From an uncultured Acetobacteraceae bacterium (GTDB lineage: Bacteria; Pseudomonadota; Alphaproteobacteria; Acetobacterales; Acetobacteraceae), in NCBI GenBank assembly GCA_903900905.1, contig CAIUPC010000673.1:1-43328 (forward strand): 43,328 nucleotides of DNA, given 5' to 3'. Made by a program: the position numbers and the translations under genes. Shown here in pieces: positions 1-43,328 of this stretch. Position 1 is the first letter of the stretch, and each line of letters starts with the position of its first letter. The notes below the pieces were generated by a model. It saw only the letters and a list, made by a program, of their open reading frames with translations. It made no database searches and was not told where the DNA came from.

Positions 1-18
1 CACCGTACTTGGCGAGCA
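1..18. repeat. Terminal 18-bp overlap with 43311-43328 (circular contig end)
   Basis: caccgtacttggcgagca at both ends; a single ORF continues across the joined ends. Confidence 0.95.
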
Positions 19-1216
19 TGTAGGCCTGCTGCGCGACCAGATCGGCCAGCAGCCGGTCCAGGGCGTCGCGCTGAGCCAGTCCGCTGACGTAGGTGTAGGT
101 GATGGGCAGGGAGCCCTTCGGTTCGCCCAGAGCGGCCAGCCTGTGGGCGAAGCCGCTGCCTTCGGTTCCGGCGAACAGCACCGCCGTGCCGCCGAGCGCT
201 TCAGGCGCCGTGCCGAAGAAGGCCTTGCCCGTCCCCAGGCACCGGGCCAACTCGGCGATGACGAAGGTCTTGCCTGAGCCCGATGGCCCCACCAGCACGC
301 CGACGCCGGCAGACGGCAGCAGCTTGTGGAACAGCCAGGTCTGCTCCAGGTCCAGGGTGTCTTCGTCGCTGAACCATTGGCGGCCGGGGCGCGGCGGGGG
401 CGGAAGGTCGATCCCGGCGAACTGGTGCTCAGGCGTGTTCACCCCTGCCGGCAGTTCGCCATAGCGGTAGGCATTGCGGATTTTGGTCTCAAGTTCCTCT
501 TCATCCCACGGCGGCTGGCACCGGGGATTCCAATGGTCGACCATCGCTTCCCAGGCCGCGTATTCACTGAGGCCGAAGTCTTTTAGAACGCACGCCGTCT
601 TGAACGTCTGCTGGTCGCCACCTTGGCCTTCGACGGCCACCGCTGCATCCACCAGATACGCAACCGCTCGATCCAGTGAAGCGGCGGGCCCGACGACAGC
701 CAGAGGCGCGGGTACGCGTCCGGCGAAGCGGGCGGTGAGGGAAGCTGGAGCGGGAAGGACAGGATAATTGCCGTTGGGCTTGTAAGATCCCCCGTCAGTT
801 TCACTTCCGGGGCCGAGGACGTATCCGTGGTCTGACCGGATGTCCAATCCCGGCCCCAACGCCCCGACAGAATTTTTAACATTCGGCCCCGAGAAATAGA
901 CATGCAGCCCCCCTGTTGGCGTGCGGACGGTCAAGGTGTTCAAGTCTAGGTCCAAGGCCTTCAGCGACGCCAGCCCCGGCTTGTCGTTCTTCACGTCCAC
1001 GTCGATCACGATATGGTCACGGCAGTGAACCCCGATGTTGGCGTTCGGCCAACGGCTCCACCAGGCGCGTATCTGGGCCTCGTCGGTCGTGGCCTTGTCG
1101 GGCCAGCCCTCCACCAGCGGAGGGAACTTGGCGCCCTCGCGCACGGGAAACACGCCTATGGCGCGCTGGGCCATCGCCAGAGCCCACAGCAGCTTGTCGT
1201 CCACCCTGGCCGCCAT
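1..1216 (-). CDS. Primase-polymerase / RepA-like AAA helicase, N-terminal part (CDS continues across the circular junction into 43310..42661; about 621 aa joined)
   Basis: Reverse-strand translation from ATG at 1216 gives MAARVDDKLLWALAMAQRAIGVFPVREGAKFPPL...HIVIDVDVKNDKPG...TPTGGLHVYFSG (prim-pol motifs) and later VGPSGSGKT (Walker A). The frame at position 1 matches the frame of the 42661..43311 ORF. Confidence 0.85.
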   Translation of the reverse strand, partial: MAARVDDKLLWALAMAQRAIGVFPVREGAKFPPLVEGWPDKATTDEAQIRAWWSRWPNANIGVHCRDHIVIDVDVKNDKPGLASLKALDLDLNTLTVRTPTGGLHVYFSGPNVKNSVGALGPGLDIRSDHGYVLGPGSETDGGSYKPNGNYPVLPAPASLTARFAGRVPAPLAVVGPAASLDRAVAYLVDAAVAVEGQGGDQQTFKTACVLKDFGLSEYAAWEAMVDHWNPRCQPPWDEEELETKIRNAYRYGELPAGVNTPEHQFAGIDLPPPPRPGRQWFSDEDTLDLEQTWLFHKLLPSAGVGVLVGPSGSGKTFVIAELARCLGTGKAFFGTAPEALGGTAVLFAGTEGSGFAHRLAALGEPKGSLPITYTYVSGLAQRDALDRLLADLVAQQAYMLAKYG

Positions 1217-1217
1217 G

Positions 1218-1490
1218 CTAGTCGACATGCGCGGCGAGGCAGTAGGTACGCTTGATCCGTCCAGGGACGACGCGCTGTCCGTGGGGCTTCAGGCGTTTGT
1301 TGAGCTTGACGATGCGCGGGCCGAGCCAGCTTTGGGCGTAGTGCCGCCCCCGGCCATCGGTCTCGGCAGCGCGCTCCGGCCGGCCGCCGAGCGCCAGATA
1401 CAGGTCGACGAAGGCCACGTCGCCGCTGCGCTGCAGAATCTCGTAAAGCTGGCGTTGCTGGCTGGCGAGTTTCGGGGCGCTATTTGTCAT
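1218..1490 (-). CDS. Small hypothetical protein, possible DNA-binding (90 aa)
   Basis: MTNSAPKLASQQRQLYEILQRSGDVAFVDLYLAL...WLGPRIVKLNKRLKPHGQRVVPGRIKRTYCLA; overlaps the polymerase stop; winged-helix-like pattern. Confidence 0.6.
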   Translation of the reverse strand: MTNSAPKLASQQRQLYEILQRSGDVAFVDLYLALGGRPERAAETDGRGRHYAQSWLGPRIVKLNKRLKPHGQRVVPGRIKRTYCLAAHVD

Positions 1491-4359
1491 ATCTGTCGCC
1501 TTCCCAGGTCGTGGCTGCGAGCGGCACGTCGGCCAGCCACTTGGATTTCTGAAGCAAAATACCGCGGTATTCGTCGATTGAGCCGAAGCCCGCGTCGACC
1601 TCCGACAAGGCCTCGTCATGCACAGTCAGCACGGTCTCATAGCCCGCCTCTTCCAGCCGGAACATGGCGTCGACCAGGACTTCCCTGGCCGTGCCTGAGA
1701 CGACGTGAGCGCACTGCATCCCGCCATACAGATCCATCTGGCGCCAGCCCTTGTGCTGGCCCCAATAGGACACGGTGTGCCGGTTGAACTCGATCTCGTC
1801 GCCGTCGATCACCATGACTTTGGTCTTCCAGGCCAGAGACGGTGCGGCGTAGGAGATCACCCCGCCGTTCGGCAACATGCAGAACAGGAAACTCTTGTCC
1901 TTGGTGCAGGTATATTTCACCCGCCCGCCCAGGACCGAGATCACGCAGCCCGGCGCGCCAACGGCCTCGATCGCGCCGTTCTGCAGCTCGTACCAGGAGG
2001 CGGCGATGGCGGGGTTGCTCGCGCGCCAGCCGGCCACGATCTCCCGGATGCGGCTATCGGGCAGGCGCACGCCGTACTTGGCGCCCATCTTTTTGAAAGC
2101 GCCCAGGCTGCCTTGATAGCCGCAATTATGAACTATCAGAGGTCCGCTGTTTGTCTGGATAGTAAAACAGTTGTCCGGCCCCGCATGTGCAATGTCGTAC
2201 ACATCGCTCCAGCGCATTAATACGCTGCTGCATTTCTTGGACGGATCGCTTGTTGAGCAGGTTCTCCGATTTGGTAATGAACCGGAGATTGCCCGGCTCG
2301 TAGTCCCCGTCCACTTCAACGCGATCCATTTCCAGATTCGGCTGATCCCAACCGACCAAGGTAACGAGGTGGCGCAAGAATTCTCGCCGGCCTTGCACGC
2401 CTTTTGTCCAGGGGCCGTATACGCGTATCCCCCGTGCAGCATAGTTTTTTGCTCCCTGCGTAGCGTTCCCTGGCCTGCACCGAGTGAGACAAGCGGAAAT
2501 TCGATTAAGGAGCCTGCGGCGGTGAGCCTCGTCGGGAACGATGTCTGCGTAAGCGAAGAAAGATTTTCGCCAAAAGCCTGCTTGTTTGGCCGCGCAGCTA
2601 CTGCAGCGGGTTGATTTTCCCCGGCGCAAATTGGAGACGTGAACGCTGTGTTCATCAGCTCCGCAGGAACATCGGACCAGTATGCGGTACACGCCTCCGG
2701 CTTGCCCGAGGACGTAGCCAGTGACTGTAAGCTCGCCGAACCGGTCGCCAATGCTTGGGCGCTCAAGTATGGGCCGGAAGCGACTTTCCCCGCTTCTGCC
2801 CAGGTTTGTCCAACCCGGACCTGATGATCCGAAGTGAGCCATGTCCCGAACAATTCTTGCACCTGGCGGAAGCCCTTGTGAACGAGGCCTGCGTGCGTCA
2901 CCCATCGGCTACCATCCCAAAGCTTATCTTGAACCGTCACGTCCACGATACGCTTAAGCCCTGTGTCTGTAAACACTTGGGTATCAGGGCCTAGGCAAGC
3001 GAGTTCGGGCACCTTGCCTTGCTCCTGGCGCTGGGCCTTGGAGACCTCTTCGGTCGGGATGCCGATGATTGAGCCCGCTGTGACCTTGTACAGGTCTGGC
3101 CCTTCGCCGCGGTCATAAGCGGCGAAGGCCTCCAGCTTCCAGTGTTCGCCCGCCAGCCATGCGTTGATACGGCCTTCGATGTTGGAGAAGTCCCCGCCCA
3201 TCAGCTTCTTGCCCGGCGGCGCTATGACGCAGGCCCGCGCGCACATGCTCAGCACGTCCAACGGAGCGTCGAACATAAACTCCAGCATGTCGGCTGTGGC
3301 GTCCGGCGATAGATCCTGGTGCAGCAGATCGACGGCGGCGCGCACGGCGGCGCTGTCTTCATCGGTGTCGATCCGCTTCATGTTGTGGAACTGCACGCCG
3401 GCCCCGGCCCAGCGCTTTTGGACGGTGGCGCTATATTTCAGGCTGTCGCGCACCCGCCCGTCGCGGCACACCGCGTCCGACATGGCTGAGAACTTGAAGG
3501 CCTTGGCCGACGCCGCGCGCAGCCGCACGACTTGTTCGACCAGGGGTTTGTCGAACAGATCGGCGCCGACCAGCAGATCTTCGTGCTCGTCTTTGGCGAT
3601 GCTGTCGCAGGGCACACCCTGCGCCGTGATCCAGGCGACGATCTTGCCGGTCTCGGTGGCCTTCTTGACGGCGCCGTTGGTCAGCTTCCAGATTTCCCGG
3701 TCGGCTCTCTTAGATGCGGCAGCGACGACGGCCAGTGCCTTGTGCACCATGGGCATGTCCAGGGCGACACCGCGATCGTTGATGTGCTGATCAAGCTCCC
3801 ACACGCGATGCTCTCGTGGCGACAGTGGGGGCAGATGATCGTCAACGGCACACTCGGAATCGACGTCTCGTTCGCAATAGGCTCCGAGACGTTCAAGGCG
3901 CTCTTCATCTTCCCACCATGTGATCGTGCCGTCCGCTGCGACATCGCGCGGCTTGCACATCTGCAGCATCAGCCGATGCCCGTCCTTGTCCTTGGTGATA
4001 TCGCAGCGGAGCGCGGCGCCCAGGCTGTCCAGCGACGCCGGTAGGCCCATGGCGACGGCACGGGACATGGTGCAGTCCTGCTGTTCGGGTCGGGGATAAC
4101 CATTGCCGATGTAGGGCGCCAAGATCGCGCGCTCAAACTGCTGGTTGTGCCCGGCCATCGGTAGGCCATCCAGAATGTGGTTGCGAACTTCATCGGGCAA
4201 CCAAGAGCCGCGCCAAGAGCGTATCGGTCCATCGTCGAACCGATACGCCCCTAGGATGATCGACGTGGTTGGGTCCTCCGCATAGCGATGCGCCCCGACC
4301 TTCCGCAAATCGGCGGCCGACCGGGTTTCAAGGTCTATGTGGAGGACCCGCTGGCTCAT
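1480..4359 (-). CDS. Family A DNA polymerase precursor interrupted by an intein
   Basis: MSQRVLHIDLETRSAADLRKVGAHRYAEDP (3'-5' exonuclease-like start), ...GKVPELA[intein]CGYQGSLGAFKKMG... (motif B), ...VLTVHDEALSEV (motif C). Start refined to 4359 from the ATGA overlap with the preceding ORF. Confidence 0.92.
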   Translation of the reverse strand: MSQRVLHIDLETRSAADLRKVGAHRYAEDPTTSIILGAYRFDDGPIRSWRGSWLPDEVRNHILDGLPMAGHNQQFERAILAPYIGNGYPRPEQQDCTMSRAVAMGLPASLDSLGAALRCDITKDKDGHRLMLQMCKPRDVAADGTITWWEDEERLERLGAYCERDVDSECAVDDHLPPLSPREHRVWELDQHINDRGVALDMPMVHKALAVVAAASKRADREIWKLTNGAVKKATETGKIVAWITAQGVPCDSIAKDEHEDLLVGADLFDKPLVEQVVRLRAASAKAFKFSAMSDAVCRDGRVRDSLKYSATVQKRWAGAGVQFHNMKRIDTDEDSAAVRAAVDLLHQDLSPDATADMLEFMFDAPLDVLSMCARACVIAPPGKKLMGGDFSNIEGRINAWLAGEHWKLEAFAAYDRGEGPDLYKVTAGSIIGIPTEEVSKAQRQEQGKVPELACLGPDTQVFTDTGLKRIVDVTVQDKLWDGSRWVTHAGLVHKGFRQVQELFGTWLTSDHQVRVGQTWAEAGKVASGPYLSAQALATGSASLQSLATSSGKPEACTAYWSDVPAELMNTAFTSPICAGENQPAAVAARPNKQAFGENLSSLTQTSFPTRLTAAGSLIEFPLVSLGAGQGTLRREQKTMLHGGYAYTAPGQKACKAGENSCATSLPWSVGISRIWKWIALKWTGTTSRAISGSLPNRRTCSTSDPSKKCSSVLMRWSDVYDIAHAGPDNCFTIQTNSGPLIVHNCGYQGSLGAFKKMGAKYGVRLPDSRIREIVAGWRASNPAIAASWYELQNGAIEAVGAPGCVISVLGGRVKYTCTKDKSFLFCMLPNGGVISYAAPSLAWKTKVMVIDGDEIEFNRHTVSYWGQHKGWRQMDLYGGMQCAHVVSGTAREVLVDAMFRLEEAGYETVLTVHDEALSEVDAGFGSIDEYRGILLQKSKWLADVPLAATTWEGDRYDK
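2125..2997 (-). other. Intein in DNA polymerase (291 aa, C1...HN|C+1)
   Basis: ELA|CLGPDTQVFTDTGLKRIVDV (block A), GTWLTSDHQV (block B), VYDIAHAGPDNCFTI (block F), GPLIVHN|CGYQG (block G). Removing it restores KVPELACGYQGSLGAFKKMG. Confidence 0.93.
2126..2842 (-). CDS. HNH homing endonuclease nested out of frame inside the polymerase intein
   Basis: SIGDRFGELTVTGYVLG..YRILVRCSCG..VHVSNLRRGKSTRCSSCA (zinc/DNA-binding module common in phage HNH enzymes), then KNYAARGIRVYGPWT...MDRVEVDGDYEPGNLRFITKSENLLNKR (HNH signature). ORF track opens at 2905; likely ATG at 2842. Confidence 0.85.
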   Translation of the reverse strand: MAHFGSSGPGWTNLGRSGESRFRPILERPSIGDRFGELTVTGYVLGQAGGVYRILVRCSCGADEHSVHVSNLRRGKSTRCSSCAAKQAGFWRKSFFAYADIVPDEAHRRRLLNRISACLTRCRPGNATQGAKNYAARGIRVYGPWTKGVQGRREFLRHLVTLVGWDQPNLEMDRVEVDGDYEPGNLRFITKSENLLNKRSVQEMQQRINALERCVRHCTCGAGQLFYYPDKQRTSDSS

Positions 4360-4430
4360 CGAAGCACGAAGTACAAGACGATACCGAAAAGACCGGCCAC
4401 CGTAAGCGTTAAACCGACTTCGGGACTCAT
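4356..4430 (-). CDS. 24-aa single-span membrane peptide
   Basis: MSPEVGLTLTVAGLFGIVLYFVLR*; ATGA overlaps on both sides (4430/4427 with the upstream gene and 4359/4356 with polymerase). Confidence 0.6.
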   Translation of the reverse strand: MSPEVGLTLTVAGLFGIVLYFVLR

Positions 4431-5125
4431 GCGAAGATGTCCACCGGCTCTTCGCCGTTCGTGTCCGCGGCACCGAAGGCGGCAGCCGGGTTCACGTCCG
4501 ACGACAGGTTGATGCCTTCGAAATCCTTGTTGGGGTTCGAGGACCCAGAACCGCCCAGGCTTTCGTCGTCCTGGACGATCATGACCGACTGCAGATAGAA
4601 GTTCGGGCCTTCGTTGCCGTCGACCTTGAACCAACTGCACGGTGATGCCGTGACCATGGCCCAGACGCCGGAGTAGCAGGACTTCTCGTCGATCACCGGC
4701 GCGAGGCGCTGGTTGACCACCGGCGGCTGGCTGCCGGGGGAGTTCATAGAGATCGCGGTGCGGCCTTCCACAAAACCCTCGTACAGGTTGCCGGTCTTGG
4801 TGTCGACGAAGCTGTCCTGCTTCTTGAAGGGGTTGTGGTACTTCTCGGCGATCGCCTTATTGGTCAGGGCCAGGGGGGCCTTCTCCTTGAGCTTGGCGGT
4901 CGCCTCGGTCTTCAGCAGCTTCAGGTCGGCGCAGTCCGGGAACAAAAGCACGGCGCCCCAGGACTTCAGGTTGCCGGCCTTGGTCTTCTTTTGCTCGCCG
5001 ACGAGATTGACGAACGCCAGGCGTACCGGGCCGAACACGATATTGCCGTTCTCCAGCTTCTTGGGCGGGTACTTCGCCCAGGCGCCTTCGATCCATTCCT
5101 TGGTCACATTCGATTTTTCAGACAT
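4427..5125 (-). CDS. DUF2815-like ssDNA-binding protein
   Basis: MSEKSNVTKEWIEGAWAKYPPKKLENGNIVFGPVRLAFVNL... with acidic C-terminal tail EEPVDIFA; adjacent to polymerase and DUF2800-like gene. Confidence 0.8.
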   Translation of the reverse strand: MSEKSNVTKEWIEGAWAKYPPKKLENGNIVFGPVRLAFVNLVGEQKKTKAGNLKSWGAVLLFPDCADLKLLKTEATAKLKEKAPLALTNKAIAEKYHNPFKKQDSFVDTKTGNLYEGFVEGRTAISMNSPGSQPPVVNQRLAPVIDEKSCYSGVWAMVTASPCSWFKVDGNEGPNFYLQSVMIVQDDESLGGSGSSNPNKDFEGINLSSDVNPAAAFGAADTNGEEPVDIFA

Positions 5126-5137
5126 TCAAATCTTCCT

Positions 5138-6406
5138 TCATTCAGCCGTCAGATTGATGCCTGAGTAGGCATCGGCGATCGCGTTGACGGCAGGGCGTCG
5201 ATCGCTCGTGGGGGCGATAGTCAGCCCAGACGATTCCTTGAGGGTGAAGCGCAGCTTGAAGTCGTCGATCTGCGCCTTGGTGGCGCCGGCGGCTTTCAGC
5301 AGCTTCTCGGCCTCGGTGATGGTGGTCAGCTTGCGCGGACGGATTTGCTCCACGTCGATGCCGAAGACCATGTCCGCATAGTCCGCGACTTCCTCGTCAG
5401 CCGACACCCACTTGGCGCGGCCGATCTTCTCCACGGCCTTCCAGCCCGCCACCGGCTGGCCGGCAAGCACCAGGGCCTCGACATATTCCTGAACCTGGTT
5501 GAGCCAGCCGTTGAGAATTTGGCCGGCCTGGAGGATTTGACCGAGCCGGTCCATGTCGTAGGTCTTCGGATCGGGCAGGGCGTCGGCGGTGATAGCGGTC
5601 ATGTGCGCAAAATCCAGTTGAGCGGCGCGTAGGACTTCCTGCTCCCGCAGCGGGCAGACAGCGGCAGCGGCGCACCAGCGGCACCAGGAGCCAGAGGAAA
5701 AGTCCGGCAGACTGAACACGCGGTTGTCGAAGTCTTTGGCCTTGGCTACAGCGTCGGCGATCTCGCCGCTGAACTCCATCAGATCCAGGGGGTTCATCGA
5801 CCAGCGCTTGATGCCGAGCTTGGTCTCGCGGTCGGCGTCGTCCGGCAGTCCGGCCAAGGACCGGTCGCGCGGCTGAACGATTACCAGTTCAAGCGCACTG
5901 ATGCGCCAGTCCGGCTTGGAGAACACCGCGCCGGCCGCATAGAACTTGATTTGCTTGCTGTCGTCCGCCGACACCGAAAACCCGACGCCATGCTTGTAGT
6001 CGAAGCTGACCAGCCGCCCGGTCTTCGGATGATAGACCATCGCGTCGACCGTGCCGCCGACTTCGCCTTCAGCGCCAGGCACATCCAGTTCGAACTGTGT
6101 CTCGACGTAAAGCTCGGCTTCCTTGGTCTGAGCCATCTCGTGCAGCACGGCGTTGAGATAGACCACGACCGCGTCGCACATCTCCTGCGTGACCGGGTAT
6201 CCCGGCCACTCAGGAAAGGCTTCGCCCAGATGCTCGGCGGGGTGCTCGTCGTTCTGCAGACATAGTGCCGCCAGATGGTGGGCGGCTGAGCCTTCATCGG
6301 CGTAGCGAGACCCAGCCTTCGGCGGCAAGGTCTCGATCAGGGCGGTCGAACCGGCGCAGTTGATGTACCTGTCCGCGCCGGAGCCGCCGAAGCGATAGTG
6401 CTTCAT
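5138..6406 (-). CDS. DUF2800 / Cas4-like PD-(D/E)XK nuclease
   Basis: MKHYRFGGSGADRYINCAGS...GEVGGTVDAMVYHPKTGRLVSFDYKHGVGFSV...QIKFYA... and C-terminal Cys cluster SWCRWCAAAAVCPLRE. Confidence 0.82.
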   Translation of the reverse strand: MKHYRFGGSGADRYINCAGSTALIETLPPKAGSRYADEGSAAHHLAALCLQNDEHPAEHLGEAFPEWPGYPVTQEMCDAVVVYLNAVLHEMAQTKEAELYVETQFELDVPGAEGEVGGTVDAMVYHPKTGRLVSFDYKHGVGFSVSADDSKQIKFYAAGAVFSKPDWRISALELVIVQPRDRSLAGLPDDADRETKLGIKRWSMNPLDLMEFSGEIADAVAKAKDFDNRVFSLPDFSSGSWCRWCAAAAVCPLREQEVLRAAQLDFAHMTAITADALPDPKTYDMDRLGQILQAGQILNGWLNQVQEYVEALVLAGQPVAGWKAVEKIGRAKWVSADEEVADYADMVFGIDVEQIRPRKLTTITEAEKLLKAAGATKAQIDDFKLRFTLKESSGLTIAPTSDRRPAVNAIADAYSGINLTAE

Positions 6407-6413
6407 GACACGC

Positions 6414-6935
6414 CTACTTCAACAGAGCGATGTAGGCGGCGAAGTCCTTCGGCTGCAGGGTGCTCAGCCGATCGACCGGCTGGCCGTCCGCGGTGACGAA
6501 GTGCTCGCGCAGCAGATCGCGGGCCTGCTTCATGGAGCCCTTGCCGCCGTCCGGCGAGCACCACTTGGTGGTGGCCTCGGTGACGGATTCAAACGTGGCC
6601 GCTTCACCCTCCTGGCTTGCAGCAGGCCGCGCAGTCTCGTTGGACGAAGCTTCCGTCTGGCTGTCGGTCGACGGTGAATCGGTATCCAGCGCAGACGCGG
6701 CAGCCTGGGGGCTGCGGGCGGCTTCCATCTCGGCCTTGGTGCGGCGAGTGCGCTTGCCGGCCTCTTCGGCCTGGGCGGGCGTCTCGGCGACGGGCGCCGG
6801 TTCCAAGCTTTCCGCAGCGGCGATAGCCGCCGGTGCAATCACAGCGGTGGACATACCGGATCGAGCGATGTCCATGACGGTTTTGAGCAGATCGGCGGCG
6901 TCGAGCGCCACGATATTAAGGGTGACTTGGGCCAC
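6414..6935 (-). CDS. Hypothetical protein (173 aa, low-complexity middle)
   Basis: Intact ORF in the operon between the Cas4-like nuclease and the SNF2 helicase. Confidence 0.6.
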   Translation of the reverse strand: MAQVTLNIVALDAADLLKTVMDIARSGMSTAVIAPAAIAAAESLEPAPVAETPAQAEEAGKRTRRTKAEMEAARSPQAAASALDTDSPSTDSQTEASSNETARPAASQEGEAATFESVTEATTKWCSPDGGKGSMKQARDLLREHFVTADGQPVDRLSTLQPKDFAAYIALLK

Positions 6936-6998
6936 GGGGTTGTCTCCGGTTATGGCTAAAAATAGAATTAGGACCCTATGCTCATTCGAGCGGAGCCG

Positions 6999-9203
6999 TC
7001 AACTATATTCTTGCTCATGAATTTGCGCGATCGCCGCCGTCTTTCGGGCAACCACGGCGGACACATGCTCGTCGATCGAGCCTGCCAAAGTGATGAAGCG
7101 GGCCTGGACGGACCGGGTTTGGCCTATGCGGTGGCAGCGCATGATCGCCTGGGCATTGCCGGCCGGGGACCAGTCGCTCTCGAACATCACGATGTCCGCT
7201 GCTGCTGTAAGAGTGATCCCGGTTCCAGCAGCTTTGATGTTTCCGAGAAAAACTCGGCAGCCAGGGTCCTGCTGAAACTGCGCAACAGCGCGGCCTCGAT
7301 CACCTTCACTTGTGCTTCCGTCCAGCCGGACGCAGCCGATACCTCCAGCCGTAAGTCCGTCGAAAAGATGATCGAGGCCTCGCCGATGGATGCCGAACAC
7401 GACAACTTTGTCGAGGCCATTATGCAGTTCCTCTTTTAGCAGTTCCAGGAAAGCGGGAGCTTTCGCCTCCCCCACCAGGCGGCGAAGGGTTGCGATGTGC
7501 TGGGCGTCCAGAAAAGACAGACCGCCCTTCTCGACGGCGTCGATCACGGCCTTCTCCATGCCTGGATGCTCGCGCAGCAGGGCCCGGATTTCCTCGGTGT
7601 CGCCGTCCACGGTCGTCGTCGTCAGCCAGATCGGCGGAAGTTGAACGCCGGCCTCGGCTTTGGTGCGCCGCAGGCTGAAGCTGGCCAGGGCTTGCTTCAG
7701 CTCGGGCAGCTTCTCGGCGCGTGGGCTGTGCGACTCGGAGAAGCTGGACATCTTCGAGCGGAAATAGCGGTTGCAGAAAGTATCGCGGCTCAGCGTCGTG
7801 GCCTGGCAGAAGCGCATGACCGACCAGCAATCGGCCGCGTCGTTCGGATTAGGTGTACCGGTCAGGAACCAGACCTGGGCGCCCCAACGCGCCAGGCCGG
7901 CGGTTCCGTCGCACTTGGAGCCTAGCAGGGAGATCGTGCGCTGGGCGGTAGGCGACTTTAGGTAGTGGCAGTTGCCGACGAGTACGCCGTTTGCAAAGTA
8001 GTTATGGTTGTCTGCAACTTCGATATTATAGACGGCAGTTCGTTCAGCACTTCGCGGTTCTTGAACCTCAACACGGACCACCCGAGAGAATGCAGCACCA
8101 GCTCCTTCCTGAAATCTAGGTATTGCCATTTTCTGGACTGGTGACTCGGCCCATCCACTTCGATAGCCAGCTTCAACCTCGGATGCGCTATATCCACCTT
8201 GTAAACGGGCGGCAAACTCTCGAATTTCCCCTTCACCGGGGCCGTCAATATGCCGTACTCCATCCAGTTCACCGGCCAACCCAGCGCTTCGCAGAGCATG
8301 ATCTGTGGCTTCGTCCTGAAGCCGTTGCCGCCCCGCTGCCCGATCCAACTCTGACCTTTCCGCAACCTCGACGCTGCGTCCAGTTTGGCGCGAAATTCCG
8401 GGTCTGAATTCAGGCGCCGCATCCTCTCGGCCGCATCTGGCCTCGGCGTCCCCTTCCGGGTTTTCTGCAACGCTATCATATCTCGAGGGAAAGCTTTGGA
8501 CCGCCACTTTGCAGAGCACGTCTTTCCGCAAAACCGCTGGAAGTGTAAACGCTGGAACTCTTGGTTGCACCACTCGCAGCACATCGTTTTTATCAAGCCG
8601 TGCTGCTTCGACATAGCCTCTGAGGGTCCATATTTTGTGGTTCGGCGTGCACTCGAAAGCGCCCATCTGGTGGTGCACCGTCACGAGGCTTTCCGTGTAG
8701 GTTCTTATATAACGGGTCACAGGCTTTAACTCAAGCCCGTTCAGGCCCCAGCACCACACCTTTATAGGTAATCGGCCCTCAACGATTTCTCCGATAAATC
8801 GAGGCCCTAGCTCGGTGTCGACCATTGCGAAATAAGGGAAGCACTCGTCAAACACGACCGTGTCGATGATGTCCTTGGACATGCGCAGCGCCCACTTGGC
8901 GGCCATCTCGTAGGACAGCAGCAGCACGTCGGCCTTGCCTCGAAGCCAGGTGTTCAAGTCCTGGATATCGCGGCCCTTAATAATCCGGCGCTGGATCTTG
9001 GCGAACTTCTTGAACTCGCCGACCCAGACTTCGCGCACCGCGGCGGGGCAGACAATGACGATCCGTCGGGCCTTGACGGCGTCCATGGCGGCGATGGCCT
9101 GGCAAGTTTTACCTAGACCAGGGACATCAAACAAAGCTCCTCGCTCTCTCTTAGCGAGAAAAATCGCACCTTCTTTTTGGTAAGGAAAAAGACTCAGGGA
9201 CAC
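6999..9203 (-). CDS. SNF2-family DEAD/DEAH helicase precursor interrupted by an intein
   Basis: LFPYQKEGAIFLAKRERGALFDVPGLGKTCQAIAAMD (Walker A), DTVVFDE[intein]CHYLKSPTAQRT (Walker B), WFLTGTPNPN, ...RCHRIGQTRSVQARFITLAGSIDEHV (motif VI). Probable GTG start at 9203, overlapping the upstream stop; the ORF track opens at 9263. Confidence 0.9.
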   Translation of the reverse strand: MSLSLFPYQKEGAIFLAKRERGALFDVPGLGKTCQAIAAMDAVKARRIVIVCPAAVREVWVGEFKKFAKIQRRIIKGRDIQDLNTWLRGKADVLLLSYEMAAKWALRMSKDIIDTVVFDECFPYFAMVDTELGPRFIGEIVEGRLPIKVWCWGLNGLELKPVTRYIRTYTESLVTVHHQMGAFECTPNHKIWTLRGYVEAARLDKNDVLRVVQPRVPAFTLPAVLRKDVLCKVAVQSFPSRYDSVAENPEGDAEARCGREDAAPEFRPGISRQTGRSVEVAERSELDRAAGRQRLQDEATDHALRSAGLAGELDGVRHIDGPGEGEIREFAARLQGGYSASEVEAGYRSGWAESPVQKMAIPRFQEGAGAAFSRVVRVEVQEPRSAERTAVYNIEVADNHNYFANGVLVGNCHYLKSPTAQRTISLLGSKCDGTAGLARWGAQVWFLTGTPNPNDAADCWSVMRFCQATTLSRDTFCNRYFRSKMSSFSESHSPRAEKLPELKQALASFSLRRTKAEAGVQLPPIWLTTTTVDGDTEEIRALLREHPGMEKAVIDAVEKGGLSFLDAQHIATLRRLVGEAKAPAFLELLKEELHNGLDKVVVFGIHRRGLDHLFDGLTAGGIGCVRLDGSTSEGDRGRAVAQFQQDPGCRVFLGNIKAAGTGITLTAAADIVMFESDWSPAGNAQAIMRCHRIGQTRSVQARFITLAGSIDEHVSAVVARKTAAIAQIHEQEYS
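7958..8614 (-). CDS. Vsr/DUF559-fold (EDxHD-type) homing endonuclease nested out of frame inside the helicase intein
   Basis: MSKQHGLIKTMCCEWCNQEFQRLHFQRFCGKTC (Zn finger) ... KPQIMLCEALGWPVNWMEYGI...YKVDIAHPRLKLAIEVDGPSHQSRKWQYLDFRKELVLHSLGWSVLRFKNREVLN. Stop TAA lies in the C-extein. Confidence 0.86.
   Translation of the reverse strand: MSKQHGLIKTMCCEWCNQEFQRLHFQRFCGKTCSAKWRSKAFPRDMIALQKTRKGTPRPDAAERMRRLNSDPEFRAKLDAASRLRKGQSWIGQRGGNGFRTKPQIMLCEALGWPVNWMEYGILTAPVKGKFESLPPVYKVDIAHPRLKLAIEVDGPSHQSRKWQYLDFRKELVLHSLGWSVLRFKNREVLNELPSIISKLQTTITTLQTAYSSATATT
7971..8843 (-). other. Intein in SNF2 helicase (291 aa, C1...GN|C+1)
   Basis: FDE|CFPYFAMVDTELGPRFIGEI (block A), GAFECTPNHKIWT (block B), VYNIEVADNHNYFANGVLVGN|CHYLKS (blocks F/G). 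Splicing restores DECHYLKSP. Confidence 0.93.
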
Positions 9204-9382
9204 GGCTTCACGGTGCCGGTGGGGAGGAGGGAGGGAAGCATGTCTGCAACTCGGAATGGCCAATCATCACTGATGAACGTGCCGTCCACAAGTTCACGAT
9301 AGCCCCACTCATGCGGGCCACCGTCAGCCATCTCCAGGTACAGCCGCTCAAGCTCCTCCAGATTCACGGGTTGGTCGGTCAT
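9194..9382 (-). CDS. Hypothetical protein (62 aa)
   Basis: MTDQPVNLEELERLYLEMADGGPHEWGYRELVDGTFISDDWPFRVADMLPSLLPTGTVKPCP; ATGA with upstream ORF. Confidence 0.6.
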   Translation of the reverse strand: MTDQPVNLEELERLYLEMADGGPHEWGYRELVDGTFISDDWPFRVADMLPSLLPTGTVKPCP

Positions 9383-9561
9383 GATTGCACCCCGCGATAG
9401 ACGGACAGCCAGCCAAGGCCGATGACGACATTGCCAGCCGTTTTCAGACATACGGATCGCAGCGAAAACTCTGCCCAGAACAGGTGTCCGCTTATGGAGA
9501 TCAGTTCCCCGCCGACCATGAATGCGGCTATCCCAGCAGCAAGTAATGCAAGGGACCTCAC
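9379..9561 (-). CDS. Small membrane protein (about 60 aa)
   Basis: GTG start in a GTGA overlap; MRSLALLAAGIAAFMVGGELISISGHLFWAEFSLRSVCLKTAGNVVIGLGWLSVYRGVQS, two hydrophobic segments. Confidence 0.6.
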   Translation of the reverse strand: MRSLALLAAGIAAFMVGGELISISGHLFWAEFSLRSVCLKTAGNVVIGLGWLSVYRGVQS

Positions 9562-9869
9562 GACCCCACCTCCCGGCCCTTGGCGCGTTCGATGGCTAGG
9601 AGGGTGGATTGGACGCTGGTCCAATCGTCCCCCTTACCGGCCCGGTATCTCGCCGCCAGGTCGTGGATGCCGATCTTCTCCGCCGCCAGCGCACAGCACT
9701 CCCTCGCCTCGATTAGGTCCGGGTTGACGGGCTCAGGGGGACGCCAGTCGGTTTCGGCGAGGGTCAGGGCGTTAAAGGCAATCTCCTCTAGTGAGGTGGC
9801 GTCTTCATTTTCAAGGTACAGTCTCACCGCTTCCTTGGCGTAGGCTTGTTTTAGGGATTCGGGAGTCAT
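9558..9869 (-). CDS. Hypothetical protein (103 aa)
   Basis: Intact ORF, ATGA overlap at 9866-9869. Confidence 0.65.
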   Translation of the reverse strand: MTPESLKQAYAKEAVRLYLENEDATSLEEIAFNALTLAETDWRPPEPVNPDLIEARECCALAAEKIGIHDLAARYRAGKGDDWTSVQSTLLAIERAKGREVGS

Positions 9870-10300
9870 TTCATAAGATCCTCTAGAAGGGTGACAGATG
9901 CGTCGCTAAGCTGCCAGCCTTCGCCCCAGGCCGTGAAGATAGCGCGCCGGCCGCCGAGCTTCTTGCGCAGGCGGCACACCCAAACGTCTGCGTTTCTGCG
10001 GTTGTCCGCGTGGCCTTCGTGGTCACAAATAGCCCCCCACCGTCGGCGGGTCATGAAGTGCTTGGGCGCCGTGAACAGGCCCCTTAGAAAGCGCAGTTCG
10101 ATCGGCTGCAGTCCCAGGGTCGTTTGCACGTTGCCCCAGGCGCCTTCTGACAGGCTGTCTGCTGCCTCGTCTTGCAAGGTCTGGATCTGGTCGAGCAACG
10201 CGGCCAGGTGTGCGGCCTTGATGAACACCGTGGCGCCGGGATTGTCCGGCGCGGCGTCAAGCGCAGCCAGCGCAGCCAGGGCGGCTTGTTGCGGTGTCAT
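9866..10300 (-). CDS. Winged-helix (OmpR/PhoB effector-like) protein
   Basis: LGLQPIELRFLRGLFTAPKHFMTRRRWGAICDHEGHADNRRNADVWVCRLRKKLGGRRAIFTAWGEGWQL resembles the Trans_reg_C pattern (V..LRKKL...I.T..G.GY.L). Confidence 0.65.
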   Translation of the reverse strand: MTPQQAALAALAALDAAPDNPGATVFIKAAHLAALLDQIQTLQDEAADSLSEGAWGNVQTTLGLQPIELRFLRGLFTAPKHFMTRRRWGAICDHEGHADNRRNADVWVCRLRKKLGGRRAIFTAWGEGWQLSDASVTLLEDLMK

Positions 10301-10578
10301 ATGACGTTCGCTTCGTCGACCAGCCGGCGCAGCAACGCGACATGGCGATCAAGCTGGCCGTCCGAAACCGAGAACGAGGCCTCCAGTTGGTCGCAGGCCT
10401 GGAGCACTTCACGGCTCAGGAGCGCCAAGGCGCCGGCCTCCCGACGTGTCGGCATGTGCTCTGTGTTGGTGCGGCAGGTCGGACAGACCTTACACCAAGC
10501 AGCGTTGAATATATGGCCGCACGGCTGCAACCGATATTGCGGCATCGGCAGCCCGGTGAAAGCCCTGGCCCAAATCAT
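10297..10578 (-). CDS. Small zinc-finger-like protein (RING-like half motif)
   Basis: MIWARAFTGLPMPQYRLQPCGHIFNAAWCKVCPTCRTNTEHMPTRREAG...; ATGA overlap with rusA. Confidence 0.55.
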   Translation of the reverse strand: MIWARAFTGLPMPQYRLQPCGHIFNAAWCKVCPTCRTNTEHMPTRREAGALALLSREVLQACDQLEASFSVSDGQLDRHVALLRRLVDEANVI

Positions 10579-10985
10579 GTTAGTTGCTCCAGTTGAATCC
10601 AGATACCGTATGCCGGCCCGTAGGCCTTCGTGACCGTGGCGCACGCGATTGCGGCGTCATCGGCGTAGGCGATGCCGTTGAGGGCGTCGCAGACAATTTT
10701 CCCTATATTGTCCCAATCCGGGGTGCTCGTGTGCCACACAGCCGCGTCTCGCTTGGCCTTCGACCAGGAAACGGGCTTGAGCCAGTAGCCGACCAGGGTC
10801 AGCTTCAACGGGCCCGTGAGCATCACAGGACGGTCGCCCATGACGGCCTGGGCATGTTCGCGGATCATAGCTTTGTAGGACACAGCCGCCGGCGGATCGA
10901 TGGCGTGGCCGGTCGCACGGATGAAACGCGGGCGTCCAGCGCCGCGCGGCTCACCCGGAACGAAGAAGGACAGGCACTCGCTCAT
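10575..10985 (-). CDS. rusA: RusA-like Holliday junction resolvase
   Basis: SFFVPGEPRGAGRPRF...AVSYKAMIREHA...STPDWDNIGKIVCDALNGIAYADDAAI, canonical RusA motifs. Confidence 0.9.
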   Translation of the reverse strand: MSECLSFFVPGEPRGAGRPRFIRATGHAIDPPAAVSYKAMIREHAQAVMGDRPVMLTGPLKLTLVGYWLKPVSWSKAKRDAAVWHTSTPDWDNIGKIVCDALNGIAYADDAAIACATVTKAYGPAYGIWIQLEQLT

Positions 10986-10990
10986 GAAAA

Positions 10991-11018
10991 AGGCTCCCAG
11001 CGATTAAGCTAGGAGCCT
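10991..11018 (-). terminator. Terminator-like hairpin with T5 tract ending at the rusA start codon
   Basis: Minus strand AGGCTCCTAGC-TTAATC-GCTGGGAGCCT followed by TTTTTC-ATG; 11-bp stem with one G:U in RNA. Confidence 0.6.
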
Positions 11019-11039
11019 ATTCCAGATTAAAGGTTGTCG

Positions 11040-11261
11040 TCAAGTGAACATTTCGATTTCAGCGAAGGCTTCGGACACGACAGCGAACCAGGACCGCAGC
11101 TCAGCCAGGAGCTTGTCTTTCTGCTCGCGGCTGAGCTTCTCCGGCAGCCGGCCACAGCGGTAGGCCTGGACGGTCGGGATAGCGATCCCGACGATCTCGG
11201 CGATAGCCGGATCTGTCCAGTTCGTAATGAGACGGACCTTCTGCAGAAGCGGAACGGTCAC
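11040..11261 (-). CDS. Small helix-turn-helix protein
   Basis: LLQKVRLITNWTDPAIAEIVGIAIPTVQAYRCGRLPEKLS, HTH pattern. Confidence 0.55.
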   Translation of the reverse strand: MTVPLLQKVRLITNWTDPAIAEIVGIAIPTVQAYRCGRLPEKLSREQKDKLLAELRSWFAVVSEAFAEIEMFT

Positions 11262-11425
11262 AGCCAGCCGACCTTATGCAACACGAGGTCCAGCACGGTC
11301 AGCGCCAGGGCCCAACAGGCAACGTCAATCGCCAGGAAAGCCAGTACAGGCCAGTTGACGCGCCGGGGCGGCATGTCTTGGACGAAGTGGCCGCGGTTGC
11401 GCGGCGGCATGTAGGGTTGTTTCAT
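11258..11425 (-). CDS. Small membrane protein (55 aa)
   Basis: MKQPYMPPRNRGHFVQDMPPRRVNWPVLAFLAIDVACWALALTVLDLVLHKVGWL. Confidence 0.5.
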   Translation of the reverse strand: MKQPYMPPRNRGHFVQDMPPRRVNWPVLAFLAIDVACWALALTVLDLVLHKVGWL

Positions 11426-11429
11426 GGCT

Positions 11430-11714
11430 TTAGGCTTCCTGCTTTTCAATGGTGAACCCGTCTTGCGGGTCACAGTCGATGACATAGACGTTGCCGTCAT
11501 TGCCGCCGCCCGCGATCCAGCGGCCGGCCCATCCGAGCTTCTTGGCCAGGGCCTGGGCGGCTCGCGCGTGGTTGTTGTCCACATTCAAGGCGGCATTCCA
11601 ATCCACCGTCAATTCGAGCCGGTGATCGGGCGCCGAGCCGCTGGCGATCGCCTTGACGCGTGAGCCGCGGCAGTTGGTCGGGCCTAGATATTTAGTGGTG
11701 ATAAATTGGCGCAT
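11430..11714 (-). CDS. Hypothetical protein (94 aa)
   Basis: MRQFITTKYLGPTNCRGSRVKAIASGSAPDHRLELTVDWNAALNVDNNHARAAQALAKKLGW...; typical small mobile-element/phage protein. Confidence 0.65.
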   Translation of the reverse strand: MRQFITTKYLGPTNCRGSRVKAIASGSAPDHRLELTVDWNAALNVDNNHARAAQALAKKLGWAGRWIAGGGNDGNVYVIDCDPQDGFTIEKQEA

Positions 11715-11789
11715 TTCAGAGTCTCCCAAGATCCAGCCTAGGCGGCTGATAGGCCCCGCGCGCCGTAGCACGCGAGGCCAGTCAGTGGC

Positions 11790-12062
11790 CTAGAAGTCCT
11801 GCGCGGCGTCGAAGGCTTCCGTTGACGTAGCAAACGGGCCTTCCGGATCGCCGTCTGGCATGCAGCCCGGAAAGCACGCCCACCAATACCAGCCAGGCTC
11901 TACAGGTTCGCCGTCCGGCCCAAAGTTGCGCGGCTGGCCGTCGTGTTCATTGACCGCGGCGTCATCCCAAAAGACTTCGCAGGACCCGAAGGCCTGGCCT
12001 TCTTCGTAGCCAGCAAATTGGTGATAGCCGGCCATGCTCGATTCGTTTTTGTCTGGCGTCAT
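11790..12062 (-). CDS. Hypothetical protein (90 aa)
   Basis: Intact ORF, MTPDKNESSMAGYHQFAGYEEGQAFGSCEVFWDD... Confidence 0.55.
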   Translation of the reverse strand: MTPDKNESSMAGYHQFAGYEEGQAFGSCEVFWDDAAVNEHDGQPRNFGPDGEPVEPGWYWWACFPGCMPDGDPEGPFATSTEAFDAAQDF

Positions 12063-12065
12063 GGC

Positions 12066-12458
12066 TTAGGCCTTCACGGCTAAGACAAAGCGGTCGATTT
12101 GATCGAGCGCGACCAGCAGGGCTTGTTGTTCGTCGTCATAGACCTCTTTGAGGTAATCCTCGCCACTGTCACTTTCGATCCCCCATACGCCAAGGCTTGT
12201 GAGCGTGTACGTGCTGAAGCTGTTACCTCCGATAGGGACAAAGATCGTCGCTTCAGCTTGAATGCCGATAAAGGACCAGTCGCCGCGATTGAAAGCGTCC
12301 AGCCGGGCTTGGTCCTCCGCGCGATAATCGTCGTCCTGGAAAAGATAGTCGCGAGGATCGGCCGTAAGGTCATCGTGTTCTAGCCGGCGCCAGTCAATGC
12401 GCACGGCTTGCGGCCAAGAGGGCGCGTCAAAGTTTTTGAATTGCTGTTCTAGTTGCAT
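12066..12458 (-). CDS. Hypothetical protein (130 aa)
   Basis: MQLEQQFKNFDAPSWPQAVRIDWRRLEHDDL...; preceded by a CTTGGGAGA motif. Confidence 0.6.
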   Translation of the reverse strand: MQLEQQFKNFDAPSWPQAVRIDWRRLEHDDLTADPRDYLFQDDDYRAEDQARLDAFNRGDWSFIGIQAEATIFVPIGGNSFSTYTLTSLGVWGIESDSGEDYLKEVYDDEQQALLVALDQIDRFVLAVKA

Positions 12459-12549
12459 TGCAAAATCTCCCAAGGTTGCACGCCTTCAGCCCGGCCGCCG
12501 CTTTCACGGCTCCGGGCTTGGGCGCGTTGAGCGCGATTGTCGCTGGCGG

Positions 12550-12912
12550 CTAGTCGACACCAAAGGCGTATTCGCCATGGCCGGCGACACTGACCAGCCG
12601 ATAAACGTCGTCCGTTTGCGTGTCGCGCCAATCGTCATACCCGGATGTGCAGCAGGCCGAAATGGCGCGCTCGCCTTTTTGGACGTAGCGCTCGGCGGCA
12701 TTGGCGCGGATCGCAGCGGCCAGAAGGTAGTCATGTGTGCTCAGTTCAGTGCGGATAGATGTCGACTGACCACGACGAGTGCAGACGGTCAAAAGCTTGA
12801 CGTTGCCGCCGCGGCCCGCTGCGCCACACTGATAAATGTCGTCGTGACCGTTGCCGTGCGGCTCGCGCCACGTGTGAACCTTCGTCCAGCCGGTCAATTC
12901 AATCGTGGTCAT
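12550..12912 (-). CDS. Hypothetical protein (120 aa), first gene of the leftward operon
   Basis: MTTIELTGWTKVHTWREPHGNGHDDIYQCGAAGRGGNVKLL...; preceded by a CTTGGGAA motif and a promoter-like sequence. Confidence 0.6.
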   Translation of the reverse strand: MTTIELTGWTKVHTWREPHGNGHDDIYQCGAAGRGGNVKLLTVCTRRGQSTSIRTELSTHDYLLAAAIRANAAERYVQKGERAISACCTSGYDDWRDTQTDDVYRLVSVAGHGEYAFGVD

Positions 12913-12955
12913 TTGCGTGCTTCCCAAGAGTTAGACGGTTCTCCCGCCCGGTTTG

Positions 12956-12984
12956 TTGATAGCGAAGCCGCTATGGGCTGTCAA
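12956..12984 (-). promoter_or_regulatory. Sigma70-like early promoter with dyad in the spacer
   Basis: Minus strand TTGACA-N17-TATCAA (-35 at 12984..12979, -10 at 12961..12956); the spacer contains ATAGCG-GCTT-CGCTAT. Confidence 0.65.
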
Positions 12985-13077
12985 GCGCCTTCCAACCATA
13001 AATTAGGCCTTCTCACGCGAAACTAGCCCGACCGTCATAGGCTGGCCGCGGCTAAAAACGTGCAGGGAGGCCTTCTG

Positions 13078-13215
13078 AGGGTAGGTAAAGAGGTACGATG
13101 GGGTAAAATGAGGTAAACCTAGGTAGCGTACCTACCCCGCAAATCAATCGAAGGTAGGGTAGGGTAAGGTAGGTATTAGTCCGTAGGACATACCGTACCT
13201 GCCTTACCTACCCTC
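13078..13215. repeat. Cluster of GGTA(G/A)-type direct and inverted repeats (iteron-like)
   Basis: gggtaggtaaagaggtacgatggggtaaaatgaggtaaacctaggtagcgtacctacc...ggtagggtagggtaaggtaggta...taccgtacctgccttacctaccct. Confidence 0.6.
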
Positions 13216-13501
13216 CGAGATGCGTCGACTTTGAGCGCGGTACCGCTGAAGAGGTAAAACGAGAAGCGGCGATCCATCGCGCATTGTTGGCTTGGAGCGG
13301 CTTAGCGGTGGATAGCTGTAGCGGCTTGCGCGCAAGGCGTGGCGGATAGGCCAGTCCTATTCGCATCAGCAACTGTTGCAGTTACAGTTCCCCCGCCCTG
13401 ATCCACCGCATCAGCGTATCCCCTTCGCTATGCACTGCATCGCCGGCTCCACCGCTTCACTGCCTCGCGTATAAGGTGGGGCGCCGCAGCCCGGCCAGAA
13501 G

Positions 13502-13526
13502 GGTCCTGTTCGGGGAAAGCAGGACC
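13502..13526. other. 7-bp perfect stem-loop followed by an A5T6 tract
   Basis: GGTCCTG-N11-CAGGACC, then ...gaaaaattttttag at 13539-13551. Confidence 0.45.
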
Positions 13527-13705
13527 AGCGCGACTCCGAAAAATTTTTTAGCCACCCCCGCAAAAACCGCCGCACTTTTTCAGTTTTCCCTAGCCACGCC
13601 AATACGCCGACAAGGCCTCTTGACACCACCGCAACACCGAAGCAGTCTGCCGCCGTCTCCCCAAGGGACCTACGACAGCTCTCGCGAAGCACGGACACCG
13701 CCCCC

Positions 13706-13939
13706 ATGGTTGAAACCACCCAAGCCCGCATCGCCCAGATCGACGAGACCTTGGCGCCGGCCGTTCAGATTGGCTCAGCCCTGGGGCCGGTGAACGCCTC
13801 ACAGCTCCTGGTCGTGGTCAATTGCATCCGTCAGGCCCTGGTCAACGCACTGCTGCCGCTGCCGGAAGTCGTGGAGCCCGAGGCCGAAGAACCTGCGCCG
13901 GCGGAAGCGCCGCCCGCCGAAGCCGCCCCTGAGGCCTAA
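13706..13939 (+). CDS. Hypothetical protein (77 aa, acidic Pro/Ala/Glu C-terminus)
   Basis: MVETTQARIAQIDETLAPAVQIGSALGPVNASQLLVVV...; TAATG overlap with next gene. Confidence 0.6.
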   Translation: MVETTQARIAQIDETLAPAVQIGSALGPVNASQLLVVVNCIRQALVNALLPLPEVVEPEAEEPAPAEAPPAEAAPEA

Positions 13940-14223
13940 TGACGGACCAGCCGCCCATCGTGCCGATTGAGGTCAACGCCGATCCGGTGACGGATCAGAT
14001 CGGCGCAGGGATTCGCCTGACGCTGGTGGCGCTGGGCTCGGTTGCTGGAGCACTAGGTTATGCCGGCCTGGCTGGAAAATTCTCTGCGCTGGTTCTTGTG
14101 GCCGGTCCGGTGGCTGCGGCGGTCGCCTATGTCTGGGGCATTTACAAGACCGGCCGTCTCTCCGCCAAGGCCAGCAGCCTCGTGCAGCACATCGGCGACG
14201 ACACTGTCGCCAAGCTCAAGTGA
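13939..14223 (+). CDS. Putative holin-like membrane protein (94 aa)
   Basis: Two hydrophobic segments (IRLTLVALGSVAGALGYAGLAG; ALVLVAGPVAAAVAYVWGIY) and a basic tail. Confidence 0.5.
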   Translation: MTDQPPIVPIEVNADPVTDQIGAGIRLTLVALGSVAGALGYAGLAGKFSALVLVAGPVAAAVAYVWGIYKTGRLSAKASSLVQHIGDDTVAKLK

Positions 14224-14230
14224 GATTCCG

Positions 14231-14587
14231 ATGAACGTCTTCAACCTGATCCCGACGCTGTTCACGATCCTGGGGAGCCTGCCGAAGGTCATCGCCGCGG
14301 TGCAGTTCCTGATCAAGGCCATCAACGACGCCGAGACCACCGGCTTGTCGGGCCAGGACAAACTCACCCTGGTCTTGAACGATTTTGAGGCTTTCCTGTT
14401 GGCGGCGGCGCCGACCTGGGCCGGGGAGTTTGAGACGATCGCCAAAGACGTGGAAGCGGTGGTCGCCGATATCGTGGGGCTGTACAACGACTTCGCCCAT
14501 GCCGCTCCGGCGCCGAAGGCCGTGATCCTGCAGCCCGTGTCCGCGCCGGTGGCGGGCGTCACCCCGCCGGCCAACGGCATCGTCTAG
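14231..14587 (+). CDS. Hypothetical protein (118 aa)
   Basis: MNVFNLIPTLFTILGSLPKVIAAVQFLIKAINDAETTGLSGQDKL... Confidence 0.6.
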   Translation: MNVFNLIPTLFTILGSLPKVIAAVQFLIKAINDAETTGLSGQDKLTLVLNDFEAFLLAAAPTWAGEFETIAKDVEAVVADIVGLYNDFAHAAPAPKAVILQPVSAPVAGVTPPANGIV

Positions 14588-14597
14588 GGAGCCTCCG

Positions 14598-14726
14598 ATG
14601 GCTAAGCCTCCGAAGAAGCCGTCAGCCAAGATGGGCATGACGAAGGCCAACCCCAACTCGCCTAAGGCCCCGTCCGCGCCCAAGAAGCCCCCTGGCTCCA
14701 AGGGCAAGCCCAAGCGGTCGACTTGA
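14598..14726 (+). CDS. Lys/Pro-rich basic mini-protein (42 aa)
   Basis: MAKPPKKPSAKMGMTKANPNSPKAPSAPKKPPGSKGKPKRST*; below the ORF-track length cutoff; preceded by GGGAGCCTCCG. Confidence 0.5.
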   Translation: MAKPPKKPSAKMGMTKANPNSPKAPSAPKKPPGSKGKPKRST

Positions 14727-14947
14727 CCGTGGTGGCCGAGACGTTCGTCTTCCGGGGATCGAGCAACCTGGCGGAAGCCAGCTACGATCCCGAAGTCGAG
14801 AACCTGGACATCACGTTCCAGAGCGGGGACCGCTACACATATTTCAACGTGCCGGCGGCTGTGTACCGATCGCTGACCTTGGCGCCGAGCGCTGGCCAGT
14901 ATTTCCACCGGCAGATCAAGGGCGTCTATAGTTACGAGCAGCAGTGA
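14723..14947 (+). CDS. KTSC-domain protein
   Basis: FRGSSNLAEASYDPEVENLDITFQSGDRYTYFNVPAAVYRSLTLAPSAGQYFHRQIKGVYSYE. Confidence 0.75.
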   Translation: MTVVAETFVFRGSSNLAEASYDPEVENLDITFQSGDRYTYFNVPAAVYRSLTLAPSAGQYFHRQIKGVYSYEQQ

Positions 14948-16992
14948 TGGACCTGACGCCCATCCAGCAGACCCAGGTTCGCCTGGGTCGCGATCGCATC
15001 CTGGCCCATGGCGCGCTGTTCCGCCACCGCCATCCGAACAAGTCCCCCGACTTCCACAAGCAACTGATCCACGACTGGCACGCTTCGGACAGTTCCTTCC
15101 TGGACATGGTCTTTCGCGGCGGCGCCAAGTCAACCATCGCGGAAGAAGCCATCGTCGTTAAGGCCTGCTTTCGGGAGTTCAAGAACTGCCTGATCGTCGG
15201 CGCTGACTTCGACCGCGCCGCGTCACGCCTCCACGCCGTGCGCATGGAGTTCGAGAACAACGAACTGATCCGGCAGATTTTCGGGGACCTGACCGGCGAG
15301 CCCTGGGGCGCCGACCGCATCGTCACGTCGACCGGCATCTGTATCCAGGCCATGGGCCGGGGGCAGTCCCTGCGCGGCATCAAGTGGCTGGACACCCGGC
15401 CGGACCTGTTGTTCGCCGACGACCTGGAAGACTATGCCGATGTGCTCAAGCCCGAAGGCCGCAAGAAGATCCACGACTGGTTTGACGGCGAACTGATACC
15501 GGCGCTGGAGCCCGGCTACATGGCGCGCATGGCGGCCACGCCGCTGCACATCGAAGCCCTGCCCAACCACGTCATGCTCGACCCGAGCTGGAAGACCCAC
15601 AAGTTCCCGATCAAATACCGCGACCCCGACACAGGCGAATGGGTGGCCTCTTGGCCTGACCGCTTCCCCTTGACCGAAGCCGAAGCAACCATTCTGCGCA
15701 AGACCAACCCCAAGGTGGAGTCGATCGAGAAGATCGAGACCGCCTTGATCAAGAAGGGCCAGGCCGCCCTGTGGATGGCGGAGTACATGTGCGAGGCAGA
15801 GTCGCCGGAGACCAAGGCCTTCAAGCAGGAGATGTTCCGTATCGAGCCCCAGGTCCGCACCTGGCAGGCCGTCTATTCGATGATCGACCCGGCGCGCACC
15901 ATTGGCGTCAAATCCGCCACCACCGGCAAGGCCACCTGGTCCTGGTCGCATGGCAAGCTGATCATCTGGGATGCCTGGGCCAAGCGGCTGATGCCGGACC
16001 AGATCATCGATTCCCTCTTTCAGGACTTCGACGAGTACCACCCGGTCTATCAGGGCTTCGAGGAAGACGGCCTGAACCAGTGGGCGCTGCAACCTATTCG
16101 CCAGGAGATGGTTCGCCGCGGCGTGGCGCTGCCGCTCAAGCCGGTGCGCGCGCCGCCAGGCAAGATCGACTTCATCCGGGGCCTGCAGCCCTTCTTCCAC
16201 GGTCGCGAAGTGATCTTCGCCAAGCCCCTGCCGGAGTTGCAGCAGCAACTGCTGGGCTTCCCCAGCGGCGAGATCGACGCGCCCAACGCCCTGGCCTATG
16301 CTCTGCGCCTGCGCCCCGGCGCACCGCTCTACAACGATTTTGGAGGCCGCCATGTCGCCGAGGACATCGAACCGCTTCAGGGCCGCCCTGTGTGGCTCTG
16401 CCTCAACGCTACCCGTTCAATGGTCTCTGGGGTTGCAGTCCAGGTCTTCGACGGAGCGCTTCGCATTTACGCGGACGCCGTCCGCGACGGAGAGCCCGGC
16501 CAAGCCCTCCCTGGCCTGATCACCGACATGCAGGCCGATCTGGGCCGTGAGCTGCGCCTCGCCGCCGGGCCGCTGCACTTTGACCGCTACAACAATGTCG
16601 GCCTGGTCGCGGCGGCGTCGAAGATCCCGATGCGCGTCACGCCGGCCGTCGACACCCAGCGTGGCCGCGCTAAGCTGACCGACATGCTCCAGCGCGAGAA
16701 GGCCGGCCTGCCGATGCTGATGGTGTCCAGTCGGGCAGTGTGGACCCTTAACGCCTTCAGCGGCGGCTACAGCCGCGTCCTGCTCAAGCAGGGCCAACTG
16801 GCGGACTATGCCGAAGAAGGGCCCTACCGTGTGCTGATGGAAGGCCTGGAGAGCTATGCGGGCCTGATGGACCTGGGTTCGACAGACGACCCAAGAGAAG
16901 CTAGGCTGAACGCCGAGACCGCCGATGGCCGGGCCTATCGGTCCACGCTCGGGGGAAGCCTGGCGCTGCGCGAAAGCAAAGGCGGCTGGTGA
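14947..16992 (+). CDS. Terminase large subunit
   Basis: MVFRGGAKSTIAEEAIVVKACF (ATPase P-loop-like), DLLFADDLEDYADV (Walker B), C-terminal nuclease-like region. Confidence 0.85.
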   Translation: MDLTPIQQTQVRLGRDRILAHGALFRHRHPNKSPDFHKQLIHDWHASDSSFLDMVFRGGAKSTIAEEAIVVKACFREFKNCLIVGADFDRAASRLHAVRMEFENNELIRQIFGDLTGEPWGADRIVTSTGICIQAMGRGQSLRGIKWLDTRPDLLFADDLEDYADVLKPEGRKKIHDWFDGELIPALEPGYMARMAATPLHIEALPNHVMLDPSWKTHKFPIKYRDPDTGEWVASWPDRFPLTEAEATILRKTNPKVESIEKIETALIKKGQAALWMAEYMCEAESPETKAFKQEMFRIEPQVRTWQAVYSMIDPARTIGVKSATTGKATWSWSHGKLIIWDAWAKRLMPDQIIDSLFQDFDEYHPVYQGFEEDGLNQWALQPIRQEMVRRGVALPLKPVRAPPGKIDFIRGLQPFFHGREVIFAKPLPELQQQLLGFPSGEIDAPNALAYALRLRPGAPLYNDFGGRHVAEDIEPLQGRPVWLCLNATRSMVSGVAVQVFDGALRIYADAVRDGEPGQALPGLITDMQADLGRELRLAAGPLHFDRYNNVGLVAAASKIPMRVTPAVDTQRGRAKLTDMLQREKAGLPMLMVSSRAVWTLNAFSGGYSRVLLKQGQLADYAEEGPYRVLMEGLESYAGLMDLGSTDDPREARLNAETADGRAYRSTLGGSLALRESKGGW

Positions 16993-17011
16993 TCGCGCAA
17001 AGGGGTTGAGC

Positions 17012-19138
17012 TTGGCCGACGAAATTGAAACGGAAGACGAAGAGCTTCCCGAAGACAGCGTCCTGCATGGCCGGGCCGACGAACTGCCTCTGACCGAGGA
17101 GGTCAAGGGCAAGCTGAAGAAGCTGTTCGTTGATGTTGAAAAAGGCTTCGAGGACCAGCGCTCGCGCACCGAAGACTTGATGGACAATTGGGACCTGTAT
17201 CACTGCCGCCTGGGCGATAAGCAGTTCTACGCCGGCAACTCCAAGATTTTCGTGCCCTTCGTCAAGGATGCGGTCGACGCGCGGGTGACACGCTTCGTCA
17301 ACCAGATGTTCCCGCAGTCCGGCCGCTATGTGGAAGTCACCACCGGCGAGGCCGACCCGCCCTTCGCCACCCAGGCCCTGATCGAAAGCTATGTGCGCCA
17401 GTCCAAGATGCGCACGCGGATCATGCCGGCGCTGATCCGCAACGGCGACATCGAAGGCCAGTATTCGATCTATGTCTCCTGGAAGGAGCACAAGCGCGCG
17501 TCGGTGTTCCGCACGCAGCGCCAGCCGACCACCGACGGCCTGCCCAATGAAGCCGCCAGTCCAGTCGACGACGTGGAAGAAGAAGAGATCGTCGACGAGG
17601 CTCCGGACGTGGAAGTTCTGTCCGACGCCGATCTGCTGGTGATGCCGGTCACGGCGTCCTCGATCGACGATGCCCTGGACTGCGGCGGCTCCGTCACGGT
17701 CATGCGCCGCTGGACCACCGGCAAGATCAAGGCCCTGATCGCTCAAGGCGAGATCGAGGAAGACCAGGGCGAAGACCTGATCGAGGCGATGAACGCCGTC
17801 CGCAACGACGACAAGGTCGACACCGCCAAGAAGATGGCGGACGCCGCCGGCATCAAGTCCAAGGGCAAGACCGCTCTGGTCTATGAGACCTGGCACATCG
17901 CCAAGGTCGAAGGCGAGCCGCGTCTGTGCCGGACCTATTGGGCCGGTGACGACCGCTATCTGAGCCATCGCCGCAACCCCTTCTGGAATGACCGTTGCCC
18001 GGTGATCTCCGCGCCGACCGAGAAGGTCGCCGGGGTGTTCAAGGGCATGCCGCCGGTCAGCGCCGTGGCCGACCTGCAGATCTTCGCCAACGACACGATC
18101 AATGAAGGCGCCGACACCGCGCACTTCTCGGCCATGCCCATCATCATGACCGACCCCCTGAAGAACCCGCGTGTCGACACGATGGTGCTCGGCCTGGGCG
18201 CCGTGTGGGATACCAGCCCGGCCGACACCAAGATCGTGGAGTTCCCCGACCTGTGGCGCTCAGCCATCGAGCGCGCCGAGGCGATCAAGCAGCAAATCTT
18301 CCAGACCCTTGGCGTCAATCCCGCCATGATCCCTCAGCAGACTGGCGGGGCCAAGAAGCGCAACCAGGCCGAGATCGCCAACGAGCAGCAGGTCGACATC
18401 CTCACGACGGCCGACGCCGTGACCAACCTGGAAGAAGAGATCCTGACGCCAACGGTGCAGCGGTTTGCCGAATACGATCACCAGTTCCGCGACCACGAGA
18501 TCACGGTGCGCATCTATGGCGAGATGGGTCTGCGCGCCAACATGGAAGAGGTTGAGCCTCTGCAGCTCAACAAGCGCTTCGAGTTTCGCTGGTACGGCGT
18601 GGAGTCGGCGCGCAACGCCGCGCAGATGCAGCAGCAAATTGCCTGGGTTAACGTAGTGAAGGAGCTACCGCCCACGGCCTACCCGAACTACGATCTCGAT
18701 ATTTCGCCGATGATCGTCCAGGGCACGGAAAACGTGTTTGGTCCGCGGATCGCGCCGCTGATCTTCAAGCGCAAGACGGTGATCTCGGTCGATCCTGAGC
18801 AAGAGAACATGATGCTCGACCACGGCTTCCGCGTGGCGGTCCACCCTGGTGACGACGACATGCAGCACATCCAGGTTCACCTGGCCGGCGTCCAAGAAGG
18901 TGGTGATCCGCATGGAACCTTCCGCGAGCACATCCAGCTTCACCAGCAGCAGATGCAGGCTAAGGTCATGGCGGCGCAGCAGTCGCAGCCCGCCGGCGGC
19001 GCCGGGCCGGGGGGCGGCGCAGGGCCAGCACCGGGCGGTCAACCGACCATGCCGCGCCAAGGCAAGCAGCCGGCGGGCGCCATCCACCCTGATTCCATGC
19101 CCAAGGCGGGCGCTACGCCGATGCCGCGAAAGATGTAG
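17012..19138 (+). CDS. Portal protein
   Basis: ADEIETEDEELPEDSV...KIFVPFVKDAVDARVTRFVNQMFP...NDTINEGADTAHFSAMPIIMTDPL...; follows TerL; probable TTG start at 17012. Confidence 0.82.
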   Translation: MADEIETEDEELPEDSVLHGRADELPLTEEVKGKLKKLFVDVEKGFEDQRSRTEDLMDNWDLYHCRLGDKQFYAGNSKIFVPFVKDAVDARVTRFVNQMFPQSGRYVEVTTGEADPPFATQALIESYVRQSKMRTRIMPALIRNGDIEGQYSIYVSWKEHKRASVFRTQRQPTTDGLPNEAASPVDDVEEEEIVDEAPDVEVLSDADLLVMPVTASSIDDALDCGGSVTVMRRWTTGKIKALIAQGEIEEDQGEDLIEAMNAVRNDDKVDTAKKMADAAGIKSKGKTALVYETWHIAKVEGEPRLCRTYWAGDDRYLSHRRNPFWNDRCPVISAPTEKVAGVFKGMPPVSAVADLQIFANDTINEGADTAHFSAMPIIMTDPLKNPRVDTMVLGLGAVWDTSPADTKIVEFPDLWRSAIERAEAIKQQIFQTLGVNPAMIPQQTGGAKKRNQAEIANEQQVDILTTADAVTNLEEEILTPTVQRFAEYDHQFRDHEITVRIYGEMGLRANMEEVEPLQLNKRFEFRWYGVESARNAAQMQQQIAWVNVVKELPPTAYPNYDLDISPMIVQGTENVFGPRIAPLIFKRKTVISVDPEQENMMLDHGFRVAVHPGDDDMQHIQVHLAGVQEGGDPHGTFREHIQLHQQQMQAKVMAAQQSQPAGGAGPGGGAGPAPGGQPTMPRQGKQPAGAIHPDSMPKAGATPMPRKM

Positions 19139-19143
19139 CTGAG

Positions 19144-19170
19144 TTGACATTCGGCCAAGCCTGATACAAT
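19144..19170 (+). promoter_or_regulatory. Promoter-like sequence upstream of scaffold/capsid genes
   Basis: TTGACA-N15-TACAAT in an otherwise non-coding 105-nt gap. Confidence 0.45.
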
Positions 19171-19243
19171 CCTCAAGCTTCGGAGCCCGCAACGATAACG
19201 GGCAGCACTCGATTTGCCGGCGATACCGGCTGGAAGGACGACC

Positions 19244-20023
19244 ATGTTTCGACGGATGCTCATGGGCTCCACGGTGTTCCGTGCGCCTGAGAATGATCAA
19301 GGCCACGAAGCCGATGATCTGGACGAGGACTTCTCCCTCGACGAGCCTCCCGAAGATGACGAGGTCGACGATGTCGATCCTGACGCCGACCTCGACGAGG
19401 TTGATGACGACAACCAGGACGACGAACCTCCTGCACGGCAACAGAGCCGCGGCGAAAGCCGCGTAGCCGCCGCCACCCGCACCGCCGCCGAAGCCAAGCG
19501 TGAAGCCGCCGAGCTTCGCGAACGGCTCGCGGCGATGGAGGCGCGCAGCGCCGCCCCGGCTGCTTCGCAGGAAACCGCCGCACAACGCGAACAGCGCCTG
19601 GCTCAGCTTGAGCCGTGGGAACGCACCGAGGTGCTGCGGCAGGAAGACAGCCGCCGAATGGAATCCCAAATCGCGCAGATGCGCTGGGAAAGCCAGGAGG
19701 CAGCCGACCGAACCGCTTACGACGCGCTCTGCGCCCGCAAGCCGGTGGCGGCGAAGCTGAAGGACGAAGTCGAAGCCCGTCTAGCGGATATGCGCAAGGC
19801 CGGCACGACGGCGCCCCGAGAAACGGTTTTGCGCTGGGTGATCGGTGATCGAGCCCTGGCGAACGAAGGCAAAGCGACCGGCCGCGCGCAGAAAGCTGCG
19901 AGCGCCAATCGCGACAGGCAAACCACCCGGCCTACTAATGGTCGGGCGGACGCAGCGCCGAGCGATCGGCGAGGCGGGGACTCCTCTAAGCGCGACAAGC
20001 GCATAGAGAATTATCAACTGTGA
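19244..20023 (+). CDS. Putative scaffolding protein
   Basis: Acidic N-terminus, coiled-coil middle (AEAKREAAELRERLAAMEARS...), basic C-terminus; between portal and MCP. Confidence 0.7.
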   Translation: MFRRMLMGSTVFRAPENDQGHEADDLDEDFSLDEPPEDDEVDDVDPDADLDEVDDDNQDDEPPARQQSRGESRVAAATRTAAEAKREAAELRERLAAMEARSAAPAASQETAAQREQRLAQLEPWERTEVLRQEDSRRMESQIAQMRWESQEAADRTAYDALCARKPVAAKLKDEVEARLADMRKAGTTAPRETVLRWVIGDRALANEGKATGRAQKAASANRDRQTTRPTNGRADAAPSDRRGGDSSKRDKRIENYQL

Positions 20024-20039
20024 TGGGGTAGCCTTCCGC

Positions 20040-20058
20040 TCCCCGTCCTGAACGGGGA
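20040..20058 (+). promoter_or_regulatory. Hairpin enclosing the capsid-gene Shine-Dalgarno
   Basis: TCCCCGT-CCTGA-ACGGGGA; GGGGA lies in the 3' arm, 6 nt before ATG at 20065. Confidence 0.5.
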
Positions 20059-20064
20059 TGCCAG

Positions 20065-21411
20065 ATGGCCACCAACCAGGCTAGTCAGTTTCAAGCCGAC
20101 ATCGAAGGCTATATCGCCGACAAGACGCTGCCGCTCGCGCGCCGCCAGCTTGTCGCGTTCCAATTCGCGGACAAGTCCGAAGGCATCCCTAAGGGCCGCG
20201 GCGTCAATTACACCGCCACCCGCTACCAGCGCCTGCCGCTGCCTTTCGCGCCGCTGAGCGAGGGCGTCCCGCCGATCGGCGAGACCATGACCATCCAGCA
20301 AGTCACCGCTACCGCCCTGCAGTGGGGCGACAAGGTCACGATTACCGACGTGGCCGAAATGACCATCAAGCACCCGCTGTTCAAGAAGGCGACCGAACTG
20401 GTGGCCCTGCAACTCGCGGAAACCCTGGAGCGCAACACCTTCAACGCCCTGATGGGCGGCACCCAGGTCAACTACGTCAACTCACGCGGCTCGCGCGGCG
20501 CCCTGGTCGCTGGTGACGTGCTGGACGGCCAGACTGTCATCCGTACCGACATGGCTCTGGAAACCCTCGGCGCTCCGCGCTGGATGGGCGACGAGATGAC
20601 CGACACCAAGATTGACGCCGGCGCCCCGACCAAGGCTTCGTCCGATCCCCGGTCGATGCCGCACTATGTGGCTATCTGCCACCACGCCGTGGTCGCCGAC
20701 TTCCGCCAACAATCGGACGTGAAGCTGGCCTGGACCTATTCGGATCTGAACCGCCTCTACAACTATGAGGCCGGCGAGTGGTCCGGTATCCGCTTCTGCA
20801 AGACCAACATGGTCCCGTCCTTCACGGGCGTGGCGCAGATCAACGGCACGGCCGGCACGGCGGGCAACCTCGCGACGAACTCGACCTATTACATCATCGT
20901 CACGGCGTCGGACACGCAGAACCAGTACGAGAGCCGTATCTATCAGGTGTCCACCGCCGCCAACGTGACCGGCCCGAACGGCTCGGTTTCGGTTGTGCTG
21001 CCGGCCCTGGTCGGCTTTACCTTCAACATCTACATCGGCACCACGACCAGCCCGGCCCAGCTCGGCCTGACGGCGGCCGGCCCGACCACCGGACCCTACA
21101 TCGGCCAGGCCGTGCAACTGGCCCCCGGCCAGACCGTGATCATCACGGGCCTTGGCATGACGCAAGTGCCGCCCGCGGCGCCCGCGACCGGCTTGACGGT
21201 GTATCCGACCTTCATCATGGGCCGGGGCGCCTACGCCCAGGTCGAACTGGACAACGTGAAGTTCACGTATCTGAAGAACGCGGACAAATCAGACCCCTTG
21301 AATCAACTCCGAATCGTAGGATGGAAAGCGTTTTACGGGACTTTGTTAAGCAATGTCCAGTTTATGGCGCGCATTGAGAGCGTCAGCGCATACAGCACTT
21401 CTTTCGGCTAG
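20065..21411 (+). CDS. Major capsid protein (N4-gp56-like) with inserted Ig-like domain
   Basis: MATNQASQFQADIEGYIADKTLPLARRQLVAFQFADKSEGIPKGRGVNYTATRYQRLPLP...TDVAEMTIKHPLFKKATELVALQLAETLERNTFNALMGG...VYPTFIMGRGAYAQVEL...DPLNQLRIVGWKAFYGTLLSNVQFMARIES. Confidence 0.85.
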   Translation: MATNQASQFQADIEGYIADKTLPLARRQLVAFQFADKSEGIPKGRGVNYTATRYQRLPLPFAPLSEGVPPIGETMTIQQVTATALQWGDKVTITDVAEMTIKHPLFKKATELVALQLAETLERNTFNALMGGTQVNYVNSRGSRGALVAGDVLDGQTVIRTDMALETLGAPRWMGDEMTDTKIDAGAPTKASSDPRSMPHYVAICHHAVVADFRQQSDVKLAWTYSDLNRLYNYEAGEWSGIRFCKTNMVPSFTGVAQINGTAGTAGNLATNSTYYIIVTASDTQNQYESRIYQVSTAANVTGPNGSVSVVLPALVGFTFNIYIGTTTSPAQLGLTAAGPTTGPYIGQAVQLAPGQTVIITGLGMTQVPPAAPATGLTVYPTFIMGRGAYAQVELDNVKFTYLKNADKSDPLNQLRIVGWKAFYGTLLSNVQFMARIESVSAYSTSFG

Positions 21412-22025
21412 CCTTTCAATACTAGGTAGCCGATAGCTTTCTCAAGGAGATCTTCGCTGTGCTTGAACTGTCCGAGGCCTGTATTGCAATTAGTGCAGAG
21501 CAAGCCTCGGACTTTGTTCGTGTCGTGGCAGTGGTCTATATGAAAGCGCTTAGTGTTTCCGGTATCGGAGGTTTCGCAGATCGCGCACTTGCCGCCTTGA
21601 GATTCCAGCATCTCGGCATAGCTGCCGTGCTCCAGGCCATAGCGGCGCTTTGCGTGGTTATCTGCGTGGCGGTCCAGGTTGTTCAGGCGCCAGTTTTTGC
21701 TCGATCGGCGGTGCGACGTAGGGTCCTTGTGCCGACTCTCCGTGACCGCAGCCACGCTGCAGGTCTTGCAGGCATACTGCAGGCCATCCCGGGTGGTGCG
21801 GTTTTTGCCGAAGGCGTCCAGAGGTTTGCAGGACTCGCATTTGCTGCAACGCTTCATACCCTCGGGGTGTGCTTCTTCTACCGCTACCTTGCGCGGCTTG
21901 TAGGCGCTTTGCTTCGCGCGGAAACAAGGTTTACAGTAGGTCGAGAGGCCGTCAGCCTTCTGGTTGTTGGGGTAAAATTCGCTTGCAGGCTTGGCTTCGT
22001 TGCAAGCGTAGCAGGTTTTGAGCAT
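21408..22025 (-). CDS. Free-standing HNH endonuclease (recombination endonuclease VII type) with two zinc ribbons
   Basis: CYACNEAKPASEFYPNNQKADGLSTYCKPC; CSKCESCKPLDAFGKNRTTRDGLQYACKTC; GGKCAICETSDTGNTKRFHIDHCHDTNKVRGLLCTNCNTGLGQFKHS. SD GAGGAG favours the second ATG at 22025. Confidence 0.9.
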   Translation of the reverse strand: MLKTCYACNEAKPASEFYPNNQKADGLSTYCKPCFRAKQSAYKPRKVAVEEAHPEGMKRCSKCESCKPLDAFGKNRTTRDGLQYACKTCSVAAVTESRHKDPTSHRRSSKNWRLNNLDRHADNHAKRRYGLEHGSYAEMLESQGGKCAICETSDTGNTKRFHIDHCHDTNKVRGLLCTNCNTGLGQFKHSEDLLEKAIGYLVLKG

Positions 22026-22102
22026 TATCATTCTCCTCGGCTGAACGAGTTAAGAGTGGCATAGCTTTATACGGGTTGCAACAGGTTTCTTAGGAGGGCT
22101 TC

Positions 22103-22348
22103 ATGGCCTACGGTTTGAAATACTCTCTCGATGTGGTTTGGCTTCCCGATGGCGCCGGCGCCATGACGGTGCCGGATGCCCAGCGCCTGAAGATGATGCA
22201 GTCGTCCATCGTGCTGGTGCCGGGCGGCGACGCGCCGACCGCCGCCAACTTCAACACGGCGATCACCGGCGCCATGACCACCGATCTAGAAGCCCAGGTC
22301 CTGGCCAACCTCGGCCAGCTCCAGGGCTTCGCCACGGGCGGGGGTTAG
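22103..22348 (+). CDS. Hypothetical structural protein (81 aa)
   Basis: MAYGLKYSLDVVWLPDGAGAMTVPDAQRLKMMQ...; SD TAGGAGGG upstream. Confidence 0.65.
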   Translation: MAYGLKYSLDVVWLPDGAGAMTVPDAQRLKMMQSSIVLVPGGDAPTAANFNTAITGAMTTDLEAQVLANLGQLQGFATGGG

Positions 22349-22352
22349 CCCT

Positions 22353-22652
22353 ATGGCGACAATCACGCTCGGCACGACGGCCCAGACTTCGCTCGTCGCG
22401 CTCAAGTACCTGGCCGGCTACAACTCTGGCATGGCCGCCGCTGATCAGGCTTCGATCCAAAACCGGATCAAGGACGATCTCGGCAACGCCCACTCTTTGC
22501 TGGGCGGCGCTTTCCAGGGTGGCCAGCTTTTTATCCCCAACCGGGGTGTGCTGCAGGTCCTCCCCGGCGACTTCGTCGGCGTTGACAGTCAAGGCTGGCC
22601 CATCCTAGTGTCGGCCAACTCCATCGCGAACGCCGCGTGGGTCCACAGCTAG
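22353..22652 (+). CDS. Hypothetical structural protein (99 aa)
   Basis: MATITLGTTAQTSLVALKYLAGYNSGMAAADQ... Confidence 0.65.
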   Translation: MATITLGTTAQTSLVALKYLAGYNSGMAAADQASIQNRIKDDLGNAHSLLGGAFQGGQLFIPNRGVLQVLPGDFVGVDSQGWPILVSANSIANAAWVHS

Positions 22653-22661
22653 GAGCTTCCC

Positions 22662-23171
22662 GTGCCTCCCAAGAAGCCGGACGATGACATTGACGCCAAC
22701 GATTTCCTGGGCCTGCCGGCTGACGCCGCGGCCCCGGAGATGCGCCTCCACCCGATCCTGACCAACGCCGAAGTCCTGGAAGCCCAGGCCAAGGCGCGGT
22801 CCAAGATCGACAAGGAACGTCGCGTCAACGCCATGAAGGAGGTCGAGGACCGCGAGACCCATCGTCTGCGGGTCGAAGAAGGCCTGACCACCGGCATCAG
22901 TTCGGAAGACGAACCGGTCAAGTTCACGGTTGATCTGCCCGAGTGGGCGCCGTGGATCGCGGTCAACGGCGAGCCTTACTGGCATGGCTACACCTATGAT
23001 GTGGCTCGCCATATCTCCCGGTCGCTGTCGGAACAGTCGCAGCGCGCCTGGCGCGCGGACGACCAGACCGAAGGCAAGTCGATCGCCCAGCAGCTTCAAA
23101 ACAAGCGGCACTCGGTGATCAACGGCCGCAACGGCGCCATCGCCAATGCCCCGGCGCGCTTCGATGCGTGA
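22662..23171 (+). CDS. Hypothetical structural protein (169 aa)
   Basis: GTG start; MPPKKPDDDIDANDFLGLPADAAAPEMRLHPILTNAEVLEAQAKARSKIDKERR...EPVKFTVDLPEWAPWIAVNGEPYWHGYTYDV. Confidence 0.65.
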   Translation: MPPKKPDDDIDANDFLGLPADAAAPEMRLHPILTNAEVLEAQAKARSKIDKERRVNAMKEVEDRETHRLRVEEGLTTGISSEDEPVKFTVDLPEWAPWIAVNGEPYWHGYTYDVARHISRSLSEQSQRAWRADDQTEGKSIAQQLQNKRHSVINGRNGAIANAPARFDA

Positions 23172-23898
23172 GTCCAGCGAGAAGGTGCAGCCGTTGTACC
23201 CTGACGCCAAGAACATCGCCACCGGCGTGTCCTTGGTCGTCTCCCTGGCCAGCGACCGCCAGATCACGTTTCAGACCGGCTTTGAGGGCGACGAGCCCGA
23301 TCCGGTGGTCAATGCACGTCTGGACCGGCTTTGCCGCTTCGCCGACCGCCTGAAGGCCAAGGCCGAGATCCCCGAGATCGAGGCTGACCTGCGCAAGCAG
23401 CGCGAGACCTTGGCGCAGTTCCGCGAGGATCGCGCCCGCGTTGGCGCCGAGCACGAGCACCAGCAAGCCCTGCGTCAGGTCGAACTGGACGAGCGCGTCA
23501 AGCACCGCGAGCAAGCGCGCAAGGAGTTCCAAGCCGGGATCGACGCTTCGATCCTGTCCATGCAGCAGGCCAAGCAGAAAATCTGGAATGCCGGCGCCGA
23601 AGAGTACGCGCGCTCCGGCCGGCTGACGGCTTACATGCCTCGCGGCGCCGCGGCGTCTAACCTGGAGAAGGTCGACAAGGCCATCGCAGAGGCTTCAGTT
23701 CACCGCGAAAAGGCCCTGGCCGACTTCGACAACGATTACCAGATCGGGCTCGACACCGCCCAAGGCGAGATCGACAAGGCGAATGCGGAGCGGGAAGCCG
23801 CCGAGCGCAGCCTGAACATCTCGATCGAGCGTTACGAGACGGCGATCGCCTCGCAGGAGGCCCACCTGGCGAAGTGCCAGGAGTTGGCCGGGGGCTAG
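23164..23898 (+). CDS. Coiled-coil-rich hypothetical protein (244 aa)
   Basis: EIPEIEADLRKQRETLAQFREDRARVGAEHEHQQALRQVELDERVKHREQARKEFQ... Confidence 0.65.
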   Translation: MRESSEKVQPLYPDAKNIATGVSLVVSLASDRQITFQTGFEGDEPDPVVNARLDRLCRFADRLKAKAEIPEIEADLRKQRETLAQFREDRARVGAEHEHQQALRQVELDERVKHREQARKEFQAGIDASILSMQQAKQKIWNAGAEEYARSGRLTAYMPRGAAASNLEKVDKAIAEASVHREKALADFDNDYQIGLDTAQGEIDKANAEREAAERSLNISIERYETAIASQEAHLAKCQELAGG

Positions 23899-23900
23899 AC

Positions 23901-24653
23901 ATGGCCCTGACCGCTGCACAGATCGTCGCGCTATCCTGCCAAGATGCAAAAGTGCCCGGCTTCACACAGCAGGCCGGGCTGTTCTTGAACATGCTGCTGG
24001 GCGATCTGTGCCGCACCTACGACTTCGAGCTGGCCGCCAAGACCTTCTATTTCAACTTCAACCCCGGCCAAGTCGCCCTGATGGGCAACAGCATTTACGG
24101 CTCGGGGCCGTATCCGTTGCCGGCCGACTTCCTGCGCATGAAGGACGAGAAGGCCGCCTTCTGGACGCTGCCCGGCACGGGCGTGGTCTATCCGCTGATC
24201 CCTTGCGATCTGTCGGAGTTCGACATGATGGTGCAGCAGGCCGGGACGCAGAGCTACCCCTACATCATCGCCACGGATATGAGCCCCGGCGACGAAGCGC
24301 AGCAGGGTGACACGACCCCGGTGTGCTATGTCTATTCGCCGCCGAGCGGGACATACCCTGTAACAATTCGTTACTTCGCCCAGATGCCGGATATCGTCAT
24401 CCCGGAGACCAGCACCGTCATCCCCTGGTTCCCGCACCAAGGCTACCTGCGCAAGAAGCTCTCGTCGTTACTGATGGGCCTGTCGGACGACACCCGCGAG
24501 CCAGCCTGGATGTCCGACGCCGACAACATGCTGCGCGAGTACCTGAAGCTCAAAGACAACCGCTCTAACCGCGCCACGACGATCAAGCTGGATCGCCGCC
24601 GCTTTGGTCGGGCGTACACGACCTTGAGCAACACGAAGACCGTGGGCTGGTGA
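23901..24653 (+). CDS. Putative head-tail connector / tail tubular A-like protein
   Basis: MALTAAQIVALSCQDAKVPGFTQQAGLFLNMLLGDLCRTYDFELAAKTFYFNFNPG...GSGPYPLPADFLRMKDEKAAF... Confidence 0.65.
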   Translation: MALTAAQIVALSCQDAKVPGFTQQAGLFLNMLLGDLCRTYDFELAAKTFYFNFNPGQVALMGNSIYGSGPYPLPADFLRMKDEKAAFWTLPGTGVVYPLIPCDLSEFDMMVQQAGTQSYPYIIATDMSPGDEAQQGDTTPVCYVYSPPSGTYPVTIRYFAQMPDIVIPETSTVIPWFPHQGYLRKKLSSLLMGLSDDTREPAWMSDADNMLREYLKLKDNRSNRATTIKLDRRRFGRAYTTLSNTKTVGW

Positions 24654-24657
24654 TGGC

Positions 24658-26559
24658 ATGGCCCTTCGCAACAGCAAGCCGCTCACTTTCAAGGCTGTAG
24701 GTCTCTCTGACACCGTGGACGGCACCAATACCTTCCCCGGCGCCATGCAGCAGCTCGTCAACCTGATTCCCGCCCAGGACACAGCAAGTTGCTGGGTCCC
24801 TCGGCCGGCGGCAGTGCAGATCAGCGCCTTCCCCGGCTTCACCACGCCAGGCTTCGTGTCGGCTTCCTTGGTGATCGGCAACATCGAATACGGCATGATT
24901 GCCAGCGGGCTCCACGCCGGCAAAGATCAGCCATACGCCTACAACCTGGCCACCAGCACATTCTTGACCGTGAGCGGCATCACAGCCGCCAACGTGCCCA
25001 CCAGCCCGGCGACATCCGGTAATTGGGTTCCGCCGATCATGGCCGTGGTCGGCACACGCATTGTGGTCTGCCATCCGGGCTTCCCCGGCGGCGCGACTAA
25101 GTTTGGCTGGTTCGATATTTCCAGCTTCAGCTACACCGGCAGCACGACGACCAACGGCACGACTACCCTGGCCAGCGCCGTGAATCTGCTAACATCCGGC
25201 GTCCAGCCAGGGCAGGTCATCACCAAGGCCGACGTGCCGGCCGGAACCACAATCGTCTCGATCGCGGTAGGCGGCTTGTCGGCGATCATGAGCGCTGCGG
25301 CGACCGGCAGCACCACGTCGGCCACCACGATCGCCGGGGGCACCGCTGCAGCCCCTCAGTGGGGCGCGGGGGACACCAACATCTACAACCTGCCGTCCGT
25401 GCCTGTTAGCGTCGTCCAGTTCAACGGGCGGGCCTACTACGCGGTCGGCAATGGCGTGGCGTGGTCCGACTCCCTGCTGGCTTGCAACCGGACCAACGCC
25501 GACCAAGCTATTGTCTTCGGCAACGGCCTGCCCGTGACGGCGCTAGGGGCATTGCCGCTGTCCTCGCCGATCACCGGCGGTATCATCCAGGCTGTGCTCG
25601 CTTTCCAGGGCATCTCGGCACTGCAGCAGATCACCGGAGACCAGGCCACGACCAACCTGGCGGTCAACGTGCTTAACGTCGCCACAGGCACTCTGGCGCC
25701 GCTCTCGATCGCGCCGACCAACTTCGGCCTGGCTTTCGTGTCCCCCGAAGGCCTCCGGGTCGTCACCTTTGCCGGCCAGGTCTCCGATCCTATCGGTGAT
25801 AGCGGTAAAGGCGTGACGATCCCTTTCCTGTACGCGTCCTACCCTTCTCGCATCTGCGCCGCAGCGAACGCTGACGTGCTGCGGATCAGTGTGCAGAACG
25901 GCTACCTGCCATCGACGCCCTTCCAGGAATACTGGTACGATGTCACGCGCAAAATATGGAGCGGCCCGCACAACTTCCCCGCCAGCTTGATCCAGCCCTG
26001 GCAGGGCACCTTCGTGGTGCATCCGGCAGGCATCCCCGGCACGACGTGGAAGAGCGACGTGCAGGCATCTTCAGCGACCACTTACACGGAAAATGGCGTA
26101 CCGCTGCAGTTCGCCCATCAAACGTCTCTGCTCCCAGATAACCAGGAGATGCACGAGAACGCCCTGGTGGAGTCGGCTGCGGCCCTGGCCATGCCTGGCG
26201 GCTACACTTTGACGGTGACGGCGGTCGACGAGAACGACAACAACCTGAACACCACGACGCTGCAAACCTCCGGTTCGCTAACGGTGTGGGGTGCTTTTAC
26301 CTGGGGCGGAACCGTGTGGTCTGGCGCCCAGAGCGCACTACGGCAGTACCGGATACCGTGGACTGCGCCGTTGGTGTATAAGCAAGCGTCACAGATCCTT
26401 CAGGGCTCCTGTGTTCCAGGGCTGAAGATCGGCAACAGCTATTTCCGCTACCAGCAACTCGGCTACCTATTGGGGACACCCTATGTCTATGCACCAGTCC
26501 CGCCTTCGCCCTTCATCCTCGATCTTTCGACGTTGGATAGCACGGACGTTCTTCAGTAG
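24658..26559 (+). CDS. Putative tail hub / P22 gp10-like DNA-stabilization protein
   Basis: MALRNSKPLTFKAVGLSDTVDGTNTFPGAMQQLVNLIPAQ...; position after connector. Confidence 0.6.
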   Translation: MALRNSKPLTFKAVGLSDTVDGTNTFPGAMQQLVNLIPAQDTASCWVPRPAAVQISAFPGFTTPGFVSASLVIGNIEYGMIASGLHAGKDQPYAYNLATSTFLTVSGITAANVPTSPATSGNWVPPIMAVVGTRIVVCHPGFPGGATKFGWFDISSFSYTGSTTTNGTTTLASAVNLLTSGVQPGQVITKADVPAGTTIVSIAVGGLSAIMSAAATGSTTSATTIAGGTAAAPQWGAGDTNIYNLPSVPVSVVQFNGRAYYAVGNGVAWSDSLLACNRTNADQAIVFGNGLPVTALGALPLSSPITGGIIQAVLAFQGISALQQITGDQATTNLAVNVLNVATGTLAPLSIAPTNFGLAFVSPEGLRVVTFAGQVSDPIGDSGKGVTIPFLYASYPSRICAAANADVLRISVQNGYLPSTPFQEYWYDVTRKIWSGPHNFPASLIQPWQGTFVVHPAGIPGTTWKSDVQASSATTYTENGVPLQFAHQTSLLPDNQEMHENALVESAAALAMPGGYTLTVTAVDENDNNLNTTTLQTSGSLTVWGAFTWGGTVWSGAQSALRQYRIPWTAPLVYKQASQILQGSCVPGLKIGNSYFRYQQLGYLLGTPYVYAPVPPSPFILDLSTLDSTDVLQ

Positions 26560-27967
26560 CTTGCTGCTGGCCGGGCTTCCGGCCGCCGCCCAAACCAGCC
26601 CCGGTTTCACCGCGGGCCAGACGCTCCAGGCGGCGACGCTGAATGCTGCCTTCGTTGCTAAGCAGGACTATTCTGCTGCCCTAACGGCCCTGGCTGGCGG
26701 GAGCGGCGCCGCGCTGACGAACTTGAACGCAACAAACCTGACATCCGGGACCGTGGCTTCTGCGCGTGTTGCAGGGACCTATTCCGGGATCACAGGCGTC
26801 GGAACGCTGGCGTCGGGCGCCTGGAATGGCACGACCATAGGCACGATCTATGGCGGGACAGGACTGACCAGCTACACCACCGGCGATGTGCTTTATGCGT
26901 CCTCGGCCAATACGTTATCCAAGCTCGCCGCTGGGTCTAACGGCTATGTGCTGACCTTGGCCGGGGGCGTACCGGCATGGGCGGCGGCCGGCTCAGGCAC
27001 TGTGACTAGCGTAGGTGTTTCCGGCGGCTCCACGGGTTTGACGACCAGCGGTGGGCCCGTGACAACCAGCGGGACGATCACCCTGGCAGGGTTGCTGGCT
27101 ACCGGATACGGCGGCACAGGACTGACGACTTTCGCTGCCGCGAACAACGCCATATACTCGACATCGTCCAGCGCTGTGGCGGCGGGAACCTTGCCCGTCG
27201 CGGCAGGCGGTACGGGACTGACGACTTTCGCTGCCGCGAACAACGCCATATACTCGACATCAGCAGGCGCGCTAACTGCCGGGACACTTCCTGTCTCAGC
27301 AGGAGGAACCGGCTTAACCACGGTCACGGCGCCCACGCAGCAAATCTTCACATCAGGCTCTGGAACTTACACCAAGCCAGCCGGCGTGACATGGATCAGG
27401 GTTCGCATGGTCGGCGGCGGTGGCGGTGGCGGCGGCGGCGGCACCGGCTCAGGTGGCACCGGCGGCACCGGCGGCAATACGACATTTGGAACGGCTTTTC
27501 TGGCAGCTAATGGTGGTGGTGGTGGCGGCCAGGGCGCGAGCGGCGGTGGCGGTGGCGGTACGGCCAGCATTGCCGCAGGCGCGACCGGCTTGGCCCTGTC
27601 GGGCGGCGGCGGCGGCGGAGCAGCAGCCCAAACCCTCAGCAACGATGTTAACGCCAGCGGCATGGGCGGGAGTTCGGCTCTAGGTGGCGGCGCTGCGGCC
27701 GTAACCTATTTGTCAGCGGGGATAGCTGGCTCCACAAATACAGGCGGCGGCGGCTCTGGCGGCGGGAGCGGCAACAACGTGGCGGCCTTCCCCGGCGCTG
27801 GCGGTGGCTCTGGCGGCTTCGTGGACGCGATCATAACATCGGTTGGCGCGACCTATTCCGAGGCTGTCGGCGCGGCGGGAGCGGCTGGAACCGCAGGTAC
27901 CGGAGGTTCATCTGGAGGGGCGGGTGGCACCGGCTACATAATTGTAGAAGAACATTATTGGTATTAG
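26483..27967 (+). CDS. Tail fibre/adhesin with N-terminal signal-peptide-like segment and Gly-rich C-terminus
   Basis: MSMHQSRLRPSSSIFRRWIARTFFSSLLLAGLPAAAQTSPG...VARVAGTYSGITGVGTLASGAWNG (fibre repeats)...VTWIRVRMVGGGGGGGGGG; overlaps preceding gene by 77 nt; SD GGGGA before ATG. Confidence 0.75.
   Translation: MSMHQSRLRPSSSIFRRWIARTFFSSLLLAGLPAAAQTSPGFTAGQTLQAATLNAAFVAKQDYSAALTALAGGSGAALTNLNATNLTSGTVASARVAGTYSGITGVGTLASGAWNGTTIGTIYGGTGLTSYTTGDVLYASSANTLSKLAAGSNGYVLTLAGGVPAWAAAGSGTVTSVGVSGGSTGLTTSGGPVTTSGTITLAGLLATGYGGTGLTTFAAANNAIYSTSSSAVAAGTLPVAAGGTGLTTFAAANNAIYSTSAGALTAGTLPVSAGGTGLTTVTAPTQQIFTSGSGTYTKPAGVTWIRVRMVGGGGGGGGGGTGSGGTGGTGGNTTFGTAFLAANGGGGGGQGASGGGGGGTASIAAGATGLALSGGGGGGAAAQTLSNDVNASGMGGSSALGGGAAAVTYLSAGIAGSTNTGGGGSGGGSGNNVAAFPGAGGGSGGFVDAIITSVGATYSEAVGAAGAAGTAGTGGSSGGAGGTGYIIVEEHYWY
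27119..27261 (+). repeat. Exact 47-bp direct repeat (27119-27165 and 27215-27261), 96-nt period
   Basis: ggactgacgactttcgctgccgcgaacaacgccatatactcgacatc at both positions. Confidence 0.9.
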
Positions 27968-27975
27968 GGGTTCAT

Positions 27976-28698
27976 ATGGCTACGATCATCGGCTCACTAC
28001 CCTACACCTTGACCAACGGCACGACCGCAGATGCGAACGCGGTCATGGCGGATCTCAATTTCATCGTCAGCCAGGTCAACGCCAATGTGACGACTGCCAT
28101 TGCCGCCGCCGTGCTCGCCGCGTTGCCGGTGGGCATCATTGCGGAGTGGAGCGGATCGGTAGCCTCGATCCCGGCGCCCTGGCAGCTATGCGACGGCACC
28201 AACGGCACACCAGATAAGCGCGACACTTTCCAGGTCGGCGCAGGCGGGGCTTATGCGGTGGGCGCCACCGGCGGATCTATCACGCAGACGATTACGGTGG
28301 CCGGCCATGTTCTGACCGTGCCGGAACTTCCCGCCCACAATCACGGCGTCAATGACCCGGCGCACACCCACGGCGTCAATGATCCGACGCACGCTCACGG
28401 GCTTAATGATCCAACTCACGTCCATACTATTCAAGGCGTTAGCGGTAGCCAGAACGGGGTGACTAATAACCTCGGCGGGGCAGGCACGGTGACGCGAGGA
28501 CCGACGCAGTTTTCGACTGACGCCGCCTCCACCGGGATGACGATGAACGCCGCCGCAACTGGAATCACCAACCAGAACGCCGCGACAGGCATCACGACTC
28601 AGAATGCAGGCGGGGGCGCTGCGCACGCGCACACTGCTACCGGGTCGGACAACCGACCGCCGTATTATGCTTCCGCTTTTATCATGAAGATGTCCTGA
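27976..28698 (+). CDS. Tail collar-like / short tail fibre protein with HxH repeats
   Basis: VGIIAEWSGSVASIPAPWQLCDGTNGTPDKRDTFQVGAGG (collar domain) and AHNHGVNDPAHTHGVNDPTHAHGLNDPTHVHT. Confidence 0.78.
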   Translation: MATIIGSLPYTLTNGTTADANAVMADLNFIVSQVNANVTTAIAAAVLAALPVGIIAEWSGSVASIPAPWQLCDGTNGTPDKRDTFQVGAGGAYAVGATGGSITQTITVAGHVLTVPELPAHNHGVNDPAHTHGVNDPTHAHGLNDPTHVHTIQGVSGSQNGVTNNLGGAGTVTRGPTQFSTDAASTGMTMNAAATGITNQNAATGITTQNAGGGAAHAHTATGSDNRPPYYASAFIMKMS

Positions 28699-28756
28699 TT
28701 GGACGAAGCGGAAGCTGCGCGCTATGGTTCCGGTCGAACTTAAAGGGGAGCGCGCC

Positions 28757-31543
28757 ATGCGCCGTATTCTTGGACTGATCGCGGCGCTGTCATTGCTGCA
28801 GATCGCCGCGCCGGCCTTGGCGCAGAACAACGTGTCCGCGAAGGTGGTGGTCGCTTGCGGCACCCCCGGCCAGACCCCCGTGGTCGGCAGCAGCTACACG
28901 ATCACCCAGGACACGACGCTCACGCTTTGCACGACGGCGGGGGGTGGGGGCGGCAGTAACGCCAGCGTCGGAACCAATGGCGCAGCCGCTCCGACCAGTT
29001 CAACCCAAATCGGTATTCTCGTTGGCGCCAATCTGCAGCCAGTGTCGGCGACCAATCCTGTTCCCATCTCCGGGTCGATCACCGCCTCCAATGCGGCTGT
29101 GGGCGCGACGGGGTCGGCGGCTCCTGCGTCCGCCTCCTATGGCGGCTTGCTCAATGGCTCCAACCTGATTGGCGCGTTGGGTGACAGCGCTGGACGAACC
29201 ATTGTGGCCGGTGGCGGTACGGCGGGGACTCCCGCTGGCGGCGTTGTCTCCGTTCAAGGTGTGGCGAGCGGCACCGCTCTGCCTGTCAGCGGGACCTTCT
29301 GGCAGACCACGCAGCCCGTCTCCGGCACTGTGACCGCCAATGCGGGATCAGGAACATTCGCGGTTTCTGCCGCGTCTCTTCCCCTCCCCACTGGCGCGGC
29401 GACAGCCGCTAAACAGCCCGCTCTCGGGACCGCCGGTGTTTCCTCCACCGATGTCATCTCGGTCCAAGGCATCGCCAGCGGCACCGCCATGCCAATCTCC
29501 GGCACGGTCACGGCCAATGCCGGGACGAACCTCAATACGTCGGCGCTGGCGACCTCGGCCAACCTGACCAGCGGCACGCAAAAGACCCAGATCGTGGACG
29601 GCTCGGGCAACGTCATCGCCTCCACCTCCAACAACCTCAACGTCCAGTGCGCCAACTGTTCCGGTTCCGGCGTGAGCACGGCCGACCAAGCCTCCTTCAC
29701 GGCAGGTACGTCTCTCTTCGCCGGTTCGGGCGGCTTCTACCAGACCACGGCGACAAGCAACCCGCTGACTACGGGCCAGCAAGGCGTGTTCCAAGTCACC
29801 GCCAACCGCGCCCTGTTCAGCAACCTGCGCAATGCTGCTGGCACGGAAGTGGGCACCAGCACCACACCATTACAGGTCTCCCTGGCCAACACCGCCGCGA
29901 ACGCCACCGCGGTCAAGGTGGACGGCAGCGCCGTCACCCAGCCGGTGTCAGGCACCTTTTGGCAGGCCACCCAGCCCGTCAGCGGGACTGTATCGATCAC
30001 CGCTAATAGCGCCGTCAACGAGGCCCAGATCAACGGCGTGACCCCGCTCATGGGCAATGGCGTCACAGGTACCGGCTCGCAACGCGTGACCATCGCCAGC
30101 GACAATACGGCCTTCACCGTCAACGCCGCTGAAAGCGGGACCTGGAACATCACGAACGTATCGGGGACTGTCAGCCTGCCTACGGGCGCGTCGACGGAAA
30201 CCACGCTCGCCAAGCTGACCCAGGCTCAAGGTTCGACCACGTCCGGCCAGAGCGGGCCCTTGGTCCAGGGCGCCGTCACCACGGGCGCTCCGACCTACAC
30301 TACCGCGCAAACGGCCCCGCTCAGCCTGGATACGGCTGGCAATCTCCGCACCGTCACTTCTCTCGCGGCCAACAGTTCGGTTAACGTAGCTCAGGTCAAT
30401 GGCGTCACCACCCTAACCGGCAACGGCGTCACGGGCACTGGTTCTCAACGCGTTACGATTGCTTCAGACAATACCGCCTTCGGCGTAAATGCCGCGCAAA
30501 GCGGAACGTGGAATATCACGAATGTCTCAGGCACCGTAAGCCTCCCGACCGGAGCCTCCACCGAAACAACCCTGGCTAAGCTCGCGGTTGCGCAGGGCTC
30601 CACGACAAGCGGGCAATCCGGGACTCTAGCCGTCGGAGCTGTCACCACTGGATCGCCGACCTACACGACAGCTCAGACTTCGCCCCTTAGCTTGACCACG
30701 GCCGGCGCGCTGCGGACTGACGCTTCTGCCACGACACAGCCCGTTTCAGGGACCGTGAGCATCACTGCCAACTCGGCGGTCAACGTCGCTCAGATCAATG
30801 GCGTGACGACTACGACCGGCAACGGCGTCTCAGGCACCGGCGTGCAGCGTGTTACCTTGGCGTCAGACAGCACGGGCCAAGTCACTCTGGCGGCAGGGGC
30901 CAACACTATCGGCGCATTGACGGCCAATCAGTCAGTCAACACGGCTCAGGTCAACGGGGTGACGGTATTGACCGGCACCGGCGCGACCGGCACCGGCGCT
31001 CAGCGTGTGACCGTGGCCACTGACAGCGCGACGGTGGCAGGCTCCGCTTCGATCCCCGCCGGTACGAACCTCATGGGCAAAGTTGGCCTTGACCAGACCA
31101 CGCCCGGCACGACCAACGGCGTTCAGGACGCTTCCACAAGCGCCACGGGCTCCGCTGTGCCTGCCAAAGCGTCCTTCATGGGCGCCAACAGCGCGGGCAA
31201 CCTGACGGGCCTTATCCAGGCCGATAGCTCCGCTTCGGTCAGCATCTCGACGGCCACGACCACGCAGATCGTCGCACTGTCGTCCACCAAGAAAATCTAC
31301 GTGACGGCTTACAGCCTGATCGCAGGCGGCACAGGCAACGTGACGTTTGAATATGGTACCGGCTCCAACTGCGGGACCGGCACCACGGTGCTGACCGGCG
31401 CGCTCCCTCTGGTCGCGAACTCCGGCATTGCCACTGGCTCAGGCTTGGGTCCGGTGCTTGTCGTGCCGGCTTCCAATGCCCTGTGCATCCTCACGTCTGC
31501 CGGTGTCCAGATTTCGGGCTCCGTGGCTTATACGCAGTTCTGA
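28757..31543 (+). CDS. Large repetitive tail-fibre-like protein with signal peptide (928 aa)
   Basis: MRRILGLIAALSLLQIAAPALAQNN...; repeats of TQPVSGTFWQATQPVSGTV, VNVAQVNGVT.LTGNGVTGTGSQRVTIASDNTAF. Confidence 0.75.
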   Translation: MRRILGLIAALSLLQIAAPALAQNNVSAKVVVACGTPGQTPVVGSSYTITQDTTLTLCTTAGGGGGSNASVGTNGAAAPTSSTQIGILVGANLQPVSATNPVPISGSITASNAAVGATGSAAPASASYGGLLNGSNLIGALGDSAGRTIVAGGGTAGTPAGGVVSVQGVASGTALPVSGTFWQTTQPVSGTVTANAGSGTFAVSAASLPLPTGAATAAKQPALGTAGVSSTDVISVQGIASGTAMPISGTVTANAGTNLNTSALATSANLTSGTQKTQIVDGSGNVIASTSNNLNVQCANCSGSGVSTADQASFTAGTSLFAGSGGFYQTTATSNPLTTGQQGVFQVTANRALFSNLRNAAGTEVGTSTTPLQVSLANTAANATAVKVDGSAVTQPVSGTFWQATQPVSGTVSITANSAVNEAQINGVTPLMGNGVTGTGSQRVTIASDNTAFTVNAAESGTWNITNVSGTVSLPTGASTETTLAKLTQAQGSTTSGQSGPLVQGAVTTGAPTYTTAQTAPLSLDTAGNLRTVTSLAANSSVNVAQVNGVTTLTGNGVTGTGSQRVTIASDNTAFGVNAAQSGTWNITNVSGTVSLPTGASTETTLAKLAVAQGSTTSGQSGTLAVGAVTTGSPTYTTAQTSPLSLTTAGALRTDASATTQPVSGTVSITANSAVNVAQINGVTTTTGNGVSGTGVQRVTLASDSTGQVTLAAGANTIGALTANQSVNTAQVNGVTVLTGTGATGTGAQRVTVATDSATVAGSASIPAGTNLMGKVGLDQTTPGTTNGVQDASTSATGSAVPAKASFMGANSAGNLTGLIQADSSASVSISTATTTQIVALSSTKKIYVTAYSLIAGGTGNVTFEYGTGSNCGTGTTVLTGALPLVANSGIATGSGLGPVLVVPASNALCILTSAGVQISGSVAYTQF

Positions 31544-31545
31544 TC

Positions 31546-31887
31546 ATGAAACACTTAATTATGGCTGGGCTCCTGGCCCTGGCTCCATCGCTTGCTCTGG
31601 CGCAGACCGTGGGCGCCATCGTGTATGACGGTACGTCCGGTCAGGTGCGCATGGTGGTCGTGCCGGACACCGATAAAGAGTTGGACGACCCTGCCTTTTC
31701 GCCGGTCGGCGCGGTTCAACAACGGGTGCCCATTGTCGACTTAAAAACCCTACAGCCGCGCGACTTGTACTTAAAATACCTGCCGAAAGAGGTATGGCCC
31801 GCTAACATGAAGCCGCTCTATACTCCCGAAGAGGCGGCCAAGTTCGGCGTTGACCCATATTCGGGTAAGCCAACGGGGGAGCCATGA
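31546..31887 (+). CDS. Small signal-peptide-bearing hypothetical protein
   Basis: MKHLIMAGLLALAPSLALAQTVGAIVYDGTSGQVRMVVVPDTD... Confidence 0.68.
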   Translation: MKHLIMAGLLALAPSLALAQTVGAIVYDGTSGQVRMVVVPDTDKELDDPAFSPVGAVQQRVPIVDLKTLQPRDLYLKYLPKEVWPANMKPLYTPEEAAKFGVDPYSGKPTGEP

Positions 31888-32861
31888 AACGCTTTCTAGC
31901 TGTTTTTGGGGCTTACTTACTACTAGCGAGCCCCGCGTACGCAACGCAAATTTTCTTGACATCGGGTACATCGTGGTCAACGCCGGGTAACTGGAACGCA
32001 GCTAGTAACAGTATAGAAGCTCTTGGTGCTGGCGGGGGATCGGGAGGCATCGCTAACGGCGGCAACGGCGGTGGCGCTTATGCCAAAGTAGTTAACCAAG
32101 CGTCGTCCGGTTCGATTACGATCCAAGTAGGGACACCGTACAGTGGCCTACTAACATGCTGGAATACTTGTGCCGTCTTGGCAGCGGATTTAGGCCTTGA
32201 CGCTTCGGGCAATACGGGCGGCAGCGGGGGTCTCGCGGCGAATAGTGTCGGGTCTACTACTTACTCTGGCGGCAATGGCGGGAACGGGGTAGCAACGGCT
32301 GGAGGCGGTGGCGGCGGCGCTGCTGGCCCCTCCGGGGCGGGTAAGAACGGCGGGAACGCTTTTGTGGGTGGCGGCAGCGGCGGCGGTGGAGGATCAAACG
32401 GCGGTTCGTCCACTTCCGGGGCGAATAGCATCGGAGCGGCAGGTGGCGCGGGCGGTACGGGTACTTCCGGCGGTGGTAGCGGCTCTGGTGGTATTTCAGG
32501 TGGCAGCGGCTCTGGTGGTACTTCAGGTGGTGGCGGAGGCGGCGGCGGCCTTACCGCTCCGGGCGGTGGCGGCGGCAACGGGGGTAGCAGCACGGCTTTT
32601 GATAGTACGCACGGCCCAGGCGGCGGCGGTGGTGGATCATCGATAACACCCGACAGTTGTTTTACGGGCTTCGGCGGCCAGGGCGGTACATACGGCGGCG
32701 GCGGTGGCGGCGGTGGATACTCGGCCGCGGGCACCGGGGGGTATGGACTCATCGTCATCACCTATACCCCAACAGGTTCCGGCCCCCCACACCAACTCCC
32801 CACTACCGGCGTAGGCACGAACGACAACCACGAGCCGGTGAAACTGGCGAGGGTTGGTTGA
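31884..32861 (+). CDS. Gly-rich adhesin-like protein with signal peptide
   Basis: MKRFLAVFGAYLLLASPAYATQIFLTSGTSWSTPGNWNAASNSIEALGAGGGSGG..., multiple poly-Gly tracts. Confidence 0.7.
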   Translation: MKRFLAVFGAYLLLASPAYATQIFLTSGTSWSTPGNWNAASNSIEALGAGGGSGGIANGGNGGGAYAKVVNQASSGSITIQVGTPYSGLLTCWNTCAVLAADLGLDASGNTGGSGGLAANSVGSTTYSGGNGGNGVATAGGGGGGAAGPSGAGKNGGNAFVGGGSGGGGGSNGGSSTSGANSIGAAGGAGGTGTSGGGSGSGGISGGSGSGGTSGGGGGGGGLTAPGGGGGNGGSSTAFDSTHGPGGGGGGSSITPDSCFTGFGGQGGTYGGGGGGGGYSAAGTGGYGLIVITYTPTGSGPPHQLPTTGVGTNDNHEPVKLARVG

Positions 32862-32919
32862 TTTGACCAAACGACCACGGTTGTGGCACTGTCCACCAAC
32901 ACCTTTCAGGGGCTCGATC

Positions 32920-33387
32920 ATGAAGAACTTCTTTCGCGGTTTCCTTATCGCAGCCCTGGTGCTGTGCAGCCTTTCGGCACCGGCCTTCGCCGCGCCGCTG
33001 CCCTACCTGAACACGCCATTCGACACGCCGCTGGCGGCGACGAACACGCTGATCACCAACATCAACGGCGCCTTCCCGGCCAACGCCTACACCGTGGCCT
33101 GCACCGGCACGACCACGGCGACTTGCCAAGGCCTGCGGCTGAACATCTCGACCACGGGCCTGACCACGGCGGCCGGCGTCACCGCCGCTACCGTCACCGT
33201 CACCGACACCCTGGTCACGGCCGTCTCGCAGATCTTCTGTCAACCAGTCGGCTATGCCGGGACCGGCAACCCCATCGACGTGAACGTGGTTCCGGCCGCC
33301 GGGTCCTTCACCTTCAACGTCCAGAACACCCACGCCTCGGCGGCCTTGAACGCCACTGTGGTCAGCACCTGCTTCGTCTATAACTAA
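32920..33387 (+). CDS. Signal-peptide-bearing hypothetical protein
   Basis: MKNFFRGFLIAALVLCSLSAPAFAAPLPYLNTPFDTPLAATNTLITNINGAFPANAYTVACTG... Confidence 0.65.
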   Translation: MKNFFRGFLIAALVLCSLSAPAFAAPLPYLNTPFDTPLAATNTLITNINGAFPANAYTVACTGTTTATCQGLRLNISTTGLTTAAGVTAATVTVTDTLVTAVSQIFCQPVGYAGTGNPIDVNVVPAAGSFTFNVQNTHASAALNATVVSTCFVYN

Positions 33388-33402
33388 GCCAGGGCTGCAT
33401 TC

Positions 33403-33660
33403 GTGGAGTCGCCGGTCGGGAGCGTATTGCCCTTTCAGGGGTTTATAGATGGGGCAGCCGCGCTGGTCATGGCGTTAGGAGGCCTCATCTTGAAGGGCCT
33501 GAAAGACGAACAGACGGAGCAGCGAGAGCGCCACAACGATTTGGCGCGCACGCTCCCGGACACCTACGCCAGGCGGGATGACTTGAAAGCCGCCGTAGAA
33601 GATGTGAAGATCAGCCTTCGACGCATTGAAGACCGGCTCGGGACAACCCCGCCGCACTAG
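33403..33660 (+). CDS. Membrane plus coiled-coil protein, possible lysis accessory
   Basis: GTG start; FIDGAAALVMALGGLILKGLKDEQTEQRERHND...DDLKAAVEDVKISLRRIEDRLG; next to endolysin. Confidence 0.55.
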   Translation: MESPVGSVLPFQGFIDGAAALVMALGGLILKGLKDEQTEQRERHNDLARTLPDTYARRDDLKAAVEDVKISLRRIEDRLGTTPPH

Positions 33661-33669
33661 GACACCGCC

Positions 33670-33816
33670 ATGAAGCCCTCCCTGAACGGCACCAACACCC
33701 CTCCGGCCACACAGGACAAGTCCCGCGTTCTGCCGAAGGGCCCTTCGGTGAACGCCGAATCGACGCGCTCCGGCACTGCGCCGACGCCGGGTACGCTAGG
33801 TCCGCGCGAAGCCTGA
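33670..33816 (+). CDS. Hypothetical mini-protein (48 aa)
   Basis: MKPSLNGTNTPPATQDKSRVLPKGPSVNAESTRSGTAPTPGTLGPREA*; stop overlaps endolysin start. Confidence 0.45.
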   Translation: MKPSLNGTNTPPATQDKSRVLPKGPSVNAESTRSGTAPTPGTLGPREA

Positions 33817-34214
33817 TGTTTTCGCTAGGCGACCGTTCGCTTCAGCGACTGCAAGGCACGCACCCCGATCTGATCCGCGTGGTGCAACGCGCCATCGGCC
33901 TGACCCTGGTCGACTTCACCGTGATCCAGGGGCTCCGCACCCTGGCTGAAGAACAAGCCAATGTGGCGTCCGGCGCGTCGACCACGCTTCACTCCCGTCA
34001 CCTACTCAACAAGCAAGGCTTCGGCTGCGCGGTCGATCTGGCCGCTTGGGTGGATAGCGCGGTCGCCTACTCCCCCTTGCAACTGTACGACCAGATCGTC
34101 CTCGCCATGAAGACGGCGGCTGCTGCCGAGAATGTCCCAATCGAGGCCGGCGCCGACTGGCAAACCTTCCGGGACTACGGGCATTTCCAGTTACCCTGGG
34201 CGACTTACCCATGA
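33816..34214 (+). CDS. Endolysin, M15-family L,D-peptidase-like
   Basis: LVDFTVIQGLRTLAEE...HSRHLLNKQGFGCAVDLAAW...ADWQTFRDYGHFQLP (SxHxxxxGxAxDL and GHFQL motifs). Confidence 0.85.
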   Translation: MFSLGDRSLQRLQGTHPDLIRVVQRAIGLTLVDFTVIQGLRTLAEEQANVASGASTTLHSRHLLNKQGFGCAVDLAAWVDSAVAYSPLQLYDQIVLAMKTAAAAENVPIEAGADWQTFRDYGHFQLPWATYP

Positions 34215-34708
34215 TCAAGCCCATCGGCTTCATCGAACTGTCGGCCTTCACCGCGCACTACATCGTCAAGTACCGCGAGCGCATGGCGGACGGCATCCTG
34301 ACCTTGCGCGCCACGGACGCCTTGGGTGATGCACACGACCTGCCGATCCTGAAAGAGTGGAAGAGTGGTCGCGCTGTATTGGCCCGGATACAGTCCGGCG
34401 CGGCGCCGTTTCTGGGCGGCAAGACGCCGGAGCTTGGCCGAGCCTGGATCGAGATGCTGCCGGGTGGCCACGGCCAGCCCTGGCTCCAGGAAGAAGACGA
34501 GTACGCCCAGACTGTGATCCGCACGCGGACCTGCATGGTCCCGACACACGACGCCTACAGCTACTCCGGCAACTTCCGTGAGCTGCTGAACGTCGGGGTG
34601 CTCAACGTGATCGAGCACCGGATATTGCATTCCGAGACCAACTTCAGCGCCTACCCCCGCGTTCACTTGATCGTCGACATCAAGAAGCCCGATGCCGACC
34701 AAGAGTAG
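34211..34708 (+). CDS. Hypothetical protein (165 aa)
   Basis: Intact ORF, ATGA overlap with endolysin. Confidence 0.6.
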   Translation: MIKPIGFIELSAFTAHYIVKYRERMADGILTLRATDALGDAHDLPILKEWKSGRAVLARIQSGAAPFLGGKTPELGRAWIEMLPGGHGQPWLQEEDEYAQTVIRTRTCMVPTHDAYSYSGNFRELLNVGVLNVIEHRILHSETNFSAYPRVHLIVDIKKPDADQE

Positions 34709-35180
34709 CCGCGTCACCTTTCATCCTGTGACTGTGTCAGAAGCCCTGGCGGCCGGTGCGGAAGACCTCGTCACCGCACACTCGGTGGAAGTTGAACCGT
34801 TCCAGGAGATCATGGGCGTCGGTATTGACTGGGCCTCGTGCCTAGCGGAAGAGCGGCGCGGCGGGCTCAAAATATTAGGGGCGTGGTCCCAAGGCGAACT
34901 GGTGGGCTACGCAGCTTTCTCGCTGCAGAAGATGACGCAGCGATCTAACACGCTGGTGGCCTTCAACCGTGGTCTTTATATGTCGCCAGAGCTTCGCGGC
35001 CACGGCCTGGAGCTGATAAGTCAGGCAGAGAAGTTCGCCGCCGACTGCGGGGCCAAGGCTGTGATGCAGGACACGCTGGAGCAACATTCGACAGAACCTA
35101 AGCGGCGCGCTAGTCTAGGGGACGTACTGGTGCGCAAAGGCTATCGGCCCTATGCGAGGCTCTTCTTGAAGGTTCTCTGA
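34692..35180 (+). CDS. GNAT-like acetyltransferase
   Basis: GAWSQGELVGYAAFSLQKMTQRSNTLVAFNRGLYMSPELRGHGLELISQAEKFAADCGAKAVMQDTLE... Confidence 0.7.
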   Translation: MPTKSSRVTFHPVTVSEALAAGAEDLVTAHSVEVEPFQEIMGVGIDWASCLAEERRGGLKILGAWSQGELVGYAAFSLQKMTQRSNTLVAFNRGLYMSPELRGHGLELISQAEKFAADCGAKAVMQDTLEQHSTEPKRRASLGDVLVRKGYRPYARLFLKVL

Positions 35181-35182
35181 CG

Positions 35183-36181
35183 ATGTGCGGCGGGGGTATG
35201 CAAACGGCGCCTACAGGCTATCAGCCGGCCAATCAGGCGGGAGCTGATCAGTCGTTCCAGTCGGGCGCAAACCAACTGGCCAGCACCGGCTCGCAGCTCT
35301 CGCAGCAGGTCAACCCGGCCTTCTCCCAGATCGCGTCGAACGTCCAGAACAACCCCTACTTCAGCCAGGCCATGACCGGGGCGCAGGGCGCGGCGAACAC
35401 GGCCAACACCCAGGTAGCCCCGCAGCAACTGGCGGGAGCCACGCAGCAGGCAGGTCTGGGCCAGGGCGCCGCCGCAATGGCGCCGGGCTATGCGGCCATG
35501 CCGACCAGCTACATTCCGGCCACGTCCAACCCGGAACTGATCGCCGGGCTGCAGACGCTCATGCAGGGCTACGACCCCCAGAGCACGCTGTACAATCAGC
35601 AGTACCAGCAGCAGATGGATCAACAGAACGCCATCAACGCCATGAACGGCGTGGCAGGCTCGCCTTATGCTGCCGGAGTGTCCGGCCAGGCCAGCCAGAA
35701 CTTCAACACCAACTGGCAGTCCAACCAGCTTCAGCGTGGCATCGCGGCGCTCGGCGCCTACGATAGCGCCGCGTCGACAGCGGCCGGCAACGTCGCCAAC
35801 CTGTCCAGCACCGGCGCAAACAACTATTCGACCCTGGCCAACGCGGCAGGCAATGCCGCCACTACGGCGTCGAACCTAGGTACGGCTGGCCTCAATACCC
35901 AGGCGACCGCCGCGCAGCTTCCCTACGACCTGTACCTGCAGCAGCAGCAAGCCGGGCTCAACGCCCTTGGTTCTCAGGTCCAAGGCACCAACGCCGCCGG
36001 GGCGCTCACGCAAGCCGCCACGGCCGACCAGGGCTCCTATCTGGCCCAAGGCACCAGCGCGGCAGGCCAAGCGACTAGCGCGGCCCAGGCCAACAACCAA
36101 GCCACGCAGGCATCGTCGGCGGGCTTCGGAAACTTGTTCGGTAGTCTCGCGGGCATGTTTTCGTTCACGTCGAAGCTCTAG
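35183..36181 (+). CDS. Putative internal virion / ejection protein (Gln/Ala-rich)
   Basis: MCGGGMQTAPTGYQPANQAGADQSFQSGANQLASTGSQLSQQVNP...; position before the giant virion protein. Confidence 0.55.
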   Translation: MCGGGMQTAPTGYQPANQAGADQSFQSGANQLASTGSQLSQQVNPAFSQIASNVQNNPYFSQAMTGAQGAANTANTQVAPQQLAGATQQAGLGQGAAAMAPGYAAMPTSYIPATSNPELIAGLQTLMQGYDPQSTLYNQQYQQQMDQQNAINAMNGVAGSPYAAGVSGQASQNFNTNWQSNQLQRGIAALGAYDSAASTAAGNVANLSSTGANNYSTLANAAGNAATTASNLGTAGLNTQATAAQLPYDLYLQQQQAGLNALGSQVQGTNAAGALTQAATADQGSYLAQGTSAAGQATSAAQANNQATQASSAGFGNLFGSLAGMFSFTSKL

Positions 36182-36190
36182 GAGACCAAG

Positions 36191-37366
36191 ATGGGCTTTG
36201 ATCTCGGTTCCTTCGCAGGCGGTATCTCCCAAGGGATGGATCAGGGCTCGCTGATCCGTCAGCGGCAGCAGGCCAATGCTCTCGCGGCGCTACAGCAGCA
36301 AGCCCTGGCCGCACGCGGCAAAGAAGGTCTCGCTGCCGCCGATGGTCTCGCGCAGGGTGGCGGCGGTGATGCACCACAGCCGATGCCGCAAGCACCCGGC
36401 GGCGTGACCGCCATCGAAGGGATGCCCCAAGGCGGCAATATGTCCGGACCCATGGCCTCCGGCGGCGCACCGCCGACGCAAGTCCCGATGCCCGGCGCCA
36501 TGCCGATGCCACAGGGCGCCGGGGCGCCGCCGGGGGGCCCGGCGCCTCAACCGATGCCCCAAGCCGGTGGTCCGCAGCAACCTAGCCCTGGCGGCCCCCA
36601 GCAGCCCGCTCCCGGCCCGCCCCCGGCGCAACCCGGCGGCGCGCCCAACGTGCCGCCCGGCGGGGCTCCCTTGAGTGGCGTGGCCCAACCTACCGGCAAC
36701 TTCCAGCAGGACATCGGCAACAGCGTCCACTCGATGTACGCGTCGCTGCTGAAGGCTGACCCGAGCCTGAAGCAGAACCCGAAGGCCGCGGCCCTGGCTG
36801 TCGACCAGATGATCGAGCAAGCCAAGGGCTTCGATCAGACCACGCGCACGGCCATGCAATCGGCCAACGAGGTTTTCAAGGCCCAGATAAGCCTGCAGGA
36901 AGCGCAGCTTCGCGCCCAAACCATGACGCAAGACGCTCAGCTTCGCGCCAGCACGCAGTCGCAGATTAACCAGGACAAGATCCAGGCTCAGCTTCAAGAG
37001 ACGACCAACAAGCTGAACGCGATCATCGAGAAGGCCAAGCTCGACGCGGGCTCCCGCGAGCGCGTGGCCGGCACCAATGCAGGTGCGCGTCTCGGCGCAG
37101 CGAGTACGGCGGCCGGCGCGCGTATGGGTGCTGCAGAGACCGCTGCCGGCGCGGCGCGCGACGTGGCTGGAACCCGCGCAGGCGCAGCGCGTGATGTTGC
37201 CGGAACCAGCGCCAAGGCCCGTGTGCAATCTGCGCAGATCGGCATGGGTCAGCAGCCCACCGGCGGGGCGGCCGCGCCGATGAAGGTCAAGACACCGGCA
37301 GAAGCGGCGAAGCTGAAGCCCGGCACGCAATATGAAACGCCGGATGGCCAGGTCTATGTGCGATGA
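36191..37366 (+). CDS. Putative internal virion protein (Pro/Gly/Gln-rich plus Ala-rich helical repeats)
   Basis: GAPPGGPAPQPMPQAGG...; RLGAASTAAGARMGAAETAAGAARDVAGTRAGAARDVAGTS. Confidence 0.55.
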   Translation: MGFDLGSFAGGISQGMDQGSLIRQRQQANALAALQQQALAARGKEGLAAADGLAQGGGGDAPQPMPQAPGGVTAIEGMPQGGNMSGPMASGGAPPTQVPMPGAMPMPQGAGAPPGGPAPQPMPQAGGPQQPSPGGPQQPAPGPPPAQPGGAPNVPPGGAPLSGVAQPTGNFQQDIGNSVHSMYASLLKADPSLKQNPKAAALAVDQMIEQAKGFDQTTRTAMQSANEVFKAQISLQEAQLRAQTMTQDAQLRASTQSQINQDKIQAQLQETTNKLNAIIEKAKLDAGSRERVAGTNAGARLGAASTAAGARMGAAETAAGAARDVAGTRAGAARDVAGTSAKARVQSAQIGMGQQPTGGAAAPMKVKTPAEAAKLKPGTQYETPDGQVYVR

Positions 37367-40287
37367 CAGACTGGCCGGGGTCGCCGGTCCAAAGCGCTTG
37401 GCCCGGCGCGCGTAAAGACGCAGGCGCTGGGTGGCCAGGTGCTCCGGTTAAAGCTGCATCGCCTGCCCCTAAAGCGACCGCGCAGCCCGGCGCCGCCGTA
37501 AGCGCCGCGCCCGACCCCTGGTCAGGAAAACAACTCGTCGCCGACTTCAAGGGCGGTACGAAACAGCGTGCGCACGAGAACCTGCAGTCCCTCCGAGACC
37601 GTCGCGCGGCGCCCAAAGAGAAGATGACGCCGGACAATTTCGGCCGCGTGCTGGGCGAAGAGATCGTCGGCACGGTAGGCGACATCGGCTCTGGCTTCGG
37701 TGTGGCGATCAGCCCGATCGGCGCGGTTGGCGACATGATCGGCAAGCGCATTGACCCGGTTTACGGCAAGCCCGGATCCTCTATCCAAGACCCGGACCAC
37801 AAAGGTAAATACCTAGGCGGCGACCCGTATCGCAAGTACGGCGACCTGGCCGAGATGATCACCCCGGCGCCGCCGGTCGGCAAGATCGCCAAGGGGGTGA
37901 AGGCTCTGGCCACCGGAGCCAAGGAACTTGCCACCGGCGGGCGCGCAGCGAAGATCGCCGCCGAGGCCGAGCGGATGCGCCCTCCAGGCGAACCAATTCC
38001 AGCGAAGGCCAAGGTCTCCCCCACCGAGAAGTGGCCCGGCGAGCCCGTCGCGGTTCAAAAGCCGGAGCGTCTGCAGAAAGCCCTGGCCGCCAAAACCGAC
38101 GCCGAGCCCACCGAAATGCTTGCGCCGAAGAAGGCCACGCCGTTCCGCGATATGGCCAAGGGGGTTAAGGCGCTCGCGTCGCCGGCCACGGTGGACGACG
38201 ACGCCCGCGCTGCCGCGCAACTGCACCGCTCGATCCTGGGCAAGCGCGGCATTGAGTCAGACAAGGCTGCCTACGATCTGGGCGTCCATCAGCGGTTGGT
38301 CGGCAACGCTTCACCGGAAGATCAACTAGCGCTTATCCGCTATGTGGAAAGCCGTAGCACCGGCGACGTTCCGCTGAAGCCTCAGTTCCAGAAGTCCGCC
38401 GACGCCATACGCAAGGTCGCGCAGGACTACCGCAAGCAGATCGAATACACCCTCGGCGAGGACGGCCCCAGCTTCGTGCAGGACTATTACGCCCGCATGT
38501 GGATGAACAAGCCGGAAGACGTGGAGCGCGCGATCGGCGGCAAGCAGGGCTCCGGCCGCAGCCTGAAGGCGCGATCGCTGCCGACCTACGAGGACGGGCT
38601 GAAGGCCGGCCTAACGCCGCGCTACGCCAACCCGCTGGATGCCATGTCGGCCTACGCCGACAACATGGGCAAGTTCCTGGCGACCCAGGAAATCTTAACC
38701 GGGATGCAAGGTAGCGAGATCGGCGCCAAGTTCTTCACCCCCGGCCAGCAGCCGGAAGGCTGGGTTCCGTTGGACGGGGTGCAGACCAGCAAGCCGGGGA
38801 TTGTGCGCGTCACGGACGGATCGACCACCGGTAGGTCCCCGGCGCAGACCATGTACGCACCAGAGGGCGCCGCGCGGGTCTATAACAACTACATCTCCAA
38901 AGGCCTCGAATCGAAGCGGGACATCGGCCCTATCTATCGAGGCGCCCGCGCCGCGGTGAACGGCTTGGTGCAAATAAAACTGGGCCTGTCGGCCTTCCAC
39001 GCTTCCGTCATGGGTCAGGAGGGCATCGTCTCCGAGTTCGCCAAGGGGCTGAAGCAGGTCTCGCGCGGCGACGTGAAGGGTCTGGGCTCGATCGCGTCGT
39101 CACCGGCAGCGCCGGTGCGCACGGCGCTGCGCGGCGGTCAGATGAAGCGTGAGATCCTTGGGCTGGAAGCGCCGTCAGAGTTCAACACCAAGCTCAACTC
39201 GATCTATGAGAAGACCGGCGCGCGCCTGGGCATGGATAAAATTTACGCCACGCGCAAAGGCACATCGATGCTCAGCTCGGCGCTGCGGGGCACCCTGAAG
39301 CGCGACCTGGCCGACGCCATGAAGCAGACCTATACCGGGTCCGCATTCGAGCGCGCCAGGGGTGTGACTGACTTGGCCGGCAACATCATCCAGTCCACCG
39401 CCGCGCCGATCTTCGAACACTATATTCCCAACATGAAGCGCGGAGCCTGGGCGCAACAGATGGGCGATTGGCTCAAGGCCAACCCCGGCGCCACTGAAGC
39501 AGAGCAAACCCGCTATGGTCAGCAGCTCCTGGACAACATCGACAACCGCTTCGGCGAGCTGGTGGTGAACAACAACTTCTGGAATCGCACGGGTTTCCAG
39601 ATCGCTCAGGTGCTGGCGCTGTCGCCGTCGTGGGACATCGGCACCGTGCGGGAGATCGGCGGCGGCATCGCGCAGATCCCCAAGAGCCTGAAAGGCTTGC
39701 TAACAGGCAAGGGCATCACCGATAAGACTGCTTACATCGCGGCCCTAGTAGGTGTGACCATGGCCCAGAATGCCCTGGCTACTTACATGCACACCGGCGA
39801 GATGCCTGAAGGCGAGGACTTCTTCGCCTACCGCACCGGCGGGACCGACGCGGCCACAGGCAAGCCAGAGCGCGCCATCGTGCCGGGCTATATGAAGGAC
39901 GTGCTGTCCTGGGCCCTGGAAGGGCCGGGTAAGACGATCGCCAACAAGATGAACCCCGGTCTGAAATCAGCGGCTGAGTTGCTGTCCAACAAGGACTTCA
40001 AGCAGCAGCCGATCCGCGACGAGAACGCTTCACCGATGGCGCAGGCCGGTCAGGTCGCGGGCTACGCCGCTGAACAGGCCCTACCGATCAGCGTCGGCTC
40101 AAGCTCGCGTCCGGAGAAGGGTACGCAGTTGACCGGCGTCGAGCGCATGATGGGCATCCGACCTGCGCCGCGCTACCTGACGGACATCGCAGGGTCCAAG
40201 GCCGGCGCGTCCAAGCGCGCCCGCCAGGATTGGAAGAAGAAACAGAGGACGGACGCCAAGATGAAGTCACGGCAGGCAGACCAGTGA
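37363..40287 (+). CDS. Large internal virion (ejectosome) protein, 974 aa
   Basis: Largest structural ORF of the rightward arm; helical; ATGA-coupled to the previous gene. Confidence 0.6.
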   Translation: MTDWPGSPVQSAWPGARKDAGAGWPGAPVKAASPAPKATAQPGAAVSAAPDPWSGKQLVADFKGGTKQRAHENLQSLRDRRAAPKEKMTPDNFGRVLGEEIVGTVGDIGSGFGVAISPIGAVGDMIGKRIDPVYGKPGSSIQDPDHKGKYLGGDPYRKYGDLAEMITPAPPVGKIAKGVKALATGAKELATGGRAAKIAAEAERMRPPGEPIPAKAKVSPTEKWPGEPVAVQKPERLQKALAAKTDAEPTEMLAPKKATPFRDMAKGVKALASPATVDDDARAAAQLHRSILGKRGIESDKAAYDLGVHQRLVGNASPEDQLALIRYVESRSTGDVPLKPQFQKSADAIRKVAQDYRKQIEYTLGEDGPSFVQDYYARMWMNKPEDVERAIGGKQGSGRSLKARSLPTYEDGLKAGLTPRYANPLDAMSAYADNMGKFLATQEILTGMQGSEIGAKFFTPGQQPEGWVPLDGVQTSKPGIVRVTDGSTTGRSPAQTMYAPEGAARVYNNYISKGLESKRDIGPIYRGARAAVNGLVQIKLGLSAFHASVMGQEGIVSEFAKGLKQVSRGDVKGLGSIASSPAAPVRTALRGGQMKREILGLEAPSEFNTKLNSIYEKTGARLGMDKIYATRKGTSMLSSALRGTLKRDLADAMKQTYTGSAFERARGVTDLAGNIIQSTAAPIFEHYIPNMKRGAWAQQMGDWLKANPGATEAEQTRYGQQLLDNIDNRFGELVVNNNFWNRTGFQIAQVLALSPSWDIGTVREIGGGIAQIPKSLKGLLTGKGITDKTAYIAALVGVTMAQNALATYMHTGEMPEGEDFFAYRTGGTDAATGKPERAIVPGYMKDVLSWALEGPGKTIANKMNPGLKSAAELLSNKDFKQQPIRDENASPMAQAGQVAGYAAEQALPISVGSSSRPEKGTQLTGVERMMGIRPAPRYLTDIAGSKAGASKRARQDWKKKQRTDAKMKSRQADQ

Positions 40288-40649
40288 AAATCCAGATCGA
40301 CACCGTCCCTCACTTCCGGCAGCGCTATGCCACTTGTGGTGACTATTTCGACGCAGCGGACGGCACCAAGATCATCCGAGTGTCGGACCTGGGCGACTGG
40401 CGCATGGAACTGCTGGTGGCCCTCCACGAACTGATCGAGACCGCCTTGTGCGACGTGCGCGGCATCGCCGAGCCGGACGTGATGGCGTTCGACGAAGCCC
40501 ACCCGGACGAAACCGATCCGGGGGCCTTGGAAGACGCGCCCTACCACAAGGAGCATATGTTCGCCGAAGCCGTGGAGAAGTGGCTGGCAACCGAGCTTGG
40601 CGTCGATTGGGATGAATACGGCCGGCGTGTGGAGGCGCTGTTCGGATGA
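40284..40649 (+). CDS. Hypothetical protein (121 aa) with HELIE motif
   Basis: GTGA overlap; VKIQIDTVPHFRQRYATCGDYFDAADGTKIIRVSDLGDWRMELLVALHELIETALCDVRGI. Confidence 0.6.
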   Translation: MKIQIDTVPHFRQRYATCGDYFDAADGTKIIRVSDLGDWRMELLVALHELIETALCDVRGIAEPDVMAFDEAHPDETDPGALEDAPYHKEHMFAEAVEKWLATELGVDWDEYGRRVEALFG

Positions 40650-40786
40650 AGGTGTTGCGGATCGCCTCCGGTCAAGGTCAGCAATTCATCTCCGGGTTCG
40701 CCCTCCCTTCCTGCTTCACAGGTCCGCCATACCGGGACCTCCACAAGAGCTTCATCAGGATCGCCCGCGACGGCGAAGCTGTGTAG
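40646..40786 (+). CDS. Hypothetical mini-protein (46 aa)
   Basis: ATGA overlap; MKVLRIASGQGQQFISGFALPSCFTGPPYRDLHKSFIRIARDGEAV*. Confidence 0.5.
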   Translation: MKVLRIASGQGQQFISGFALPSCFTGPPYRDLHKSFIRIARDGEAV

Positions 40787-40845
40787 GGTGATCAGCCCAG
40801 GCCTCCGCAGGTCTATCCCTGCCGCCGCAACACGAGGACTATAAC

Positions 40846-42165
40846 ATGCGTGTGCTGCTTGTCGACTACTACGGCACCGATGGCATGTTGGACTTCGCCA
40901 TGCGCTGCAAGGCGTCCGGCCACGACGTGCGCTGGTTCTTCAAGCGAGACGACCGCAATGCCCTGGTCGGCAAAGGCCTCGTCACGCGGGTAGCTGATTG
41001 GCGCGAGCACATGCGCTGGGCCGACGTAGTCATGCTGGCGGACAACACCCACTACCTGATCGAACTGGATCGTTGGCGCAAGGAAGGCGTGCCGATCATC
41101 GGCGCCACCGTGGAATCGGCGACCTGGGAATTGAACCGCGTCACCGGCCAGGACCGCTTCAAGAAGGCCGGCATCCCTGTGCCGCCGTTCCGCGAGTTCA
41201 CCCGCTACGACGACGCCATCGCCTATGTGAAGAAGGAGGGTCGGGCCTTCGTGTCCAAGCCGTCCTACGACGAGAGCGACAAGTCCTTGAGCTACGTCGG
41301 CAAGACCCCGGCGGACATGGTCTATATGCTGCAGCGCTGGAAGAAGCAGGCCAAACTCAAAGGCGCCTTCATCCTGCAGGAGAAGGTCAAGGGCTGCGAA
41401 ATGGCCGTGGGCGCCTGGGTAGGGCCGCACGGCTTCAACAGCGGCTTCTGCGAGAATTGGGAGTTCAAATCGCTGATGGCCGGCGACCGCGGGCCGAACG
41501 TCGGCGAGATGGGCACCGTGGTCCGCTATGTCACCAAGTCCAAGCTGGCCGACAAGGTGCTGCGCCCCCTGGAAGAGATGGTCGTCAGGACCGGCCACAC
41601 CGGCTATTTCGATGTGAACTGCATCATCGACGAAGACGGAGACCCGTGGCCGCTGGAGTTTACGATGCGCCCCGGTTGGCCTACCTTCAACATCCAGCAG
41701 GCCCTCAACAAGGGAGACCCCGTCGAATGGCTGGCCAACCTATCAAACGGGCGCGACTCGCGGCCCTGGCTCTTAGACAAGCTCTCGACGGGAGTGGTGA
41801 TGGCCTTGCCGGAGTTTCCTTACGGCAAGACCCCGATCGACAAGATGGTGGGGGTGCCGATTCAGGGCCTGACGCCGTCCATGTTGGAAAACGTCCATCC
41901 CTGCCAGCTCCAGCTTGGAAGCGCTCCAGCGGACCAGGCGGGGGAAGTGGTGGACAAGCCGTGTTGGCTGACGGCGGGGGACTACGTGCTGGTGGCCAGC
42001 GGGCTCGGCGACAGCGTGAGGCAGTCGCGAAGCAGGGCCTACCGGATACTGGAGAAGATCCAGGCTCCGGCTTCGCCGTTCTGGAGACCGGACATCGGGC
42101 AGCGGTTGAAAGAGCAATTGCCTCAAATCCAGAAGCACGGCTACGCGTCGAACATGAGCTTCTAA
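40846..42165 (+). CDS. ATP-grasp enzyme, PurD (GAR synthetase)-like
   Basis: MRVLLVDYYGTDGMLDFAMRCKASGHDVRWFF...GRAFVSKPSYDESDKSLSYVG...GAFILQEKVKGCEMAVGAWVG...YFDVNCIIDEDGDPWPLEFTMRPGWPT. Confidence 0.8.
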   Translation: MRVLLVDYYGTDGMLDFAMRCKASGHDVRWFFKRDDRNALVGKGLVTRVADWREHMRWADVVMLADNTHYLIELDRWRKEGVPIIGATVESATWELNRVTGQDRFKKAGIPVPPFREFTRYDDAIAYVKKEGRAFVSKPSYDESDKSLSYVGKTPADMVYMLQRWKKQAKLKGAFILQEKVKGCEMAVGAWVGPHGFNSGFCENWEFKSLMAGDRGPNVGEMGTVVRYVTKSKLADKVLRPLEEMVVRTGHTGYFDVNCIIDEDGDPWPLEFTMRPGWPTFNIQQALNKGDPVEWLANLSNGRDSRPWLLDKLSTGVVMALPEFPYGKTPIDKMVGVPIQGLTPSMLENVHPCQLQLGSAPADQAGEVVDKPCWLTAGDYVLVASGLGDSVRQSRSRAYRILEKIQAPASPFWRPDIGQRLKEQLPQIQKHGYASNMSF

Positions 42166-42437
42166 AAGCCGCCGACGAGTTCGCCGCGCTGCTGGGCATG
42201 TCCTTGTTGCACGCCAAGTCGGTCATGGAGATGGAACTGCCGGACCCGGCGTCGCCGAACTTCAAGATCGTCATGAACGCCAAGCAGGCCGCCATGCAGT
42301 CGATCTTCACCACGACCGCCAGGGTGCGTGACGGGTTGCTGCGGCCGGCGCAAGACGACGGCTTCGAGCGCGTGCGCCGGGCTATCGCCGCAGCCGAGAA
42401 CGATGACGGCGAGGACGACCTAGCCTTGTTCAGTTAA
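41961..42437 (+). CDS. Hypothetical protein overlapping the ATP-grasp 3' end in another frame (start uncertain)
   Basis: ...VERAIASNPEARLRVEHELLKAADEFAALLGMSLLHAKSVMEMELPDPASPNFKIVMNAKQAAMQSIFTTTARVRDGLL...EDDLALFS*. The non-overlapping part (42166-42437) is clearly coding; start may be any GTG/TTG/ATT between 41961 and about 42115. Confidence 0.5.
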   Translation: MLADGGGLRAGGQRARRQREAVAKQGLPDTGEDPGSGFAVLETGHRAAVERAIASNPEARLRVEHELLKAADEFAALLGMSLLHAKSVMEMELPDPASPNFKIVMNAKQAAMQSIFTTTARVRDGLLRPAQDDGFERVRRAIAAAENDDGEDDLALFS

Positions 42438-42664
42438 GCGCTGCCTTTCGGCTCAGGAAAGGCCAGCACATTCGGGGCGTCGAAGCCGACCGGTGCATCG
42501 AGCACGACCATCTTGACGATGAACGGCTTGGTCGCCAGCACCGTGGACGTGATGACCATGCCAGTGGTGACGAACTGGTGGACGAAGATTTCCCACGGCG
42601 TGGTCAGCTTGGCGTCGAATGTCGAGTTGTCGGATAGGAATACGCGGACAAATTGCTCGCTCAT
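42434..42664 (-). CDS. Hypothetical protein (76 aa)
   Basis: MSEQFVRVFLSDNSTFDAKLTTPWEIFVHQFVTTGMVITSTVLATKPFIVKMVVLDAPVGFDAPNVLAFPEPKGSA; ATGA overlap with prim-pol stop; convergent with the + arm. Confidence 0.65.
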   Translation of the reverse strand: MSEQFVRVFLSDNSTFDAKLTTPWEIFVHQFVTTGMVITSTVLATKPFIVKMVVLDAPVGFDAPNVLAFPEPKGSA

Positions 42665-43328
42665 AAGGGCTCCTGCAAACAGATATAGACATCGCCGTCC
42701 TTGGCCGCCGTGATGACCGTCGGCTTGCCGAGGAAGGCCCGATAAAACTTGCGAAGGTTGTTGGGGTCTTTGTCGTCAGACCGCTCGCGGTATTCGGCTT
42801 TCACGTCCTCGAAGTCGACCATCTGCCGACCGTCGATCTCGGCCCGCCGCGCCGCCGGGTCCAGCAGCGTGTGCTCGATGCACAAGACCATCTTCACATC
42901 CCGCTTATTCTCGCGTTCGCGCGCCACAGCTTTCACGTCGCCGGCGGACAGGACCATGCTCGTCACCGGGCGGTCCTTGCTGTCGCGGCCGATCTCGATC
43001 TCGACCAAGGAGAACGCCCCGAGCTTGCGCTCTTCGGCAGCCCTGGCCTTGGTCACGGTGATCTCGCGCACGCTGGCCTTCTTGGAGCGGTTGATCTCCA
43101 GCACATAGTCGCTGTTGGAGGGGATGGCGTCGGCGCCGCGCGTGCCTTCGCCGTGCTTGGGCGGGTGGTGCGTGACGATCACCAGCAACCCGAGCGATCG
43201 CGCGATCGTATTCAGATTGGCGATGGCCTGGGCGGCCTGGGCGTTGTCGTTCTCTTTCTCGATCAAGCCCGACGCCGACAACGTCTCCAGCACCAGCAGT
43301 CGCAGCGGCACACCGTACTTGGCGAGCA
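42661..43328 (-). CDS. Primase-polymerase / RepA-like AAA helicase, C-terminal part (joins 1..1216 across the 18-bp terminal overlap)
   Basis: ...LRLLVLETLSASGLIEKENDNAQAAQAIANLNTIARSLGLLVIVTHHPPKHGEGTRGADAIPSNSDYVLEI..., typical of RepA/RecA-like hexameric helicases; ATGA overlap with the upstream ORF at 42664. Confidence 0.85.
   Translation of the reverse strand, partial: LAKYGVPLRLLVLETLSASGLIEKENDNAQAAQAIANLNTIARSLGLLVIVTHHPPKHGEGTRGADAIPSNSDYVLEINRSKKASVREITVTKARAAEERKLGAFSLVEIEIGRDSKDRPVTSMVLSAGDVKAVARERENKRDVKMVLCIEHTLLDPAARRAEIDGRQMVDFEDVKAEYRERSDDKDPNNLRKFYRAFLGKPTVITAAKDGDVYICLQEPL

Follow-up and report, generated by a model that had tools for sequence, protein, structure and literature searches.

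Inteins overlapped by candidate homing endonuclease genes in a second reading frame in a DNA polymerase and a helicase

The window, the 43,328-nucleotide stretch of DNA from an uncultured Acetobacteraceae bacterium that we analysed, belongs to a phage and carries two inteins, one in a family-A DNA polymerase and one in a SNF2-type helicase, and each of them is overlapped by a nuclease ORF in another frame. We consider it very probable that each locus is a mobile intein with its homing endonuclease in a second frame instead of an in-frame fusion. Within the same joint best explanation, and with equal confidence, we read the two pairings, an HNH nuclease at +2 (HNH-a) and an EDxHD nuclease at +1, as two old frame-locked lineages that would have spread as units. 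Inteins are described as either full, with the nuclease fused in frame, or mini, with the nuclease lost. The two loci fit neither description: the nucleases lie at +2 and +1 and the in-frame middle is predicted to be disordered, where a full intein has an endonuclease in frame with the splicing domain, and complete nuclease ORFs are present in another frame, where a mini-intein encodes none.

The polymerase gene lies on the minus strand (4362..1483) with a 291-codon insert through which its frame remains open. The N-extein (2998..4362; DNA_pol_A, E=3e-9; PHROG DNA polymerase, E=2e-72) ends with GKVPELA and the C-extein (1483..2124; PHROG DNA polymerase, E=2e-39) resumes from Cys+1 with CGYQGSLG; we take this insertion site, GKVPELA/CGYQG, to be catalytic motif B. 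The intein between them (2125..2997, minus strand) is delimited by the junctions ELA/C...HN/CGYQG and shows Cys1, a block B TSDH at codons 55-58, a block F and a terminal HN before Cys+1; its structural model and an intein-less relative, both described below, support the assignment. On the same strand, at +2 relative to the polymerase, an ORF of 259 amino acids (2126..2905; ATG at 2905, stop at 2128..2126) overlaps 780 of the 873 nt of the intein. Its product, HNH-a, matches a PHROG HNH family (E=2e-26) and carries an invariant D194, R195, Y202, P204, N206 motif; relatives at the same offset, a conserved start and a codon-position signature, also presented below, further support this ORF. A Pfam search with the HNH-a protein gave no match, a sequence search for solved relatives found none, and comparison of its model with PDB folds gave no significant match, PacI being the best (E=0.69).

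The helicase gene, also on the minus strand (9263..6999), is likewise interrupted by an open 291-codon insert. Its N-extein (8844..9263; SNF2-rel_dom, E=2e-19) ends with VVFDE and its C-extein (6999..7970; Helicase_C, E=1e-14) starts from Cys+1 with CHYLKSPT, and the site VVFDE/CH lies in Walker B. The intein (7971..8843, minus strand; junctions VVFDE/C...GN/CHYLK) has Cys1, a block B TPNH at codons 66-69, a block F and a terminal GN before Cys+1, the penultimate residue being Gly, not His. It matches TIGR01443, the intein C-terminus model, above the cut-off (E=1e-7, 31.9 bits against 15.6) and PF14890 (Intein_splicing) below it (E=1e-7, 32.1 bits against 35.8). The overlapping ORF, at +1 relative to the helicase (7958..8614, minus strand; 218 amino acids), starts at ATG 8614, with an alternative ATG at 8584, overlaps 644 of the 873 nt of the intein and continues for 13 nt into the C-extein, where it stops at 7960..7958. 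Its product matches DUF559 (E=2e-11) and, by profile, PDB 3hrl (E=9e-10), and the invariant residues E152, D154, G155, S157 and H158 fit E-x-D-G-x-S-H.

Both overlaps described in an earlier sequence-only reading, HNH at +2 and EDxHD at +1, are real, the inteins and ORFs being confirmed on the minus strand, and its view that the arrangements are not duplicates of one element is supported. It had also placed the start of each nuclease ORF in or just after block B. That describes the helicase pair, where the ORF starts just downstream of TPNH, but not the polymerase pair, where the ORF starts at intein codon 31, upstream of TSDH. The shared length of 291 codons, for which it had considered chance or a constraint, is a coincidence: relatives measure 283-305 codons for the polymerase type and 265-409 for the EDxHD type.

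We collected relatives by nuclease sequence, ignoring frame. Pattern scans with the single proteins returned one relative and none, respectively, and alignment-based searches returned hundreds; megablast of the window region against phages gave no match. HNH-a lies at +2 in 85/85 loci of the final viral set (window included), each time inside a long intein-bearing ORF, and EDxHD lies at +1 in 86/86 loci of its viral set. In bacterial genomes, 36 of the 39 usable longer EDxHD relatives (L170-L209 minus the fragment L202 or similar borderline cases) are at +1, and the other three (L172, L177 and L203) have no contiguous host gene. The later rows of this bacterial search are ordinary short free-standing DUF559 proteins. 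The arrangement is present in Salmonella phage AG11, Vibrio phage CP-T1, Corynebacterium phage phi673 and Pseudomonas phage MR14, the last of which carries both arrangements, like the window; bacterial carriers include Azospirillum canadense and Ktedonobacter racemifer. EDxHD inteins reside in SNF2/ResIII helicases, DnaX and helicase-methylase fusions; their insertion point is nearly always a Walker B or DExH motif and in 52 of 64 cases immediately follows DE. Phages whose hosts belong to several phyla share these constant offsets, and so, in the case of EDxHD, do bacterial genomes. As each offset is fixed across such distant relatives, each pairing would be an old module whose parts move together.

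These relatives also bear on the possibility that GC-rich coding DNA left the nuclease frames open by chance, or that the loci are assembly chimeras. The GC content of 63% does lengthen spurious ORFs. When the host codons of the window were permuted among synonyms, a mean of 7.2 (HNH) and 2.9 (EDxHD) stops appeared in the nuclease frame, and the EDxHD frame stayed open in 3.5% of permutations; the doubt that this last figure raises is removed because the frame is conserved across relatives. The converse permutation, of the nuclease codons, predicts a mean of 5.1 (HNH) and 6.9 (EDxHD) host-frame stops in the window, against 0 observed. Among relatives, the expectation is 4.1 stops per sequence for HNH (n=65) and 12.1 for EDxHD (n=70), and 0 were observed in all of them. 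The intein host frame is held open by selection, in keeping with the earlier claim that it stays open. Identical frames recur in hundreds of independent contigs and in complete isolate genomes, and the nuclease proteins are conserved and match known families. Chance overlap and chimerism, which the sequence-only reading had itself named as what would overturn it, do not fit, since the offsets are conserved and the stops absent; conserved offsets among relatives rule them out, and we give them essentially no weight.

An alternative that would account for an insert bearing a nuclease gene is a group I intron. Intron nucleases are free-standing genes, and in the record of Sodalis phage SO-1 the overlapping HNH is annotated, but as part of a "type I self-splicing intron". 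A search of Rfam with positions 1400..9400, however, gave no match up to E=1, and every relative has an open host frame that is under selection to stay so. Both inserts have Cys1, TxxH, a terminal Asn and Cys+1, and a Hint fold is predicted for the polymerase intein. With no intron RNA core matched and this intein anatomy in place, we regard the intron reading as ruled out, or at most very improbable.

Selection acts on both frames, as judged from codon variation, and does so in different segments. An alignment of 60 polymerase inteins shows the pattern of ordinary coding DNA at the two ends (~60 codons at the N-terminus and ~30 at the C-terminus), where host codon position 3 is the most variable. 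In the middle of the same inteins, the greatest variability shifts to host position 2, equivalent to position 3 of the nuclease. An alignment based on the nuclease gives the mirror image, with the host frame constraining ~50 codons at the start of the nuclease and ~25 at its end and the nuclease frame constraining the core, so that the flip falls at the edges of the nuclease core. AlphaFold models both ends of the polymerase intein (residues 1-90 and 261-290) with a confidence of about 97, whereas residues 121-245 score <50 and are thus predicted to be disordered; the predicted Hint portions correspond to codons 1-~97 and ~260-291. When this model is searched with Foldseek, the best matches are splicing domains of inteins (probability 1.00, E about 1e-3). 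HNH-a is modelled confidently over residues ~50-240 with both tails disordered. Taken together, codon variation and the models suggest that the DNA is partitioned, with the disordered part of either frame overlying the folded part of the other.

How the nuclease is made can be addressed from its start codon. The ATG of the HNH ORF consists of the last base of the codon preceding the Trp of the WDGxxW motif and the bases that follow. This column holds a start codon in all 64 sequences that cover it (49 ATG, 12 GTG, 3 TTG and 0 CTG). Where the residue before that Trp is Glu, it is encoded by GAA in 31 cases vs GAG in 7, in genes that use 43% GAA (p=1.4e-6). In the window, a stop in the nuclease frame lies 6 nt upstream of the ATG. 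An SD-like signal precedes the HNH start, confounded by a host-encoded motif, and a single conserved start column was sought in the EDxHD family and not found. A programmed frameshift, joining the N-terminal part of the intein to the nuclease, would instead give a fused rather than a separate enzyme. In favour of a frameshift, the two frames do overlap for a stretch ahead of the nuclease core. Against it stand the conserved internal start with its biased codon choice and, in the window, the upstream stop, which would confine a shift to the first ~45 nuclease codons. The conserved start codon, the biased GAA and the upstream stop therefore favour translation of the HNH from an internal start, and we consider frameshifting quite improbable.

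Intein-less alleles are found at the same positions. Salmonella phage SETP13 is without the polymerase intein of AG11; the two genes differ in length by exactly 897 nt (299 codons), and identity across the joined exteins is 97.4%. A relative of the window polymerase (L252) is intein-less and continuous through GKVPELACGYQGSLGAFKKMGAKYGV, and 78 of 80 polymerase relatives found via the C-extein were scored as empty in a scan built on a close set of six polymerase C-exteins. Because the intein is present or absent at an identical site, we infer that the nuclease cuts the intein-less allele and drives homing. We note that the element is directly testable, as polymerase genes from Jerseyvirus isolates that carry it and from those that lack it share about 90% identity.

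In the mechanism we propose, one message would yield two products. From the host frame would come a precursor whose intein is predicted to form a Hint splicing domain out of residues 1-~97 and ~260-291; the intervening ~150 residues, a wrong-frame reading of the nuclease gene, would act as a disordered linker, and the intein would splice itself out. Ribosomes starting at the conserved internal start codon would produce the free nuclease. In alleles that lack the intein, this enzyme would cut the catalytic motif (polymerase motif B or helicase Walker B), and repair would copy intein and nuclease together into the cut allele. The two folded proteins would mostly use different stretches of DNA, the tails of the nuclease lying over the splicing blocks and its core being overlain by the intein linker. 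The same architecture exists with other nuclease types, and the fractured and free-standing EDxHD forms would derive from the overlap.

The earlier proposal that this architecture recurs is strengthened by three further combinations. One is HNH-b, a different HNH subfamily at the same polymerase site, which lies at +1 in 46/46 IMG/VR loci and whose polymerase group also occurs in Streptococcus and Gardnerella phages. The others, an HNH_3-type nuclease at +2 and a PF01844-type HNH at +1, come from a second survey seeded by the intein C-terminus rather than the nuclease, in which 80 loci were classed by reading host ORF coordinates and Pfam was run on group representatives only. The hidden nuclease in a contiguous gene was EDxHD at +1 in 46 of these loci, HNH_3-type at +2 in 6 and PF01844-type at +1 in 6; 13 genes were fractured, with nucleases of GIY-YIG or Vsr-like type in some of them, and the rest comprised 2 in-frame cases, 4 without such a nuclease, 1 unknown and 2 cut by contig ends. 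The scan is biased to EDxHD-type inteins because its query derives from them. A search that began with the Pfam intein model in 399 Pseudomonadota genomes gave 23 loci, with 2 clear hidden EDxHD cases and 1 weak match. On this basis it seems rather likely that out-of-frame homing endonucleases are a major recurrent intein architecture, with at least five combinations of nuclease type and frame, that they are the prevailing state of the sampled viral Walker-B (DE/C) ATPase inteins and occur in bacterial genomes of many phyla, and that fractured EDxHD split-intein genes descend from them. Since the hidden architecture is recurrent, some inteins recorded as endonuclease-free are, with the same likelihood, mobile elements with a hidden enzyme.

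The sequence-only reading had suggested a repeated route by which free-standing nucleases enter mini-inteins, which we weighed as separate and recent invasions. The involvement of several nuclease families and of both offsets speaks for this, as do Chivirus-type phages, in which intein-less polymerases are directly followed by free-standing HNH genes, and L177, a free EDxHD gene that immediately precedes a helicase whose site is empty. Two recent independent invasions in this phage are nevertheless at odds with offsets that are fixed across distant relatives, and the direction from free-standing enzyme to mini-intein runs against the EDxHD tree. Rooted on plain DUF559 proteins, this tree nests the free-standing L172 and L177 and the fractured L203, whose host gene is split into separate ORFs by the nuclease gene, inside the overlapping clade. 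The EDxHD and HNH trees come from quick searches and have many weak or open forks; on the simplest reading, overlap would be ancestral in the sampled EDxHD family, with fracture and liberation derived. In the HNH tree, whose root is not reliable, HNH-a, HNH-b and free-standing enzymes are separate, and HNH-a and HNH-b may reflect either two entries or one entry and a frame switch. We therefore consider separate, recent invasions unlikely. The route may hold for deep origins while being wrong for this phage.

The closest published case is the hidden out-of-frame HNH of phage DNA methylases (the "ShiLan domain" and the Pacc40 insertion; Arsenault, Gosselin, Gogarten 2025, PMC11855218). As in the window, an insertion that keeps the host frame open contains an out-of-frame HNH, the distribution is patchy and homing-like, and translation from an internal start is proposed. 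Those authors detect no splicing domain of either an intein or an intron and anticipate that the insertion is retained in the protein, whereas the host frame in the window encodes a Hint domain with splicing blocks, and the hosts of this type are polymerases and Walker-B ATPases with several nuclease families. A 2014 review (PMC3943268) has intein nucleases translated as a fusion with the intein. The window resembles such canonical full inteins in that the nuclease coding sequence interrupts the splicing domain at one site and the insertion is at a conserved catalytic motif; it differs in having the nuclease as a separate ORF in another frame and a disordered intein linker. Fractured genes with split inteins and EDxHD nucleases, as Dassa et al. 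(2009) are cited in PMC12350094, share an EDxHD-type nuclease between the intein halves, and L203 and about a dozen other loci are split in this way; the window and most relatives instead keep one contiguous host ORF overlapping the nuclease. Our literature search, which covered work other than a 2025 preprint on actinobacteriophage inteins with "non-canonical architecture" cited in PMC11855218, found no paper on an out-of-frame endonuclease inside a genuine intein. In the public records that we checked, the enzyme is missed or misread. Salmonella phage Ent3 (NC_024204, a Jerseyvirus) has a polymerase intein like that of the window in gene, motif region and intein type, and it contains a hidden, unannotated HNH; its record describes this intein as "encoding splicing domains" and credits the neighbouring helicase intein with a LAGLIDADG enzyme. 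The SO-1 record is the misread case.

These findings suggest that a second-frame nuclease breaks the division of inteins into full and mini. Such a nuclease accounts for how mobility could persist in "splicing-only" inteins of ~290-400 residues that contain a long disordered linker, and, for the EDxHD family at least, it provides a route by which contiguous inteins could become split ones. The architecture would be a clean natural case of two folded proteins dividing one stretch of DNA, disordered over folded. It also supplies candidate split-intein parts, together with nucleases that apparently target Walker B and polymerase motif B codons.

The window contig, part of a bacterial assembly of 922 contigs, is, judged by its sequence matches, a tailed phage or prophage, because positions 14944-21411 match a terminase large subunit, a head-tail adaptor, and a major head protein. 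The same pair of hidden-nuclease inteins, one in the polymerase and one in the helicase, was also observed in Pseudomonas phage MR14.

Two helicase genes combine an in-frame domain match, HNH_3 in locus L152 and LAGLIDADG in locus L109, with a hidden EDxHD nuclease, and therefore both architectures coexist in a single gene. In Streptococcus phage PhiSdyV1524 (locus L359, 2983-3573), the hidden HNH-b frame runs for 197 codons before a stop cuts it, yet the intein frame remains open; this looks like a nuclease decaying alone.

Free-standing nuclease genes were also observed beside host genes that lack an intein. A free-standing HNH gene adjoins the 3' side of an intein-less DNA polymerase in Salmonella phage MET_P1_122_58 (locus L362, 2597-3166 region), and this gene may be related to the source from which the hidden enzyme came. 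At locus L177 (3899-5964), the helicase is intein-less with an empty DE|S site, and a free-standing EDxHD nuclease gene lies immediately upstream.

Database records describe the polymerase loci in different ways. The annotation of Sodalis phage SO-1 (NC_013600.1) includes the overlapping HNH CDS but assigns a type I self-splicing intron to the polymerase; contrary to this assignment, the insert, to judge from its sequence, is an intein. In the record of Salmonella phage SS3e (NC_006940.2), the HNH gene is flanked by two annotated polymerase pieces. Because this locus is 2 nt longer than that of Salmonella phage AG11, with the frames shifted, it reflects either sequencing errors or a real fracture of the gene.

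In five further split-intein loci (L466, L468, L470, L471, and L454), the gene that separates the intein halves is of the GIY-YIG, Vsr-like, or endonuclease-I-like type, and the fractured-gene arrangement thus reaches nucleases beyond EDxHD.
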